Part shown: positions 1 through 64,000 of the stretch, piece after piece | Layout: the number at the start of each line of letters is the position of its first letter | Position numbering within the stretch: the first letter of the stretch is position 1 | Assembly: GCF_001687565.2 (NCBI RefSeq) | Contig: NZ_CP016534.2 | Coordinates: 2,484,501-2,548,500 of the forward strand | DNA length: 64,000 nucleotides | From: Planococcus antarcticus DSM 14505 | Lineage (GTDB): Bacteria > Bacillota > Bacilli > Bacillales_A > Planococcaceae | Reading direction: 5' to 3' | Position numbers and translations under genes: made by a program | The notes under the pieces: model-generated | Told to the model about the DNA's origin: nothing | Database searches by the model: none | What the model saw: only the letters and a program-made list of their open reading frames with translations

Positions 1-722
1 AATTCATCCGAAAATGGATTAAAGAAAGCGTCGAGCCTTCCAAGACGTTTTTCTGTAAAAATCATATCTCCTGCAAAAATCATGAAGGGCACAATGATGA
101 TGGATGCTGCCGCGACAAAGACACCGGCAAGCCGTATAAACGCTTTCAAACGAACACCGCTTGCTGACATAACGGATAAGCCAACAGCTCCAATGATCAG
201 CATGGAACCAAGATCTGGTTCAAGAAATACAGAAAACAGCACAAGCGTTAAAATAATGACTGGTGGAATGATGGATTCATTTAATTTATTGATAGTTCCG
301 TTATGGTATTTATTTGAAAAAACACCGGCTAAATAAAGAATGATGCCGACTTTTGCCACTTCAGAAGGCTGTATGTTGGCAAAACCTAAGTTAATCCAGC
401 TTTTGGCGCCTCCGGCTGCGAAACCGACAAAGTGGACGGCAATCAAGCCCGCAAAGACTACTGCCAGGATCGTCATCATCATCCACCGTTTTTTAAAATG
501 CTTGTACGGGAAAACTGCTGCAATCGCGAAAACAGGGAACGCAATTGCCAAATTTATTAATTGCTGTATGTAAAACCGATCCGGCTCAGAACCGTAGTAA
601 TTGACCGACCAGGCCATGCTTGAACTGTAAATCATGATCAAGCCGAAAATCGTTAAGGCCAAATAAGTGAAAAATAAAGGATAGTCGAAAAACTTTGCGT
701 ATTTCTTGATGTAAGATTTCAT
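1..722 (-). CDS. ftsW: FtsW, SEDS-family cell-division glycosyltransferase (3' part beyond window)
   Basis: Polytopic membrane protein of the FtsW/RodA/SpoVE (SEDS) family, which polymerises lipid II into septal peptidoglycan with a partner class B PBP. Only the first 240 residues lie in the window and the frame is open to base 1. Seen: ATG at 722 after an AGAGG ribosome site, several hydrophobic segments, a GG-KSWI stretch near residues 104-110, QPSE at 118-121 and EPDLGS at 168-173, all SEDS hallmarks. FtsW rather than RodA is inferred from position: it follows ylaN, as in B. subtilis. A terminator separates it from ylaN, so it probably has its own promoter. Confidence 0.9.
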   Translation of the reverse strand, partial: MKSYIKKYAKFFDYPLFFTYLALTIFGLIMIYSSSMAWSVNYYGSEPDRFYIQQLINLAIAFPVFAIAAVFPYKHFKKRWMMMTILAVVFAGLIAVHFVGFAAGGAKSWINLGFANIQPSEVAKVGIILYLAGVFSNKYHNGTINKLNESIIPPVIILTLVLFSVFLEPDLGSMLIIGAVGLSVMSASGVRLKAFIRLAGVFVAAASIIIVPFMIFAGDMIFTEKRLGRLDAFFNPFSDE

Positions 723-762
723 TTTATACCTCTTTTACTTTGATAGGTGCCATATTAGTAAA

Positions 763-791
763 AAAACTCAAACAAGAATCGTTTGAGTTTT
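763..791 (-). terminator. Terminator after ylaN
   Basis: 11-bp perfect stem (AAAACTCAAAC / GTTTGAGTTTT, 763-773 and 781-791), followed on the minus strand by a T-run. It lies just after the ylaN stop and separates ylaN from ftsW. Confidence 0.85.
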
Positions 792-794
792 AGA

Positions 795-1076
795 TCATTT
801 ATTTGTATACGCTTCATGAAGAATGGAAAGTTTTTTCTCCAGCGTATCCATTAAATTTTTCCCAGCCTCACGTTCGATAAGCCCCAGTTTAACCGCAAAA
901 TCGATTTCACGTGATAGGCCGAACATTTGGGTGTCAAGCACCTCTTCATATAAAGGACAAGATGGCAATGTTAAATGATCCATTTGCACCTTGATCAACT
1001 GCTCAATTTTTTCTGCATCAGCTCTGAGGAGTTCCAAAGCCTTCAGATGGTATGTTTGTTCTTCTGTATGTTCCAT
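795..1076 (-). CDS. ylaN: YlaN (UPF0358), iron-binding Fur-linked protein
   Basis: Small cytosolic protein of 93 residues, close to the family's usual 91. Recent work on B. subtilis and S. aureus YlaN describes an Fe(II)-binding protein that relieves Fur repression; that role is taken from the family. The sequence is mostly helical with no membrane segment. An in-frame ATG lies at 1091, but the ribosome site GGGGGGAG overlaps it and sits five bases before the ATG at 1076, so 1076 is the start. It is followed by its own terminator and then ftsW, the B. subtilis order. Confidence 0.92.
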
Positions 1077-1245
1077 GAGGACTCCCCCCATTTCATGAGT
1101 TTTCTTCTCTATTTTACTGTTTAAAGTGTATCTTTTAAAAAGAGAAAATGCAAGCCTCTGTGGTGAAAGAGATAAATCCCTTTAGGAACTTGACACAAAA
1201 AGGTATACTATTAAAAGAGTAACTATCTAAATGGAGGGTTTACCC

Positions 1246-1752
1246 ATGGAATTTATCGTACCTTTTAAAGGTGAAGTGAAATTTAAGTTGATATTGGATC
1301 CGACCGTCTGGATTTTCGACGACCGCAAATTGAACCTTGAAACGTATTTCCAAGAAGAACGGATCGCGAAAGATGAGCTCGAGGAGTACAAGCGCGGAAT
1401 GGGCGAACATTGGTCTCGTGAAATCATGGAAGGCAGTACAGTTCCACCAACTTTGAATTCAGAAAAAACTTACAAGAGTAAAGAAAAGAAAGAAATGCTG
1501 ACAGGAACTTTCGGCATTTTGTTCAAGCCCTTCCTCTTGAATGCAGAACCGCGTGAACATGCAAAGCGTGTAGTTTTTGAAACATTGAACGGAGAATTCG
1601 AGTTTCCGATTGAACACGCAGAACAGTTGATTTTCAAGTTCAGCGACCATGGCAAGCCATTGAAGGAAAATGGTCCCGTCCATGTCCTTCTTCCAGATGG
1701 CTCCAATCAGGAAAATCCCATTACCGATATCCAAGCTATCCGAGTCGAATAG
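1246..1752 (+). CDS. ylaL: YlaL-like conserved protein
   Basis: Soluble protein of 168 residues with no signal peptide, resembling Bacillus YlaL; the family is sometimes labelled peptidyl-prolyl isomerase, for which I see no evidence here. The N-terminus (VPFKGEVKFKL, then DPTVWIFDDRK near residue 25) is the recognisable part. An upstream in-frame ATG at 1231 overlaps the ribosome site GGAGGG (1233-1238); the ATG at 1246 is spaced seven bases from it and is preferred. It is first in a three-gene plus-strand cluster with ylaI 12 bases downstream. A TTGACA lies at about 1188, but I could not pair it with a convincing -10. Molecular role unknown. Confidence 0.75.
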   Translation: MEFIVPFKGEVKFKLILDPTVWIFDDRKLNLETYFQEERIAKDELEEYKRGMGEHWSREIMEGSTVPPTLNSEKTYKSKEKKEMLTGTFGILFKPFLLNAEPREHAKRVVFETLNGEFEFPIEHAEQLIFKFSDHGKPLKENGPVHVLLPDGSNQENPITDIQAIRVE

Positions 1753-1764
1753 GAGTGATTCAGT

Positions 1765-1968
1765 ATGCGCGTACAATGCGTAATCTGCGATAAAATTGAA
1801 GAACTAGTAGATGATACACTCCAGGCAAAGCGCCTGCGCAACAGACCCATCCACACCCATATGTGCAATGAATGCCATGATCGAATCACACAAAGGACCA
1901 AAGAGCGCTTAGCGACCGGTTCTTTCCGCTTTTACCGTAGCTCCCGCAGCATTGAGGATGATTTCTGA
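1765..1968 (+). CDS. ylaI: YlaI (DUF2197) zinc-ribbon protein
   Basis: Protein of 67 residues with two CxxC pairs (Cys5/Cys8 and Cys34/Cys37), the classic four-cysteine zinc ribbon, followed by a basic, Arg-rich tail. It matches the YlaI/DUF2197 family of Bacillales, whose function is not established; nucleic-acid or protein binding is a guess from the fold. It follows ylaL by 12 bases with ribosome site AGGAGTG, and its TGA overlaps the ATG of the next gene, so the three genes are probably co-translated. Confidence 0.85.
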   Translation: MRVQCVICDKIEELVDDTLQAKRLRNRPIHTHMCNECHDRITQRTKERLATGSFRFYRSSRSIEDDF

Positions 1969-2417
1969 TGAAGCTCTTAAAAGGCATCTGGATTGGATTC
2001 TGGAGTGGGTTGGTTTTGGGGCTTTTACTGAAATGGATTCAATCTGTCACTGGTGAACAAGTATATACTCTTTTATTGAATGTTGATTTCATACCAGTGA
2101 TTGGCGATGTACAATGGTCTGAGATTACAGAATTCGTTTTTCATATGATCATCTCGCTAATCATCGGAGTAGTTTTTGTCTATCTAGCAAAAAGGCGCAA
2201 TTACTCATTTGGCCAATTGGTAATTATTAGTTTACTAATGTCCGCACCTTTTCCTTTCCTCTATTTTCTGTTGTCTTGGCTTGCTATCAATGCTGATGTG
2301 CCAGCCATCACGGACTGGGGAGCGTTTCTTTATTGGGTTTTCGCCCATCTCACGTACTCTTTGTTGGTGCCAATTCTGTATAAAACCTTTGAACGCAAAA
2401 ACGCTGTATCTCAATGA
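1968..2417 (+). CDS. Four-TM integral membrane protein, unknown function
   Basis: 149 residues with about four hydrophobic helices (roughly residues 5-25, 55-75, 82-105, 120-140) and no enzymatic motif I recognise. The overall plan recalls YqhR-type membrane proteins, but the resemblance is too weak to assign. It starts on the ATG that overlaps the ylaI stop (TGATG), so it depends on ylaI translation. Its stop codon sits in the loop of a terminator shared with ylaH, and the two coding regions overlap tail-to-tail by seven bases. Confidence 0.75.
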   Translation: MKLLKGIWIGFWSGLVLGLLLKWIQSVTGEQVYTLLLNVDFIPVIGDVQWSEITEFVFHMIISLIIGVVFVYLAKRRNYSFGQLVIISLLMSAPFPFLYFLLSWLAINADVPAITDWGAFLYWVFAHLTYSLLVPILYKTFERKNAVSQ

Positions 2418-2430
2418 GATACAGCGTTTT
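2398..2430. terminator. Bidirectional terminator containing both stop codons
   Basis: 15-bp perfect stem (2398-2412 / 2416-2430) with a three-base loop, flanked by A and T runs, so it can act in both directions. The plus-strand stop (2415-2417) and the ylaH stop (2411-2413) lie in and beside the loop. Confidence 0.85.
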
Positions 2431-2740
2431 CGCGTTTTTCGCGCCATAAGCGGATTTTATAAAGAATCAGTATAAGCGCTGCGATAACTAGCCCTTCAAC
2501 AACCGGTAGGAAAAAGGCAAGAAACGTAAGCCCCAAACCACCGATTGCCAGAAATAGGCCAATCATTGCATTTTTTCCAAATGATAACTTTTTAGCAAAC
2601 CCAAGTTTATAAACGAATGCCGAAAGCAAGAGAATTACCGCAAACAATGCGTATCCCGCCATTTCGTAACTCGGCAGATTCTGATATAAAATTCGGGCTA
2701 CCGGATACATATTGTCATAGACAAAAGCTTGTTCGTCCAC
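2411..2740 (-). CDS. ylaH: YlaH-like membrane protein
   Basis: 109 residues with three hydrophobic helices (about 28-44, 58-75, 80-95), a short charged C-terminus and an extracytoplasmic-looking N-terminus. It matches the YlaH family, function unknown, which sits beside typA in B. subtilis as here. Start is GTG at 2740 after GGAAGG. It lies 24 bases downstream of typA and is probably co-transcribed with it. Its stop lies in the shared terminator and overlaps the convergent membrane-protein gene. Confidence 0.85.
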   Translation of the reverse strand: MDEQAFVYDNMYPVARILYQNLPSYEMAGYALFAVILLLSAFVYKLGFAKKLSFGKNAMIGLFLAIGGLGLTFLAFFLPVVEGLVIAALILILYKIRLWREKRENAVSH

Positions 2741-2764
2741 GGGCTATACATCCTTCCCATTCGC

Positions 2765-4612
2765 TTATTCTTCGATTGCAACTTTCTTTTTCTTGGCCAT
2801 ACGCTCACGTTCGTTTTTATCAAGAATTTTTTTGCGCAAACGAATCGTTTGTGGTGTAATTTCGCAATACTCATCATCGTTCAAGTATTCAAGGGCTTCT
2901 TCAAGACTCATCAAACGTGCTTTTTTCATCGTTGTTGTTTGGTCTTTGTTAGCTGAACGGATGTTCGTTGCAGCTTTGATTTTTACGATATTTACTGTCA
3001 AGTCGCTGTCGCGGTTATGCTGCCCAACGATCATGCCTTCGTAAATTTCAGCGCCAACTTCAACAAATGAAGTTCCGCGGTCTTCGATCCCCATCAAGCC
3101 GTAAGTCGAAACTTTTCCACGCTCCATAGAGACCAATACACCTTCGCGACGTCCGCCAACACGGCCAGAAGCAACTGGCTGGTAGCTATCGAATGTGTGG
3201 TTAATAATTCCGTAACCGCGAGTTTGTGTCAAGAATTCGGTTGTATAACCGATCAATCCACGAGCCGGTACGTTAAACACCATACGGACTTGTCCGCTGC
3301 CATTGTTTATCATATCAAGCATTTCGCCTTTACGTTCTCCAAGAGATTCGATGATCGCACCCGTATATTCTTCTGGCACATCTACTTGTACGCGTTCAAC
3401 TGGCTCACAACGAACTCCATCAACCATGCGTACAATTACTTCTGGTTTTGATACTTGAATTTCGAAACCTTCACGGCGCATGTTTTCAATTAAAATCGAC
3501 AAATGCAATTCTCCGCGTCCGGATACAACCCAAGCGTCTGGTGAATCTGTAGGATCCACACGCAATGAAACATCAGTTTCCAATTGAGCATCCAAACGTT
3601 CCTGAATTTTTCTTGATGTAATAAATTTCCCTTCTTTACCTGCAAACGGGCTGTTATTGACAAGGAAAGTCATTTGAAGAGTTGGTTCATCAATGCGTAG
3701 AATCGGTAAAGCTTCCTGATGTGTCTGCGGACATACAGTTTCTCCGACGTTGATATCTTCCATACCCGATACGGCAATCAAGTCGCCAGCTTCAGCTTTT
3801 TGGATCTCAATCCGCTTAAGACCCATGAAACCATGAATTTTAGTGACACGGAAGTTTTTCACAGTACCATCGAGTTTCATCAATGCTACTGATTGTCCTA
3901 CTTCAATTGTTCCGCGGAATACGCGGCCGATTCCGATACGTCCAACGTAATCATTGTAGTCAAGAAGAGCAACCTGGAATTGAAGTGGCTCATCTCTGTT
4001 ATCGATAGGCGCTGGCACATGTTCCATGATGGCATCATAAACAACTTGCATGTTTTCTTGTTGATCAGCAGGATCAGAAGAAAGACTTGCTGTACCATTC
4101 ATACCCGATGCAAAGATAACCGGGAATTCTAATTGCTCGTCATTCGCTTCAAGCTCGATGAACAATTCGATGACCTCGTCAACCACTTCTTCAGGACGTG
4201 CGAAGTCGCGGTCAATTTTGTTAACGACAACGATTGGTTTCAAATTCTGCTCAAGTGCTTTTTTCAACACAAAGCGTGTTTGTGGCATACAGCCTTCATA
4301 AGCATCCACTACTAATAGGACACCATCAACCATTTTCATGATACGTTCAACTTCTCCGCCGAAATCGGCGTGTCCAGGAGTATCCAAGATATTGATTTTG
4401 GCATCTTTGTATTGAATCGCAGTGTTTTTCGCAAGAATTGTGATTCCGCGTTCTCTTTCAATATCATTAGAGTCCATAGCTCGTTCATCCATATGCTCAT
4501 TTGAACGGAAAATCCCAGATTGCTGAAGAAGTTGATCCACCAAAGTTGTTTTACCGTGGTCAACGTGGGCAATAATTGCAATGTTTCTTAAGTCGTTACG
4601 TAGGTTAGTCAT
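2765..4612 (-). CDS. typA: TypA/BipA ribosome-associated GTPase
   Basis: Translational GTPase of the EF-G/LepA group, needed for ribosome assembly and stress growth. At 615 residues it is the usual length (B. subtilis 612). Seen: G1 AHVDHGKTT from residue 15, the RERGIT switch I region near 53-58, DTPGH at 77-81 and NKID at 131-134; the EF-G-like domains and BipA-specific C-terminus follow. The frame extends to an ATG at 4666, but GGAGTG lies directly before the ATG at 4612 and [10 protein letters not shown] is the family start. ylaH follows in the same direction. An extended -10 box lies about 45 bases upstream. Confidence 0.97.
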
Positions 4613-4649
4613 ATTTTCACTCCAATATTCTTTTTTCATGTCTATAACT

Positions 4650-4664
4650 GTGCTAGTATAGCAC
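4650..4664 (-). promoter_or_regulatory. Extended -10 promoter candidate for typA, within an inverted repeat
   Basis: On the minus strand TGCTATACT (4663 to 4655) is an extended -10 box; no good -35 is visible. It lies within the perfect inverted repeat GTGCTAGTATAGCAC (4650-4664) between divergent typA and ylaF, which could also be an operator. Confidence 0.4.
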
Positions 4665-4723
4665 ATATAGGTTTAAAACCCTAAGATTTTATTTCAGGCA
4701 GTAAGCTACAGGAGGAAAATCGA

Positions 4724-4921
4724 GTGATAAGCTTAATGAAAAATACAAAATGGGTCTTTGTACTGTATTCCTTAGCAGCATTATTAGCAATGGTTGGAAT
4801 TGGCTTAGCTGTTGGCCTGCGTAGTGTACTAGGTATATTTGCAGCAATATTAGTACTTTGTTTGATCATGGGCATGGGCTTTAAAAAGAAAAAAGAAATG
4901 CGGGAAGCCGGATTACTATAA
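4724..4921 (+). CDS. ylaF: YlaF-like small membrane protein (DUF5325)
   Basis: 65 residues with two hydrophobic helices (about 10-28 and 34-51) and a basic cytoplasmic tail (KKKKEMREAG). It resembles YlaF/DUF5325, found divergently beside typA in Bacillus; function unknown. Start is GTG at 4724, eight bases after a strong GGAGG; the ATG four codons later is too distant from that site. A strong bidirectional terminator follows immediately. Confidence 0.8.
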   Translation: MISLMKNTKWVFVLYSLAALLAMVGIGLAVGLRSVLGIFAAILVLCLIMGMGFKKKKEMREAGLL

Positions 4922-4925
4922 TTAT

Positions 4926-4957
4926 AAAAAAAGATGCGGAATTCCGCATCTTTTTTT
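4926..4957. terminator. Bidirectional terminator, ylaF / suhB
   Basis: Perfect palindrome: A7, an 18-base self-complementary GC core (4933-4950), T7. It ends ylaF on the plus strand and suhB on the minus strand. Confidence 0.9.
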
Positions 4958-5747
4958 ACTTGAATTTTATATATTTTTTTAACAACTCGCTGTGGATAGC
5001 TGGATTGGCTGCGATAAACGTATCTTGTTTCAATAAGTTCGCAGGATCGCCTTTGAAATTCGTCGTCACTGCTCCAACTTCTTGTGCAATTACCATGCCC
5101 CCTGCAATGTCCCAAGGTGACAATCTCATGGAAATATAAGCATCGACACGTCCGCTCGCCAGATAAGCAAGTTCGAGTGCTGCTGAACCATAAGAACGTG
5201 TACCACGGACATCACGTATCAACTGGATGATCGCATCGTTATCCAGATACCGATTCGGGATTGTCCACGTGGCGTTCATAGCCACAATCGATTCGGTTAT
5301 CTCCATTTCTAGGAGTGGCTTCATTTGCTCATCATTGTAATATGCCCCACCGTCTTTAACTCCGTGGTACAAATCATCATTGACGACATCGTAAATATAA
5401 CCAAGTTTGCCGACTCCATCTAGATATATGCCAATTGAGATAGCAAAATTGCGTTTCTGGTGAACAAAATTCATTGTGCCATCAATCGGATCTAGTAGCC
5501 AAATGACCCCTTCCGAACTTTGAATATCATCCCCGAAGCCTTCTTCTCCAAAAATCCGATGACCCGGAAAGTCTCTGCGGATACGGCCGATGAAGAATTG
5601 TTCAATCTCTTTGTCCATATTCGTCACCAGGTCATTCGCATTTGATTTTGATTCAATGGTGATATCAGTCAAAAAAGAATTGCGAATCCGATGTCCAGCT
5701 TCTTTGATCAATGATTTTATGTATCTATCCATAGCATGTAAGTCCAT
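4956..5747 (-). CDS. suhB: Inositol monophosphatase family protein (SuhB/YktC)
   Basis: Mg-dependent phosphatase of the inositol-monophosphatase/FBPase superfamily, cytosolic, 263 residues. The metal and substrate motifs are all present: GEE at 67-69, DPIDGT at 86-91 and WDIAGG at 212-217. In Bacillus the homologue YktC hydrolyses inositol phosphate in vitro; the physiological substrate is uncertain. The frame opens at 5765, but that ATG overlaps the ribosome site GAGGAGGG, so the ATG at 5747 is chosen. It lies downstream of the ykzI-position gene, separated by a terminator. Confidence 0.93.
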   Translation of the reverse strand: MDLHAMDRYIKSLIKEAGHRIRNSFLTDITIESKSNANDLVTNMDKEIEQFFIGRIRRDFPGHRIFGEEGFGDDIQSSEGVIWLLDPIDGTMNFVHQKRNFAISIGIYLDGVGKLGYIYDVVNDDLYHGVKDGGAYYNDEQMKPLLEMEITESIVAMNATWTIPNRYLDNDAIIQLIRDVRGTRSYGSAALELAYLASGRVDAYISMRLSPWDIAGGMVIAQEVGAVTTNFKGDPANLLKQDTFIAANPAIHSELLKKYIKFK

Positions 5748-5783
5748 GTATGTATCCCTCCTCATTTGTTTCAGTATAACGAA

Positions 5784-5819
5784 AAAGGCATCTGCTGTCT
5801 TACTCTAGCAGATGCCTTT
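5784..5819 (-). terminator. Terminator between the ykzI-position gene and suhB
   Basis: 13-bp perfect stem (AAAGGCATCTGCT, 5784-5796, with its complement 5807-5819) and a ten-base loop, with A/T-rich flanks. It lies after the minus-strand gene ending at 5834. Confidence 0.75.
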
Positions 5820-5833
5820 AATGTATAGATGGA

Positions 5834-6028
5834 TTAGAGCGCATGGAGGGCCTCCAGTTCTACGTGAATTTCTTGAAGCCGCTGCTTGCTTTTAGACATT
5901 TGATGTTCGTCTTTCTGCTGTATCGCGTCAAATAATGAAGCAAGTTCATAATCGAGTTCCAGTTTCAGCACGTGTACGTATTCTTTCTCTACATCCGCTT
6001 TGCGGATTATCTGAATCATCTGTTTCAT
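5834..6028 (-). CDS. Small protein at the ykzI position
   Basis: 64 residues, hydrophilic, predicted all helical with a likely coiled coil (heptad-like Leu from about residue 18 to the end, finishing ELEALHAL). I do not recognise a domain. It lies between suhB (yktC) and yktB, exactly where B. subtilis has ykzI, so it may be that gene; this is a positional inference only. ATG at 6028 follows AAAGGGG at good spacing; the GTG at 6037 is part of that site. A terminator follows. Confidence 0.7.
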   Translation of the reverse strand: MKQMIQIIRKADVEKEYVHVLKLELDYELASLFDAIQQKDEHQMSKSKQRLQEIHVELEALHAL

Positions 6029-6198
6029 AATGAGCACCCCTTTCTCACCATACTCCGAAAATTCTGACTAATCATGTTACAACTTTATAATACCACTTTA
6101 TTCAAATGAAATCTATTAGCAAAACCGTATTTATATTCTTTTTTCCCGAACTTCGTTAAAATGAAACCTGATTGCCTAAATTAAAGGAGGATATTTAT

Positions 6199-6840
6199 TT
6201 GAAGCCTTATTGGAACGAACAAGATTTTGAAGTTTTCAACACTCCTGGCCTCGATGCAAGGATGTCTGCGCTTGCTGAATTCATCCGTCCGAAGTTCGAA
6301 GAATTAGGAACAGAATTCTCTTTATTTTTCTCCGGAAAAACAGGAGATGAGTTTTTCCCCCATGTTGCTAAACATATGCGCAGAACTGTAAACCCACCAA
6401 ATGACAGCTGGGTTGCCTTTGCACCGTATAAAAGAGGCTATAAAGCTGTTCCACATTTTCAAATCGGCATGTGGGAAAGTCACATATTCGTCATATTAGC
6501 TGTTATTTACGAAGCTCCCAACAAAACAACAATGGCTGGAAATTTATTGCATTCAGATGTACTAGAAAATTTACCGGGAAACTTTGTTGTTTCTGGAGAC
6601 CATATGAAGCCACAGTCCGACGCTTTAAGTCAATTAGGTGATGAGGGCATTGAAAAATTACTGATTCGTTTACGCGATGTAAAAAAAGGCGAATTTGTGA
6701 TTGGTCGTCATTTAACAAGAGAACAGGCTGCCTCTTTGAACAAAGAACAATTTCTTCAATTTGCCGGAGAAACCTTCGATGCCCTACTTCCTGTTTACAA
6801 TGATTTGCTGCAACCAAAAAAAGAACCTGTTAGCCGCTGA
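6199..6840 (+). CDS. yktB: YktB (DUF1054) conserved protein
   Basis: Soluble protein of 213 residues matching the DUF1054/YktB family of Firmicutes in length and sequence; biochemical role unknown. The upstream ATG at 6172 cannot be the start, because the ribosome site AAAGGAGG (6183-6190) lies inside that reading. TTG at 6199 is eight bases beyond it and gives the family N-terminus (KPYWNEQDF). Convergent with yktA; the two share a terminator hairpin that overlaps the yktB stop. Confidence 0.9.
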   Translation: MKPYWNEQDFEVFNTPGLDARMSALAEFIRPKFEELGTEFSLFFSGKTGDEFFPHVAKHMRRTVNPPNDSWVAFAPYKRGYKAVPHFQIGMWESHIFVILAVIYEAPNKTTMAGNLLHSDVLENLPGNFVVSGDHMKPQSDALSQLGDEGIEKLLIRLRDVKKGEFVIGRHLTREQAASLNKEQFLQFAGETFDALLPVYNDLLQPKKEPVSR

Positions 6841-6859
6841 GGCTACAGGTTCTTTTTTT
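6817..6859. terminator. Bidirectional terminator, yktB / yktA
   Basis: A-run, AAGAACCTG, a TAGCC/GGCTA inner stem with one bulged T, CAGGTTCTT, T-run. It overlaps the last codons of yktB and also follows yktA. Confidence 0.85.
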
Positions 6860-6861
6860 GC

Positions 6862-7140
6862 TTACTTGTTTTTTAGTTTGATGGTTTCGTCGCCTGTTTT
6901 AGCTTTCATTTCTTTAATAACCCGAAAGCTAACATAGCCACTTTCTTCTTCAAATTCACGGAAATAAGTTTTTTCTTCTGATATCGAAGGAACAACTTGC
7001 TTGAATTTGCGGTAGCGTGTTAATAACTCTTGTCTGTTAATACCTTTTTCATAAGCTATTTCGATTGCTTCAAAAAAACTGACAACGTCAATAATTTCTT
7101 CTGTTGACCACTCAATTGAAAATGGATAAGAATAATCCAT
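6862..7140 (-). CDS. yktA: YktA (UPF0223)
   Basis: 92-residue acidic, helical cytosolic protein matching UPF0223/YktA (start [15 protein letters not shown], then a helix rich in Glu and Ile). Function unknown. ATG at 7140 follows AAGAGGG. It lies 15 bases after the upstream oxidoreductase gene, so the two form a likely operon ending at the terminator shared with yktB. Confidence 0.9.
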
Positions 7141-7155
7141 TAGTTATCCCTCTTT

Positions 7156-8121
7156 TCATCTAGAAATTGACCATTTGCCTCGGATTTCTCCAGCCTGTTT
7201 AACCATGCCCTCAATCAGTTCTTGAACTGTTGGCACATCTTTGATCATTCCAGTCACTTGCCCCGCCCAACCAAAGCCCCCATCTGTTTCTCCATGATAG
7301 ATGAAACGCTTGTTGGCTTCACCACTAATATATTCTTTTAAGGCTTCATAAGTCGGCGTTTGACTTTCAATCTCAAGAATTTTATCGGTCCAGCTACTTC
7401 GCAACGTCCGCGCAGGAGCACCAATGCTACGTTTGATAATGACCGTATCGTTCTCGGAGCTATTGATCAGCTGTTGTTTATAAGCTTCTGAGGCATGAAC
7501 GCATTCTTTTGTGGCAATAAAACGTGTGCCCATTTCAATACCTTCAGCACCTAACGCATGCGCTGCCATCCAGCCGCGTCCGTCGCCGATTCCACCTGAA
7601 GCAATAACTGGGATTTGCACAGCATCAACCACTTGTGGAATTAGCACCATCGTTCCGATGTCATCACGCCCTAAATGGCCGCCACCTTCTTGACCCACGA
7701 CCATGACAGCGTCAGCACCAAGGCTCTCTGCTTTTTCGGCCTGTCTTCTAGCAGCTACTAGGACCAATTTTTTGATATCTGTCCCTTTCAGCTGTTCGAA
7801 TATCGGAGTTGGGTTGCCGCCCGTCATCGAAACAACCGGCACTCTTTCTTCAATTGCTATATCCAGCATATGAGAAAACGAACGGTCGTGGTCACCAATC
7901 GCAAAATTAACACCAAAAGGCTTGTCCGTCAATGCTCTTACTTTTTGAATTTCTCTTCTCAATTCTTCAGGCGTTGAAAGACTCATCGCCGTGATTTGAC
8001 CAAGTCCTCCAGCGTTTGAAACCGCTGCAGCTAGTTCCGCATAGGCCAAATAAGCCAACCCCCCCTGTATAATAGGATAACGGATTCCCAATAGTTCAGT
8101 CACTTTTGTTTTGAATTCCAT
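7156..8121 (-). CDS. Nitronate monooxygenase / FabK-like FMN enzyme
   Basis: 321-residue TIM-barrel flavoprotein of the 2-nitropropane dioxygenase family, which includes FabK enoyl-ACP reductases and nitronate monooxygenases. Seen: N-terminal YPIIQGGLAYLA, GQEGGGHLGRD near the middle with the His conserved in the family, then IASGGIGDGR and GAEGIEMGTRF, the FMN phosphate-binding loops. Sequence alone does not separate a fatty-acid role from nitronate detoxification. The frame extends to 8151, but AAGGAGTG precedes the ATG at 8121. It reads into yktA and is divergent from speA. Confidence 0.85.
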   Translation of the reverse strand: MEFKTKVTELLGIRYPIIQGGLAYLAYAELAAAVSNAGGLGQITAMSLSTPEELRREIQKVRALTDKPFGVNFAIGDHDRSFSHMLDIAIEERVPVVSMTGGNPTPIFEQLKGTDIKKLVLVAARRQAEKAESLGADAVMVVGQEGGGHLGRDDIGTMVLIPQVVDAVQIPVIASGGIGDGRGWMAAHALGAEGIEMGTRFIATKECVHASEAYKQQLINSSENDTVIIKRSIGAPARTLRSSWTDKILEIESQTPTYEALKEYISGEANKRFIYHGETDGGFGWAGQVTGMIKDVPTVQELIEGMVKQAGEIRGKWSISR

Positions 8122-8207
8122 GAACTCACTCCTTTTCTCTCTACACTTCATGTATTCGCTTCCACAATGGAAAATCCTTTTATTTTATACTATAGTGAGT
8201 TGCATCA

Positions 8208-8216
8208 TGCTATAAT
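8208..8216 (+). promoter_or_regulatory. Extended -10 promoter for speA
   Basis: TGCTATAAT (8208-8216), an extended -10 box with perfect TATAAT; the -35 region is poor. Transcription would begin near 8223, downstream of the ATG at 8167 and upstream of the TTG at 8257, which supports the TTG start. Confidence 0.6.
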
Positions 8217-8256
8217 TCTTTTTGTTTTCATTTTAATTAGCGAGGTGGGCTTATCA

Positions 8257-9726
8257 TTGTCTCAATTAGAAACTCCGTTATTTGATGCACTTTTAAAGCA
8301 TCGAAACCGGCACCCGATCCAATTCCATATACCTGGCCATAAAAAAGGACAGGGCGTAGATCCCGCATTCCGAGAATTTGTCGGGGATAATATTCTTTCC
8401 ATTGATTTAATTAATATCGCTCCTCTGGACGATTTACATTCACCAAAAGGCGCGATTAAAAAAGCTCAAGAGCTAGCTGCCGAAGCTTTTGGAGCAGATC
8501 ATACATTCTTTTCTGTACAAGGGACAAGTGGTGCGATTATGACCATGATTCTTAGCGTCGTTGGTCCCAATGACAAGATCTTGGTACCACGAAATGTCCA
8601 TAAGTCTATTATGTCTGCTATTGTTTTCGCTGGCGCCATCCCGATTTTCATCCATCCTGAAGTAGATCCCGAACTTGGAATATCTCATGGAATTTCAGCA
8701 GAAGCAGTAGAAAAAGCATTGATTGAATATCCGGACACTAAAGCAGTGCTAGTCATAAATCCGACTTATTTTGGCATAGCCGCTGATTTAAAACGGATTG
8801 TCGACATTGCCCATGCACGGAATGTGCCTGTTTTAGTTGATGAAGCACACGGCGTTCACATCCATTTCCACAAATCTTTGCCTATTTCAGCGATGGCAGC
8901 AGGTGCGGATATGGCCGCGACTTCTGTTCATAAACTAGGCGGTTCCATGACACAAAGTTCCGTGCTCAATGTGCGAGAAGGACTAGTATCACCAAAACGT
9001 GTACAGTCGACTCTATCCATGCTGACCACAACATCGACGTCGTATCCAATCTTGGCATCTCTTGATACCGCACGCCGTCAATTAGCAATCAATGGTTACG
9101 ACTTAATTGACCGGACGATCCGCTTGTCTCAGGATGCTCGAAAACGCATCAATAAAATTCCTCACCTGCACTGTGTAGGCAAAGAATTGTTGAATTCATC
9201 AGCTACTTTTGATTTGGACCCAACAAAGTTGTTGATTAGTGTCAAAAACCTTGGCATTACTGGTCATCAGGCTGAAGAATGGCTGAGAGAAAACGCCAAC
9301 ATTGAAATCGAACTTTCCGATTTGTATAATATTCTGTGCCTCGTCACAATTGGCGATAGCCGCAAAGAATTGAATTTATTAATCAATGCTCTTCAACGTA
9401 TGACTGGGGCATTGGAAAGTGAGGCCGTTGTAGTTGAACCAGTCGTACTGCTTCCGGATATCCCAAGGCTTGCCATGACACCGCGCGACGCTTTTTATGC
9501 AACAACCGAAGTCATTTCAATCAATGATGCCGTCGGACGCATTTCCGCTGAATTCATAATGGTCTACCCACCCGGCATTCCTATTTTCATTCCTGGTGAA
9601 ATCATAACCGAAGAAAATATTAACTATATTCATATGAACGTAGCCGCCGGATTACCCGTACAAGGACCAGAAGACGATACGCTGCAAATGCTGCGCGTAA
9701 TTAAAGAACAACAAGCGATTAGGTAA
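8257..9726 (+). CDS. speA: SpeA, PLP-dependent arginine decarboxylase (Orn/Lys/Arg family)
   Basis: Cytosolic decarboxylase making agmatine from arginine, the first step to putrescine and spermidine in Bacillus. 489 residues. Seen: FHIPGHKKG near residue 23, VDEAHG at 194-199, and the PLP lysine in SVHKLGG (Lys226); the C-terminal domain ends in the family-typical AGLPVQGPED stretch. TTG at 8257 is chosen because it follows GAGGTGG, gives the B. subtilis-like N-terminus SQLETPL and lies downstream of the promoter; the ATG at 8167 would be untranscribed. Arginine specificity is inferred from close similarity to B. subtilis SpeA and from yktA/yktB nearby. A polyamine importer lies 14 kb away. 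Confidence 0.93.
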   Translation: MSQLETPLFDALLKHRNRHPIQFHIPGHKKGQGVDPAFREFVGDNILSIDLINIAPLDDLHSPKGAIKKAQELAAEAFGADHTFFSVQGTSGAIMTMILSVVGPNDKILVPRNVHKSIMSAIVFAGAIPIFIHPEVDPELGISHGISAEAVEKALIEYPDTKAVLVINPTYFGIAADLKRIVDIAHARNVPVLVDEAHGVHIHFHKSLPISAMAAGADMAATSVHKLGGSMTQSSVLNVREGLVSPKRVQSTLSMLTTTSTSYPILASLDTARRQLAINGYDLIDRTIRLSQDARKRINKIPHLHCVGKELLNSSATFDLDPTKLLISVKNLGITGHQAEEWLRENANIEIELSDLYNILCLVTIGDSRKELNLLINALQRMTGALESEAVVVEPVVLLPDIPRLAMTPRDAFYATTEVISINDAVGRISAEFIMVYPPGIPIFIPGEIITEENINYIHMNVAAGLPVQGPEDDTLQMLRVIKEQQAIR

Positions 9727-9738
9727 TTAGAAAAGTGA

Positions 9739-9837
9739 AAGTGCCTGTTCAGCTCCGACAGGCATAAGGCAGACCAGCAGTGTGGCGTTCTTTGCCACGC
9801 AGCTGGGTTGACTTATGACCCGAGGAGCTAGGCACTT
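9739..9837. repeat. Palindromic dispersed repeat, copy A
   Basis: 99-bp imperfect hairpin: outer clamp AAGTGCCT / AGGCACTT, then CATAAG / CTTATG, then an inner stem around CCAGC..TGTGGC / GCCAC..AGCTGG. Its reverse complement is about 90% identical by eye to copies C and D at 17.6-17.8 kb. Confidence 0.85.
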
Positions 9838-9856
9838 GCAACTGGACAGCACAAAA

Positions 9857-9967
9857 AGCGCAAGCAGCCATGTAGACCCGACAAGCGCTGGAAGCCTTGC
9901 CGTTAATGGCGGTTTTCAGCCATTAACGGCAGAGCTGAAGCGACTCGAGGGGCTGGCTGCTTGCGCT
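9857..9967. repeat. Palindromic dispersed repeat, copy B (variant)
   Basis: Same architecture with a different core: 13-bp perfect outer clamp (AGCGCAAGCAGCC 9857-9869 / 9955-9967) and 12-bp perfect inner stem (GCCGTTAATGGC 9899-9910 / 9919-9930). It sits between copy A and a truncated copy. With its neighbours it fills the gap between speA and the deacetylase gene; no gene is seen there. Confidence 0.8.
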
Positions 9968-9979
9968 AGACATCACGAA

Positions 9980-10016
9980 AAGTGAAAGTGCCTGTTCAGC
10001 TCCGACAGGCATAAGC
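9980..10016. repeat. Truncated repeat copy (left end of copy A)
   Basis: Starting at GTGAAAGTGCC, the bases up to CATAAG repeat the left end of copy A exactly, then the match stops. It looks like a deletion remnant or a recombination scar. Confidence 0.75.
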
Positions 10017-10033
10017 TTGTATTGATAGCCATG

Positions 10034-10073
10034 AAAAAACGATCCACAGAAAAAAACCTGTGGATCGTTTTTT
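10034..10073 (-). terminator. Terminator after the deacetylase gene
   Basis: 16-bp stem (AAAAAACGATCCACAG 10034-10049 / 10058-10073) with an A-rich loop and T-runs on both sides. It ends the minus-strand gene and may also stop plus-strand transcripts from speA. Confidence 0.85.
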
Positions 10074-10894
10074 TAAATACCTTCGATTGTTTTTGGATCT
10101 ACAAAACCATACCCTTTGTCTTCTAAGCCTTGGATAATATCTGGAAGAGCTTCTGCAGTCCAATCTCGATCGTGCATCAATAAATTGGCACCATTATTTA
10201 AGTACTCGGTATCAATCATAATTCCCGTTAACGCCTGAGCATCTTGATACTGCTTTTCCCAGTCATAGCCGTATGTCCAATTCATCAAAACCATCTCTTG
10301 GTCTTTGACAAGCTGTTTACTAAAATCAGTATTTGAGCCAAAGGGAGCGCGGAAAAATTTCGGTTTTTCACCAATAATCTCTTCTACTGCTTTGTTTACT
10401 CGTAAAATTTCTTCTTCTTGTTGCTGCTCGGTAAGATCTTTTAAATTTTGATGACTTTCAGTATGATTGCCAATCACGAAGCCCATTTCATGGATTTTCT
10501 TCACTTGTTCCTTTTTTTCATCTGTATCTAAAAAATGTCCATTAACAAAGAAAATTGCTGGGATTTCTAGACTTTTCAAGGTTTCCGCCATTTCCATTGA
10601 ATGTTGGTCAGGTGCATCATCAATGGTCACCAATACGACTTTTTCAGCAGCATCTGCTATAGGCTGGACGGACCAATTGGCTGTATTGATTCGATATTGA
10701 GCTTCAACCACACCTTCTTCTTCCATTGCTTCTTTTGTTACCTCTTCTTCTTTCACTTCTTGTTTTTTTGTTTCAGCATTTTTTTCGATATTTTCTATTT
10801 CTTCAGCTTCACTCGAAGAAGTTTTAGTTTTTTCCCCACACGCCGTCAGTAAAAACGTCGCCGCTACAATAGCTATCCATTTTTTATGTACCAA
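10073..10894 (-). CDS. Lipoprotein polysaccharide deacetylase (NodB domain)
   Basis: 273 residues. Basic N-terminus, hydrophobic helix and lipobox LTAC (Cys19) show a lipoprotein held on the outer face of the membrane. A Glu/Lys-rich linker (about 24-62) precedes a NodB homology domain with TIDDAPD at 90-96 (Asp92/Asp93), HTESH at 144-148 for the metal histidines, and RAPFG. The family removes acetyl groups from peptidoglycan or other GlcNAc polymers; the substrate is not evident. TTG at 10894 is spaced eight bases from GAAGGGG; the longer frame to 10918 reads through that site. It lies downstream of the pdh terminator, with no obvious partner. Confidence 0.85.
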   Translation of the reverse strand: MVHKKWIAIVAATFLLTACGEKTKTSSSEAEEIENIEKNAETKKQEVKEEEVTKEAMEEEGVVEAQYRINTANWSVQPIADAAEKVVLVTIDDAPDQHSMEMAETLKSLEIPAIFFVNGHFLDTDEKKEQVKKIHEMGFVIGNHTESHQNLKDLTEQQQEEEILRVNKAVEEIIGEKPKFFRAPFGSNTDFSKQLVKDQEMVLMNWTYGYDWEKQYQDAQALTGIMIDTEYLNNGANLLMHDRDWTAEALPDIIQGLEDKGYGFVDPKTIEGI

Positions 10895-10953
10895 TCTAAA
10901 CACCCCTTCACTATACAAATCTTACCACAAGAAACAATTTATTTCCCAAAAAA

Positions 10954-10977
10954 AAGAAGCCGCAGGGGCGACTTCTT
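10954..10977 (-). terminator. Terminator of the pdh operon
   Basis: On the minus strand, AAGAAGTCGC, a short loop and GCGGCTTCTT (one G-U pair) followed by a T-run, immediately after the pdhD stop at 10983. Confidence 0.75.
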
Positions 10978-10982
10978 ATCAA

Positions 10983-12392
10983 TTATTTCATGGTATGAAT
11001 CGGTGTTCCAAGAGCTACTTCTGCTGCTTCCATTGTAACTTCAGCGAGCGTTGGATGAGCGTGAATTGTCATTGCGATATCTTCCACTGTCATTCCAGCT
11101 TCGATTGCAAGACCAAGTTCGGCGATCATGTCTGATGCACCCGCACCAACAATTTGTGCGCCTAACAATAAGCCATCAGATTTGCGTGAAACCAGTTTCA
11201 CGAACCCTTCAGATGCGTTTAATGAAAGCGCACGGCCGTTAGCTCCGAATGGAAATTTAGCAGCGCTTGCTTCAAATCCTTCTGTTTTGGCCAGCTCTTC
11301 GGTTAACCCGACGCTTGCGAGTTCAGGATCTGTAAAGCAAACAGCCGGAATTGCCAAATAATCAACCTCTGATTTTTCGCCAGCGATTGCTTCAGCAACA
11401 ACTTTGCCTTCGTAAGAAGCTTTGTGAGCCAATTGCAATCCAGCTACAACATCGCCAATTGCATAGATGTTCGGGATGTTTGTACGGCATTGCTTGTCCA
11501 CTTCAATCAAGCCCCGATCGGACATTGTCAGATTCAATTCTTCAAGGCCCATTTCGTCTGTATTTGGACGACGGCCAACTGTTACAAGCGCATAATCAGC
11601 TTCCAGCGTTTTTTCTTCTCCGCCTGCTTCATAAGTTACTTTAACGCCAGAATCACTTTCTTCTACACCTTTAGCAGATGCTTTAGTGATGACTTCGACA
11701 CCTTTTTTCTTTAATCCTTTTTTGACGATTGCTGTCATTTGCTTTTCGAATCCAGCAAGAATGTCAGGTGCGCCTTCAAGGATGGTTACTTCAGAGCCTA
11801 GATTAGCATATGCTGTTCCTAGTTCTATACCAATATAGCCACCACCGATAACGACCATTTTTTTCGGGATTTCCTTAAGAGCCAATGCGCCTGTAGAATT
11901 AATGACACGATCGGTAAATTTGAAAGTCGGGATTTCAACTGGACGAGATCCAGTAGCAATAATTGCATTTTTGAATTTATACGTTTGTGCTGAATTATCA
12001 TCCATGATGCGAACTGTATTTTCGTCGACGAAATAAGCTTCGCCGCGCAAGATTTCGACTTTATTGCCTTTCAGAAGAGATTCAACACCGCTAGTCAATT
12101 TCTTCACGACGCTGTCTTTAAATGCTTGTGCTTTTTCAAAGTTAATCGTAACTTCTTTCGCAACAATGCCCATATCTTCCGAATGCTGAGCTTCTTCAAA
12201 ACGGTGACCAACAGAAATCATCGCTTTAGAAGGGATACAACCGACGTTCAAACAAACGCCGCCAATATACTCTTTTTCAACGATTGTTACTTTTTGGCCC
12301 GTTTGTGCTGCGCGAATAGCCGCAACATAACCGCCAGGGCCTGAGCCGATTACAAGCGTATCTGTTTCAATTGGAAAATCTCCTACTACCAT
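10983..12392 (-). CDS. pdhD: Dihydrolipoamide dehydrogenase (E3)
   Basis: FAD enzyme that reoxidises dihydrolipoamide in the pyruvate (and probably other 2-oxoacid) dehydrogenase complexes. 469 residues, the usual length. Seen: [13 protein letters not shown]-binding loop at 16-25, redox pair Cys47/Cys52 in [22 protein letters not shown]-binding loop near residue 188, and the C-terminal HAHPTLAE active-site His-Glu. ATG at 12392 after GGAGG, five bases beyond the pdhC stop. Last gene of pdhABCD. Confidence 0.97.
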
Positions 12393-12397
12393 AAGTT

Positions 12398-13780
12398 TTA
12401 CGCCTCCATTAATAGTAATTCAGGTTGACTTAATAAACGTTTAATATGATTTAATGCATGTTGTGCCGTTGCACCATCGATCATTCTGTGATCGAAGCTC
12501 AATGATAATGCTAACACAGGTGCTGCTACAATTTCACCATTTTTAATTACAGGTTTCTCTGCGATGCGGCCAATTCCAAGAATCGCCACTTCTGGATGGT
12601 TAATGACCGGTGTGAACCATTGCCCGCCGGCAGAACCGATATTTGTAATCGAGCATGAAGCGCCTTTCATTTCAGCAGCGGATAATTTACCATCGCGCGC
12701 TTTTGTTGCTAACCCATTGATTTCATCTGAAATCGTAAATACTGATTTACGGTCTGCGTTTTTGATAACTGGAACCATTAAGCCTTTTTCTGTATCTGCT
12801 GCAATTCCGATATTGAAATAATGCTTTTGGATAATTTCGCTTGTTTCATCATCAAATGATGTATTCAAAGCTGGGAATTCACGCAATGTGCTGACCAAAG
12901 CTTTTACTACGTATGGTAGATAAGTCAGCTTGATTTCTTTTTCTGCTGCAATATCTTTGAACTTTTTGCGGTGTGCTACGAGTTCAGTAACATCCACTTC
13001 GTCCATTAATGTTACGTGCGGAGCAGTTTGTTTAGAATGAACCATTGCTTTAGCAATTGCTTTACGTATTCCGGACATTTTCTCACGCGTTTCAGGGAAT
13101 TCACCTTCAGGAGCTGCTGTTGCTTTTGGTGCAGCTGCTGCTTGATCAGTGCTTTCTTCTGCTACTTCCTGTGGTGCTTCTTCAGAATCTGTTGGTGTTG
13201 CTGCTTTTTGGTCACCGTTCATGAACGCTTCAATATCTTCTCTTAATACGCGACCATTATTACCAGAACCCGTTACTTGTTTAATGTCTATATCACTGTC
13301 GCGCGCAAATTTGCGGACAGATGGCATTGAAATCACACGAGCAGTTGGGTCAGACTCTGTTGTTGAATCAGTCTGTGTTTGTGAGCCAGCACCAGTCTGT
13401 TTTTTCGGTTCTTCTTTAACAGGTGCTTTATCAACATCTCCACCAGATTCAGCAGTACCCGCTTGTACTTGCTCTTCGGTTTCTTCTTTCACTTCAGGAG
13501 TTGCTTCTTCTTTAGCACCCTCGTCCTCGTCTTCATCGGCATCAGGTGCATCGATCCGGATCAATATATCGCCAACTACGGCTACTGTTCCTTCCTCAAC
13601 CAGTACTTCTTCAATTGTTCCAGATACTGGTGATGGAATTTCAACGACAGCTTTATCATTTTGCACTTCAACAAGCACATCGTCTTCTTCGATTTTATCT
13701 CCTGCTTTGACAAACCACTTTACAATTTCACCTTCATGGATACCTTCTCCAATATCCGGCAAACGAAATTTATAAGCCAT
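12398..13780 (-). CDS. pdhC: Dihydrolipoamide acetyltransferase (E2)
   Basis: Core of the pyruvate dehydrogenase complex, transferring acetyl from lipoyl to CoA. 460 residues: one lipoyl domain (about 1-78, lipoyl Lys43 in VQNDKAVVE), a long Ala/Glu/Thr-rich linker, a peripheral subunit-binding domain (starting [10 protein letters not shown]), a second flexible linker, then the catalytic domain ending with FDHRMIDGA, which carries the active-site His and Asp. ATG at 13780 is chosen because GAAAGGGTG lies upstream; the GTG three codons earlier is part of that site. Single lipoyl domain as in other Bacillales. Confidence 0.97.
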
Positions 13781-13808
13781 CAGTTTCACCCTTTCTTCTC
13801 TATCTATT

Positions 13809-14786
13809 TTAAAAAGTAAGAATTTTTTTCGCTGTTTCTACTATATCTTTCGCATTTGGAAGCCAAACTTCTTCTGCTTGTGAGAACGCGAATACTGTGT
13901 CCGGGGCTGTTACACGAAGAACGGGTGCGTCCAAACTTAAAATGGCACGTTCTGTAATTTCAGCTACGACATTAGCTGCGATACCTGCTTGCTTTTGTGC
14001 TTCTTGAACAACCATAGCACGACCGGTTTTTTCTACCGAAGCGATGATTGCTTCAATATCAAGTGGCTGAATCGTCCGTAAGTCAACGACTTCTACCGAA
14101 TAATTTTCTTTTTCAAGTTCTTCAGCAGCTTTTATACTTTCTTGTACCATTGCACCGTACGTGATAATTGATAAATCTTTGCCTTCACGCTTCACTTCAG
14201 CTTTGCCTAATGGAATCGTGTATTCTTCTTCGGGAACTTCCTGGCGAAACGATCGATAAAGTTTCATATGCTCAAGAAAAATAACTGGGTCATTGTCGCG
14301 GATGGCTGAAATGAGCAAGCCTTTTGCATCATACGGTGTAGATGGAATGACTACTTTCAAACCCGGTGAAGCCGCCATCAGCCCTTCAAGTGAGTCAGCA
14401 TGCATTTCAGGAGTATGAACACCCCCGCCAAATGGAGCACGAATCGTTACAGGTGCATTTTGGCTGCCACCACTACGGTAACGCATACGTGCCATCTGTC
14501 CACTAATCGAATCCATTACTTCAAAAACAAAACCGAAAAACTGAATTTCCGGCACTGGACGATAACCTTGTAAAGACAAACCAATCGCGAGTCCGCCAAT
14601 ACCTGATTCTGCTAGAGGTGTATCAAATACCCGATCTTCGCCAAATTCTTTTTGGAGACCTTCTGTTGCTCGGAAAACTCCACCGTTGTTTCCAACATCT
14701 TCGCCGAAAACAAGGACATTTTCATCGTTTTTCAGCTCTGTTTTCAGGGCGTCCGTAATCGCTTGGATCATTGTTAATTGTGCCAT
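13809..14786 (-). CDS. pdhB: Pyruvate dehydrogenase E1 beta
   Basis: 325 residues, standard E1-beta length. Typical features: [14 protein letters not shown] near residue 28, the [11 protein letters not shown] stretch near 55, [11 protein letters not shown], and the C-terminal transketolase domain with [11 protein letters not shown]. Pairs with PdhA to form the thiamine-diphosphate enzyme that decarboxylates pyruvate and acetylates E2. Its ribosome site AAGGAG lies in the last codons of pdhA, only four bases away, so translation is coupled. Confidence 0.97.
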
Positions 14787-14789
14787 GGC

Positions 14790-15920
<1,131 letters not shown>

Positions 15921-15976
15921 TCATCTGTATTAAAATAATTACATACAATTTATGATACAATTTCGCATTCCTTTTC

Positions 15977-16005
15977 AGTATACGTCACAAGAATAACTCG
16001 GTCAA
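15977..16005 (-). promoter_or_regulatory. SigA-type promoter of pdhABCD
   Basis: Minus strand: -35 TTGACC (16005-16000), exactly 17 bases, -10 TATACT (15982-15977). Five of six matches at each box; start site predicted near 15970. Confidence 0.75.
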
Positions 16006-16088
16006 TCATAGACAATCTGACATTTTTGGACAATAGTAATTGCAAGATAATTCTCTTTTTCTCAAACTGTATTAGTTAATTTTGATCT

Positions 16089-16104
16089 CTGTATTATAAT
16101 ACAG
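16089..16104. promoter_or_regulatory. Perfect 16-bp palindrome between ykyA and pdhA
   Basis: CTGTATTATAATACAG is fully self-complementary. It lies about 85 bases upstream of the pdh -35 box. It could be a dimeric regulator site; the regulator is not known, and TATAAT is contained on both strands, so it could also be part of a promoter. Confidence 0.4.
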
Positions 16105-16135
16105 GCGCAATAACAAACATCTTTTATAGCACAGA

Positions 16136-16158
16136 AAAAACGGCCCTATAGGCCGTTT
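16136..16158 (-). terminator. Terminator of ykyA
   Basis: AAACGGCC / GGCCGTTT stem (16138-16145, 16151-16158), five-base loop, then a T-run on the minus strand. Overlaps the ykyA stop codon. Confidence 0.85.
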
Positions 16159-16801
16159 ATTCTTCACTTTTACTTAGTCTTTCCAGTGTAGTATCCTTCA
16201 AATCATTTACCTGTTGCGTTAATTCATTAAACTCTGTAACAGCCAACTGCACCTGCTCATTTTGTTTATTCACTTCCGCAGCCTTTTCCTGAAGCATTTG
16301 CAATGTACTTTCATCGTTCTTCAGCATTTCATATAATTCTTTCTGACGAACAATCAATTCCTCATAAGCTTCTGCAAATCGGTCATGCGCTGTAAAGCGC
16401 TCCAGCATCCCTGCTTTTAGCGCCTCCAAATCTGCTTTGACGGATTCCTCTTCGGCTGATTCAATCACTCCATCGATTTCAGCAAAATTTACTTCAGCCG
16501 ACTGCATCGATTCCTTCTCGGCCTGAAGGAATTCAAGCCGTTCGTTTGCTGAATCAAGCGCTTCCTGCGCCTGTTCCGCCACCAGATCTTGTTGTTCTTT
16601 TGTCAAGGCCATTATTTCTTCGAACAATTGCTGTTCTGCTTTTTCACGTTCTTCAAGATCGTCCTGCACTGCACGATAATCCTTTTCTTCGTTGAAGGTG
16701 TCATTCAATATCTGATCCAAATCTTCACGAATGCCGGACCCTGAACAGGCAGTTAACAACAGAAGGCTAGATATTGTAGCTGCCATCCATACTTTTTTCA
16801 T
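16157..16801 (-). CDS. ykyA: YkyA-type lipoprotein, coiled-coil
   Basis: 214 residues with a lipoprotein signal (hydrophobic residues 6-17, lipobox LTAC, Cys19), then an almost entirely helical, Glu/Gln/Lys-rich body predicted as a long coiled coil. Matches the putative cell-wall-binding lipoprotein family of Bacillus YkyA, which also sits upstream of pdhA. It should be anchored on the outer membrane face; function unknown. Its own terminator separates it from pdhA, so despite the shared direction the two are probably independent units. Confidence 0.87.
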   Translation of the reverse strand: MKKVWMAATISSLLLLTACSGSGIREDLDQILNDTFNEEKDYRAVQDDLEEREKAEQQLFEEIMALTKEQQDLVAEQAQEALDSANERLEFLQAEKESMQSAEVNFAEIDGVIESAEEESVKADLEALKAGMLERFTAHDRFAEAYEELIVRQKELYEMLKNDESTLQMLQEKAAEVNKQNEQVQLAVTEFNELTQQVNDLKDTTLERLSKSEE

Positions 16802-16947
16802 TATAATTCACTCCTTAATTTCCATGAATTAACTATAGTATGTGAAAGGGCAAAATACAACTCGGCCTACAGCTTTTTCTTTTTTCAAAATTGCTGAGTT
16901 GAGTTATACTAAAATATATAGCAAGCCATTTGAAAGGATGAAATCAC

Positions 16948-17514
16948 TTGATACGAATGAAAGACATTATACGTGAAGGTCATCCTACCCTCAGAAAACG
17001 TTCAGAAGAAGTGAAATTCCCGTTATCTGAAGAAATCCGTAAATTGGGTGGAGACCTTCTGGAATATGTAGTAAACAGTCAGGACGACGAACTGGCTGAA
17101 AAACACGATTTGCGTCCCGGCGTTGGAATTGCAGCGCCTCAAATAAATAGAGCGCAACGGATTTTTGTCCTGCATTTTGATGACAGTACAGGAGAAAATC
17201 TCAGCATGGTCGCCGTCAACCCCAAAATCGTCAGCCATTCTGTAGAAAAATCTTATTTAGCTGCTGGAGAAGGTTGTTTGTCTGTTGATCGTGTAATTCC
17301 TGGCTATGTCCCGAGATATGCCCGGGTTACCGTCAAAGCTTTTAACTTAGATGGAGAAGAAATCAAAATGCGTTTGAAAGGCCTTCCTGCCATCGCGTTC
17401 CAACACGAACTCGATCATTTGAATGGCGTCATGTTCTTTGACCATATCGATTCAAAAAACCCATTCGCTGAAATTGAAAATGCCATTGCAATCGAAAGAG
17501 ACTCGGCTGAGTAA
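16948..17514 (+). CDS. def: Peptide deformylase (type 2, DefB/YkrB)
   Basis: Metalloenzyme removing the N-formyl group from nascent proteins. 188 residues, the length of Gram-positive type 2 deformylases. All three motifs are intact: GVGIAAPQ at 58-65, EGCLS at 108-112 (metal Cys) and QHELDH at 152-157 (metal His pair and catalytic Glu). TTG at 16948 is chosen because GAAAGGATG lies before it and the resulting MIRM start matches Bacillus DefB; ATG at 16957 is the alternative. The stop codon lies inside the terminator loop. Confidence 0.95.
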   Translation: MIRMKDIIREGHPTLRKRSEEVKFPLSEEIRKLGGDLLEYVVNSQDDELAEKHDLRPGVGIAAPQINRAQRIFVLHFDDSTGENLSMVAVNPKIVSHSVEKSYLAAGEGCLSVDRVIPGYVPRYARVTVKAFNLDGEEIKMRLKGLPAIAFQHELDHLNGVMFFDHIDSKNPFAEIENAIAIERDSAE

Positions 17515-17527
17515 GCCGAGTCTCTTT
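17495..17527 (+). terminator. Terminator of def
   Basis: 14-bp stem (17495-17508 / 17514-17527), five-base loop holding most of the stop codon, then a T-run. Confidence 0.9.
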
Positions 17528-17595
17528 TTTATAGTTGTAAATATTCGTCTTTGGTTCTACACAGGCGCTTGCGCTTTTCTGGTTGTCCAGACTCC

Positions 17596-17692
17596 AGCGC
17601 CTATCTCTTCGGGTCATAAGTCAACCCAGCTGCGTGGCAAAGTCCGCCACACTGCTGGTCTGTCTTATGCCTGTCAGAGCTTAACAGGCGCT
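17596..17692. repeat. Palindromic dispersed repeat, copy C
   Basis: 97-bp hairpin element: AGCGCC / GGCGCT clamp, GGGTCATAAG / CTTATGCC, inner stem CCAGC..CGTGGC / GCCACA.TGCTGG. Nearly identical to copy D and about 90% identical (reverse complement) to copy A. The 17.53-17.83 kb gap holds only these repeats. Confidence 0.88.
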
Positions 17693-17718
17693 TGCGCTTT
17701 TCTTTTTGTCTAGACTCC

Positions 17719-17815
17719 AGCGCCTATCTCTTCGGGTCATAAGTCAACCCAGCTGCGTGGCAAAGTCCGCCACACTGCTGGTCTGTCTTATGCCTGTCAG
17801 AGCTTAACAGGCGCT
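17719..17815. repeat. Palindromic dispersed repeat, copy D (tandem with C)
   Basis: Tandem copy of C with a period of 123 bases (97-bp unit plus a linker containing GCGCTTTTC). I see no differences from C within the unit, so the duplication is recent or kept homogeneous. Confidence 0.88.
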
Positions 17816-17829
17816 TGCGCTTTTCTTTT

Positions 17830-18600
17830 TCAAATCAATTTCAGATGCTTGAACGCCTTTGCCAAACCGTCGTTGTCGACGTGATCAGTGACGTATGATG
17901 CGCGTTTTTTTGTTTCTTCGTGGCCGTTCTCCATCGCTACGCTGTAACCGGCAATATCCATCATCTGCAGGTCGTTCAGACCGTCTCCAAATGCGATTGT
18001 TTCTTCGATTGAGTGTCCGGTAGCACGAATCAAATTCTCAATACCGCTTGCCTTGGTACCTCCTTTTGGCGTAATGTCGCATGACACGCGGTGCCATCGG
18101 ACAAAGTCTACTTGCTTGAACGTATCATGGTATTGTTGCTCTTCTTCTTTTTCACAGAAAACCAACGCCTGATACACTTCATTGTTTAAGTGAAAATCTT
18201 TATGCACCTCAGGATGAGGCATTTTTAAGGTTTTGATGCTTTCATCGATGTCCGGATGAAAATCAATAGAGGATACCATTTTCTTCTCATTCATGAAAAC
18301 GATTGGATGATTACGCTGTTCTGCATATTCAAAGATATCGTTCAGCGTGCTTGAATCAATTGCCTCTTTATGGATAGCTTGTCCTTTGTGGACAATATAT
18401 TGACCGTTAAATGTAATATAAGTATCAATGTTCAGTTCCTTTAAAATCTTAGTGATCATGAACGGTCCACGTCCTGTAGCAATGGCCAAATCGTGGCCAT
18501 TCAGCCGTGCCTGTTCCAAGGCTTCTTTTGCAGAAGCTGGCAATTTCTTATGGGAATCCAACAAGGTTCCATCAATATCCAGCAATAATAATTTAGGCAT
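17830..18600 (-). CDS. ykrA: HAD-superfamily phosphatase, Cof type (YkrA)
   Basis: 256 residues. Nucleophile motif LDIDGT (Asp8, Asp10), motif II IATGR, and the metal-binding GDGLND with the following MMDIAG give a Cof/IIB-type haloacid dehalogenase hydrolase with a cap domain in the middle. Such enzymes dephosphorylate sugar phosphates or flavin precursors; the substrate here is unknown. Lies next to def as in B. subtilis (ykrA-ykrB). No terminator was seen; downstream is the repeat cluster. Confidence 0.9.
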   Translation of the reverse strand: MPKLLLLDIDGTLLDSHKKLPASAKEALEQARLNGHDLAIATGRGPFMITKILKELNIDTYITFNGQYIVHKGQAIHKEAIDSSTLNDIFEYAEQRNHPIVFMNEKKMVSSIDFHPDIDESIKTLKMPHPEVHKDFHLNNEVYQALVFCEKEEEQQYHDTFKQVDFVRWHRVSCDITPKGGTKASGIENLIRATGHSIEETIAFGDGLNDLQMMDIAGYSVAMENGHEETKKRASYVTDHVDNDGLAKAFKHLKLI

Positions 18601-18651
18601 TTTTTAGTCTCCATTCTGTTTGATAAGTCTTTTAAATCAAAGCGTGACTTC

Positions 18652-18680
18652 TTTACAATTGTCAGAAAACGCAGTATAAT
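18652..18680 (+). promoter_or_regulatory. SigA-type promoter for the small ORF at 18702
   Basis: -35 TTTACA (18652-18657), 17-base spacer, perfect -10 TATAAT (18675-18680). Start site predicted near 18687, so the transcript would begin almost at the ribosome site AAGGAG. Confidence 0.75.
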
Positions 18681-18701
18681 CGCTTTAAGGAGTGGTTAGC
18701 C

Positions 18702-18773
18702 ATGTTGAAACGTTTGAAAAGAAAACTTCTCAGACAACTCAATGGCATCATGAACAAAAAGAAAATTGCATAA
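18702..18773 (+). CDS. Tiny cationic peptide ORF (23 aa)
   Basis: MLKRLKRKLLRQLNG followed by IMNKKKIA: 23 residues, nine Lys/Arg and no acidic residue, with hydrophobic residues spaced to form an amphipathic helix. Supported by a 17-spaced promoter, ribosome site AAGGAG (18687-18692, nine bases before ATG) and a terminator right after the stop, so it is a complete monocistronic unit. I recognise no family. It could be a membrane-active peptide, a ribosome- or RNA-binding peptide, or a short mRNA whose RNA matters more than the peptide. The compact 5' leader argues for real translation. Confidence 0.6.
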   Translation: MLKRLKRKLLRQLNGIMNKKKIA

Positions 18774-18780
18774 ACGTTTT

Positions 18781-18807
18781 AGCCCTTCTTTATAAATAAG
18801 GAGGGCT
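18781..18807 (+). terminator. Terminator of the small ORF
   Basis: AGCCCTTCTT / AAGGAGGGCT stem with one mismatch, seven-base loop, then a T-rich tail, eight bases after the stop codon. Confidence 0.75.
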
Positions 18808-18884
18808 ATTCTTTATTTTAGTCTAATGACATGATAATATAAAGGAAGTGCATTTATTTGAGCGTGGAAAAAGGAGAGCAAACA

Positions 18885-19097
18885 ATGATTTTTAAAGTAT
18901 ATTACCAGGAAAACCGTTTTGAAGTACCAGTTCGCGAAAATACCCAAAGCCTTTATGTGGAAGCAGCATCCGAGCGTGAAGTCCGACACCACTTAAAAGA
19001 CCGCAACTACAATGTTGAACTTATCCAACTACTCGAAGGCAACCACCTCGAGTATGAACAGGCGAGCCAATATTACGAAGTTGAGAGCATCGAATAA
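18885..19097 (+). CDS. rpoY: RNA polymerase epsilon subunit (RpoY/YkzG)
   Basis: 70-residue accessory subunit of Firmicute RNA polymerase (B. subtilis 69), start MIFKVYYQ and the conserved pattern TQSLYVEA...[19 protein letters not shown] at 18885 follows AAAGGAG; the in-frame TTG at 18858 has no site. It sits two bases ahead of rnjA, the conserved rpoY-rnjA pair, linking transcription to RNA decay. Confidence 0.95.
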
Positions 19098-19099
19098 CG

Positions 19100-20767
19100 A
19101 TGAAATTTGTTAAGAACGACCAAACAGCTGTTTTCGCCCTAGGCGGACTGGGTGAAATCGGCAAAAATACGTACGGTGTCCAATTCCAGGATGAAATCAT
19201 TCTGATAGATGCAGGCATTAAATTCCCGGAAGACGATTTGCTCGGAATCGATTATGTTATTCCGGATTACACGTATTTAGTCAAAAACGTCGATAAAATT
19301 AAAGGCCTTTTTATTACACATGGTCATGAAGACCATATCGGTGGCATTCCCTACTTGCTTAAAAAGATTAATATTCCAGTTTACGGAGGCAAATTGGCAC
19401 TTGGCCTTTTGCGTAAAAAATTGGAAGAACACGGTTTGTTACGTCAAACAAAAATGACTGAAATCGGTGAAGATGACGTCATCAAGTTTCGTAAGACAGC
19501 CGTCAGCTTTTTTAGCACAACACACAGTATCCCCGACGCTTTTGGTGTAGTTGTAAAAACTCCACCAGGCAATATTGTCCATACAGGCGATTTTAAATTC
19601 GATTTCACTCCAGTAGGCGAGCCTGCCAACTTATTGAAAATGGCTCAAATCGGAAGCGAAGGCGTATTATGCCTGCTATCAGACAGCACCAATGCAGAAG
19701 TTCCTGACTTTACGATGTCTGAACGCAAAGTCGGCGAAACGATCAAAGACATTATGAGAAAAGTCGATGGCCGCTTGATTTTCGCTACTTTCGCTTCAAA
19801 CATTTATCGTTTGCAGCAAGTAACTGATGAAGCCGTTGCACAGGGACGCAAAATCGCAGTTTTCGGACGCAGCATGGATAATGCCATGACAATTGGTCGT
19901 GAACTCGGTTATATCAATGCTCCAGAAGATGCATTTGTGGATACTCAAACCTTAAATCGCTTACCTGCAAATGAAGTACTAATCCTTTGTACCGGTTCAC
20001 AAGGCGAACCAATGGCCGCTCTTTCAAGAATTGCCAACGGCACTCATCGCCAAATCCAGATTCAGCCAAATGATACGGTTGTCTTCTCGTCTTCCCCGAT
20101 TCCGGGCAATACGAGCAGCGTCAATCGGACAATCAATTTGTTGTTCCGAGCGGGAGCAGACGTGATTCATGGATCGCTTAACAACATCCATACATCCGGC
20201 CACGGCTCAGAGCCTGAAAATAAATTGATGCTCCGTTTGATCAAGCCAAAATTCTTCATGCCGATTCACGGTGAATATCGTATGTTAAAAACGCATGCAG
20301 GTTTGGCGGTTGAATGTGATGTACCTTTGGAAAACACCTTTATCATGGAAAATGGCGAGGTTCTTGCTTTAGGGCAAGAAGAAGCTTCTATCGCAGGTCG
20401 CGTTCCTTCGGGCGATGTTTACATCGACGGCAGCGGTATTGGCGACATCGGTAACATCGTTTTGCGTGACCGTCGCGTGCTTTCTGAAGAAGGTTTAGTC
20501 ATCGTTGTTGTAAGCGTTGATATGCAAAAGAATAAAATGGTTTCTGGCCCCGACATCATTTCACGTGGATTTGTCTATATGCGCGAGTCAGGCACCATGA
20601 TCTATGAGGCGCAACAAATGTTGAATCGCCACCTTAATAAGAAAATACATGGCAAAAACACAGAATGGGCAGAATTGAAAAATGATATTTCTGACGTTCT
20701 TGGACCGTATCTGTATGAAAAAACAAAACGCCGTCCAATGATTTTGCCAGTAATCATGGAAGTATAA
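19100..20767 (+). CDS. rnjA: Ribonuclease J1
   Basis: Metallo-beta-lactamase/beta-CASP 5'-exo- and endoribonuclease central to mRNA decay and rRNA maturation. 555 residues, full length. Seen: metal motif HGHEDH at 74-79, further metal ligands in THSIPDA and HTGDFKFD, beta-CASP SGHG and the MPIHGEYR motif near residue 390, and the C-terminal domain ending [13 protein letters not shown]. No strong ribosome site precedes the ATG, and rpoY ends two bases before it, so translation is probably coupled to rpoY. A strong terminator follows. Confidence 0.97.
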
Positions 20768-20792
20768 AAATCAAGGCTATTTAAGTTATAAG

Positions 20793-20822
20793 AGGTGCAC
20801 TCGGGTTTAACCCAGTGCACCT
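20793..20822 (+). terminator. Terminator of rnjA
   Basis: AGGTGCACT / AGTGCACCT stem extended by GGGTT / AACCC, then a T-run. Confidence 0.9.
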
Positions 20823-20840
20823 TTTTATTTTGATCTATAT

Positions 20841-20989
20841 AAGTTGAACGAATGATTTCAGCCTGTCGATATTCCGCAAACCAGCTCCGCTTTGGGCCCG
20901 CATACTGTGGACCAAAGCGGCCGTCTGAAGCGACTTTTTCGTTTATCCACTGATTATCGAGTTAAAAAATTATTTCTTTAGTTCAACTT
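20841..20989. repeat. MITE-like element 1 with terminal inverted repeats
   Basis: 149 bp bounded by AAGTTGAAC (20841-20849) and its complement GTTCAACTT (20981-20989), with extra partial symmetry inside the ends. An internal perfect stem CCGCTTTGG / CCAAAGCGG lies at 20887-20895 / 20912-20920. No ORF. A second element with the same ends lies at 46.25 kb. It fills most of the rnjA-ktrC gap. Confidence 0.7.
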
Positions 20990-21028
20990 TTATAGAAACA
21001 AGTTCCGTCCATTTTTTATCAAAAACAG

Positions 21029-21069
21029 AAAAAGACCTGAAAAGAATGATTATCCTTTTTAGGTCTTTT
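21029..21069 (-). terminator. Terminator of ktrC
   Basis: Stem AAAAGACCT / AGGTCTTTT extended inward by an AAAAG / CTTTT pairing; T-rich downstream on the minus strand. It lies 36 bases after the ktrC stop. Confidence 0.7.
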
Positions 21070-21104
21070 GGGATGCTGGAGAAGTCCCAACAGTATTTTT
21101 CTCA

Positions 21105-21764
21105 TTAATTCATCATTTTCTTCTCGAAACGATTGATGTCTGCGTCTGAACCAATGATGATCAAGATATCCTCTTGTTCAATTTCCATATCTGCCTGTGG
21201 AGAAACGATGATGTCATCTCCCCTTTTTATCGCCACGATGTTAATGCCATAGCGTGCCCGGATGTCGAGACCAATCAATGTATAGCCAGCCAGCTTCTGA
21301 TTTACCTTAATTTCTATGATGGAATGTTCATCGGACAGCTCCAAATAATCCAGCACGTTATTGGAAAGAATGTTATGGGCGATCCGTATACCCATATCAC
21401 GTTCTGGATGGACCACTTTATCCGCACCTATTTTGTTCAATACTTTAGCATGGTAATCATTTTGCGCCTTTACTGTAATTTTCTTCACGCCAATTTCCTT
21501 CAGCATCAGGGTTGTTAAAATACTGGCTTGGATATTTTCACCGATTGCGACAATGACATGCTCAAAATTCCGGATGCCCAGCGATTTTAAAACTGCCTCG
21601 TCTGTCGTGTCCGCCACAACAGCCTGTGTTGCGATGGAAGCATACTCATCTACTCGTTCAGAGTCCTTGTCGATTGCCATTACATCCGCATCCTGTTCAA
21701 TCAATTCACGTACTATGCTGCCGCCGAAACGGCCAAGTCCAATGACTACAAATTCCTTTTTCAT
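21105..21764 (-). CDS. ktrC: KtrC, RCK regulatory subunit of potassium uptake
   Basis: Cytosolic ring-forming gating subunit of the Ktr K+ channel. 219 residues: RCK_N Rossmann domain with GLGRFG at 9-14 and the Asp at the end of beta-2 (AIDKD) for nucleotide binding, then RCK_C (about 135-219), which in relatives binds c-di-AMP and closes the channel. ATG at 21764 is six bases after GGAGG; the frame's first ATG (21785) precedes that site. Monocistronic next to rnjA as in B. subtilis (ykqB-ykqC). Its membrane partner ktrD is 32 kb away in this window. Confidence 0.93.
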   Translation of the reverse strand: MKKEFVVIGLGRFGGSIVRELIEQDADVMAIDKDSERVDEYASIATQAVVADTTDEAVLKSLGIRNFEHVIVAIGENIQASILTTLMLKEIGVKKITVKAQNDYHAKVLNKIGADKVVHPERDMGIRIAHNILSNNVLDYLELSDEHSIIEIKVNQKLAGYTLIGLDIRARYGINIVAIKRGDDIIVSPQADMEIEQEDILIIIGSDADINRFEKKMMN

Positions 21765-21936
21765 ATGCATCCTCCAAATAATCATGTGGCTTTATTCTAT
21801 CATATATGACCTGAACTAAAAATCTGCACCTATCGATATTTCGCATAATAACTTCACCAACATCTGCGCATCCAGAGGTTTGCTATTTTCAAAAGCTGAA
21901 TTCTTTAATTCCACTAAGAACGCTATTCGCGGCAGT

Positions 21937-21960
21937 AAAAAACCCCGCTTATCGGCGGGG
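21937..21960 (-). terminator. Terminator of the Cys-rich protein gene
   Basis: CCCCGC / GCGGGG stem followed by six T on the minus strand; the gene's stop codon lies in the loop. Confidence 0.85.
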
Positions 21961-22245
21961 ATCCAGTGGGCGTTTCGGCCGGTTTTCACAATACTCGCAG
22001 CTGATGTCCGTGCAGGGCTCTTCCCGCCATTCGTTACAGCTGGCGCAATAACTTGCGTCAAATTCATCATCAAAAGTCAATGCCGCCAAGCAAGTATGGC
22101 AATAAGTGTGGACATCCATCCAGTTGATGAACCGCTTGTCAGCCACGAGATACAATCCTTGCTGGTCTTGTTTGTAATTCATAATTGAAGGTTTTTGAAT
22201 GACCCGGTTTTTTGGATCGAGAAAGAAATTCATTTTGCCGTTCAC
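21949..22245 (-). CDS. Small Cys-rich, probable zinc-binding protein
   Basis: 98 residues. The C-terminal half has seven cysteines, three of them CxxC pairs (49/52, 67/70, 83/86) plus Cys78, as in double zinc ribbons; the N-terminal half is mixed polar, without signal or membrane helix. I do not recognise a named family. GTG at 22245 lies eight bases after TAGGAG; the frame's first GTG at 22254 overlaps that site. A terminator hairpin sits on its stop, so it ends a transcription unit. Zinc binding is inferred only from the cysteine pattern. Nucleic-acid or protein contact would be typical. Confidence 0.7.
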   Translation of the reverse strand: MNGKMNFFLDPKNRVIQKPSIMNYKQDQQGLYLVADKRFINWMDVHTYCHTCLAALTFDDEFDASYCASCNEWREEPCTDISCEYCENRPKRPLDPRR

Positions 22246-22256
22246 ATTGATCACTC

Positions 22257-22367
22257 CTAGGGTTTTGGTCGAGCAGTAAAAAAAGGACTTTCCTGTTCCA
22301 GCCGGAAATCAACTTTCCCATCTTCATTGGCTTGCTCAGCACCGGAATGTTCACGGGCCAATCGCAT
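22257..22367 (-). CDS. Possible 36-codon ORF upstream of the Cys-rich gene
   Basis: ATG at 22367, stop TAG overlapping the ribosome site of the next gene, same strand. The translation (starts MRLAREHSG, ends ARPKP) is hydrophilic and has a protein-like composition, but the start has no clear ribosome site and nothing about it is recognisable. It may be a leader or chance; listed so that it is not lost. Confidence 0.3.
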   Translation of the reverse strand: MRLAREHSGAEQANEDGKVDFRLEQESPFFTARPKP

Positions 22368-22395
22368 TTAACCATTTGTATGAGATGCATGGAGC

Positions 22396-22418
22396 TTGTT
22401 TGTTTGTTTGTTTGTTTG
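22396..22418. repeat. TTTG microsatellite
   Basis: About five and a half tandem copies of a TTTG-type tetranucleotide in the gap between the Cys-rich gene and the XRE regulator. The rest of 22.37-22.57 kb shows nothing recognisable. Confidence 0.8.
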
Positions 22419-22576
22419 TATCATTTTGATTTATTTTGTAATCGTTCATATCAAAGATTCAACTGGCTTGTTAAAAAATTAGTAAACCATTATTTATTTC
22501 ACACTTTCTCTATGATAGTAAAAACAACCGGTAAATTGCAATAGATAACAATCCCTTATTGAAAATAATTTCCGAC

Positions 22577-22604
22577 TTGAAAAATTTAAATCGTTTCGTA
22601 TAAT
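22577..22604 (+). promoter_or_regulatory. Promoter of the polyamine regulator-pot operon
   Basis: -35 TTGAAA (22577-22582), 16-base spacer, perfect -10 TATAAT (22599-22604). Start site predicted near 22611, about 80 bases before the regulator ATG. Confidence 0.7.
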
Positions 22605-22635
22605 GAATATATGCTATTAGTAAACTAAAAGTATA

Positions 22636-22670
22636 TTTTAACTAAACTTTCTGCAAACAGTTAGTTAAAA
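22636..22670 (+). promoter_or_regulatory. Inverted-repeat operator candidate for the pot operon
   Basis: TTTTAACTAA (22636-22645) and its perfect complement TTAGTTAAAA (22661-22670), 15 bases apart, just downstream of the promoter. A related TTAGTAAACTAA lies just before it (22618-22629). This fits an autoregulatory site for the XRE-cupin protein encoded next. Confidence 0.6.
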
Positions 22671-22689
22671 GGAATCGAGGAGAATTCTG

Positions 22690-23229
22690 ATGGAGATCGG
22701 AACTAAAATCAAACGGCTTCGATTAAAGAACGGATTGACTCAGGAAGAGCTGGGAAAGCGAACGGACTTGAGCAAAGGATTCATATCCCAGCTGGAGCGG
22801 GATATGAACTCACCTTCCATTGAAACCTTCTTCACCTTACTGGAAGTGCTAGGCACTACCCCAAAGGATTTTTTCGCCGATGACCACGATGTGAAAATCG
22901 TTTATTCTACAGCTGACCATATGGCCCATATTGATGAAATAGCGGGTTATGAGATTGAATGGCTTATTCCTACCTCCAATGAGAAAGAAATGGAGCCTGT
23001 CTACCTAACCTTGCAGGTAAAGGGTCAATTTAAGAGCTTCGAACCGTCTTCTGCCGAAACATTCATCTATGTTCTGGAAGGTCAGCTCCTGCTCAAAATT
23101 GGCATTCATCACTATACGGCAGCTGCTGGTGACTCCATTTATTACGAAGCTTCCGATCATCATCAGCTGATTAATGATTTTGATGGGGTATCCGAAATGA
23201 TTATCGTCACGACGCAATCTTATTTATAA
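22690..23229 (+). CDS. XRE-cupin transcriptional regulator of the pot operon
   Basis: 179 residues: an N-terminal helix-turn-helix of the XRE/Cro type (about 8-62; GLTQEELGKRT and SKGFISQLER) and a C-terminal cupin (about 105-178; TFIYVLEGQLLL, then HHQLIND). The same architecture is found in PuuR-like regulators of polyamine genes. First gene of a five-gene run with potA 15 bases downstream, so it probably senses polyamines and controls its own operon; that is inference from context. ATG at 22690 after GAGGAG. An inverted repeat lies in its leader. Confidence 0.87.
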   Translation: MEIGTKIKRLRLKNGLTQEELGKRTDLSKGFISQLERDMNSPSIETFFTLLEVLGTTPKDFFADDHDVKIVYSTADHMAHIDEIAGYEIEWLIPTSNEKEMEPVYLTLQVKGQFKSFEPSSAETFIYVLEGQLLLKIGIHHYTAAAGDSIYYEASDHHQLINDFDGVSEMIIVTTQSYL

Positions 23230-23244
23230 TTCAGGAGGGATCTT

Positions 23245-24351
23245 ATGACCGAAACATCCATTATACGATTTGAAAATGTCACTCAGACATTTGAAGGTGT
23301 TGGCAATGTCTTGAACAACGTCAGCTTCGAACTTGAAAAAGGAAAATTCTACACGCTACTTGGTCCTTCAGGCTGCGGGAAAACGACTATATTGCGCCTG
23401 ATTGCCGGCTTCACTAAACCAACCAGCGGAGATATTTATATAGATGGCAAAAAAGTGAACACAGTACCGGCCAATCAGCGCCAGGTCAATACGGTATTTC
23501 AGGATTATGCACTGTTTCCTCATTTGAATGTCTTTGAAAATATTGCATTCGGGCTACGCATCAAGAAAATCAAAGGCCCTAAAGTCGAGAGGCGTGTAAG
23601 AGAAGCCCTGGCTTTCGTCAATCTTCAAGGCTATGAGAAACGCGAGATAGCCGAAATGTCTGGCGGCCAGCGCCAACGCGTCGCAATTGCCAGAGCCATT
23701 GTCAACGATCCGGAAGTTATTTTGCTCGACGAGCCGCTTGCTGCCTTGGATTTGAAATTACGGACTGAAATGCAATATGAATTGCGTGAACTGCAACAGC
23801 GGCTCGGCAAAACCTTTGTCTTTGTTACGCATGACCAAGAAGAGGCACTTGCGATGTCTGATGAGATTTTCGTCATGAACGCTGGACAAATCCAACAAAG
23901 CGGCACTCCTATGGATATTTACGACGAACCAATCAACCGTTTTGTCGCTGACTTTATCGGAGAATCGAATATCGTCAGCGGTGAAATGACTGCGGATTAC
24001 CAGGTTCGTTTTGCTAATAAGGATTTTGAATGCGTCGATGCCGGATTGAATCCCCATGAACAAGTGGAAATCGTCATCCGTCCGGAAGATCTGGAAATTA
24101 CGCCTACTGGTGCCGGAAAAATGGCCGTTACGGTTGATACCCAATTGTTCAGAGGTGTCCATTTTGAAATTTCTACAATTGATGAAGCGGGCAATGAGTG
24201 GCTGGTCCATTCCACGAAAAAAGTGGAGGTCGGTTCTCACATCGGCTTGGATTTTTCGCCTGAAGCGATTCATGTTATGCGCTTAAACGAATCGGAAGAG
24301 GCGTTTGATGCACGTCTAGAGTCCTACGGAGCGTCCGTCAATGAAAGATAA
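23245..24351 (+). CDS. potA: PotA, spermidine/putrescine ABC importer ATPase
   Basis: 368 residues. Walker [10 protein letters not shown] (40-48), Q-loop FQDYALFPH, signature MSGGQRQR (138-145), Walker B VILLDEP (158-164) and a C-terminal TOBE-like region (about 250-345). It energises polyamine uptake by the PotB/PotC channel. Start ATG after CAGGAGGG. Its 3' end overlaps potB by 11 bases. Confidence 0.95.
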
Positions 24352-25165
24352 TCCGTCACGCCCGTTATACCTTGTTCCTTATTATATATGGATTGCCTTG
24401 TTTGTCATTGTTCCGATTGCGTTAATCTTCTATTTTTCCTTCTTGGATTTGACCGGTGCATTCACGCTGGAAAACTATCAAAACTTTTTTTCCTCTGTTT
24501 ATCTGCGGATGACCTTAAGTTCTTTCTGGTATGCCTTCCTGATTACCTTGATCACCATTGTGATTGCTTATCCAACAGCTTATTGGCTGACTAAGACCAA
24601 GCATAAGCAGCTATGGCTGTTGCTGATCATCATTCCTTCATGGATCAACCTGTTGCTGAAAGCCTATGCCTTTATTGGGATTTTCGGATTATACGGACCT
24701 GCCAACAAACTTCTGCAGACGCTGGGTGCAGGACCGTGGCAAATTTTGTTTACTGATTTCAGCTTTATCTTTGTTTCTGTTTATATTTTTATTCCGTTCA
24801 TGGTGCTGCCGATTTTCAATTCACTAGACAAAATTAATCCGGCATTGGTTGACGCTTCACGGGACTTGGGTGCATCGTCTTTCACCACCTTCAGACGTAT
24901 CGTCTTTCCATTAGCCATTAACGGTGTGAAATCAGGTGTACAAGCGGTATTTATCCCTGCTCTGTCGCTTTTTGTCATCACCCGCCTGATTGCGGGAAAC
25001 AAGGTCATCACACTTGGTACGGCTATTGAGCAGCAATTTCTGGTGACCCAGAATTGGGGCATGGGTTCAACCATTGCTGTGTTCTTGATCCTGTTTATGA
25101 TCATCATCATGATGCTGACAGGTCAGAAAGAAAAAGGAGGCTCATATAATGGCAAAACTAAGTAA
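24341..25165 (+). CDS. potB: PotB, polyamine ABC importer permease
   Basis: 274-residue inner-membrane permease with about six helices and the MetI-type cytoplasmic loop ([17 protein letters not shown], near residue 167) that docks on PotA. Starts inside potA with GGAG eight bases upstream and overlaps potC by 17 bases, so the operon is translationally coupled. Confidence 0.95.
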
Positions 25166-25955
25166 GCTGGCAAAAATCTATTTGGTTCTCGTCTTTGCCA
25201 TTCTCTATGCGCCCATTTTCTATTTGATCTTTTATTCATTTAACAGCGGCGGCACCATGTCGAGTTTCGAAGGATTTACTTGGGAACATTACGGCGCTGT
25301 CTTCAATGATACACGGCTATTGATCATCTTGATGAATACTGTAATTATTGCTTTGCTGTCTTCTCTTATTTCAACAGCAGTCGGTGTCCTAGGTGCTATT
25401 GGTATCGTATTTTTGCGAAACCGCAAAACACGTAAAACGGTTCTATCATTGAACACTATCTTGATTGTCAGTCCGGATGTCATTATCGGTGCGTCGTTTC
25501 TTATTTTGTTCACTATGATCGGCGTTAAATTGGGCTTTGCGTCTGTTCTGATTTCACACATCGCTTTTAGTATTCCAATTGTAGTAATTATGGTTTTGCC
25601 GAAACTTCAGGAAATGAGCAGTTCATTGATTGATGCTGCAACTGATCTTGGTGCATCCAAACGTGATATTCTGACGCGCGTGATTATTCCGTATATCAAA
25701 CCGGGAATTTTTGCTGGATTTTTCCTGGCCCTGACTTATTCGCTGGACGATTTCGCTGTGACTTTTTTCGTCACAGGGAATGGATTCTCGACTTTATCCA
25801 TCGAAATCTACTCAATGGCAAGAGCTGGAATCACATTGACCATCAATGCTCTTTCCGCATTAATATTCGTGGTAACGCTCGGACTGGTCCTCGGCTATTA
25901 CTTCTTTAATCAACGTGCGGGACAATCCCCTGGGACTGGAGGCGCCAAAACATGA
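25149..25955 (+). CDS. potC: PotC, polyamine ABC importer permease
   Basis: 268 residues, six-helix permease paired with PotB; docking loop DAATDLGASKRDILTRV near residue 160. ATG at 25149 after AAAGGAGG located within potB. Its stop overlaps the potD start (ATGA). Confidence 0.95.
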   Translation: MAKLSKLAKIYLVLVFAILYAPIFYLIFYSFNSGGTMSSFEGFTWEHYGAVFNDTRLLIILMNTVIIALLSSLISTAVGVLGAIGIVFLRNRKTRKTVLSLNTILIVSPDVIIGASFLILFTMIGVKLGFASVLISHIAFSIPIVVIMVLPKLQEMSSSLIDAATDLGASKRDILTRVIIPYIKPGIFAGFFLALTYSLDDFAVTFFVTGNGFSTLSIEIYSMARAGITLTINALSALIFVVTLGLVLGYYFFNQRAGQSPGTGGAKT

Positions 25956-27028
25956 AAGAAATTATAAGAGCCACAATTGCTATTGTTATTGTATCGGCCA
26001 TTCTGTTATATACCGTCAATGTGTTGGAAAAGAGTTCAGCAATATTTGGCGGTGGTACCATTTCCGTTTACAACTGGGGTGAGTATATTGATCCCGAACT
26101 AATCGACCAATTCGAAGAAGAAACCAATATCTCAGTGGTTTATGAAACATTCGATTCAAACGAATCAATGATGACCAAAATTGAGCAAGGCGGTACGACC
26201 TATGATGTGGCTGTGCCTTCTGAATATGCTATTGAAAAAATGAAAGAAAACAACTTGCTTCAGCCGATTGACCACGATTTGATTCCGAATCTGCAGAATA
26301 TCGATCCTTATTTTCTTGATCTCCCTTTTGATCCAGGCAATGAATACTCGGTTCCTTATTTCTGGGGAACTGTCGGCATTGCATTCAATCCGACATTGCT
26401 AGAAGGTCAGACTTTTGAGAGCTGGGACGACTTGTGGGACCCAACGCTCCAGCAGGAAGTCATTCTTGTCGACAGTGCACGCGAAGTTATCGGCATGGGC
26501 TTGAACAGTCTTGGCTACTCTCTGAATTCGACCGATATGGACGAATTACGTGAAGCTACAGATAAGTTAAAAACTCTTGGTCCCAATGTCAAAGCCATCA
26601 TCGGTGATGAAATCGTCGAAATGATGCGCCGTGAGGAAGCCGCTGTCGCTTTAACTTGGTCTGGACAAGCAGCTGACATGATGTGGATCAATGAAGACAT
26701 TGACTACTCGGTTCCAGAAGAAGGTTCAAACTTATGGTTTGATAATATGATTATTCCAAAAACAGCTGACAATGTCGAAGGCGCTCATGCTTTCATTAAC
26801 TTCATGCTCGATCCTGAAGTAGCTGCCCAAAACGCGGATTATGTCGGCTACTCTACACCGAATGAACAGGCAATAACCCTAATGGATCCCGAGGTTACAA
26901 GAGATGAACGTTTCTATCCACCGGAAGAACTGCGAGAACGCCTAGAAGTCTATGAAAACCTTGGACTCGAAATGCTTGGAACGTACAATGAGTTATTTCT
27001 GGAATTTAAAATGGATATGGAAAATTAA
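25952..27028 (+). CDS. potD: PotD, polyamine-binding protein, apparently membrane-anchored
   Basis: 358 residues, substrate-binding protein of the spermidine/putrescine importer. Fold signatures: SVYNWGEYIDPELI near residue 37, VVYETFDSNE, TYDVAVPS near 85, and Trp-rich WSGQAADMMW near 230 in the ligand cleft. Residues 6-24 are hydrophobic, but no lipobox cysteine follows, unlike most Gram-positive PotD, so it is probably held by an uncleaved helix or released. Last gene of the operon, followed by a strong terminator. Confidence 0.93.
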   Translation: MKEIIRATIAIVIVSAILLYTVNVLEKSSAIFGGGTISVYNWGEYIDPELIDQFEEETNISVVYETFDSNESMMTKIEQGGTTYDVAVPSEYAIEKMKENNLLQPIDHDLIPNLQNIDPYFLDLPFDPGNEYSVPYFWGTVGIAFNPTLLEGQTFESWDDLWDPTLQQEVILVDSAREVIGMGLNSLGYSLNSTDMDELREATDKLKTLGPNVKAIIGDEIVEMMRREEAAVALTWSGQAADMMWINEDIDYSVPEEGSNLWFDNMIIPKTADNVEGAHAFINFMLDPEVAAQNADYVGYSTPNEQAITLMDPEVTRDERFYPPEELRERLEVYENLGLEMLGTYNELFLEFKMDMEN

Positions 27029-27049
27029 CAGGCAAAAATTTTGCCTGTT
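27027..27049 (+). terminator. Terminator of the pot operon
   Basis: AACAGGCAAAA / TTTTGCCTGTT stem with a one-to-three-base loop, then T8; overlaps the potD stop. Confidence 0.9.
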
Positions 27050-27134
27050 TTTTTTGTGGAATTTGGGGTATAGTATGTAGATTCTAAAGACTAAAATTTA
27101 GTAATGCGAAATAACAACGAAAGAAGGTCTCTTT

Positions 27135-28325
27135 ATGGCCGTTAAATCAAATAAGTTTGCACTTTATGTGCTGATGTTCAATATGTTTATTGCCATGAGT
27201 GGCATCGGATTAATCATTCCAATCATGCCTGCTTATCTGGATACATTCGGTGTGGCAGGTCAAGCCCTTGGCACATTGATTGCCACTTTTGCTTTTGCCC
27301 AATTCCTATTCTCTCCTCTCTCCGGGCAGCTTTCCGATAAATATGGCCGCAAAAAACTAATCATCTTCGGATTGATTGTTTTCGGATTGTCTCAGCTGGC
27401 ATTCGGACTCGCTTCTCACTTGTGGATACTCTACGTTGCCCGCTTCTTCAGCGGACTGGGCGCGGCTTTCCTGATTCCACCGATGATGGCATTTGTTGCA
27501 GACATTACCACATATGAAGAACGCGGAAAAGGTATGGGTCTGCTCGGCGCCTCCATGTCCCTTGGTTTTATGATTGGCCCCGGTATCGGCGGATTTTTAG
27601 CGGAAGTCAGCATTCAGTTTCCGTTCTATATTGCCACTGCTGTTGCGCTGATCGCAGCTTTCATTTCTTTTGCAGTACTGCCGGATGTCGCGCCTACGAT
27701 TCAAGCTGCTGATGCAAAATCTGAAAATCTGCTCCAGCAGATGAAGCGCTCCACCTATACGCCTTACTTTGTCATGCTGTTGGTGATGTTCATTTTCGCT
27801 TTCGGTTTGTCCAACTTCCAGTCGACCATCGCTTTGTACGCTGATAAAAAGTTTGGTTTCACACCGAAAGAAATTGCGATTTTAATTACAATCGGCGGCT
27901 TTGTCGGAGTAATCGTCCAGACTTTCGTCATCGATAAACTCTTTAAGCGTTTTGGCGAAATGAAAGTTATTCTAGTCAATCTTCTAGTGTCTGCCGGCGC
28001 AATGATCAGTATTTTGTTTGTTAGTTCTTTCTGGGCGATTTTAATGGTATCCGCGGTATTTTTCACCGCTGCCTCCCTGCTTCGTCCAGCCATCAATACG
28101 CTGATTTCCAAATTGGCGGGGGATGAGCAAGGCTTTGCTGCCGGCATGAACAATGCTTATATGAGTTTAGGCAATATGATTGGTCCTGCACTTGCCGGTA
28201 TTCTTTTTGATATCAATATGAGCTATCCCTATATTTTAGGAACCGCTATTCTAATCACATGTTTCTTTATCGCCAATACGTGGTCGATGCGAAAGCAGCA
28301 GCTTTTGGCTACGAGCCGGAGTTAA
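27135..28325 (+). CDS. MFS multidrug efflux transporter (Bmr/NorA type)
   Basis: 396 residues, 12 helices. DHA1 drug:H+ antiporter signatures: GIGLIIPIMP in TM1, motif A GQLSDKYGRKK after TM2, the motif C-like GPGIGGFLAE in TM5. Closest in feel to Bmr, Blt and NorA; the substrate cannot be read. Some NorA relatives, notably Blt, export spermidine, which is of interest next to potABCD, but the pot terminator and a 100-base gap make it a separate unit. ATG at 27135 after GAAGAAGG. Confidence 0.88.
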   Translation: MAVKSNKFALYVLMFNMFIAMSGIGLIIPIMPAYLDTFGVAGQALGTLIATFAFAQFLFSPLSGQLSDKYGRKKLIIFGLIVFGLSQLAFGLASHLWILYVARFFSGLGAAFLIPPMMAFVADITTYEERGKGMGLLGASMSLGFMIGPGIGGFLAEVSIQFPFYIATAVALIAAFISFAVLPDVAPTIQAADAKSENLLQQMKRSTYTPYFVMLLVMFIFAFGLSNFQSTIALYADKKFGFTPKEIAILITIGGFVGVIVQTFVIDKLFKRFGEMKVILVNLLVSAGAMISILFVSSFWAILMVSAVFFTAASLLRPAINTLISKLAGDEQGFAAGMNNAYMSLGNMIGPALAGILFDINMSYPYILGTAILITCFFIANTWSMRKQQLLATSRS

Positions 28326-28334
28326 CAAACTAAA

Positions 28335-28373
28335 AAACAGTAGCCCGGACCTTAAAGGTTTGGGCTACTGTTT
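28335..28373. terminator. Bidirectional terminator, MFS gene / VWA operon
   Basis: AAACAGTAGCCC / GGGCTACTGTTT with an inner ACCT / AGGT pair, T-runs on both strands. It ends the plus-strand MFS gene and the eight-gene minus-strand operon. Confidence 0.9.
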
Positions 28374-28391
28374 TTGGGTAGTAAAGAAAAA

Positions 28392-30965
28392 TTATTTTTT
28401 GCTTTTCGCTTTTATTAATTGATCAATTGCCGTAGGCGAAGAATCTTCTTCTTTTGCAGCTTTTCTCTTAACTAGAGGTGCCGGAAGTCCGAAACGACGA
28501 AGCGTGATATCTGTAAAAAACAAGATCATTGCGATAAACAGGACAATCAGTTGAATCGACCGAATACTGCCACTCTCGTAAGACATATCCCGAAATGCTG
28601 CGTCTAATGTCTCTAAGACCTGTCCACCTGTCCGCTCAGCCAGTGTCGTCATTAAAGACATGTTCGCCTCTGCCGTTTGATATTCATCACCATAAGGGAT
28701 CGTCAGGCCTGTTTTGTAGGCAGCTCCTGTTTCGTTACTGATGCTAAAAAATACTAATCCGGGCTCAGCATCGATTTTCACTTCTACTTTCCCAGGTGCT
28801 ACCGGTTCCGTCTGCAACGGAATCTCGTTGCCTTGCTCATCCACTGCCGCAACCGTTAAAATTGCCGAGCTATGAGTAGGATCTTCGACTGTGTAAACGC
28901 CTTGTTCTTTTCGCGCGACTGAAAAAGGAATTTCTTCAAACGTAGGCTGCAATTCAGCTGCAGTTTTATTCCAAAAATCTGGCCACTTCGACCAACTCTG
29001 AAAATCTCCGCTCCATGCCCCGCTTCCAGATGTAAAGGCAATCGTTTTTCCAAGGCCATAATTCCAACTCGCTAGTACGGGATCTTCTTCTTCACTTTCA
29101 AGTGCTACTAAAGCTGTGCTTTTCGCAGTGGTTGCAATATAGGTATTCAGCTGTGGTACACCGTCTGCAAATAAAGGATTCCATTTGCTGTCGTATACCA
29201 CCGGATAAAACGGCTTATCGACAATGTAAGTTCGCGACATCATAATCGTCTCACGGGATAAAATAGCGGGGATTGTCGTGGCATCTGTGACGTCGTAAAA
29301 TCGCCCGCTACCTGTATTAGCTAGTTGCTCTAATAAATTTCGATCTGCATCTTGTCCAATGGAGACGGTCGATAAGGTAATATTATTGTCTTTCCCGTTT
29401 TCGATTAACGCATCATAATCATTGGATGTCGCGGATTGTCCATCTGTTAACAGGATAATATGTTTGCGCTGCAGTTTTAAATCTTCTAATTCCATATAGG
29501 CCTGCTGCAACGAACGATAGATTTCAGTTCCACCACCTGGTGTAATACTCAAAATTTTGTCTACTGCTTTTTCCGGATCGGCTACTTTAGCTGTCGGCAA
29601 AATTTCCCACGGTTTGTCATCAAATGCGATTACGCCTAATGTATCATCGGGTCGTAACAGTTCAACAGAACGAGCAGCTGCTTCTTTCGCTAGTTCCATT
29701 TTCATGCCCATCATGCTTCCCGAGCGGTCCATAACAATCATCAAGCCGAGTGAAGGCAATTCATGCTTGCCTTTAACTTCCATTTCGACTGGCAATAAAC
29801 GCTCGATTGGCGTTTTAAAATATCCGCCTAGACCAAAGCTTTGATCACCACCAACCATCATAAACCCAACACCAAATTGACGAACCGCTTGTTCAATAAT
29901 GGCCATTTGTTGTTCTCCTACAGATGTTCCAGAGACATTATCAAAAATAATCGAATCATAACGAAGTACGGCAGACAAACTGCTCGGCAATTGGTCAGCA
30001 GCTAGTTCCGTTACGCCTAAATTATTCGTATCCAATAAACCTGGAATTGGACTTGGAACACCGCCGTTCACGACTAGCACTTCTGGGTTTCCAGAAACTT
30101 CTGTAATGCTAAACAATGAATTGTTTTCAAGGTACGCATCTTTCGCCGTTTCTAAACGGACTTCATACTTTTGAAGCCCTTCCGAATTGGCAGGATACGA
30201 ATAGCTATAGACATTTTGACCTTCTACGACTTTGACCTCTTTACTATCCAACTCTTTATCATTGGCAGAAAAAATAAGTTTAGCTATTGATTCAGCATCT
30301 GAGTCAATGGCTACAGTAAAGGTTTGCGATTCACCTAAAAATGCACGTGATGGCGTTTCAAAGCGGCTAATCGCCATATCATTTTTAGCGATTTGTTCGA
30401 CCGGCCATATATCCACTTGAAGACGCTCAGACTGTAGTCGATTTAAACTTTCGATAGCAGATGATTGTGTTTCATTGCCATCCGTTAAAATGACAAGTCG
30501 CGTCGCTAAGTCAGTATCTCCACTATTTGAAGCGAGTTCTAACGCCCGGGCGATATTGGTGTGGCTACTGTTTCCAACGGTTAGTTCTGCCGGTAAAGTT
30601 TGCGGATCGTTGGTCATTGGTAACAAGCTTTGGAAATCCTCCGCAAATGTATAGACCGCGATAGACTGATGATCTTTTTTGGCTTCTAATGCTTCTTCTA
30701 TTGCCACCGTCATTGCTGTTTGCATTCCTTCAAGAGACGCAGAACGGTCCATAAGAAAAATAACCTGCTCTTCTTTTACAGGACTGAATAACGAAGGAGC
30801 TGCCAAAGCGAAAATCAACAACGTGACAGCCACGGTTCTAAAAACAAACACAGCCTTTATCATTTTAGAGCTAGCTGAAGAATGCTTGAGTGCAAACCAG
30901 CCAAAATAAAACAGTGCCGGAATGAGTAACAACAGCCAGATTGGTTTATCGGGTTGCAATTCCAC
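28392..30965 (-). CDS. Double-VWA membrane protein with GATase1-like domain
   Basis: 857 residues. Order: two N-terminal helices (about 9-25 and 38-58), VWA domain 1 with MIDAS DRSAS (73-77) and TDG at 161-163, a beta-rich stretch, a class I glutamine-amidotransferase-like domain (about 293-395, VGGDQSFGLGGY), VWA domain 2 with MIDAS DRSGS (413-417) and TDGQS, a beta region and a C-terminal helix (about 806-828). Both MIDAS sites look intact. The bulk lies outside the membrane. GTG at 30965 after GGGAGG, overlapping the upstream gene by 20 bases. Last gene of the operon; probably a metal-dependent adhesion or assembly module; exact role unknown. Confidence 0.8.
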   Translation of the reverse strand: MELQPDKPIWLLLLIPALFYFGWFALKHSSASSKMIKAVFVFRTVAVTLLIFALAAPSLFSPVKEEQVIFLMDRSASLEGMQTAMTVAIEEALEAKKDHQSIAVYTFAEDFQSLLPMTNDPQTLPAELTVGNSSHTNIARALELASNSGDTDLATRLVILTDGNETQSSAIESLNRLQSERLQVDIWPVEQIAKNDMAISRFETPSRAFLGESQTFTVAIDSDAESIAKLIFSANDKELDSKEVKVVEGQNVYSYSYPANSEGLQKYEVRLETAKDAYLENNSLFSITEVSGNPEVLVVNGGVPSPIPGLLDTNNLGVTELAADQLPSSLSAVLRYDSIIFDNVSGTSVGEQQMAIIEQAVRQFGVGFMMVGGDQSFGLGGYFKTPIERLLPVEMEVKGKHELPSLGLMIVMDRSGSMMGMKMELAKEAAARSVELLRPDDTLGVIAFDDKPWEILPTAKVADPEKAVDKILSITPGGGTEIYRSLQQAYMELEDLKLQRKHIILLTDGQSATSNDYDALIENGKDNNITLSTVSIGQDADRNLLEQLANTGSGRFYDVTDATTIPAILSRETIMMSRTYIVDKPFYPVVYDSKWNPLFADGVPQLNTYIATTAKSTALVALESEEEDPVLASWNYGLGKTIAFTSGSGAWSGDFQSWSKWPDFWNKTAAELQPTFEEIPFSVARKEQGVYTVEDPTHSSAILTVAAVDEQGNEIPLQTEPVAPGKVEVKIDAEPGLVFFSISNETGAAYKTGLTIPYGDEYQTAEANMSLMTTLAERTGGQVLETLDAAFRDMSYESGSIRSIQLIVLFIAMILFFTDITLRRFGLPAPLVKRKAAKEEDSSPTAIDQLIKAKSKK

Positions 30966-32679
30966 GACGGTACACCTCCCATTCCAGAAGCACTAACAGT
31001 AAGATTATTCCTATAATAAATGGCACAAACGAAAAACGAACGGTATCTTGTGCAGCTTTCGCCTGCCCCATTGCATAAGACGACCCAGCAGAAAGCTCCT
31101 TTTCTTGAGAAGGTAGCTGTACAATCATGGTCATGTCTTTTTCGTCACCCACTACTTGGTAAACACCCGGTTCGTTAGGTGCCACAAAAGGTCCGCTTCC
31201 TTCAATATAGGAATGGCGATAAGCACCGTCTCGAAAAATTTCCCATTCTCCTGTTGGTGAAGCTAACGAAACGGATCGATGTTCGTTCGGTTGGAAAAAA
31301 CCAAGAAATTCCGCATCGCCTGATAAACTTTCCATTGCGCTCCATAAAAACAAAGGAAAAGAAGGAGAAAGCGGCCAGTCGGTCAATTGAACATCTGTCA
31401 GCACGACAATATCTCCTTTTGGAGAAACTTGAATAAAGGGATGGTCATCTATTGTGGCGATGGTTTCATAGCCTTCAAAAGGCGGATACAGTTGTGAAAC
31501 ATAAACTTCATCCAATGAGGCATATGTGAAAAGTGGATGTGGCTTTGTCTCAATTTGTCCGGTCACTTCAAACGGATTTTCATCATTTCTCCCAAACATT
31601 AAAATGGGTGTCGTTGCTTCTAGTAAATCACGTTGATTGGTAACTAGGGGCAATCCAGCGTTTGGCTGCAATTGAGTGGATTCGGCTAAACTAACATCTA
31701 AAGCGAGTGAACGAAAACCACTTGCGATTAATTCATGCAAAGTCGAGTCAATAACAACTGCGTTAACTGGCGGGGCTAAATATGTTGCCATTGTGTTATC
31801 CGCGGCATAATCATCCGACACTTCTAGCTCTGCTTGCCATAGCTTGTCGTTTGGCAACTCTTCAAACGGAACGAGCAATTCTTCCGCCGCTTCAAGTTTT
31901 ACTTCTACTGCTTTTTCGAAACTGCCAGATGATAAACGCACAGTAGCATTCATGGGTTTTTCGCTATTATTGACTACTTGAACGATACCTCGCATGTCTT
32001 TATCCGTTTCCGAAAGACCCAGTTGGCGAATGGCTACATTGTTCAATTTTTCTGAATAGCCATGAACTTGATAGCTTTGACCGGTTTTATTGGCAAGGAT
32101 AGCGCGGTCTAAATGATCGGTGAAAATGTGAATAATCGTTGAGTCAGTGGTCGCAAGCGTATCCGCAAATAAAATCGTTTGCTCGATTTCGGCATTTTCA
32201 TAACTTACCGCTAGTTGGTCAATTGCGTTTTCAACTCGCTCAAAATCTTGCTCGTTGCGAATGATGACCTCTGGGCTACTACCGGTCGTAACAATTGTGA
32301 CGGGCTTGCCTCCTGCTTGTGACGCCAATTTCTTCATCTTGGCCTGCTGTTTTTCAAAATGCGTTGGAGAACCTGCGAGCATCGTTGCTGACGTATCCAC
32401 AATAAAAATAAAGTCATTACCAGCTAATGTTTCTGATTCGCTAAAAGGCTCGATTAACGCAATTACACAAAAAATAAGTGCTGCCAATTGAAGATAAAAC
32501 AATAAATGATGCTGTAACTTTTTTAAATAAGGCGATGCTTGCAGCTCTTTCATTCGTTCTTGCCAAAATAAGATTGAAGAAACGTACTGATCTTTGTATT
32601 TTTTTCTAAAGAAATAATAAAGAATGACGGCTAGCGGCATAATTGCCGTCCAAATCATTCCCCAATTTGCTGCTCCCAT
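30946..32679 (-). CDS. BatA-like membrane VWA protein
   Basis: 577 residues. Starts with the BatA-type N-terminal pair of helices (about 7-23 and 60-78) around the RKKYKDQYVSSILFW stretch, then a VWA domain with a MIDAS written DTSAT (95-99) instead of DxSxS, a long beta-rich extracytoplasmic part and a C-terminal helix (about 550-568). The Thr variant of MIDAS may still bind metal. ATG at 32679 after GAGGTG, 11 bases beyond the DUF58 gene. Partner of the MoxR ATPase upstream by context; known Bat proteins act in envelope stress tolerance. Confidence 0.8.
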   Translation of the reverse strand: MGAANWGMIWTAIMPLAVILYYFFRKKYKDQYVSSILFWQERMKELQASPYLKKLQHHLLFYLQLAALIFCVIALIEPFSESETLAGNDFIFIVDTSATMLAGSPTHFEKQQAKMKKLASQAGGKPVTIVTTGSSPEVIIRNEQDFERVENAIDQLAVSYENAEIEQTILFADTLATTDSTIIHIFTDHLDRAILANKTGQSYQVHGYSEKLNNVAIRQLGLSETDKDMRGIVQVVNNSEKPMNATVRLSSGSFEKAVEVKLEAAEELLVPFEELPNDKLWQAELEVSDDYAADNTMATYLAPPVNAVVIDSTLHELIASGFRSLALDVSLAESTQLQPNAGLPLVTNQRDLLEATTPILMFGRNDENPFEVTGQIETKPHPLFTYASLDEVYVSQLYPPFEGYETIATIDDHPFIQVSPKGDIVVLTDVQLTDWPLSPSFPLFLWSAMESLSGDAEFLGFFQPNEHRSVSLASPTGEWEIFRDGAYRHSYIEGSGPFVAPNEPGVYQVVGDEKDMTMIVQLPSQEKELSAGSSYAMGQAKAAQDTVRFSFVPFIIGIILLLVLLEWEVYRRGIATR

Positions 32680-32690
32680 GCCGCTTCACC

Positions 32691-33551
32691 TCACCCAATC
32701 CAGTTTTTGCGTATCATTTGATGAAATAACACTTGCTCGATTCCGTCTTCTACGTGTACTGGCAAATAAGCAATGCCATATGTGCGACAAAGAGATTCCA
32801 AACCTTTACTATGAAGCTCACTTTGCTTTTGGTATGCACGAAGTGCTTCTTCTGTCACCGTCACGCTCGTTACTTGCTGCGTCTCATCGTCGATAAAACG
32901 CAAATCACCTTTATAAGACGGCAGTCGTTCGTCTTGTGTAGTCAAATGAATAAACCGGATATCGTGCGCAAAAGCCGGAGCCTGTCTGAAAAACACCTGC
33001 CAATCTTCCAGCGGTTCTAAGCCATCGGACACGATGAATAATACCGTAGAATCTTTTGCGGCATGAAAACTTGCCTGACTCGCAAACGACACGTTTTCAG
33101 GGTCTGGCATAGCAGATACAAAATGTTCAAACAGCTTTTTGGCTGATTTTCCTTTTTTACGAAAAGGAATCATTTGTTTTTGCCCAGCTGACACCGTTAA
33201 GCGGTCATCACTTCCTAACACCATTAAGCCAAGTGAAAACGCCAATTGCTTCGCAAATAGCCATTTATTGTCCATTGATTTTGAACTATCAAGCAAGATG
33301 TGGATACGCATTTCTTGTTCATCTAGAAAACGTTTAATGTAGACGCGTTCAGTTCGTGCATAAACGTTCCAGTCAATATGGCGGACATCGTCTCCCGGAT
33401 GGTATTCACGAAAATCAGAAAAATCCAGTGAACTACCAAAACGCATCGACCGGTGAGAACCTTTATGGTGTCCCTTAATTTTTGCTTTTGTTCCAATGAC
33501 ATAGCGACTAAGACGCGAGCCCCAATCAGCTGGCAAATTCAATAAAGTCAT
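32691..33551 (-). CDS. DUF58 protein (MoxR partner)
   Basis: 286 residues, soluble, without the two N-terminal helices seen in longer DUF58 proteins. The diagnostic stretch YHPGDDVRHIDWNVYARTE lies near residues 50-68, followed by a VWA-like fold whose first strand ends ILLDSSKSM, a DxSxS. It overlaps moxR by four bases (ATGA), a very common coupling in these operons. DUF58 proteins are assumed to be targets or adaptors of MoxR ATPases; no activity is established. Confidence 0.88.
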   Translation of the reverse strand: MTLLNLPADWGSRLSRYVIGTKAKIKGHHKGSHRSMRFGSSLDFSDFREYHPGDDVRHIDWNVYARTERVYIKRFLDEQEMRIHILLDSSKSMDNKWLFAKQLAFSLGLMVLGSDDRLTVSAGQKQMIPFRKKGKSAKKLFEHFVSAMPDPENVSFASQASFHAAKDSTVLFIVSDGLEPLEDWQVFFRQAPAFAHDIRFIHLTTQDERLPSYKGDLRFIDDETQQVTSVTVTEEALRAYQKQSELHSKGLESLCRTYGIAYLPVHVEDGIEQVLFHQMIRKNWIG

Positions 33552-34540
33552 TTCAAGACGCCTTTACCAGCAGCACTTAGCACACTATCGATCAACTCAT
33601 CTGCGTTTTTCCCCATCGCTTCAGCTTCGTAATTTAACAATAAGCGATGTCTTAATACAGGTTTTGCCACATGTTTTAAGTCCCCAATCGACACATGGTA
33701 ACGTCCTTCCATTAACGCACGTGCTTTCGCAAGACGAATCAAACTTTGAAGACCACGCGGGCCGCTACCGTATTGAACATATTGTTGAATCGCTTCGTGT
33801 TCTGAATGCTCGGGATGTGTGCTTTGAATCATGTCGACAGCTACCATCAAAATATCTTCTGCCATCAACACTTCTTTCACCATATCTTGTGCATCAATTA
33901 AGCTGGTTGTATTCATCTTCTTATTAAGATTAATGGTTTGAGAGCCCGTCGTTCTGCGGCTAATTTCTGCAAGTTCATTACGGCTTGGATAAGCAACAAG
34001 GATTTTGCAAAGAAAACGGTCCATTTGTGCTTCTGGCAAAGGATACGTTCCTTCCATTTCAATGGGATTTTGTGTTGCCAAGACGAAAAATGGTCGTGCC
34101 ATTTTTTTCGTATCACCAAGTATGGTCACTGTCTTTTCACCCATCGCCTCTAGCAACGCACTTTGTGTTTTCGGTGTAGCACGGTTGATTTCATCTGCTA
34201 GCACCATTTGATGAAAAATCGGACCTTCTCGAAAAGTAAATTGCTGGCGCCCTTGTGTATCTCGTTCAATAAGACTGGTTCCCGTAATATCTGAAGGCAT
34301 CAAATCGGGTGTAAACTGAATTCTTGAAAACGACAAATCGAGCACATCCGAAATGGTTCGAATTAACATTGTTTTACCAAGACCAGGTAATCCTTCTAGT
34401 AAGGCATGACCATCCGCTAAAATAGCGTATAAGGAAAACTCAACCGCACTTTCTTGCCCGACGATAAACCGTCCAATTTCGGATTTGACTTCTTGAAGCA
34501 ATTGGCTCATTTCTGTAAATTGATCGGTTGTGTATGTCAT
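33548..34540 (-). CDS. MoxR-family AAA+ ATPase
   Basis: 330 residues. Walker A GLPGLGKT (50-57), Walker B LADEINRA (114-121), sensor 1 in LATQNPIE and the arginine-finger region PEAQMDRF follow MoxR order. Cytosolic chaperone-like hexamer thought to mature or insert a metal into VWA partners, several of which are encoded downstream. ATG after AAGAGGG, 14 bases past the Gly-Gln protein gene. A second MoxR gene (different subgroup) lies at 50.5 kb. Confidence 0.93.
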   Translation of the reverse strand: MTYTTDQFTEMSQLLQEVKSEIGRFIVGQESAVEFSLYAILADGHALLEGLPGLGKTMLIRTISDVLDLSFSRIQFTPDLMPSDITGTSLIERDTQGRQQFTFREGPIFHQMVLADEINRATPKTQSALLEAMGEKTVTILGDTKKMARPFFVLATQNPIEMEGTYPLPEAQMDRFLCKILVAYPSRNELAEISRRTTGSQTINLNKKMNTTSLIDAQDMVKEVLMAEDILMVAVDMIQSTHPEHSEHEAIQQYVQYGSGPRGLQSLIRLAKARALMEGRYHVSIGDLKHVAKPVLRHRLLLNYEAEAMGKNADELIDSVLSAAGKGVLK

Positions 34541-34554
34541 AAAAACCCTCTTTT

Positions 34555-36081
34555 CTATTTGTCGGTTTCAATATCTGTAAAGTACTGTTCTACAATGGTT
34601 TGCAAATCAGGCGGTAATTGCAGACGATCCGCACTAGAGAAATATGAAGTCGAGTAATCCCCCACTACGTCCGCATAAGGCTGAACCGTTCCTTTTGTCG
34701 CTGGAACAGCGCCGTACTGTTCGCCGGCCGCCTCTCCTTCTCCTACTTTTCCGCTAACGACTGACGTGTCACTTTGCCCTCCAATTCGAGAAGGTACAGT
34801 TAACAGATCTCGGCTACCTTGACCTTTACCAGCTCCACCGCCTTGACCTGCACCTTGGCCCTGACCTTGTCCTTGTCCTTGTCCTTGTCCTTGTCCTTGT
34901 CCTTGTCCTTGTCCTTGCCCTTGTCCTTGTCCTTGTCCTTGTCCTTGTCCTTGTCCTTGTCCTTGTCCTTGTCCTTGTCCTTGTCCTTGTCCTTGTCCTT
35001 GTCCTTGTCCTTGTCCTTGTCCTTGCCCTTGCCCTTGCCCTTGCCCTTGTCCTTGTCCTTGTCCTTGGTTTTGTGATTGGCTATTTTTTGACTCCGATTC
35101 TGACTCTCCAGCTTCTCCAGTAGTTTCACTTTCTTCATTTTCTAATGCTTGCCCAGTAGAATTAGATTCACCGGATTTTCCTTCAGTGTCAGAAGATTGG
35201 CCTTCAGAAGAATCATTTTCTTTGCTACTAGTTAATTGCTCTCGCTTGGCGATGGTTTGCTGCAATGGAAATGCTACGGGTTTCCCCATATTGCTTAAAG
35301 CTGTTTGTGTGTTTCCGGCCTTTTCAGCTAATTGCCCAGCAGCTTTTTCAATATCTTCGCTAATCTCTTTAGCATCTGGATTTTTGCCTTCTGCCAGCTG
35401 ACGTTTTTTCAAATCCAATTCTTTTTGTTTTTTGACGATTTCTTTTAATATGGCTTCTGGATTTTCTTTGTCTTCGATTGTTGCTTGTAATGTATTCAAT
35501 TCTTTTTTAACTACTTTTGTTTCTGCTTGTTTTTTGATTTCATCAATTTCTTTCTTAATATCTTCTACCAATTCAAGTTCTTTTTCCACATCAGTTGCTT
35601 GATTTTGCAAATTACTAGGAAAGACTAAAAGCAAGACCATGAACGTCGCGCTAATGATCGCTCCAATTAACCACTTAGGACGTAGCCATACTTTGCGTTC
35701 TTTGCGGAACAATTGGTAGCTATACGGAATGGTCTTGGCTGTTTCACGAGTCAATTCTTCAGTCAACGCGTTGCGATCTGTTAGCTTCCACACGGTCAGC
35801 AACTGATTATGAGGTGTAAAACGGTCCAGTTCTTGCACTGCTTTTTGCACATTGGGCAAGCCTTTACTAGACAACACAACCCAACTTATCACGACAGCAA
35901 TTCCTGCTACATATGCATAAAATTCATAATAAGGAAGCACGAACAATCGTGATACTAACAGTAATGCTGTAGCTAAAGCCAGACCTGCAAATAAAGCAAA
36001 CTGAAAAACACGACTGATATGAAGCGTCTTTAACAGCCGCTCAACTTTTTTAACATAGATGCGTATATCACGATTGTTCAT
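34555..36081 (-). CDS. Membrane/coiled-coil protein with long Gly-Gln tract
   Basis: 508 residues. Two helices near 26-44 and 51-69, another at about 146-165, then a charged coiled coil (about 175-275), a Ser/Glu-rich low-complexity stretch, an almost uninterrupted (Gly-Gln)n run at about 339-405, and a conserved-looking end where PPDLQTIVEQYF precedes the stop. The C-terminal motif and topology recall the DUF4175-type proteins found in MoxR/VWA operons. The tract comes from a six-base DNA repeat, so its length may vary between strains. Probably a spacer domain outside the membrane. ATG after AAGGAGGG. Confidence 0.75.
   Translation of the reverse strand: MNNRDIRIYVKKVERLLKTLHISRVFQFALFAGLALATALLLVSRLFVLPYYEFYAYVAGIAVVISWVVLSSKGLPNVQKAVQELDRFTPHNQLLTVWKLTDRNALTEELTRETAKTIPYSYQLFRKERKVWLRPKWLIGAIISATFMVLLLVFPSNLQNQATDVEKELELVEDIKKEIDEIKKQAETKVVKKELNTLQATIEDKENPEAILKEIVKKQKELDLKKRQLAEGKNPDAKEISEDIEKAAGQLAEKAGNTQTALSNMGKPVAFPLQQTIAKREQLTSSKENDSSEGQSSDTEGKSGESNSTGQALENEESETTGEAGESESESKNSQSQNQGQGQGQGQGQGQGQGQGQGQGQGQGQGQGQGQGQGQGQGQGQGQGQGQGQGQGQGQGQGQGQGQGQGQGQGAGQGGGAGKGQGSRDLLTVPSRIGGQSDTSVVSGKVGEGEAAGEQYGAVPATKGTVQPYADVVGDYSTSYFSSADRLQLPPDLQTIVEQYFTDIETDK
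34863..35067. repeat. Hexanucleotide tandem repeat (TTGTCC)n inside a gene
   Basis: About 33-34 copies of a six-base unit, mostly TTGTCC with a few TTGCCC variants. Because six is a multiple of three, copy changes keep the reading frame. All frames through the repeat are open: Gly-Gln in the gene, Asp-Lys in a second minus frame, Ser-Leu on the plus strand. Confidence 0.95.
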
Positions 36082-36093
36082 GAGAATCCCTCC

Positions 36094-36936
36094 TTATTTG
36101 TATTTATTCATATTGACACGCAATTTTTTGACAGCTAATAAAAGACAGCCAGCTGATACAAAAACATAGAAAATGGCATAACCAATCCATAATGGAATGG
36201 GAACCATCGTCAAGCTTTGCAATTGATCTTCCATCGAGGGTTGTAGCAAAGTTAGCAACACTGCAGGCGGGTTAATGGTTGCCCAAAAATGAGCCATTGG
36301 TGAAATTGAAGACACCGTCGTACCCATTTGAGAAACTTGAACCGAAATCAGTAAGAAAAATGCTGTAACACCGGCGATGAAAATCATTGCTCCGTACGTG
36401 GCGATAATGGCAACAATGGTTTTTCGAATCAAGGTCGATAGCATGACACCTATACTAGCAATTGCCAGTAAGGTCAGCATATAAAACAAGAAAATATAAA
36501 ATAGCTGACTAGGCGAAACGCCTCCGTATAAAAACACTAAGCTGTATATCGGTAACCCCGACACAATCATCAATAACAAAAAGGCGATGGATGATGTCAT
36601 TTTCCCAAAAATAATTTGGAAAGAAGTTTGAGAGGTTGTCAGTAAAATATTCAAGGTCTGTTTTTCACGTTCTGTACTAATGGTTCCTGCTGTTAATGCT
36701 GGCGTAATGAATAAAATCAATCCTAATTGAATATACGTCATGATGCTAAATAGCATGAAACTTTCATCTGGACGGAAAAAACCATTACCAGTTAAGGATG
36801 TGGCTAGAAAGATAAAACCAAAAACAAAGACGCTCATCGCGATCAAATAAAACAAAATACCGGTAAAGCTTTTTAAGTTACGAAAGCGTAATTTAAGTTC
36901 TTTTACTAGTACCGGATTGGCAAAAAGGGTTTTCAT
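36094..36936 (-). CDS. ABC-2 type permease
   Basis: 280 residues, six predicted helices (near 22-50, 62-82, 110-135, 140-165, 170-195, 248-270), basic N-terminus ELKLRFRN, and the amphipathic TISTEREKQTLNILLTT segment near residue 86 typical of ABC-2/NatB/GldF permeases. Overlaps the ATPase gene by four bases. Gene order (ATPase, permease, then an auxiliary protein upstream) recalls gldA-gldF-gldG; that is an analogy only. Substrate unknown. Confidence 0.87.
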   Translation of the reverse strand: MKTLFANPVLVKELKLRFRNLKSFTGILFYLIAMSVFVFGFIFLATSLTGNGFFRPDESFMLFSIMTYIQLGLILFITPALTAGTISTEREKQTLNILLTTSQTSFQIIFGKMTSSIAFLLLMIVSGLPIYSLVFLYGGVSPSQLFYIFLFYMLTLLAIASIGVMLSTLIRKTIVAIIATYGAMIFIAGVTAFFLLISVQVSQMGTTVSSISPMAHFWATINPPAVLLTLLQPSMEDQLQSLTMVPIPLWIGYAIFYVFVSAGCLLLAVKKLRVNMNKYK

Positions 36937-37868
36937 CCAATTTCCACTCCTTTTGTAATCGCCATAAAGACATCTTCCAAATCTGTCTCTTCTTCTGAGA
37001 ACGATAAAATCGGCAATTTTTGATGGATGGCACGTTGCAATAACTGGAGTTGATCTTCATCTGTTCCCCGGTAGAAAAACTGAATGCTATTTTTGTCTTG
37101 TTGTACTTCTATTTGAGAAACAAACGGATCCATTTCAAAAAATGCAATGACCGATTGCATTTCGCCTACTAGTTTGACACGAAGCACTTTTTCGCTTTGA
37201 AGCTGTGCTTGAATGTCAGTTACAGAACCTTGTGCAATCAATTTGCCATTATCAATGACGCCAATGCTATCGCACATTTCAACAAGTTCCGGAAGAATGT
37301 GAGAAGAAATCAAAATGGTTTTGCCCATCACTTTTAGCTCTCGCAAGATATCTCTCATTTCTACACGCGCACGTGGATCTAGTCCTGAAGCAGGTTCGTC
37401 TAATATTAATATTTTCGGATCATGAATCAGCGCCCTTGCCAAACAAAGACGCTGTTTCATGCCGCGAGACAATAAATCGACGTAGTCATAACGCTTATGT
37501 TCTAAATTAACCAATTCCAAAAGCTTCGGGATTAATACAGCGCGTTCTTTTGGCTTGATCCCATAACTAGCACCGTAAAAATCTAAATATTCATCTGTTT
37601 TTAGTTGGTCATAAACACCAAAGAAATCGGGCATGTAACCAATTTGCTTCCGCACTTCTTGAGGGTTTTTCGTCACACTTATTCCATTGATAAATGCATC
37701 TCCAGCCGTTGGTTGAAGAAGCGTAGCCAAAATTGAAAAGGTGGTTGATTTTCCTGCTCCGTTCGCACCTACAAAGCCAAAAACCGTACTATCTTCTACT
37801 ATTAAATTCAAATCCTGTAGGGCGTAAAAAGAACCATATTTTTTTGTTAATCCAATTGTTTCAATCAC
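36933..37868 (-). CDS. ABC transporter ATPase (partner of ABC-2 permease)
   Basis: 311 residues. Walker A GANGAGKST (34-42), signature LSRGMKQR (133-140), Walker B ILILDEPASGLD near residue 153, plus a C-terminal extension ending EEEDL-type (SEEETDLEDVF). Export-type CcmA/NatA/GldA subfamily. GTG at 37868 after AAAGGAGTG, overlapping the 785-residue gene by four bases. Confidence 0.92.
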   Translation of the reverse strand: MIETIGLTKKYGSFYALQDLNLIVEDSTVFGFVGANGAGKSTTFSILATLLQPTAGDAFINGISVTKNPQEVRKQIGYMPDFFGVYDQLKTDEYLDFYGASYGIKPKERAVLIPKLLELVNLEHKRYDYVDLLSRGMKQRLCLARALIHDPKILILDEPASGLDPRARVEMRDILRELKVMGKTILISSHILPELVEMCDSIGVIDNGKLIAQGSVTDIQAQLQSEKVLRVKLVGEMQSVIAFFEMDPFVSQIEVQQDKNSIQFFYRGTDEDQLQLLQRAIHQKLPILSFSEEETDLEDVFMAITKGVEIG

Positions 37869-40222
37869 GGAGCAATCACTCCTTTCAATTTAACTTTCGG
37901 CACTACCACTTCAGGGTTTCCTGAACTTTCGGTAATCTTCAACTTCAGTTTGATGGCGCCTTCTGGACCGATATACTGTTTTGCTTTTTCGACAAATTTT
38001 TGATTAGACTCTGTAATTTCTTCGTAACTTCCACTGACCACATTCAATATGCTGACAGTGACGTTTTGTCCTGTTTTAGTAAGTGCTAATTCAGTCCATG
38101 TTGATTTTTTCAAATCAATTTCTTCTGGCAAAGTATAGGTCAGATCAAATTCACCAGGTTCAAAATAATAGAGATACGGATCATTTGAGACATTTTCAAA
38201 AAAACCTGTATTATTGGCTGCGACCAGATTCATCGTCAAGGCATCTACATTCAATGTGATGTCGCCTTTTAATGTTAGTTGCGGTTTAAAACTTTGTGCA
38301 ATAAGGTGAATAGATTTTACAGATGCTCGTTGATTTTCAAGCGTGATTGGTACGATGGCATCTTTCGTATAAGCGACCACATAAGGTGATTTACCGTTTT
38401 TCGATAATTGCTCGAAAGATGTGGATAGCAAAGTTTGACGACGCGCTTTTTCCAACTCTTTTAAATTTGCTACGGGCTGATAGGCATATGATTGACCGAC
38501 AGGCGCTGCCGGTGACAAAATCGCTGACTGAACGGTTTCATTAACTTTCAAGGTTTCACCAGGATTAAGCTCGCCTACATCCATAAGACGTGTACCTGTC
38601 CAAATTGAAACCTCTTCAACCGCAAACGGAAAATTATTCTGAATAGTTCCAGTGATCTTTTCGTCAGCTACAGTTAAGTCGATGTTAAAGTCACCACTGT
38701 CTTCTATATACGATTGTCCCATAATCGATTGTACAGACCAATAACGCATATCTCGCAAAGTCATTTGACTATTGGTTGCACCTCTTTCCAAAATTGCCGA
38801 AAGATAAGGCTCTGTTGAAGAAAATTCGTTTGCTATGCGACTGGTCATTGTAGTAGAAGTTGGTGCTGTAAACTGGTAGTTGCCACCGCGGTTTGACAAT
38901 AACGAATTAACATAATAACCTTTTAATCCACTATCCGCATCTACTTCAAAAAAGCCGGTTTGTTGAATTTGTGGATTGCCAATTCGGTCTTTTGCACCAA
39001 AAGCGAATAATCCAATTGAAGTCAATATGGCAACTGCTGGAATGATAACCCAAGCATATTCTCGCTTGTCTTTTTTCTTCAGTACAATATAAAGTACCGG
39101 GACAATCAATAAAATATACAGCAATACAATCGCCAGTATAAATGGTTTTGACACTTCAAAGCTTTCAAATAGCTCGTTAACATTTCCTACTTCATAGATC
39201 ATATAATCAAGTATGGATTGTCCACCCATTGAGTTATAGTTTGTGGCAACTGCTGGGAAAAAACTCGACATCATTTGGCTATATCCTTCTTGACTGGAAA
39301 CCGTTTCATCTCCAAGTGAAAAACTCATTTGTGTCAAGCTACCCGAGCCAATTGGTTGTGTAGCAGCAAAAACTTGACCGTCTTTTTGTAGCTTGGCTGT
39401 CGCTCCTTCTTTAACTGTTGCTTGAAAAACAGGAACTGCCGTTTCTAATCCTGGAACTTTTACATCTTTCACATCTGCTAATTCCAAAGGCAAGTATTCG
39501 CTCAAATTGCCAAGTTCTACTTGTAGATTAGTTGTTGAGCCTGTGACAACATGCCCACCTTGTTGAATCCATTGCAAAACTGCTTTTTGCGTAGGTGCCG
39601 GCAAATCACTATAAGCAAACTCATCAATGACCAAATAATCGATCATGTCCCAAGCCTGCACTTCAGTCGGCACTGTAAATTCTTTTAGTTGATTAAGGTG
39701 GAATACTTCGATTCCTTCGCTTGTTGGAACGGTCAATTGCTTTAAAGGCGATAAACGATCTGGATTATCTGTTAATGTCGCTACAAATAATGACATTGGC
39801 GTATAGTAAGATGGCTGTATCGTTTTCTTGCCTTTAAACTTAATGGACTTTCCTTTTTCCCAACCACCTTCAAACAAGAAAATACTTTGGTCGCTCGGTG
39901 CTCCAGAATAATACATATCCGATAATCCAGATGAAGCGATTTGCAACGTTTTGCTTTCGCCTTCCGCAAGCTCGATTGGCAGGGCCATACCGACCCCGAG
40001 ATTATACGTCTCTGAAAAACTGAGCACCAAATCCCCAGAAAATGCTGATCCTTCATTGGTTACTGTGAACTGGAGAGGCAATCCTTTTTCATACTTTACT
40101 TTATTTTGAAAACCGGCACTCGAATCAATAGTGATTTGTGGCGCCGCTAAAGAAGGTTGTGGCATGGCAAACAAACTCATGAATAATGCGAAAACAAAAA
40201 ATGCCAGCAAGCGTTTATGCAT
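37865..40222 (-). CDS. Large exported membrane protein, first gene of the ABC/MoxR/VWA operon
   Basis: 785 residues. Signal peptide (hydrophobic 5-24, cleavage likely after SLAA), an Ig-like beta region, a flavodoxin/amidotransferase-like segment near 190-235 (IDYLVIDEFAYS, then QWIQQGGHVV), a central pair of helices (about 360-420) with basic KKKDKREY between, and a large C-terminal beta-rich part. No enzymatic residues recognised. The amidotransferase-like segment is reminiscent of GldG/DUF4350-type auxiliaries of ABC-2 systems. ATG after AAAGGGGG; no clear promoter found upstream, and the 200-base gap there holds only the dapL terminator. Confidence 0.75.
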   Translation of the reverse strand: MHKRLLAFFVFALFMSLFAMPQPSLAAPQITIDSSAGFQNKVKYEKGLPLQFTVTNEGSAFSGDLVLSFSETYNLGVGMALPIELAEGESKTLQIASSGLSDMYYSGAPSDQSIFLFEGGWEKGKSIKFKGKKTIQPSYYTPMSLFVATLTDNPDRLSPLKQLTVPTSEGIEVFHLNQLKEFTVPTEVQAWDMIDYLVIDEFAYSDLPAPTQKAVLQWIQQGGHVVTGSTTNLQVELGNLSEYLPLELADVKDVKVPGLETAVPVFQATVKEGATAKLQKDGQVFAATQPIGSGSLTQMSFSLGDETVSSQEGYSQMMSSFFPAVATNYNSMGGQSILDYMIYEVGNVNELFESFEVSKPFILAIVLLYILLIVPVLYIVLKKKDKREYAWVIIPAVAILTSIGLFAFGAKDRIGNPQIQQTGFFEVDADSGLKGYYVNSLLSNRGGNYQFTAPTSTTMTSRIANEFSSTEPYLSAILERGATNSQMTLRDMRYWSVQSIMGQSYIEDSGDFNIDLTVADEKITGTIQNNFPFAVEEVSIWTGTRLMDVGELNPGETLKVNETVQSAILSPAAPVGQSYAYQPVANLKELEKARRQTLLSTSFEQLSKNGKSPYVVAYTKDAIVPITLENQRASVKSIHLIAQSFKPQLTLKGDITLNVDALTMNLVAANNTGFFENVSNDPYLYYFEPGEFDLTYTLPEEIDLKKSTWTELALTKTGQNVTVSILNVVSGSYEEITESNQKFVEKAKQYIGPEGAIKLKLKITESSGNPEVVVPKVKLKGVIAP

Positions 40223-40394
40223 GATAATCCCCCTTTTACTCGTCTCTTTATTAGTACGCTAGTAAATTAAATTAGTTCCATCTTCTCACAAGCAAAATCT
40301 AAATAATTTGAACCCTGCGATTCTTACTGATGGTACTCTGGTAAACAAGCTTGTCGATTGCTTCCAGTTCTACCTATTCAGTGTTTCTAATAAA

Positions 40395-40424
40395 AAAAGC
40401 AGACAGCCTGGGCTGTCTGCTTTT
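40395..40424 (-). terminator. Terminator of dapH-dapL
   Basis: AAAAGCAGACAGCC / GGCTGTCTGCTTTT perfect 14-bp stem, two-base loop, T-run on the minus strand; overlaps the dapL stop. The stretch 40.22-40.39 kb shows nothing else recognisable. Confidence 0.9.
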
Positions 40425-41538
40425 ATAGTTCTAAAAAGAAGCCATGTAGAAAATCTGGCATCAACTCAAGAATTTGTTCATCAGGATTCAATTTTGAGTG
40501 ATGCAATCCATAAGCTGACGAAACGCCTGCCCAAAACATGACCCCTGGAATTTGTTCGGTAAAGTAACCAAAATCTTCGCCTGTCATCGCGGCATCGCTT
40601 TGGATTGCTTGGATGCCTTCAACCTGATCGGCGTAGCGCAAGAAATTTTCTGCTAAAGTCTCATCATTTTTAACTTCAAGGTACCTCGAGCCATAATCAA
40701 TATGGACTTGGCAGTTGTTTGCTTGTTCAACCGCTCGGCAAATTGCTTCAATGCGTAGTTTAATTTGACTCATCGATTCACTATTAAGTGTGCGAATTGT
40801 GCCTTCTAGCCGTGCATGTTCAGCAATGATATTCTGTACCGTTCCAGCGCTTAGCTTGCCAATTGTGAGCACGGCCGAATCCATCGGGTTCACATTGCGA
40901 CTGACCACGGTTTGGAGCTGCATCAACATAGAAGCGGCTGCAATCGCCATGTCTTCTGTCAAATGAGGAAAAGCCGCATGCCCCCCTTTGCCGTGAAGGT
41001 CGATAAACAGCTCTGATGTATTGGCAAACAATAATCCGGGTCGTGTGCCAACAGTACCGACTGGCAGCTCTGGTGCAATGTGCAAAGCATAAATACAATC
41101 AGGTAGAAAATCTGGCTTGTCGGTTTTCAGCCATTCCCGAAAAGGCAATGCACCTCCAGGTCCTTCTTCAGCTGGTTGAAACAAAATGACGACATCATCT
41201 TGAATTGGTTTATCGATTAGCTTATGCAACAAACCGATCGTAATGGCCATGTGGATATCGTGGCCACATGCATGCATAAATCCTGGATGCTGGGATTGGA
41301 ATTCCAATCCGGTTTCTTCCGTAATCGCCAAGGCATCAATGTCTGTTCGCCAACCAATCAGTTTTGTCGGGTTGTCACCACGCACTTTAACTGCGAGGCC
41401 TGTTCGCCATTTTACAAGTTCAATACGCTCTTGAGGAAACTGAGAAATGATGTCCATTAAATACGCTTGTGTTTTCACTTCCTGAAAACCGATTTCTGGA
41501 ATTTGATGCAAAGCTCTTCTAATTTTAACTAATTCCAT
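40423..41538 (-). CDS. dapL: N-acetyldiaminopimelate deacetylase (YkuR type)
   Basis: M20-family metalloamidase releasing acetate from N-acetyl-LL-diaminopimelate in the acetylase branch of lysine/DAP synthesis. 371 residues. Metal motifs: HACGHD at 89-94, PAEEGPGGA, a later His in GHAAFPH, and GEDFGYF near the end. The frame opens at a GTG (41547), but AGTAGGTGAG precedes the ATG at 41538. Directly downstream of dapH (12 bases). The dapL symbol follows Bacillus usage and should not be confused with the DapL aminotransferase. Confidence 0.93.
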   Translation of the reverse strand: MELVKIRRALHQIPEIGFQEVKTQAYLMDIISQFPQERIELVKWRTGLAVKVRGDNPTKLIGWRTDIDALAITEETGLEFQSQHPGFMHACGHDIHMAITIGLLHKLIDKPIQDDVVILFQPAEEGPGGALPFREWLKTDKPDFLPDCIYALHIAPELPVGTVGTRPGLLFANTSELFIDLHGKGGHAAFPHLTEDMAIAAASMLMQLQTVVSRNVNPMDSAVLTIGKLSAGTVQNIIAEHARLEGTIRTLNSESMSQIKLRIEAICRAVEQANNCQVHIDYGSRYLEVKNDETLAENFLRYADQVEGIQAIQSDAAMTGEDFGYFTEQIPGVMFWAGVSSAYGLHHSKLNPDEQILELMPDFLHGFFLEL

Positions 41539-41550
41539 AGCGCTCACCTA

Positions 41551-42264
41551 CTAAAGTTGTCTTAGTTCATGTTTGATTTCTGTTTTTGAGCGTGTCTTTT
41601 CGTCCATCAATTTCAATACGCGTGCTGGAGTTCCGCCCACTACTGAGTTTTCAGGTACATCTTCGATAACGATGGCTCCTGCTGCGACGACTGCTCCTTT
41701 ACCAACGCGAACGCCTTCAAGAATAACTGCATTGGCACCGACCATCACATCGTCTTCAATAATGACAGGGGTCGCTGATGCCGGCTCAATAACGCCGGCT
41801 AGTACTGCTCCAGCACCAATATGACAGTTCTTTCCTACTGTTGCACGGCCGCCCATGATAACGCCCATGTCGATCATTGTCCCGTCTCCGATGACAGACC
41901 CGATATTAATGACAGCGCCCATCATGATGATGCAATTATTGCCAATTTCCACGTTTTCACGGATAAACGCGCCCGGTTCTATGCGGCTGTTGATCTGTTT
42001 CATATCCAATAATGGAATCGCTGAATTTCTGCGGTCGTTTTCTACAACTGAATCTTCGATAACAGCAGCGTTTGTCTCTAATGCTTGCTGAATTTCTGTC
42101 CATTCGCCAAAAATAGTTACTGAATTACCTTCTCCAAATACTTTGGAAGATGTGCCGTAATCTAAATCAGCAACGCCGTGACCTTTTATGTAAACTTTTA
42201 CGGGTGTAGCTTTTTTTGCATTCTGTATGTACGAAATTATTTCAGTTGCGTCCATTTGTTTCAT
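41551..42264 (-). CDS. dapH: Tetrahydrodipicolinate N-acetyltransferase
   Basis: 237 residues: an N-terminal alpha/beta part and a left-handed beta-helix built from hexapeptide repeats (from about residue 90 to 205, e.g. [18 protein letters not shown]). Acetylates tetrahydrodipicolinate using acetyl-CoA for DAP and lysine synthesis. Matches B. subtilis YkuQ/DapH in length and start. ATG at 42264 after AAGAGG; the TTG one codon earlier is unlikely. First gene of the dapH-dapL operon. Confidence 0.95.
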
Positions 42265-42331
42265 CAATAAAACCTCTTTCTATTAAGTGATGTTGTTATT
42301 ATATCTGATTTAGCATAAAAATTCATCCGCT

Positions 42332-43207
42332 TCATCTTAATAAAGCGGCATGTTTTTCAACGATATCGACAAATGCTTCAACTTGACGCAACTGAAAAGC
42401 GGATTCATAACCGATAAGCCATGTATCTCGCGTCAATGCCAACTCTTCTTCATTATTCGTCAGCGGCATCATATGTACATCTTCTGTGCCCGTCAGTGTA
42501 ATAGATGGCAAGATCGCATAGCCGATTCCGTTAACAGCCATCTGCTTACAAGTCTCGATCTGGTCTACCGTAATTTGCCGTTTCGGATTAGAGGCAAAGT
42601 ATTTTTGCCACCATTGCTGAATTTCTTCATAATAGGTCGAATCACTTTTAAACTGGATAAATGGTCTTTCTGTCTGAAGAAGTTCTTCCAGCGAACGGAT
42701 TTCTTTATCAACTAAATACAAGGTATCTTTGAATAAATGCAACTTAGTGCCTTTCCAATCCGTGTGTCCACGAACAATTCCAATATGAGCTTCGCCGTCG
42801 TAAAGTGCGCGGACAATTTCTGAGCTCCATCCTGTAATCAACTGGATTTTCGCTTCTGGGTAAAGCGTTACGAAATCCTTCAGCACTTTTGGCAACCAAT
42901 TTTGTCCGATGATTGTGGCACATGCAATTTTTAAGGTGCCATGTACTTTCGATGTTAGCGTATGCAGCACTTCAAACACTTCTTCTTTGCGCTGGATGGT
43001 TTCGTTGGCATATTGAATGACTAATTCTCCAGCAGGTGTCGGAGAAAGCCCCTTTTGGGAACGGATGAATAATTGCTGGCCCCAATCTTTCTCGATAGAT
43101 TGCAAGCGCTGGGATAAAGCCGGCTGGGATAAAAACAGCCGCTCCGCCGCCTTTCTCATATTGCCTTCTTCGGCCAGTACCTTAAGGATCAATTCTTCAT
43201 TTGACAC
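42332..43207 (-). CDS. ccpC: CcpC, LysR-type regulator of TCA-cycle genes
   Basis: 291 residues. N-terminal winged HTH (1-60; MRKAAERLFLSQPALSQRLQ), then a substrate-binding domain including ITGWSSEIVRALY and PFIQFKSDSTYY, which match B. subtilis CcpC closely. CcpC responds to citrate and represses citB and citZ. GTG start at 43207 after GGAGTG, lying inside the preceding MFS gene (11-base overlap), so it may be co-transcribed with the pump. In B. subtilis ccpC likewise lies between cbpB (ykuL) and dapH. Confidence 0.92.
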   Translation of the reverse strand: MSNEELILKVLAEEGNMRKAAERLFLSQPALSQRLQSIEKDWGQQLFIRSQKGLSPTPAGELVIQYANETIQRKEEVFEVLHTLTSKVHGTLKIACATIIGQNWLPKVLKDFVTLYPEAKIQLITGWSSEIVRALYDGEAHIGIVRGHTDWKGTKLHLFKDTLYLVDKEIRSLEELLQTERPFIQFKSDSTYYEEIQQWWQKYFASNPKRQITVDQIETCKQMAVNGIGYAILPSITLTGTEDVHMMPLTNNEEELALTRDTWLIGYESAFQLRQVEAFVDIVEKHAALLR

Positions 43208-44675
43208 TGCTCTTCACTCCTTTTTGTCCGCGAAGCCCAAAGATTAGAATAAAACTAACTAGTGCGAAAAGTGCGGTGACCAGATAGACGTTTTGAAGCG
43301 CTCCAGCCAATGCCTGCTGCAAGAAGCCCAGCGCTTCGCCAGAAATCTCAGCGCGGCTGTCAACACTCAACAAATCATTGATAGAGCTTAAGGAATAGTT
43401 TTGACCATTGGCAGCGAAATACCGTAGCAAAGAGCTATTTAAGATACTGCCGAGCAAGGCTACACCAATCGTGCTGCCCAAGTTCCGCATGAACATATTC
43501 GAAGCAGTTGCTGATCCACGCTGTTCATAAGATACAGCTGCTTGAATAGAGACAATGAAAGCGGTACTAGTCAAGCCCATTCCGAGGCCAACAAAAAAGC
43601 TGGACATGGCTGCCCATAAAGGGCCGAATTCAGGCTGCATCAAGATAAACAATAAAGTACCGATGACGAGAAAAATACCGCCAGTCAATGACGTTTTAAA
43701 ATAGCCAATTTTCAGCAGGAGTCTTCCTGAGAAAAAAGAAGCCAATGGCCAGCCAATCGACATAGCAGTCAACGTAAAGCCCGCGATGGCTGCTGGTTGC
43801 TCCATTACGCCTGTCACGTAGGCAGGTAAATAGCTGGAGATACTGATTAATATGACACCGGTCGCCAAGGAAACGAGATTGGCATAAAGGATAGTCTTGT
43901 TGCGCCAAATTTCAAAAGGCATCATTGGATCAATAGCTTTGTGCTCTGCCCAAATAAACAGCACAGAAAATAGCATACTGGCCATTAGCAAAATTAAGGA
44001 TTGCCTGGATAGCCAGTCAAACGATACCCCACCTTCCACCAACAAATACAGCATGCTCGATAAGGCCGCCGTCAATAAGGCCGCCCCTTTGTAATCAATC
44101 ACCGGTTTTTTCTTATTCACTGGTTCTTTCAAATACAGCAGAACGCCCATCAGAGATAGAAGACCAAGAGGCAAATTTATCCAAAATACATATTCCCAGC
44201 CGACAGTGGCCACCAAAATACCACCGATTGCAGGACCAGTGACGGCTGAAATGCCCCAGACACTCGATAAATAGCCCTGAACCTTCGCACGTTCCTCACG
44301 TGAATAGATGTCTCCAACAATCGTGGTCGCAATCGGCATGACTGCACCCGCACCCATTCCTTGAACAAACCGGTAGAAAATCAGTTCTTCTATCGAATTG
44401 GCAAAGCCACATAATAAGGAACCAAACAGAAACAGTAGCATACCGATAGCAAATATACGCTTACGACCAAATATGTCAGATAGCTTACCGTATATCAGGA
44501 CCGTAACGGTGCTCATCAACAAATAAGCAGAAAATACCCAGCTATATTTCGCGAACCCGCCTAGTTCAGAAGCAATGCTTGGCATGGCAGTCGAAACGAT
44601 GGTCGCTTCGACTGCACTTACGAACATCGCCAGCATGACAGCAGCCAAGACCAGTGGCCTTTTTGTTTTATCCAT
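43197..44675 (-). CDS. 14-TM MFS drug transporter (DHA2, EmrB/QacA type)
   Basis: 492 residues, about 14 helices. Motifs: EATIVSTAMPSIASEL in TM1 (DHA2 signature), GKLSDIFGRKR between TM2 and TM3, and the motif C-like GPAIGGILVATVGW. Exports drugs or toxic metabolites with proton antiport; substrate unknown. The gene is an insertion between cbpB and ccpC relative to B. subtilis and overlaps ccpC by 11 bases. A dispersed palindrome lies in its upstream region. Confidence 0.9.
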   Translation of the reverse strand: MDKTKRPLVLAAVMLAMFVSAVEATIVSTAMPSIASELGGFAKYSWVFSAYLLMSTVTVLIYGKLSDIFGRKRIFAIGMLLFLFGSLLCGFANSIEELIFYRFVQGMGAGAVMPIATTIVGDIYSREERAKVQGYLSSVWGISAVTGPAIGGILVATVGWEYVFWINLPLGLLSLMGVLLYLKEPVNKKKPVIDYKGAALLTAALSSMLYLLVEGGVSFDWLSRQSLILLMASMLFSVLFIWAEHKAIDPMMPFEIWRNKTILYANLVSLATGVILISISSYLPAYVTGVMEQPAAIAGFTLTAMSIGWPLASFFSGRLLLKIGYFKTSLTGGIFLVIGTLLFILMQPEFGPLWAAMSSFFVGLGMGLTSTAFIVSIQAAVSYEQRGSATASNMFMRNLGSTIGVALLGSILNSSLLRYFAANGQNYSLSSINDLLSVDSRAEISGEALGFLQQALAGALQNVYLVTALFALVSFILIFGLRGQKGVKSSVK

Positions 44676-44711
44676 TAAACAAACCTCTTTTCGACTGACA
44701 TTAAAAGCGAA

Positions 44712-44809
44712 AGCGCTTTTGTAGATTTAACGGACATAAGCCAATTTGGCGAAACGGCATAGTTCGGCCGCACAATCAAATTGGCTTATGACCCTGAAAT
44801 CTAGGCGCT
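44712..44809. repeat. Palindromic dispersed repeat, copy E (divergent)
   Basis: Perfect 14-bp inner stem CATAAGCCAATTTG / CAAATTGGCTTATG (44735-44748 / 44777-44790) inside an AGCGC / GGCGCT clamp with a TAGATTT / AAATCTA pairing. It keeps the CATAAG/CTTATG signature of copies A, C and D with another core. It lies between the MFS gene and cbpB; nothing else is seen in that gap except a terminator. Confidence 0.75.
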
Positions 44810-44861
44810 AGAATCTAGTTCGTTGTAGATAGAACTGATTTTCACCTTTTATAAGCATAAA

Positions 44862-44885
44862 AAAGGCCTCTAAAAAGAGACCTTT
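44862..44885 (-). terminator. Terminator of cbpB
   Basis: AAAGGTCTCT / AGAGGCCTTT on the minus strand (one G-U pair) followed by a T-run, 17 bases after the cbpB stop. Confidence 0.8.
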
Positions 44886-44901
44886 CCCATTATTGTTAGG
44901 C

Positions 44902-45345
44902 TTACCTTCTTAGCTGATAAATTTGCTTTTTGAGCTGCTTCAACACAACGCGCCTCGTCAAGATCCCCATAAACATTTCTTCGTCGTCTATGACGCATAG
45001 AAAATTTTGGTTAATGACCATATCAAGCGCTTTTTGAAAACGTTCGTTGACGTGAATCAAAGGCAGATCTTTCTCCATGATATCTTCTACGGGGATATCA
45101 GAAAGCCGTTCGTATTCTATATGATCCATTCCAAGAATTGCATCCGTAATCCGTTGTGCATTGATCAAGCCGCAAAAGCGGTATTTCAAATCCAGTACCG
45201 GAATGGCTGAATAGCCTGTTTTTGTCAGAACGAGCAATGCATGTTCAGCACTATTGCCCATCTGGACATGTGCAACTTTTTCAGAAGAAATGATATAGTC
45301 TTCGATTGGTGTATCCAGAAAATCTCTGCTTGGTAATGAAATCAT
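44902..45345 (-). CDS. cbpB: CbpB/DarB, c-di-AMP-binding CBS-domain protein
   Basis: 147 residues, exactly the length of B. subtilis YkuL (DarB/CbpB). Two CBS domains (about 12-70 and 80-140) with nothing else. Known role in relatives: binds c-di-AMP and, when free, stimulates the (p)ppGpp synthetase Rel and pyruvate carboxylase. ATG at 45345 after AAAGGAGTAG; the frame's earlier start at 45393 has no site. Monocistronic. Confidence 0.9.
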   Translation of the reverse strand: MISLPSRDFLDTPIEDYIISSEKVAHVQMGNSAEHALLVLTKTGYSAIPVLDLKYRFCGLINAQRITDAILGMDHIEYERLSDIPVEDIMEKDLPLIHVNERFQKALDMVINQNFLCVIDDEEMFMGILTRRVVLKQLKKQIYQLRR

Positions 45346-45449
45346 GTACTCTACTCCTTTTGCATCCTCTGTATTTAGATGCCATCCATTCAAATTTCAT
45401 CATAACACATCAGGATTACTGAAACTATTTAATTGCTGTGCAAATTTAC

Positions 45450-46217
45450 TTAAAAAGGAAATTTATTCAGCCATTGGCCACCGTCCAAAGTAACGATTTC
45501 TCCATTCATATAAGCGGCTTTCTCCGACATGATAAAAGCTGCAAGTTCGGCCACTTCTTCAGGTTTACCCAGTCTGCCAAGAGGAATCGATTCCAAAGTC
45601 CGCTTTGCCGCTTTCTCGGATTCCCAAAGTTTATCTGCTCCGCCAGTCCGCTCGATCGGACCAGGTGCAATCCCATTAACTCGGATGCCAAATTGCGTTC
45701 CCCACTCAACAGCGAGTGTTCGCGTCAACGACATGACACCTGCTTTAGCAGCAGCTGAATGTGCAACTCCGGCTCCAGCATTCCAGGCATAAGTCGCAAG
45801 CATATTCAGGATATTTCCTTTAGTGCCGTTTTCAATCCAGTAGTTGCCAACCGCATGAGAACAGAAAAAGGTACCATTCAAGACAATATCAATTACCGAC
45901 TTCCAGCCATTCGGCGACAATTTTTCCGCATGGACAATAAAATTTCCAGCGGCATTATTGACCAGCCCGTCCACTCTTCCAAACTTATCATGAGCGAATT
46001 TCACCATCGCTTTGGCATGTTCTGATTCCCGAACATCCATTTGAAATACCTCAACTGAACCGCGATCTCCTGAAATCGCTTTCACAGCTTCGTTAAGTTT
46101 TTCCATGTCGCGTCCTGTTATGACGACATTGGCCCCTTCTGAAGCAAATTTCTTAGCCATATGCAGCCCCATGCCGCTCGAGCCGCCTGTAACAATAATT
46201 GTTTGATCCGTAAACAT
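45450..46217 (-). CDS. fadH: FadH-like 2,4-dienoyl-CoA reductase (SDR)
   Basis: 255 residues, classical short-chain dehydrogenase: TGGSSGMG cofactor loop (10-17), NNAAGNF after beta-4, and the PGPIERTGG stretch near residue 187; the C-terminus GGQWLNKFPF is that of YkuF/FadH. The catalytic Tyr region reads HSAAAKAG, with Ser/Ala where most SDRs have YxxxK, as in the decr-type 2,4-dienoyl-CoA reductases. Works in beta-oxidation of unsaturated fatty acids. ATG at 46217 after GGGGATG. No terminator seen. Confidence 0.9.
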   Translation of the reverse strand: MFTDQTIIVTGGSSGMGLHMAKKFASEGANVVITGRDMEKLNEAVKAISGDRGSVEVFQMDVRESEHAKAMVKFAHDKFGRVDGLVNNAAGNFIVHAEKLSPNGWKSVIDIVLNGTFFCSHAVGNYWIENGTKGNILNMLATYAWNAGAGVAHSAAAKAGVMSLTRTLAVEWGTQFGIRVNGIAPGPIERTGGADKLWESEKAAKRTLESIPLGRLGKPEEVAELAAFIMSEKAAYMNGEIVTLDGGQWLNKFPF

Positions 46218-46248
46218 GCAAACATCCCCTTTAGATTAGATTACTTAC

Positions 46249-46386
46249 ATTGAACGAATAATTTTCACCTGCCGCTAGTCTGCCGAACTGGCACCGAATA
46301 ATAATCACAATCTATTGACTGCACGCCTTGCCTTCTACAGGCTGTATAAGGCAAGGCAAAAAGAGAAGCCCCTTTTAGTTCAACTT
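46249..46386. repeat. MITE-like element 2 with terminal inverted repeats
   Basis: 138 bp beginning ATTGAACGAATAATTTT and ending AGTTCAACTT, so the TTGAAC/GTTCAA ends match element 1 (20.84 kb), and its left end (TTGAACGAAT) is identical to that element's. Internal perfect stem GCCTTGCCTT / AAGGCAAGGC (46325-46334 / 46348-46357). No ORF. Together with a weak promoter for ykyB (TATACA, 17 bases, TATGAT) it accounts for the fadH-ykyB gap. Confidence 0.65.
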
Positions 46387-46519
46387 ATACTACATTACTG
46401 TTCTACAGAGTCGCAGATTTCTCCTTTTTATTGCATGCACTCCTTCAGTATACAGTGACTAGTAATTTTGATATGATGGTATCGAAACCACCATTATTTT
46501 GAATGAAAGGAATGAGTAC

Positions 46520-46981
46520 ATGTCATCTACCAAGTCAGATTCAGATATCGCACAAGCCATTTTCACGGTTAACAGACACGCAAAAACCGCTCCCGACAAT
46601 CAATATTTGTATGCGCTGAAAAAAGAAGCTTTAAATCTAATGATTGAAACGCAGCGCGCCCATAAAATTGGTTTGCACTTCAGTAAAAACCCTCAGAAAA
46701 GTCAACAACAATCTTCAGTCCTCGTAAAATGTGGCAATTACTATTTTCATACGCTTCCGAAAAAAGAAGATTTCTCATCACTCGAACATTTGGGCCATCT
46801 GGACGATACGTACCGTAATCCTCCCAGCCGAATGAATTTGAAAGTGGCGAAAGAAATCTTACGGACTCTGACTGGATTGGAACCACAAAAAAAAGAAGCG
46901 GCAGTCTCTAATTCCACCAAATCCTATCAACCCCGTCAGATCGATCGGTTTTATTCACCAAAAAAATCTTATTTTGATTAA
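46520..46981 (+). CDS. ykyB: YkyB family protein
   Basis: 153 residues (B. subtilis 154), hydrophilic, basic, no membrane helix. It opens with a helical domain (DIAQAIFTVNRHAKTAPDN) and contains LYALKKEALNLMI and CGNYYFHTLPKKEDF, which identify YkyB. Function unknown. ATG at 46520 after AAAGGAATG; the in-frame start at 46499 lies before that site. Convergent with ykwC, sharing a terminator. Confidence 0.88.
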   Translation: MSSTKSDSDIAQAIFTVNRHAKTAPDNQYLYALKKEALNLMIETQRAHKIGLHFSKNPQKSQQQSSVLVKCGNYYFHTLPKKEDFSSLEHLGHLDDTYRNPPSRMNLKVAKEILRTLTGLEPQKKEAAVSNSTKSYQPRQIDRFYSPKKSYFD

Positions 46982-46991
46982 TATGAGTATT

Positions 46992-47020
46992 AAGCCGGAA
47001 ACCTCCACGGGTTCCGGCTT
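46992..47020. terminator. Terminator between ykyB and ykwC
   Basis: AAGCCGGAA / TTCCGGCTT with extra CC/GG pairing in the loop and a T-rich tail on the plus strand; it lies between the convergent stops. Confidence 0.75.
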
Positions 47021-47023
47021 TTC

Positions 47024-47884
47024 TTATTCCTTATAATGTTGAATTAAAGTTTGAGTCCCGTTGTCTTCATACCCCTGAGCCGCTAGTTCTTCGTACATAC
47101 TCAAGGACAGACGAAGTCCTGGCAACTTTAATCCCCAGCTCTCTGCTTCTTCTGCTGCAATCTTCATGTCTTTGATGAAATGTTTGATGTAAAAGCCAGG
47201 ACGAAAATCTTCGTTGATCATTTTCGGCGCTAGGTTTGACAGTGACCATGAACCGGCTGCTCCGGAAGAAATAGATCGCAGAACACGCTCTGGATCAAGG
47301 CCGGCTTTTTTTGCATAGATTAGTGATTCGCAAACTCCAATCATAGTGCTGGCAATATTAATTTGGTTACACATTTTAGTGTGTTGCCCTGAACCAGCAG
47401 GACCTTGGAAGACAATATTTTCACCGAATAGGTTGAGTAGTGGAGAAATTTTCTTAAAGACGTCTTTTTCACCGCCAACCATAATAGACAGAACTCCATT
47501 TTTAGCACCGATGTCTCCGCCTGATACCGGTGCATCCAAAGCATGAAGACTTTTTTCAGCAGCGGCTTCAAAAATCCGTTGCGCCAAACGCGGCTGGGAA
47601 GTTGTCATATCAACCAGCACAGATCCTGCTTTTGCATGTTGAATAATGCCTTTCTCACCAAAATAGATTTCTTCTACATCAGATGGATAACCGACCATGG
47701 TGAAAATAATCTCACTATTTCCAGCCACCTGCTTAGGCGATTCAACAAGAACTGCACCTGCTTCCACAAGGTTTTCTGCTTTTTTAGCCGTTCGTGTATA
47801 AATGGAAACCTCATGCTCGTGCTCTAGTAAATGTTTGACCAAGCTATTGCCCATAACTCCAGTACCGATAAATCCGAGCTTCAT
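47024..47884 (-). CDS. ykwC: Beta-hydroxyacid dehydrogenase family oxidoreductase (YkwC)
   Basis: 286 residues. N-terminal Rossmann domain with GFIGTGVMG (4-12), the TMVGYPSDVEEIYFG segment, substrate-binding DAPVSGGDIGAKNG near residue 117 and the catalytic lysine region GSGQHTKMCNQ near 165. Family includes 3-hydroxyisobutyrate and tartronate-semialdehyde reductases; substrate not resolved. ATG at 47884. Beside ykyB, as in B. subtilis. Confidence 0.9.
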   Translation of the reverse strand: MKLGFIGTGVMGNSLVKHLLEHEHEVSIYTRTAKKAENLVEAGAVLVESPKQVAGNSEIIFTMVGYPSDVEEIYFGEKGIIQHAKAGSVLVDMTTSQPRLAQRIFEAAAEKSLHALDAPVSGGDIGAKNGVLSIMVGGEKDVFKKISPLLNLFGENIVFQGPAGSGQHTKMCNQINIASTMIGVCESLIYAKKAGLDPERVLRSISSGAAGSWSLSNLAPKMINEDFRPGFYIKHFIKDMKIAAEEAESWGLKLPGLRLSLSMYEELAAQGYEDNGTQTLIQHYKE

Positions 47885-48005
47885 ATGTATTTCCTCCTTC
47901 TGTATACCATCAGTTTAGCAAAAATCTTCAGGATATTCACTCTTGTAACCAAAAAGGAAAGAAGCCACAGGTTCTTGTCACTCTGCAATTGCAAAAAAAA
48001 AGAAG

Positions 48006-48025
48006 CCGATCCGTAAACGGACCGA
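48006..48025 (-). terminator. Terminator of the second MoxR operon
   Basis: On the minus strand CGGTCCGT / ACGGATCG (one G-U pair), followed by CTTC and a long T-run. It lies 65 bases after the DUF4129 gene. Confidence 0.65.
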
Positions 48026-48089
48026 CCACAAAAGGGGGAAATGAGAATGTTGCTGTGTTCAAGTATACTATGCCCTCCTTGAAAGCACT

Positions 48090-49316
48090 TTAAACATTTT
48101 CTTTTAAATATTTGCCTTTTATTTTTTCGATTTCATTAATAAAGTCCGTGGCCTGGGACCCGGGCAATTGCTTATCCCCATATCGGACTCGGTCATAGGT
48201 CCTGTAAAAGGAGTCTGTGACATCCCATTGCACTCGTGTTATCCACTCGCGGACCGTCTCGTAATTTTTCCGTCCCAAGTCCTGCTCTTTTGCCATTTGC
48301 TCAAGATCACGAAAAACTTCTCTGATTTGGTGCAAGTTCATGTTAGTGCCACAAGATGCGTAAGTAGTCGGCATATGCTGTTCTGAAGATTGATGGTCAT
48401 GCCTTTTGATGCTGCTTAAACTTTCTTGCATCGGCGCTTCTGAATCGGGTTTTACTTTCCTCAGCCATAACACAAGTGCAATTACGCATACCAGCACGAC
48501 AATCCCCAAAAGCATTTCAACTGGAAAATCTGTCGGCATTGTCTCGCTTGCTGTAGTATCGTTCTGCGCTGCTTTCTCTTCCGGCCCAAGCTTGTCTATC
48601 GTTTCCTGCATTTCTCCTTCTGTCGATAAGCCAGACAAAAATTTACTGGCCTGCTCAAGTAACAAAGCGAGTGGCCAAAACACAATCCGAATTGCCCCGC
48701 CTGCAGCCCAACCTACCAATTTCCGGACTTCTTCTGCAACAAAGAAAGTGCTGATTGCCGCTAAGGCAGAAATACTGAAAACAATACCAAATGCACCAGC
48801 CGCTTGACTGAGTTTCGCACCGTCTTCCCTGGAATGAAGGTAACCATACAGCAGATGAGAAGCCACATAGAACAGCACTACAACAGGAACAATAGTGAAA
48901 AGCAAGCGACCTGTCTGCTCTTCAGGATTTAGCAGAAGTATAATCCAGCAGATACTAAAAACAACCGTAAACTTCATCAAAAAATGATGGCCATGATTGA
49001 ATTCTTCATTGAGAACCGAATAGCGCCCATGGAGCAGGTAAATAGTTAGCATACCTAAAATCAGCGCCAGCCACAATGAAATACCCGTTATCCACATGCC
49101 AAATACCGCAACAATAGAAATGCCGATTACCCATACCAGTCGGTAAGAGTACCTAGAAAAAAGCATAAAGGAAATGCATGATGCCAGCAAAGCTATTAAC
49201 AACCAGTTCCAAACTACCGGCAATGCCGCCGCTTCCTTAGAAACAAACACCAATACCAGAGAAATAATGAAAGCATCCAGCATAAAGTAGATGGCTGATA
49301 TTAAACGTGACTTCAT
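48090..49316 (-). CDS. DUF4129 membrane protein (YebA-like, without transglutaminase core)
   Basis: 408 residues. Six or so helices in the first 200 residues, another at about 268-287, then a cytoplasmic C-terminal DUF4129 domain (REVFRDLEQMAKEQ, GRKNYETVREWI). B. subtilis YebA in the equivalent operon is about 740 residues and carries a transglutaminase-like domain between the helices and DUF4129; that domain is missing here and I see no Cys-His-Asp triad. Overlaps the DUF58 gene by four bases. Last gene of the operon. Confidence 0.78.
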   Translation of the reverse strand: MKSRLISAIYFMLDAFIISLVLVFVSKEAAALPVVWNWLLIALLASCISFMLFSRYSYRLVWVIGISIVAVFGMWITGISLWLALILGMLTIYLLHGRYSVLNEEFNHGHHFLMKFTVVFSICWIILLLNPEEQTGRLLFTIVPVVVLFYVASHLLYGYLHSREDGAKLSQAAGAFGIVFSISALAAISTFFVAEEVRKLVGWAAGGAIRIVFWPLALLLEQASKFLSGLSTEGEMQETIDKLGPEEKAAQNDTTASETMPTDFPVEMLLGIVVLVCVIALVLWLRKVKPDSEAPMQESLSSIKRHDHQSSEQHMPTTYASCGTNMNLHQIREVFRDLEQMAKEQDLGRKNYETVREWITRVQWDVTDSFYRTYDRVRYGDKQLPGSQATDFINEIEKIKGKYLKENV

Positions 49317-50467
49317 GCCGGATCACGTTCCTTTCTTCCTGGCAGGACAGTCAATTCCGTCTGGCCGCCCCATTTGGTGATAAAGCGTATGGCTTCAAGC
49401 GGCTCATCGGTCAATAGGTAGGTCGTATAAGGTAGGTCTGTATGGATATCCAAATGACCCAGCATGGCACGATAAGAGAGCGTAGCGTTGTTTTTCGAAA
49501 TAACCGATAACAACTCTAATGCTTGTTGCCGCTGCTTTTGCCCAAGTCCCGTAGACAAATATAAATAAGGCATTTTACCGGCTGAACGGATATTGACTGC
49601 CAATGCATAAGGAACTCCCGCGCTAAAGCAGTTCTCAATATAGGACGCCAATTCTTCGATCCGCTCTTCCAGATCGTAGATGGTACCGTAATGCGCAGAA
49701 ACATTCAGTGCAAAAAGCATCGATTCATTGGCTACTTGTGAAAAGATTTTGGTCTGGTAGTTTTGCATTCTGACACTGGCTTTCCAGTGGATTTGATTGA
49801 ATTGATCAGTTGAGACGTAATCGCGCGTCCCAACTGGCTGAAAGGCATCATCAAACAGAGAATGCTGCAAATTGAATTGACCTGGTTTCTGACGGGACGG
49901 TGTATAACCAAAAGGATATTTCTGAAGTTTTGGAAATACCAGTTGTTCATGCAGGATCATGGGCTGGTACTCAAGGGTCATGCTGCCTTCTCCGAACGGA
50001 TGTGGAATCAGCACTTCCATTTTCTTAATGCGTGACAGTCCCCTTCTTTTCCCGCTGATAGGCACATCAATTTCAATCGTCTGTTTGCTGCCGATGGTAA
50101 AAGGCAGATCAAGCTCTACTAAATCTCCAAAGTTTGCAACTCTTTCGCCTGTTGGTTCCACAGCATCGTGAAACCAGATCTTCAATTGGCCGCCCCAAAT
50201 CGGCAAGCCATCATTTTTAAAAATGAGTTTCCAAGAAGAATCTCCTCCGTACAGCACACGCTTGCGTATTCGACTGTTTTGAAACATTAATTTTTTTCCG
50301 ACTCGATTCGAGTAAAGCAATTGCAAACCAACCACGGCCGCTACAAAAACAATGACAGCTGCAGCTGTAAACTGCAAAAACGCCATCGCCATAAAAAACA
50401 AGACAACTAAAAAGCCTAATACCCATTTCATATTTTTCGTATCGTCATCATGACGTATCCACACCAT
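49313..50467 (-). CDS. DUF58 membrane protein (YeaD type)
   Basis: 384 residues. Two N-terminal helices (about 14-30 and 33-48), a beta domain, and the DUF58 core with VGTRDYVSTDQFNQIHWKAS near residue 216. The longer, membrane-anchored DUF58 form, distinct from the soluble one at 32.7 kb. ATG follows the moxR stop with no intervening base. Middle gene of moxR-DUF58-DUF4129. Confidence 0.88.
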   Translation of the reverse strand: MVWIRHDDDTKNMKWVLGFLVVLFFMAMAFLQFTAAAVIVFVAAVVGLQLLYSNRVGKKLMFQNSRIRKRVLYGGDSSWKLIFKNDGLPIWGGQLKIWFHDAVEPTGERVANFGDLVELDLPFTIGSKQTIEIDVPISGKRRGLSRIKKMEVLIPHPFGEGSMTLEYQPMILHEQLVFPKLQKYPFGYTPSRQKPGQFNLQHSLFDDAFQPVGTRDYVSTDQFNQIHWKASVRMQNYQTKIFSQVANESMLFALNVSAHYGTIYDLEERIEELASYIENCFSAGVPYALAVNIRSAGKMPYLYLSTGLGQKQRQQALELLSVISKNNATLSYRAMLGHLDIHTDLPYTTYLLTDEPLEAIRFITKWGGQTELTVLPGRKERDPA

Positions 50468-51403
50468 CTAAAAAGCCTCTACCGGAGAAGGCACTGAATT
50501 TGAGATTTCGTGTAAAACAGCTGCAGGTTCGTGGACAAGCATCCCTTCAGCCGTCAGCATCAAACGGTGGACTGCTACAGGTTCGAGTATGTATTTGACA
50601 TCGTCAGGCGTCACAAAACTTCGTCCTTCCATAAACGCTCTCCCTTGAGCTGCATGAACAAGTGCTAAGGCAGCTCTCGAACTCAAGCCGAGTTCAATTG
50701 ACGGGTGCTCACGGGTTGCCCGGACTAGCGCTAAAATATACGTCTCAATATCTTCGTGGACCGCCACTCTGCCAGCTTCAACTCGCCACGTCCGGACATC
50801 TTCAACTGAAGCAATCGGTAAAATTTCTTTTTTATGGGAAACATTATCTCGGAAATTCCGGATGATGGAAAGCTCTTCTTCATATGCAGGATAACCGATC
50901 TCCAAACGGAACAAAAAACGATCCAACTGAGCTGCAGGAAGTGGAAATGTTCCTTGTTGCGATTCCACAGGATTTTGGGTAGCAATAACAATGAACGGAT
51001 CCGGCAATTGTATGGTCTCACCATCAATAGTCGCCTGTTTTTCTTCCATCGATTCTAGAAGGCTTGACTGTGTCCGTGGCGTTGCACGGTTAATTTCATC
51101 AGCTAGCAGTAAATTGGTTTGCACCGGACCCGCTCGCAATTCAAACTCCTGGGTTTGCGGATTAAAAAAGCGAATGCCTGTCACGTCTGACGGCAAAACA
51201 TCCGGTGTGAATTGAATTCGTTGAAATTGGCCGGCAAACGACCCGGCAAATGCTTTAGCCATCCAGGTCTTGCCTGAACCTGGTACACTTTCAAGCAGTA
51301 CATGCCCCCCTTGAATCAAAGCAATCAGCATAAAATCAATTTCTTTTTCTCTGCCAACTACCAACTTATTTAACTGCGCTTTGGTCTGCGTTAACTTCTC
51401 CAT
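50468..51403 (-). CDS. MoxR-family AAA+ ATPase (YeaC type)
   Basis: 311 residues. Walker A SVPGSGKTW near 39-47, Walker B LLADEINRA near 104, sensor IATQNPVES, and PAAQLDRFLFRLE. Belongs with B. subtilis YeaC by operon order and partner genes. Only distantly similar to the MoxR at 33.5 kb, so not a recent duplication. First gene of a three-gene operon; a small gene lies 30 bases upstream. Confidence 0.92.
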   Translation of the reverse strand: MEKLTQTKAQLNKLVVGREKEIDFMLIALIQGGHVLLESVPGSGKTWMAKAFAGSFAGQFQRIQFTPDVLPSDVTGIRFFNPQTQEFELRAGPVQTNLLLADEINRATPRTQSSLLESMEEKQATIDGETIQLPDPFIVIATQNPVESQQGTFPLPAAQLDRFLFRLEIGYPAYEEELSIIRNFRDNVSHKKEILPIASVEDVRTWRVEAGRVAVHEDIETYILALVRATREHPSIELGLSSRAALALVHAAQGRAFMEGRSFVTPDDVKYILEPVAVHRLMLTAEGMLVHEPAAVLHEISNSVPSPVEAF

Positions 51404-51433
51404 TTTGTCCCCTCCGCTTGCATTTATGCTTGG

Positions 51434-51622
51434 TTATTTCGACGGTTCTTCTGTGTACGTATAAACGGTCTTTCCATGATGATGAGCTGTGCCTCTAAAA
51501 TGCTTGAAATCTTCTCGTGCAATCAATATATTGCGGAAATCCAGAAAATTTTCTTTCTCAATCGTAATAGATTCGATTTCCCTTTTTTTCAATTCTTCGA
51601 GTTGCTGGTTGTAGTCAATCAT
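51434..51622 (-). CDS. Small conserved-looking hypothetical protein
   Basis: 62 residues, charged, no membrane helix; helical N-terminus (QQLEELKKREIE), then beta-like IEKENFLDFRNILI and a His-rich HFRGTAHHHGK. Strong ribosome site AAAGGAG seven bases before the ATG at 51622 supports translation. It lies 30 bases ahead of the MoxR gene on the same strand and could be the first gene of that operon. I do not recognise a family. Confidence 0.7.
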   Translation of the reverse strand: MIDYNQQLEELKKREIESITIEKENFLDFRNILIAREDFKHFRGTAHHHGKTVYTYTEEPSK

Positions 51623-51661
51623 GAATAGTTCTCCTTTTGACTTAGTTTTGATGAATCCTTC

Positions 51662-51670
51662 TGTTATAAT
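51662..51670 (+). promoter_or_regulatory. Extended -10 promoter for the CPBP gene
   Basis: TGTTATAAT (TG, one base, TATAAT) on the plus strand; no good -35. Predicted transcription start near 51677 would leave a leader of about 165 bases before the CPBP-family start at 51841. Confidence 0.5.
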
Positions 51671-51840
51671 ACTAGACGAATGATAAATATCGTATTCAGC
51701 AAGTATAATTTGAAGCCATTTCAGACAGACTTCGAAAATCTGTACTTGGCAATAGTATACAGCAAGAAAACAAGTCGGACACCTTTGTCCATGCCGCTAT
51801 CAATAAAGTGGGCCCGTTTTCAATTTATAGGAGGATTTAC

Positions 51841-52455
51841 ATGATTAACTTTTTGAAACAGCATCCTTTGATTTTGATGCTGCCCCTGGCTTTCTTTTTA
51901 TATAATTTAGCCTTTGAAAATACTGCCATTTTTTGGTATATGTACACATTTGCAATGCTGATTTTAATGTCTCTTGCTATTATTTTCGTCAAAATTTATG
52001 ACGAACTTGTCACTTGGAAATCTTTGGTTTATGGCTTGGGTTATGGAACTCTCTTGTATGGAATTATAGCTGCCGGATTCCAACTACTTCTTCTGTCTCC
52101 TTTCAACATATCGGGACCTGTCGATTCTTTCTTATCGGCATTTGCGCCTGTCTCGATTTGGCATTATCTCCTTTTGATGTTTATCATCGTTCCGGGTGAA
52201 GAAATTTTCTGGAGAGGTTTGGTCCAGCAAAAGTTGAAGCAATATGTCTCCACACCACTTTCAGTTTTAAGCAGTGCCATTCTTTTCGGTTTGGCACTGG
52301 CATTGAGCGGATTTTGGCCTGGTGTGGTGGCAGGTATTGCAGCTGGGCTGATTTTAGGACTGCTTTATGAATGGAAAAGAAGCTTGCCTGTCATCATCGT
52401 TGCCCATCTTATCATGATCGTTCTGCTGTTCTTGATCCTGCCACTGCCTGTATAA
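51841..52455 (+). CDS. CPBP-family intramembrane protein with altered active-site motifs
   Basis: 204 residues, six or more helices, Abi/CPBP (CAAX-like protease) family. Motif 1 is present as EEIFWR (120-125). Motif 2, normally FxxxH, reads FGLAL (149-153) with Leu in place of His, and motif 3 has His189 but lacks the usual Asn/His four residues on. If aligned correctly it may be inactive or use other ligands. ATG at 51841 after AGGAGG; the start at 51808 is upstream of that site. A long leader precedes it. Confidence 0.78.
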   Translation: MINFLKQHPLILMLPLAFFLYNLAFENTAIFWYMYTFAMLILMSLAIIFVKIYDELVTWKSLVYGLGYGTLLYGIIAAGFQLLLLSPFNISGPVDSFLSAFAPVSIWHYLLLMFIIVPGEEIFWRGLVQQKLKQYVSTPLSVLSSAILFGLALALSGFWPGVVAGIAAGLILGLLYEWKRSLPVIIVAHLIMIVLLFLILPLPV

Positions 52456-52515
52456 AGTGAAACATTCTTCCCTTTCGAACGTCTACTAGACAAATCGATA
52501 GGGAGGAATTTTTTT

Positions 52516-53133
52516 ATGAAGAAGAATTTATTGTTTTTATCATCTTTCCTAACAATCGGCGTCTTGCTGACAGCTTGCGGAACGCCAGATACTGCTGTAG
52601 AAGAAGACACAGGTACTACGTCTGAAGAAGACACAAATGACAATGTACCAACTGAAGAAGCAGCGGAAGAAACGACGGATACCAGTGATAGCTCAGAAGA
52701 AGCTGAACCTGCTGGCACACTTACACAGAGTGAAGAACAAAATTACGAATTATATGTGCTAGATGGCTATGACCTGACAGCAGAAGAACCGAAAAAAGAT
52801 GCACTGTATGCAATAGATAATTCAGCTGTCTTCATGCGTATCGAGGCATTTGCTCCTGGAGAAGTCGATTTTGCGGCTGCTGAAGAAAATATGAAACAAA
52901 CCCTTCAAGCCGTCAATCCCGATGAAGAGCCTACTGAAGTTATGGATTTCGATAGAGCTGTTTTTGAACAGGTTACGGCTTATGAAGTGCCAAGCACGGA
53001 AGGTACTGTAACCGGCATTGTTTTTGAAAAAGAAGATCTTTTGGTGCGTCTGACGCTTTTTGACGACAGCACTGTCAATGCCACCGAAGACTTTATCGTC
53101 ATGGGAAGCTCTATTGAACACCTAGAACAATAA
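52516..53133 (+). CDS. Acidic lipoprotein, unknown function
   Basis: 205 residues. Lipoprotein signal with LTAC (Cys21), then a 45-residue Thr/Glu/Asp/Ser-rich acidic linker, then a compact alpha/beta domain (about 72-205) that begins NYELYVLDGYDL. No enzymatic motif recognised. Strong ribosome site GGGAGG. Lies 60 bases after the CPBP gene on the same strand and may be co-transcribed. Ends at a bidirectional terminator. Confidence 0.78.
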   Translation: MKKNLLFLSSFLTIGVLLTACGTPDTAVEEDTGTTSEEDTNDNVPTEEAAEETTDTSDSSEEAEPAGTLTQSEEQNYELYVLDGYDLTAEEPKKDALYAIDNSAVFMRIEAFAPGEVDFAAAEENMKQTLQAVNPDEEPTEVMDFDRAVFEQVTAYEVPSTEGTVTGIVFEKEDLLVRLTLFDDSTVNATEDFIVMGSSIEHLEQ

Positions 53134-53144
53134 CCCAAAACGAC

Positions 53145-53177
53145 AAAAAGGCCATCCGGAATTCGGATGGCCTTTTT
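53145..53177. terminator. Bidirectional terminator, lipoprotein gene / marR
   Basis: AAAAAGGCCATCCG / CGGATGGCCTTTTT perfect 14-bp stem, five-base loop, T-runs both ways. Confidence 0.92.
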
Positions 53178-53182
53178 TCCAT

Positions 53183-53626
53183 TTAATAGGATAAGTCTTT
53201 GATCGATAAACCGAGTTTCTTCATCAACTCAATCGCTTGCTCTTTTTCTTCGCTTGACAACGCATTCGTCAGTTCGTGTAGCTTTTTTTCATGTTCCGGA
53301 AAAATCTGTGCCATAAACTCTTTGCCTTGCTCTGATATCTCAGCATAAGTCACACGACGGTCACTTGGGCAATTAGCACGCGTGATATAGCCCCTTTTTT
53401 CAAGCTTATCGATCACATATGTGATGGACCCGCTTGCCAGAAGGATTTTGCCTCCTATTTTTTGAAGAGGCTGTTTTCCTTTATGGTATAGAAGCTCCAA
53501 GACTGCAAATTCAGTCGGATTCACTCCGCTTGCTTGAAAAAAATGATTTGTCTGTTCGGTGATTGCTTTATGTGCACGCGACAGTACAATAAATAATTTC
53601 AGTGATTGTTTGATCTCTTCATTCAT
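53183..53626 (-). CDS. MarR-family transcriptional regulator
   Basis: 147 residues, winged-helix MarR fold: FAVLELLYHKGKQPLQKIGGKI leads to the recognition helix (SGSITYVIDKLEKRGYI) and the wing DRRVTYAEISEQG. Senses unknown ligands; no Cys in the position of OhrR-type sensors. ATG at 53626 follows AAAGAGTGG; an upstream GTG (53644) overlaps the site. A TATAAT (53671-53666, minus) and two CAACTTAAA-like motifs flank the start region and may be its promoter and operator. Target genes not evident. Confidence 0.88.
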   Translation of the reverse strand: MNEEIKQSLKLFIVLSRAHKAITEQTNHFFQASGVNPTEFAVLELLYHKGKQPLQKIGGKILLASGSITYVIDKLEKRGYITRANCPSDRRVTYAEISEQGKEFMAQIFPEHEKKLHELTNALSSEEKEQAIELMKKLGLSIKDLSY

Positions 53627-53716
53627 TCTATCCACTCTTTCCACTATTTAAGTTGCATTGCACTAATTATAGTCTTTTTAAGTTTGAATAACATCTTCTA
53701 GAATCTATTTATGCCT

Positions 53717-55066
53717 TTAGCCAATGATTACACGCTCTTTCGGATAATGGAATTTTGTCGGGTCTGTTTTACCACCAATCGTAAATAGGAATGAAATCAA
53801 ACCGACTCGTCCGACAAACATTAAAGCCATGATGATGAACTTCCCGGTGTCCGACAAATCATCGGTTATGCCCAGTGACATTCCGCATGTACCAAACGCC
53901 GAAGTAATTTCGAACATGATTTCCACGATTGTTGCCTGTGGTTCCGTGATGAGCAAGGTAATGGTCGCAGCCAGCACCATGGAGACTGCCAGAAAGATAA
54001 CGGCAAAAGAACGAAAAACATCAATCAGTTCGATTTCGCGCTTAAATATCTGTATGGTGTTCTTTCCACGTGCGAAATTGATTAAAAACAGAAAAGCGAT
54101 GGCAAAAGTCGTGGTCCGGATCCCGCCTCCCGCTGAACTTGGTGAAGCACCGATAAACATCAATGCGCTCATAAAAACATTTGTGGCATCGCTGAATTGT
54201 GTAATATCTACAGTTACCAAACCTCCAGAACGCGATGAAACAGAATGAAAGATTGCTGCAAATGCAGACTGGTGCCAACTCATCCCTCTAAATGCATTGA
54301 ACGATTCCAGCAGCAGGATGCCAATGGCTCCGACGGCCAGCAAAATCGCAAATATGCTTGTTGTGATTTTCGTAAATAAAGAGAAGCGGAAATACTTTTG
54401 TTTATTAGACAGGAATTCCTTTACTTCAATCAAAACAGGAAAACCAATAGCTCCTAAAATGATGAGAATCATATTAATGATTTGGACAAAATAATCATTA
54501 AAATAAGGCATCAGCGATTCTCCCGTAATATCGAAACCTCCATTTGTCGTGGCTGTAATGGATCCAAAAACTCCGTGTAGCAACGCTTCCTGGAATGTTG
54601 GAAAATACTGGGTAAAGTAAACTGTCAGAATAATCGCTCCTATCGCTTCAATCAGCAATAGGATTTTTACGATTTCAACGATTAGTTTAACGACACCGGA
54701 CATGCTCGACTGATTATGGTCAACCATGATCAGCTGACGCTCACGCAAGCCGATGCGTTTGCCGACGAGCAGCCAGAAAAACGTACCGATCGACATGATG
54801 CCAATTCCGCCTAACTGCAAAATAAACATCAAAACGACGATGCCAAAAACCGTATAGGTTTCAACAACGTTAATGACTGTCAAACCAGTTACGCTCACCG
54901 CACTTACTGCGGTGAACAAACTATCAATTAAAGAGATGGTCATCCCTGGTTTATGGACATTTGGCAACCTCAACAATAGGAATGAAACAGCAATTGCCAC
55001 AAAATAATACGAAACAATTACCTGGGCAGGTGTAAGATTCCTTACTTTTTGAAATGATCTATTCAT
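53717..55066 (-). CDS. ktrD: KtrD, potassium-uptake channel subunit
   Basis: 449-residue Trk/Ktr/HKT membrane subunit. Four M1-P-M2 repeats with selectivity segments such as SVTGLT (near 59), TTNGGF (near 172), SSRSGG (near 279) and TCGMSL (near 395). Forms a K+/Na+ channel with the KtrC ring encoded at 21.1 kb; B. subtilis KtrCD is the low-affinity, constitutive system. The ATG at 55066 is 12 bases from its ribosome site, which instead is ideally placed for a four-codon ORF that ends across the ktrD start. Confidence 0.93.
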   Translation of the reverse strand: MNRSFQKVRNLTPAQVIVSYYFVAIAVSFLLLRLPNVHKPGMTISLIDSLFTAVSAVSVTGLTVINVVETYTVFGIVVLMFILQLGGIGIMSIGTFFWLLVGKRIGLRERQLIMVDHNQSSMSGVVKLIVEIVKILLLIEAIGAIILTVYFTQYFPTFQEALLHGVFGSITATTNGGFDITGESLMPYFNDYFVQIINMILIILGAIGFPVLIEVKEFLSNKQKYFRFSLFTKITTSIFAILLAVGAIGILLLESFNAFRGMSWHQSAFAAIFHSVSSRSGGLVTVDITQFSDATNVFMSALMFIGASPSSAGGGIRTTTFAIAFLFLINFARGKNTIQIFKREIELIDVFRSFAVIFLAVSMVLAATITLLITEPQATIVEIMFEITSAFGTCGMSLGITDDLSDTGKFIIMALMFVGRVGLISFLFTIGGKTDPTKFHYPKERVIIG

Positions 55067-55073
55067 AAGACAT
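55059..55073 (-). promoter_or_regulatory. Four-codon upstream ORF overlapping the ktrD start
   Basis: ATG TCT TAT GAA TAG (55073 to 55059), five bases after GAAGGG, ends within the first codons of ktrD in another frame. This would make ktrD translation depend on reinitiation. The 55.08-55.35 kb stretch upstream holds no supported gene. Confidence 0.4.
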
Positions 55074-55352
55074 GGATTCCCTTCAGCGTTTTACTCTCTC
55101 CTCATTCTATGAAAAGAATAGACAAAAAGAAAGAGAAATCGAAAATCTATTTATGCGACACTAAAGAATTTGCTTTTAAAACCACTTAGAGCGAGCATGT
55201 CTGAAGCAATCTCTTGATGAAGACTCTTTTTCGCATTTTTCTGGATTTTGCTGAGTTGCAGGAGCACTGAGTTTTCAGCAATTGTTTTATAAATGAAGCA
55301 TTCATTCTCCAAAATCAGCATCCAAAAATTGAAAAGAGCAGAAGAACTTCTT

Positions 55353-56633
55353 CTACTCTTTCTTTTTATCCTCTTTTTCTCTTTCCTTTTTAGGGAAGTT
55401 TCCGGCTTTCTTCTGCTCTTTTTTCTTAACAGGAGCATCATCAGCTTGTTGCTTTTTCTTTTGCTGTCCCGGTGGAGTTTTTATTTCTTTTTTCACTGCA
55501 GGGTTGCTGCCAGTGGATGCCTCCTTTTTCTTCTGCTGTTTCGCTGCTTCACTGTTTTTCTGCTCTTTATTGTGAAGGGGTTTCTGCTTTTTTTTCTCGA
55601 CTGGCTTTTCTTTCAGCTCACGATTTGTCGGCTTTTCTTTATCTTTCGTTTTCACTGGAGCAGTATTCTTGGTTTTACTTAAAGATTCATCCCTTTTATC
55701 CTTTTGCTTTGGTGTTTTATGCTGTTGCTCTTTCTTCAGAGATGGATCGTTTTTTTTCTTTTCTGCTGCTGGAAGAACTACTTTTTCTTTTACTGCAGGA
55801 GTAATTTGTTTCTTTTTTTCAGCTGGTTTATTTTCATTTTGCATATTTGTTTTTGCGTTGTCATTTTTTTCGGTAGACTTATTTTCTGTCTCCCTCTCGC
55901 TTGGTGTTTCTTGATTATCAATCGATTTTCTCTCTTTAGGAGCAGGCATCTCATCTGTTTCTCTGACCGGTTCTTGTACTTCAGAATTTCTTTGGACCTT
56001 CAAAGTCTCAGCCTTTTCAATCATTTGACCGACCGGTATAAGATTTTTCTTAGATTGACGCCATTGTTCCCTCGTAGCTTCCTTCATCTGAATTGCTACT
56101 TTATCGCTTTCCACAATTGAAGAAACCGCTAGGACGACTTTCTCTATAGACTGTTCAGACTCACTGCTGTCTTCTCCAACAGAAGTGATGACGATTTGTT
56201 TAGTCTGCTCGGTAACAGCCAGTTCAAACACGCGGTTTAACACATCGAAGAGGGAATCGTTTTCCCAATCATCAAGTTGATCAATCAGTTCACCTCCATC
56301 GCTGTTCAAATCTCGGATAGACACTACTTCATATCGGTCATCAATTCCCAGTTCAATGCCCGGATTAATTTCAACCTGCACATAGCTAAATGCCTCTTCC
56401 TCAGGGAACAACAAAGCAGACATAAACAGAATAAAGACAGCCGCCGCTGCTAATACAGGTGCCATCACGGGATTCCAGTGAAGCAGCCGTTTTTTCTCTA
56501 ACGGATAAAAACTTACTTCTTCTCCTATTGAAGAGTTGCTAGCAGGTGTTCCTAGAACAAATTGTCCATTCTTTATCAAAAAAATTGAGTGGTCGTGGTT
56601 TAGTTCAATGCATATTCCTGATTTTATCCGCAT
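55353..56633 (-). CDS. rsgI: RsgI, transmembrane anti-sigma factor of SigI
   Basis: 426 residues. N-terminal RsgI anti-sigma domain (1-50), one helix (about 57-76), an extracytoplasmic domain with VEINPGIELG, where Asn90-Pro91 is the bond reported to self-cleave in RsgI proteins, and then a very long Lys/Glu/Gln-rich tail from about residue 190 to the end, almost free of hydrophobics. Holds SigI until cleaved. The ATG at 56633 overlaps the sigI stop (TAATG). The tail probably spans or binds the wall; that is inference from composition. Confidence 0.9.
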   Translation of the reverse strand: MRIKSGICIELNHDHSIFLIKNGQFVLGTPASNSSIGEEVSFYPLEKKRLLHWNPVMAPVLAAAAVFILFMSALLFPEEEAFSYVQVEINPGIELGIDDRYEVVSIRDLNSDGGELIDQLDDWENDSLFDVLNRVFELAVTEQTKQIVITSVGEDSSESEQSIEKVVLAVSSIVESDKVAIQMKEATREQWRQSKKNLIPVGQMIEKAETLKVQRNSEVQEPVRETDEMPAPKERKSIDNQETPSERETENKSTEKNDNAKTNMQNENKPAEKKKQITPAVKEKVVLPAAEKKKNDPSLKKEQQHKTPKQKDKRDESLSKTKNTAPVKTKDKEKPTNRELKEKPVEKKKQKPLHNKEQKNSEAAKQQKKKEASTGSNPAVKKEIKTPPGQQKKKQQADDAPVKKKEQKKAGNFPKKEREKEDKKKE

Positions 56634-57379
56634 TAGTTTAACCACCCCTTCAAATAATCTTTTAAGAAATGCAGATCGCTCATTTGCAACAATGCCATTG
56701 CAATTATGTATTTTCGATTGCGTTCAATTGTCTTACGGGAAACCTTTACCAGATTTTCAATTTCCTTAATCGGTAACTTTTTCTTATCCATCAAGTAATG
56801 CTTGTATTCATCCGTTTCAGCCACTAACTGAGCAATTTGAATGGAGGTCTTGCGTGCATCTTGGTGGACAGGCGATACTTTGACCAGCGTCCCGAACGAT
56901 AAGCCATACTCTTGAAGCTTTTCTTCGTACAAGTAAATTTCTTCACGTCTTTTTTTATCTTGTTCCTTTATGGTATAGGCAATGGAAGCGGCATGATCTG
57001 CGACGCAGTTGTGTGATTCTGGGTCAATCGCCGGCATGAAATCGTGACTGAATTCAGCCTGACGGCTTTCCTTGCGTATAAAGTCAATGACGCGTCTGCG
57101 AATGACCATATGTGCAAAAGTCAGAAACGATGCATTGTGAATTTGATCAAATTTTTGTACAGCTTCATTGAATGCAGAAAGCGCGACACTGTATTCATCG
57201 TCATGATCATCGATAAATCGTTTGCATACTTGAGATGCCACTTTTTTCATAAAAGGTGAATATGAAAAAAGCAAATCGTTCAGCGCTTGTTCGTCGCCGC
57301 TCTGTGCTTGTAATACCATTATTTCAGTATCGGATTTTTCAACACGTTCGAATCTCCCACTTAATGATGACAAAAGCAC
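56633..57379 (-). CDS. sigI: SigI, RNA polymerase sigma factor
   Basis: About 248 residues. Sigma-70-like region 2 near 40-110 (VCKRFIDDHDDEYSVALSAF, VIRRRVIDFIRKE) and the SigI-specific C-terminal end VSRKTIERNRKYIIAM then YLKDYLKGWL. Heat and envelope stress sigma factor in Bacillus. The start is uncertain: GTG at 57379 is best spaced from AAGAGG; GTG at 57388 overlaps that site. Coupled to rsgI. I could not identify a SigI-type promoter upstream. Gene order terC-sigI-rsgI-ktrD follows B. subtilis. Confidence 0.9.
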   Translation of the reverse strand: MLLSSLSGRFERVEKSDTEIMVLQAQSGDEQALNDLLFSYSPFMKKVASQVCKRFIDDHDDEYSVALSAFNEAVQKFDQIHNASFLTFAHMVIRRRVIDFIRKESRQAEFSHDFMPAIDPESHNCVADHAASIAYTIKEQDKKRREEIYLYEEKLQEYGLSFGTLVKVSPVHQDARKTSIQIAQLVAETDEYKHYLMDKKKLPIKEIENLVKVSRKTIERNRKYIIAMALLQMSDLHFLKDYLKGWLN

Positions 57380-57550
57380 ACCATTCACCTCTTCTCAAAG
57401 TCACTGCTTATTTGATTGTAACTTTGAAGAATAAGATTGGAAAGAGGCAGATTTTTCCGTTCCTACAATTATTCGCTTGTAAAGCTGTTCTTTAGTCGGT
57501 TGGTTCTAATAGATCACTATACTCATGTTTCACATCAAAAAGATTACAGA

Positions 57551-57585
57551 AAAAGGTGCATTGAATTGGCTTCAATGCACCTTTT
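57551..57585 (-). terminator. Terminator of the TerC-family gene
   Basis: AAAAGGTGCATTGAA / TTCAATGCACCTTTT perfect 15-bp stem, five-base loop, T-run on the minus strand. Confidence 0.92.
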
Positions 57586-57613
57586 ATTCATTTTCTCTAC
57601 TTAGAGTGTCTTT

Positions 57614-58411
57614 TTAATTTACTTCTTGTGCCTTGGCTTCTTCTTTATTTTGCTTGACTCCCAAGATTCCACCTACTACCACGATGCCGAGCAATACTGT
57701 CCAGAAGATAAGTGTCCATGGCGTAGAGTGTGGGAAGTCATATGGCAATACACCTACATTTTCGTGAGATAATGTCATGACCAATAATTTCACTCCAACC
57801 CAACCAACAATAACAAAAGCAGCTGTTTCGAGTTGTGGATATTTTTCGAGCAACTGCACGAATTTATGTGCTGCAAATCTCATGATAATTACACCGATTA
57901 ATCCACCGGCAAGCATGACCATAAACTGGCCTGAATTGATGCCGCCAATATCAGCCATACCGAAGACATTTAAATACGGCAATGTTACCGCTAAAGCTAC
58001 TGCTGCAAGCATGGAATCGATGGCAAAAGCAATATCAGCCAATTCGACTTTTAATACCGTCATCCAGAAGCTTGAACCTTTTTTCTCAGGTTTTGCATCA
58101 ACGCCTTCAAGAATTTCGTTCGTATCCCCTTTGTGCTGATCATATATGCTCTTGATTGAAATGAACAATAGATAAGCCGCACCGAGTGCCTGGATCTGCC
58201 AGATATTAACCAGCAGTGTAATCATAAACAATGCTGCAAAGCGGAAAACAAAAGCTCCCACCAATCCATAAAATAAGGCCTTTTTCTGTTGTTCTTTCGG
58301 CAAATGCTTGACCATTACCGCCATTACTACTGCATTATCTGCAGCAAGCAACCCTTCAAGCCCTACTAAAACCAATAAGACCCAAGCATACTCCAATATT
58401 ATTGCTTCCAT
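57614..58411 (-). CDS. TerC-family Mn transporter (YkoY/MeeY-like)
   Basis: 265 residues, seven helices. Conserved acidic metal-binding residues in GLEGLLAADNAVV (TM1) and VELADIAFAIDSM (TM4), as in TerC proteins. In B. subtilis YkoY is a Mn2+ exporter that helps metalate secreted enzymes and is controlled by a Mn2+ riboswitch; the same riboswitch class precedes this gene, which strongly supports the assignment. ATG at 58411 after GGAGGAG. Monocistronic with a strong terminator. Confidence 0.93.
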   Translation of the reverse strand: MEAIILEYAWVLLVLVGLEGLLAADNAVVMAVMVKHLPKEQQKKALFYGLVGAFVFRFAALFMITLLVNIWQIQALGAAYLLFISIKSIYDQHKGDTNEILEGVDAKPEKKGSSFWMTVLKVELADIAFAIDSMLAAVALAVTLPYLNVFGMADIGGINSGQFMVMLAGGLIGVIIMRFAAHKFVQLLEKYPQLETAAFVIVGWVGVKLLVMTLSHENVGVLPYDFPHSTPWTLIFWTVLLGIVVVGGILGVKQNKEEAKAQEVN

Positions 58412-58445
58412 TCAGTTTTCTCCTCCTATTTTTGACCACAAAAAA

Positions 58446-58567
58446 GACCAATGCCTAAATAAAGGCAAAGGTCTCGCTAAGCAAATTTCTTTTGCTATCA
58501 CAACCGATGGCTACTAACCATGTATTGACGACTGTGAAATAGTTTTCCCTATAGCTACTCCCCCTTG
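58446..58567 (-). promoter_or_regulatory. yybP-ykoY (manganese) riboswitch with terminator platform
   Basis: Minus strand: CAAGGGGGAGTAGC at the 5' side (near 58567) and GCGAGACCTTTGCC at the 3' side (to about 58463) are the conserved yybP-ykoY ends whose CAAGG / CCTTTG pair forms P1. The 3' strand also pairs onward into a terminator, GACC..TGCCT / AGGCA..GGTC (58446-58473) followed by T6, so the two structures are mutually exclusive. Mn binding should favour readthrough into the TerC gene. Confidence 0.88.
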
Positions 58568-58631
58568 ACTGAAAGTCAAAGTGTATTATTTTGTAATATC
58601 AGTATAGCATCATTTTTATTTAGGTAGTAGT

Positions 58632-59711
58632 TTAAATGATCGGAATTTGAAATTTTTTGTCTTTTTTATACAAATTGTAAAATTGCACCATGGCTGGCAT
58701 GGTCTCCAGAAAATCAGCGCAGCGTATGCCGCTTCCTGCCAGCAGCCTTTCAACATTTCGAGTGTCAAAATCAGCTGACCACGTCAAGTAGTCCAAGGTT
58801 TCTTTTTCGACACCTAATGCTCTTCTTACTAGAGCGATAGACAAAGACAATTTAGCCAGGCTATGGGGCATACGTCCATTTGGGTTCTTGCCGGTCATCA
58901 AATAGACCATGCTGCGATAAACTTCTTCAACGGGATGAGGATTGGGATCCGTCAAGTGGACGGTTTGGCCAGCTGCTGCTTCCAGTGTGCTGAGATAACT
59001 GGATGCCTCTAAAATATAATCGATCGGCACGACATTTATGTAGGATTTGGAACGCCCGACAAATGGAATGATCGGCAGGAACTTGATCTGATCAATCAGA
59101 TTCAGGAAAAAATACGGACCATCGAACTTGATTGTCTCACCTGTAACCGAGTGGCCGCGGACAATGCCGGGCCGGATAATTGTAACAGGAACTGTCTTCT
59201 TCATTTCGTCCACCAGCAATTCCGCTTCAAACTTGGTTTCTTCATAAAAGTTTTTAAAGGCTTCCGGACGCTTTAACTGATCTTCGTAAATAGTTCCTTC
59301 TTGATTTCCTGCTACATACGCGGTGCTGAAATAAACATAACGCTTCAGATTAGACAATTCTGCTATAAACTCGTTGACGTGGCGAGTTCCTTCCACATTG
59401 ACTTTCCACGCAAGATTTCTTGGAACTGCCAAATCATAGATGGCAGCGAGATGCCAGAAGGTCACTTTTTTTCCTTTAAGATACTCTTTATCAATTTCTG
59501 ATAGACCTAGACCGACTTTGGTAATATCCCCTTCAATCAACTTAATGGTCGGGCAATTGGTTTCATTTTGGATCCGTTTAGCTTCCTCTTCTGCCTTTGA
59601 CCGCTCCGACGATAAGATGATAGCTGAAATCGATTCGTTTTGCTGCGCATGCTGTCGGATCAATTGGCTGGCAATAAACCCTGGAAATCCTGTAAACACC
59701 ACTTCTGTCAT
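58632..59711 (-). CDS. Extended SDR (NAD-binding, male-sterility-like domain)
   Basis: 359 residues. Nucleotide loop TGFPGFIA (7-14; the third Gly of TGxxGxxG is Ala), an HLAAIYDL stretch, WKVNVEGTRHVNEF, catalytic YEETK near residue 156 and RPGIVRGHS. This is the extended SDR type that reduces fatty acyl or carboxyl thioesters in other proteins (NAD_binding_4), but here it stands alone without carrier or adenylation domain. Substrate unknown. ATG at 59711 after GGAGG. Absent from this place in B. subtilis. Confidence 0.82.
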   Translation of the reverse strand: MTEVVFTGFPGFIASQLIRQHAQQNESISAIILSSERSKAEEEAKRIQNETNCPTIKLIEGDITKVGLGLSEIDKEYLKGKKVTFWHLAAIYDLAVPRNLAWKVNVEGTRHVNEFIAELSNLKRYVYFSTAYVAGNQEGTIYEDQLKRPEAFKNFYEETKFEAELLVDEMKKTVPVTIIRPGIVRGHSVTGETIKFDGPYFFLNLIDQIKFLPIIPFVGRSKSYINVVPIDYILEASSYLSTLEAAAGQTVHLTDPNPHPVEEVYRSMVYLMTGKNPNGRMPHSLAKLSLSIALVRRALGVEKETLDYLTWSADFDTRNVERLLAGSGIRCADFLETMPAMVQFYNLYKKDKKFQIPII

Positions 59712-59769
59712 AGCTTCAACCTCCTTTTATTTAATAATACTAAATTTTCCGATAAATTTCCGCAAAAGA

Positions 59770-59797
59770 AAAAAGTAAACCTGAAGGCTTACTTTTT
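59770..59797 (-). terminator. Terminator of the RND gene
   Basis: AAAAAGTAA..CC / GG..TTACTTTTT stem with one mismatch, T-run on the minus strand; the swrC stop is inside it. Confidence 0.8.
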
Positions 59798-62700
59798 ATT
59801 CATTCTTCTCGTTTGTCGATCAAATAAGCTGTAAACAATCGGCACAATGTAAAGTGACAGCAGAGTCGAACTGATTAGTCCGCCAATTACTGTAATTCCC
59901 ATCGGCTGATTGATTTCCGTCCCTTCTCCAATACCAATTGCAAGTGGCAATAACCCAAGAATGGTAGTCAATGCTGTCATCAAAATCGGGCGGCGGCGAT
60001 CATGGACCGAAGTGACGATGGCATCATAGGAATCCATTCCCGCCTCTTTCCGTTGATTGATGTAGTCAACCAGCACAATCCCATTATTGACAACGATACC
60101 TACCAGAACCAGTATACCGATAACTGCAGTGATGCTGATCGGTGTTTGAGTGACGAACAGCGCAATCGCTACCCCAATCGCCATCAATGGCACGGTGAAC
60201 ATAATAACTAATGGATACTTAAAGGATTCAAACTGTGCGGCCATGACAATATAGACGAGTACAACAGCCAGCAATACAGCCATCATCATATCGTTTATGG
60301 AGTTATCCAGCAGCTCGCGGTCGCCTCCGAATGAAATCAGTGTATTTTCATCCAGATTCAAACTTTCGATTGTAGTATCCACCTGGTCAGACATGTCTCC
60401 CAATGTGATACTCGATTGATGCTGCAATGTAAAGGAGACGCTGTCCGACTGATCTACACGCTGTATGCTGACAGGACCCTGGGCAACTTCAATGTCTGCC
60501 AGTTCCTGAAGCTCCACGAATTCTCCTGCGGGCGTTCGAAGGGATAAAGCCCTGAGCTTTTCTAGGCTGTTTCTTTCCCCTTCTTCGTAGGCAACATAAA
60601 CACTAAGAACTTCATCATTGTCTGTCAACACCTGTGTAGCTAGAACCCCTCGCGTGATGTTATTGACAGTTTGAGCTATTTGAACCGGTGGCAGGCCATA
60701 TTCAGTAGCCGCTTCACGGTTGATGGTCATTTGAATTTCATCGATGGTTTCCTGACGGTCATTCGTCAGTTCCGTAACTTCCGGAAGCTCCGCCAAGGCA
60801 GTCTCAATATCAGCGACTGCTCCATCCAGACGCGAACGATCCGTGTCCGTTACAGTGAACGATAAGGTGTTTGGTGAGGAGCCGGCTGCTGTCTGCAAAT
60901 TGAAGCTGACCATCGCACGTTCTCCCACAGTTTCCAGAATCTGAGGCTGCACGTCATCCACAAAATCAAAAATCGAACGGTCCCTATCTGCCAAATCCAC
61001 CAATTTCACATAAATTTCAGCGACATTCGATTCCGCAGATCCTTGTGCCTGTCCCTGCTGAGTCGAACCGATCAAGCTGACGTAGACATCTACTTCTTCT
61101 TCAAGCTTCAGTTCATCTTCAATCAGATTGACTACTTCGTCAGTCGCAGCTCTAGAAGAACCATTTTCGAGTTCGACAGAAACACTGACAAATCCTTCAT
61201 CTGTAGCCGGTATAAATTCTGTACCTACCTGCATAACACCAAAAGCACCGACAACCAATAACACCAATGCCGTAAACAACACGATGATTCTATGGCGCAA
61301 TGCCCAAATAACCGAGCCCTCAAATGCTTTGACGCTTTTTGAAGTGTCTTTCTGTACTTTCGGCTTCGTGCCTGGTTTGCCTAGCATTCTCGATGCCATC
61401 ATCGGAATGACAGTTAAGGCAACCGCCAAAGAAGCAAAAAGGCTGAACGAAATTGTTAAAGCGAATTCAAAGAAAATTTCTCCGATCAATCCCGAGATGA
61501 ATATGACCGGAATGAAAACCGCTACGGTAGTCATGGTAGAGGCGATGATCGCCCCGGAAACTTCCTTGGCACCTTCAGAAGCAGCCTTTTTAGCATTCTT
61601 GCCCATCGCTAAATGACGTTCAATATTTTCGATAACAACAATCGCATTATCCACCAGCATCCCGATCCCTAAAGCCAAGGCACCTAACGTTAAAATGTTC
61701 AAGGCGAAATCGGCAAAAAACATGAGAACAAATGTAACGATAACCGAGTACGGAATCGCTACACCTATAATGATTGGACTCTTAATACCGCGAAGGAAAA
61801 AGAACAGGACCAGCATGGCAAAAATACCACCCAAGACCAGTGTTTGGCCAATATTGCCGATAGCGAGCTTGACATAGTCTCCTTGGTCAAACAGAATATC
61901 CGCTTGAACTCCTTCGAAGCGCTCTTCGCTCAGCAACTCATCCAGCCTTTCCTGGAAGGCATCTGATACATCCGCTGTATTTGCTTGCGATTCCTGCAGT
62001 GCAGACAGCAGGACAGCCGGCTCTTCATTGGTTCTTGTTTCACTATTGCTTTCGCGTTCACTTACATTGACTTCCGCCACATCACCAATTGTGATATTAT
62101 CGCCTTCTATCGGGTCAATGGTCAGAACCAAATCCCGGATTTCCTCTACATTGGTCAAGGTGCTGATAATCCGAGTTGTCAGGTTGCGTCCATCTTCAGT
62201 CTCAATCGGTTCCCCAGGCAGCGAAATGTTGTTAGCTTGGATCAGCTGTACAACATCTGATTGCTGCAGACCCCGCTCTTCAAGTTCTGCCTGATCTAAC
62301 TCGATTTGAATTTCTTCTATTAAAGAACCTGAAATGTTGACGCTAGCTACTCCATCAGTTTGGCGAAGTTCCGTTTCAAGTTCTTCTGCAATTACACGCA
62401 CGTCGGCATCTGGATCACTTGAACGCAAAGATAATTGAAGAATCGGGAATTGAGAAGGATCAAACTTTAAAAACCGCGGATCATTTGAATCATCAGGAAT
62501 TGGCGTCTGGTCGATCCTTTGGGCAATATCTGATTGGACATCGTCTATATTCGTTGACCAATCAAATTCCAGCAGGATAAAATTTGACCCTTCCTGGCTA
62601 TTCGATTGAATTGATTTGATGCCTGGCAACGTCGCCAGGTTCGCCTCCAGAGGCTTGGTCACTTTTTCATTTACTTCTGTCGGGCTTGCACCTGGGTAGT

Positions 62701-62848
62701 TGGTCACAACTACACCGATTGGCGGATTGAGTTCAGGGATTAACGTAATCGGGATACGAGTAAATGATACCGCTCCCAGAATAATGATCAAAAACATGAT
62801 AACTAGTGTAAAGACTGGTCTTTTTATCGAAAAATCGCTTATTTTCAC
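59789..62848 (-). CDS. swrC: RND efflux pump, SwrC/AcrB type
   Basis: 1019 residues, 12 helices with two large extracytoplasmic loops, full-length HAE1/AcrB family. Seen: N-terminus SIKRPVFTLVIM, GASPTEV in the pore domain, and the proton-relay GMLVDNAIVV in TM4. B. subtilis SwrC/YerP exports surfactin and helps tolerance to acriflavine-type compounds. No membrane-fusion protein or outer channel gene is nearby, as expected for a Gram-positive. No regulator adjacent. ATG at 62848 after AAAGAGGG. Confidence 0.92.
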   Translation of the reverse strand: MKISDFSIKRPVFTLVIMFLIIILGAVSFTRIPITLIPELNPPIGVVVTNYPGASPTEVNEKVTKPLEANLATLPGIKSIQSNSQEGSNFILLEFDWSTNIDDVQSDIAQRIDQTPIPDDSNDPRFLKFDPSQFPILQLSLRSSDPDADVRVIAEELETELRQTDGVASVNISGSLIEEIQIELDQAELEERGLQQSDVVQLIQANNISLPGEPIETEDGRNLTTRIISTLTNVEEIRDLVLTIDPIEGDNITIGDVAEVNVSERESNSETRTNEEPAVLLSALQESQANTADVSDAFQERLDELLSEERFEGVQADILFDQGDYVKLAIGNIGQTLVLGGIFAMLVLFFFLRGIKSPIIIGVAIPYSVIVTFVLMFFADFALNILTLGALALGIGMLVDNAIVVIENIERHLAMGKNAKKAASEGAKEVSGAIIASTMTTVAVFIPVIFISGLIGEIFFEFALTISFSLFASLAVALTVIPMMASRMLGKPGTKPKVQKDTSKSVKAFEGSVIWALRHRIIVLFTALVLLVVGAFGVMQVGTEFIPATDEGFVSVSVELENGSSRAATDEVVNLIEDELKLEEEVDVYVSLIGSTQQGQAQGSAESNVAEIYVKLVDLADRDRSIFDFVDDVQPQILETVGERAMVSFNLQTAAGSSPNTLSFTVTDTDRSRLDGAVADIETALAELPEVTELTNDRQETIDEIQMTINREAATEYGLPPVQIAQTVNNITRGVLATQVLTDNDEVLSVYVAYEEGERNSLEKLRALSLRTPAGEFVELQELADIEVAQGPVSIQRVDQSDSVSFTLQHQSSITLGDMSDQVDTTIESLNLDENTLISFGGDRELLDNSINDMMMAVLLAVVLVYIVMAAQFESFKYPLVIMFTVPLMAIGVAIALFVTQTPISITAVIGILVLVGIVVNNGIVLVDYINQRKEAGMDSYDAIVTSVHDRRRPILMTALTTILGLLPLAIGIGEGTEINQPMGITVIGGLISSTLLSLYIVPIVYSLFDRQTRRMNKK

Positions 62849-62953
62849 TTGCTCAACCCTCTTTCCTTATTCTTCTATCATAAGAAAAATAACTTGCAAC
62901 CGCAAACTTTACAGAGCTTGTTCACTTATCTGCCACTTTTTTGAAAAAAACAA

Positions 62954-62978
62954 AAAAACCTGCCAGTAGCAGGTTTTT
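62954..62978 (-). terminator. Terminator of prfC
   Basis: AAAAACCTGC / GCAGGTTTTT perfect stem, five-base loop, T-run on the minus strand. Confidence 0.9.
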
Positions 62979-62982
62979 ATTT

Positions 62983-64000
62983 TTATAACAGACTGTATAA
63001 TCGAATGTTCGGATTTTTATCTTGGAACCAGCGTGTCGCAAACTCGTTCTCGAATAAAAAGACATAGTTATCGAAACGGTCACGCACAAGCATCGAACGG
63101 CCGCTCGACATTGATTCTTTAACATCTTCTTCGTTTTCAATCCAGCGTGCGATCTTAGAACCGACTGGCTCCATTCGTACATCTACATTGTATTCATTTT
63201 TCATCCGGTGTTCGAATACTTCAAATTGAAGCTGCCCGACTGCACCAAGAATGACTTCTTCCAAATGAAGTGTTTTGTAATATTGGATGGCGCCTTCTTG
63301 CACAAGCTGAAGGATTCCTTTGTGGAAGTGTTTTTGTTTCATGACGTTTTTAGCGGTTACTTTAACGAAAAGCTCTGGTGTAAACTGTGGCAGACTTTCA
63401 AATCGGAATTTTTTCCCACTCGTAATCGTATCTCCGATTTGGTAATTTCCAACATCGTGAAGACCGATAATATCTCCTGCAACAGCTTCGTTGACCAGTT
63501 CGCGATCATCTGCTAAAAATTGTGTTGTCTGTGACAGTTTGATGTTTTTTCCAGTACGCGTCAAAGTCACGTTCATGCCTCGCTCGAACTTCCCGGAGAC
63601 AATCCGCACAAAAGCGATACGGTCTCGGTGAGCTGGATTCATATTGGCTTGAATTTTGAAAATAAACCCTGAAAACGGCATATCGATTGGGTCAATTATC
63701 TCTTCTTCCTGCGTAATACGTGGCTGCGGTGAAGGAGCAAACTGCAAATAGGTTTCAAGGAATGTTTCAACCCCGAAATTAGCCAATGCACTTCCGAAGA
63801 AAACCGGCGTCAATTGACCTTTTTTTACACGATCAATTGAAAATTCATTGCCGGCTTCTTCCAACAACTCAATATCATCCATTGCCTGTGTATAGTAAGA
63901 AGTCTTTTTCATTTCATGCTCTTCGATCATTTTTCCTTTTTCATCAAGTTCAAGGAAACGTTCTCCTTCTGAACGAAACGGTTCGATGCGTTTGTTGAAA
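62983..64000 (-). CDS. prfC: Peptide chain release factor 3 (C-terminal part; 5' end beyond window)
   Basis: Translational GTPase that recycles RF1/RF2. The frame stays open to base 64000 with in-family sequence upstream of the internal Met at 63930 ([15 protein letters not shown]), so the start lies outside. About 338 residues are visible: the end of the G domain with [17 protein letters not shown], domain II ([20 protein letters not shown]) and domain III ([16 protein letters not shown]). Followed by a strong terminator. B. subtilis lacks prfC; many Planococcaceae and staphylococci have it. Confidence 0.95.

Follow-up and report, generated by a model that had tools for sequence, protein, structure and literature searches.

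A conserved Bacillota operon that joins an ABC-2 transporter trio to a MoxR/VWA module, with a candidate ECF-type promoter

What could an operon do that joins an ABC-2 exporter to a MoxR/VWA module, and do its genes form one machine or two? The locus that raises this question lies on the minus strand of a 64,000-nucleotide stretch of the Planococcus antarcticus DSM 14505 genome, hereafter the window, and runs from 40222 to 28392. Its eight ORFs encode, in this order, a large auxiliary protein (aux), an ABC ATPase, an ABC-2 permease, a Gly-Gln protein (GQ), a MoxR ATPase, a DUF58 protein, a BatA-VWA protein and a double-VWA protein (785, 311, 280, 508, 330, 286, 577 and 857 aa, respectively). 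By ORF coordinates, neighbouring genes either overlap, by 4, 4, 4 and 20 bases, or are separated by 12, 14 and 11 bases, which bears out the earlier note in its description of eight same-strand genes with four overlaps and gaps of at most 14 bases. Pfam concurs with the protein families named there, with matches to ABC_tran, ABC2_membrane, AAA_3/AAA_lid_2 (MoxR), DUF58, BatA plus VWA, and VWA; Pfam and NCBIfam assignments together agree with the gene names used here, and the 785-aa aux and the 508-aa GQ have no Pfam match above the curated cut-off.

The first three genes form the ABC trio. The aux protein (37865..40222) is composed of a signal helix, a GATase1/GIFT-like domain whose fold was assigned by a model, two central TM helices and C-terminal beta domains. 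The window aux matched no family in NCBIfam and Pfam at E 0.01; among 15 relatives, DUF7408 was matched in 7 and DUF4350 in 5 (best 5.1e-5), neither of which is matched by the window protein. No solved structure related to aux by sequence was found, and its named relatives include a P. kocurii protein with 95% identity. GldG was absent among the fold matches listed for aux, which says nothing either way. Pfam and NCBIfam identify the next two products as a DrrA/GldA-like ABC-2 exporter ATPase (36933..37868) and a distantly GldF-like ABC-2 permease (36094..36936).

The remaining five genes begin with GQ (34555..36081), which has three TM helices, a stretch that looks like a coiled coil by eye, a (Gly-Gln)35 repeat at residues 340-409 of its 508 aa and a conserved C-terminal motif, LPxDLQ..V..YF. 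A kinship of GQ with DUF4175 was considered and dropped: DUF4175 was absent among the families listed (25 of 27) for 13 GQ relatives, and no paper mentioning DUF4175 together with MoxR was found in the open-licence literature searched. The MoxR-type AAA+ ATPase (33548..34540) matches AAA_3 at 5e-62, with 208 bits, versus 38.8 bits for bpMoxR (cut-off 27). It is followed by the DUF58 protein (32691..33551), which lacks a TM helix and carries the DxSxS motif; a second DUF58 gene of the same genome lies outside the operon (G000:C1:974927-975364, L002). The BatA-VWA membrane protein (30946..32679) combines a BatA N-terminal domain (PF07584, 42.1 bits, cut-off 25.9) with VWA_2, its DxSxS motif being replaced by DxSxT, while the membrane protein encoded last (28392..30965) has two VWA domains, the DxSxS of both being unchanged across 13 aligned sequences. 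A role in anti-phage defence was considered and rejected, as a PADLOC scan of seven of the eight proteins (GQ left out) gave only generic ATPase matches, to the ABC ATPase (mad3 at 90.4 bits, others weaker) and to MoxR (IetA 26.2 bits), and none to the others of the seven.

Conservation within the family was followed in 100 genomes of the order, all of them from one family. The double-VWA gene was found in 69, aux in 74 and the permease in 73; DUF58 was matched in 80, strongly in 69 (E 1.8e-54 or better) and only weakly in 11. No family genome carried the double-VWA gene without aux, and five carried aux without the double-VWA gene. The two ends of the operon thus co-occur in 69 of the 74 aux-bearing genomes, which bears out the claim of one conserved operon; instead of occurring independently in most relatives, the ABC and MoxR/VWA halves are joined within the family. 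From the 69 genomes having both ends, 16 intact loci covering 11 genera, with at least one per genus, were chosen, and all 16 keep the full eight-gene order, the Gly-Gln gene of L048 being assigned from position and alignment as BLAST did not match it.

The aux-only genomes are informative as to how the operon comes apart. In four loci from three genera (L049-L052), aux, ATPase and permease are kept and the last five genes are absent as a block; the fifth aux-only genome (G078) reads as 15,400 N (masked) and was set aside. In L049, the DNA following the permease resembles the beginning of a sister locus's Gly-Gln gene (score 37, whereas none of 300 shuffles exceeded 29), and since this relic remains, a block was lost at L049 at least. 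When the trio-only loci, all four, were searched at the protein level for remnants of the absent genes, nothing came up but two weak MoxR matches, both in L052 (E 0.005-0.007), which we judged to be chance. The aux of L052 is itself shortened (666 aa, its match stopping at residue 653 of 785), so the trio may be decaying there. With both ends in 69 genomes, the ABC end alone in five, the VWA end alone in none, and this loss of a block, the locus is a single operon, ancient and conserved, built from two modules that can be separated. One indivisible machine it is not: four family loci retain the trio and not the MoxR half, other lineages carry the trio with other partners, and distant loci hold all or part of the MoxR half with no trio recognised.

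The surroundings of the operon are less constant, as its flanking genes vary from genus to genus among the family loci. The statement that it interrupts gene order next to dapL holds for seven of the 16 intact family loci, six from the window's own genus plus L041, where dapH and M20/dapL genes flank the operon. On the other side an MFS gene is found in 13 of the 16, with one ORF intervening in L045 and L048. In the window, an intrinsic terminator with a 13-pair stem (6 G-C) followed by a T run (40395..40424, minus strand) closes dapL and sets it apart from the operon; the scan of the region gave 10 terminator-like sites versus 10.8 expected, the one behind dapL having the longest stem. At the operon's 3′ end, before the convergent MFS gene, a terminator-like hairpin, CAGTAGCCC...GGGCTACTG with a T run (28331..28370, minus strand), was seen by eye and is not among the sites listed by the consensus terminator scan. 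An Rfam scan of the whole window gave no known RNA at gathering scores. The window also holds, at 59789-62848, a gene for an RND (ACR_tran) transporter of 1019 aa, the host genome being presumably monoderm.

Beyond the family, the same one-sided dependence is observed in the class. Among 250 class genomes, 91 have an aux match and 44 the double-VWA gene; each of the 44 is among the 91, leaving 47 genomes that match aux and not double-VWA. In 42 of the 44, the two genes share a contig and are no more than about 10 kb apart (pairs read by eye), and in one genome (G449) the sole aux match is of another type and on a different contig. In 299 phylum genomes, the double-VWA gene was matched in 40 (E 1e-30) and aux in 47 (1e-5); 32 genomes have both, 8 only the double-VWA gene and 15 only aux (overlap read by eye); the family, class and phylum samples have some genomes in common. 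The search for co-occurrence and order that the earlier note had proposed found the joint order conserved across families and classes, with 77 of the 102 double-VWA loci fetched outside the family complete by family-derived profiles, although neighbouring genes in some of the complete loci stand as much as 2 kb apart (21 junctions in total have gaps of more than 300 bases). Moreover, in a scan of named relatives, all eight genes stand in order in 65 of the 80 loci that were the best of 448 confirmed relatives; 10 of the 80 loci end at contig ends, so that 65 of the remaining 70 are complete and five depart (L095, L104, L107, L137 and L158). These best 80 of 448 include Paenibacillus, Brevibacillus, Tumebacillus, several Bacillaceae including Bacillus, Clostridium, Syntrophomonas, Thermincola and Peptococcaceae. 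Such conservation of operon order is not due to chance. One complete order (L148) was met in a MAG filed as Caldilineaceae (Chloroflexota), by transfer or misbinning.

Each module also has a life of its own. Most aux-only phylum genomes carry a PD40 beta-propeller gene directly 5′ of aux (11 of 11 tested loci), with an ECF-type sigma gene ahead of the PD40 gene (again 11 of 11); among the 15 such genomes, G252 was left out, and the locus of G224 (L085) ends inside the Gly-Gln gene at a contig end and may be complete. The arrangement of ECF sigma, PD40 beta-propeller, aux, ABC ATPase and permease, observed in L073-L084 and L092, is a second conserved setting of the trio, in which L075 appears frame-broken and L092 ends at a contig end. 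With PD40 and ECF sigma genes preceding it there, the trio is an independent module that is ECF-linked elsewhere too. The MoxR module, whole or in part, was found without a recognised trio in L068, L070, L071, L095, L104 and L107; L070 and L071 have MoxR and VWA genes, and L095, L104 and L107 hold module parts only. Its target need not, therefore, be the ABC complex.

Several of these distant loci deserve description. In L070 (6903-17396), MoxR, DUF58, BatA and double-VWA genes lie near an Omp85 gene, which indicates a diderm setting. DUF58-BatA-double-VWA without MoxR is observed in L104 (7054-12796) and in L107 (7328-12784), the latter in a complete genome, where the three genes stand behind aminotransferase class V, NifU_N and tRNA_Me_trans genes. 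L158 (6524-10005), from a MAG, has everything but MoxR and DUF58, with a spacing of 122 bases from the Gly-Gln to the BatA gene.

The occurrence of either half without the other in distant loci, together with the survival of the trio after the five-gene loss in four family loci, would fit two functionally separate systems that share one promoter, one of them an ABC exporter, the other a MoxR/VWA chaperone serving another membrane protein. We nonetheless regard such a partnership of convenience as improbable, given that the joint order is deeply conserved and that every genome with a double-VWA gene in the samples of the family and the class also has an aux match. The pairwise distances of the eight proteins also rise jointly (r 0.74-0.92 over 77 loci), though shared descent alone would suffice for this.

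How the operon is switched on may be read from the DNA ahead of aux. An ECF-type promoter sequence, GGAAC-N16-CGTACTA (40252..40279, minus strand), lies about 30 bases 5′ of the first start codon; it is the sole match in the window at no more than one mismatch (0.01 expected) and the sole exact match in the 3.8-Mb genome. The 20 fetched family loci offer 70 gene upstreams in which the gap measures 60 bases or more; of these, 13 contain the strict form GGAAC-N16-CGTA, and each of the 13 precedes aux. The window and L040 add two, making 15 of 21 family sequences; the other six (L039, L042, L047, L048, L050 and L051) lack the strict form before aux, and a strict TGAAAC motif before aux was found in L042 alone among the 21. 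A longer pattern searched over 22 chosen genomes gave 19 sites versus 10 for a reversed-pattern control; by coordinates, 11 of the 19 lie at the aux operon and 3 precede a DUF1002 gene, the other 5 lying elsewhere. Since the pattern also arises by chance, it is the position of the sites and not their number that makes the case for the promoter. The site is weak in loci outside the family: a loose motif precedes 11 of 69 aux genes, and the site was found in 13 of 579 gene upstreams of those loci, 4 of the 13 being before aux.

The DUF1002 gene offers a point of comparison. In the window genome it is preceded by GGAACC-N15-CGTATTAAT, and it is present in 61 of 61 genomes searched, its identity resting on a Pfam match of the relative in L178. 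GGAAC-N15-17-CGT occurs in 10 of the 30 DUF1002 upstreams inspected from the 61 genomes (0.25 expected from shuffles), and several others of the 30 carry GCAAC or GAAAC variants. ECF-type promoters like that of the operon were seen before the DUF1002 genes of L178, L183, L191 and L197. We take this gene to be ypuA, a sigma-M gene. Sigma-M promoters of B. subtilis have the -10 consensus CGTC (PMC6827917), and ypuA promoters of B. subtilis are used to report envelope damage, the ypuA reporter being listed among those that membrane-active compounds induce (PMC9978594). Among the 14 sigma-region-4 loci of the window genome, the GGAAC site precedes none of the sigma genes, and two of these genes (L222 and L224) have a loose GAAAC-type site ahead of themselves, so that this search singled out no ECF factor as the reader of the promoter. 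The conservation of the candidate promoter in the family, the similar site before DUF1002 and the sigma-M -10 CGTC make it likely that the operon is under ECF control, and the envelope-stress role suggested earlier gains new support from this ECF-type promoter and from the ECF sigma genes beside the trio elsewhere.

Known systems resemble the operon in parts. The MoxR ATPase, DUF58 and VWA membrane proteins share one operon here, as in RL3499-RL3502 of Rhizobium leguminosarum, a likeness drawn from the make-up of that operon, in which DUF58/VWA proteins are reportedly the partners of MoxR and, to our knowledge, neither an ABC trio nor a Gly-Gln protein is present. The operon described here adds both, the two being likened by description. 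Vanderlinde et al. 2011 (J Bacteriol 193:2684) are said to have reported RL3499-RL3502 as a broadly conserved operon, mutation of which harms envelope and morphology. RL3499 (MoxR) is described as important to membrane integrity and cell morphology (PMC3893208), and the operon is cited also in PMC5118466. Bat operons, which have MoxR and DUF58 neighbours, share with our locus the BatA N-terminal domain with VWA; however, no BatD or TPR-type Bat protein was found among the eight proteins (Pfam, E 0.01). MoxR-vWA-beta-propeller ternary systems differ in that a propeller domain is absent among the eight, and bpMoxR scores below AAA_3.

The trio, for its part, recalls GldA/GldF/GldG of Flavobacterium in combining an ABC-2 ATPase, a permease and an accessory protein; GldG carries a GIFT/GATase1-type domain, as aux does by the model's assignment. 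A gliding or adhesion machine of this type, with the VWA proteins as adhesins, could draw on the likeness of the ATPase to the GldA model (227.7 bits) and of the permease to the GldF model (35.3 bits), and on the VWA domains and long flexible Gly-Gln arm, which fit adhesion. These scores are, however, far under the NCBIfam equivalog cut-offs (402.6 and 288.5), no GldG or other gld model is matched among the eight proteins, a MoxR/VWA module is attached here, and we know of no GldAFG-type gliding in these Bacillota; we thus consider such a machine very unlikely.

A secretion or surface display system is a better, though still doubtful, candidate, in which ABC-2/aux and the VWA proteins would export or anchor large surface proteins. 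Such a function was proposed in archaea, where an arCOG01314 (DUF4350)/vWA/MoxR complex was predicted in 2015 as a secretion system, its MoxR/GvpN ATPase and vWA genes adjoining one for a DUF4350 protein that is GldG-like and contains a flavodoxin-like domain (PMC5898192). The likeness lies in the vWA and MoxR genes; DUF4350 is matched in five of 15 aux relatives and not in the window aux. In archaea the DUF4350 protein is anchored by a single C-terminal TM helix and is accompanied by Ig-like/S-layer partners, whereas aux has two central TM helices, and our locus has in addition the ABC ATPase, permease, DUF58 protein, two VWA membrane proteins and the Gly-Gln protein. No Ig-like/S-layer partners were found among the eight proteins (Pfam, E 0.01), no cargo gene is evident among them, and the neighbours of the operon differ between genera, all of which speak against export or anchoring as its task.

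The reading we prefer, to which we assign a probability of roughly one half, is an envelope-stress-induced, GldAFG-like ABC-2 complex that the MoxR/VWA module assembles or gates. An ECF sigma factor would turn on all eight genes as one operon, with envelope stress as the likely trigger. The acting part would be the GldAFG-like ABC-2 complex, that is, membrane permease and ATPase partnered by the large extracellular aux, and the remaining five genes would provide the assembly or gating module. MoxR and DUF58, a soluble VWA protein, would operate from the cytosol; BatA, the double-VWA protein and, as a tethered partner, GQ would operate within the membrane and beyond it. By spending ATP and by way of VWA contacts that depend on metal, the module may put the ABC complex together, open it or remodel it, which would keep the membrane or wall intact under stress. 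We infer this direction, with the trio acting and the module assembling, gating or remodelling it, because in our samples of the family and class the double-VWA gene never occurs without aux and the trio manages without the module.

Perhaps the module does more than assemble. In L066 (10543-13228), L067 (11959-14761), L069 (13936-16973) and L072 (4625-7029), aux-like and multi-TM genes lie beside a MoxR-DUF58-BatA-double-VWA quartet, and no ABC ATPase was recognised within the fetched stretch of any of the four. Their aux-like genes score 39.9, 83.4, 41.5 and 10.5 bits, respectively, and the permease profile matches the multi-TM protein solely in L066 (16.2 bits), not in L067, L069 or L072. 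As these loci keep aux-like, multi-TM and MoxR genes without a recognised ABC ATPase, the MoxR/VWA module may be a second motor that directly drives the ABC-2 permease and its extracellular partner by means of VWA-metal contacts and the Gly-Gln tether, an idea that we hold to be quite improbable. If it is true, MoxR would have replaced the ABC ATPase in the four loci, giving an AAA+-powered relative of the ABC transporter.

As to whether the locus is undescribed, as the earlier note had it, the word applies to the eight-gene union and not to its MoxR/DUF58/VWA half, which resembles RL3499-RL3502 and the predicted archaeal complex. In the open-licence literature searched, we found no description of an ECF-linked eight-gene operon in Bacillota. 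Its parts, and some combinations of them, are known; the union of all eight genes with an ECF link in Bacillota may be new. The operon is found across many Bacillota families, and few targets are known for MoxR/VWA systems, widespread as these are. Related species that differ by a clean loss of the five-gene MoxR module, the trio being retained, provide a natural test, and the promoter points to the likely class of inducing signal. Owing to this natural five-gene loss and this promoter clue, the question of what MoxR and VWA proteins act on becomes directly testable.
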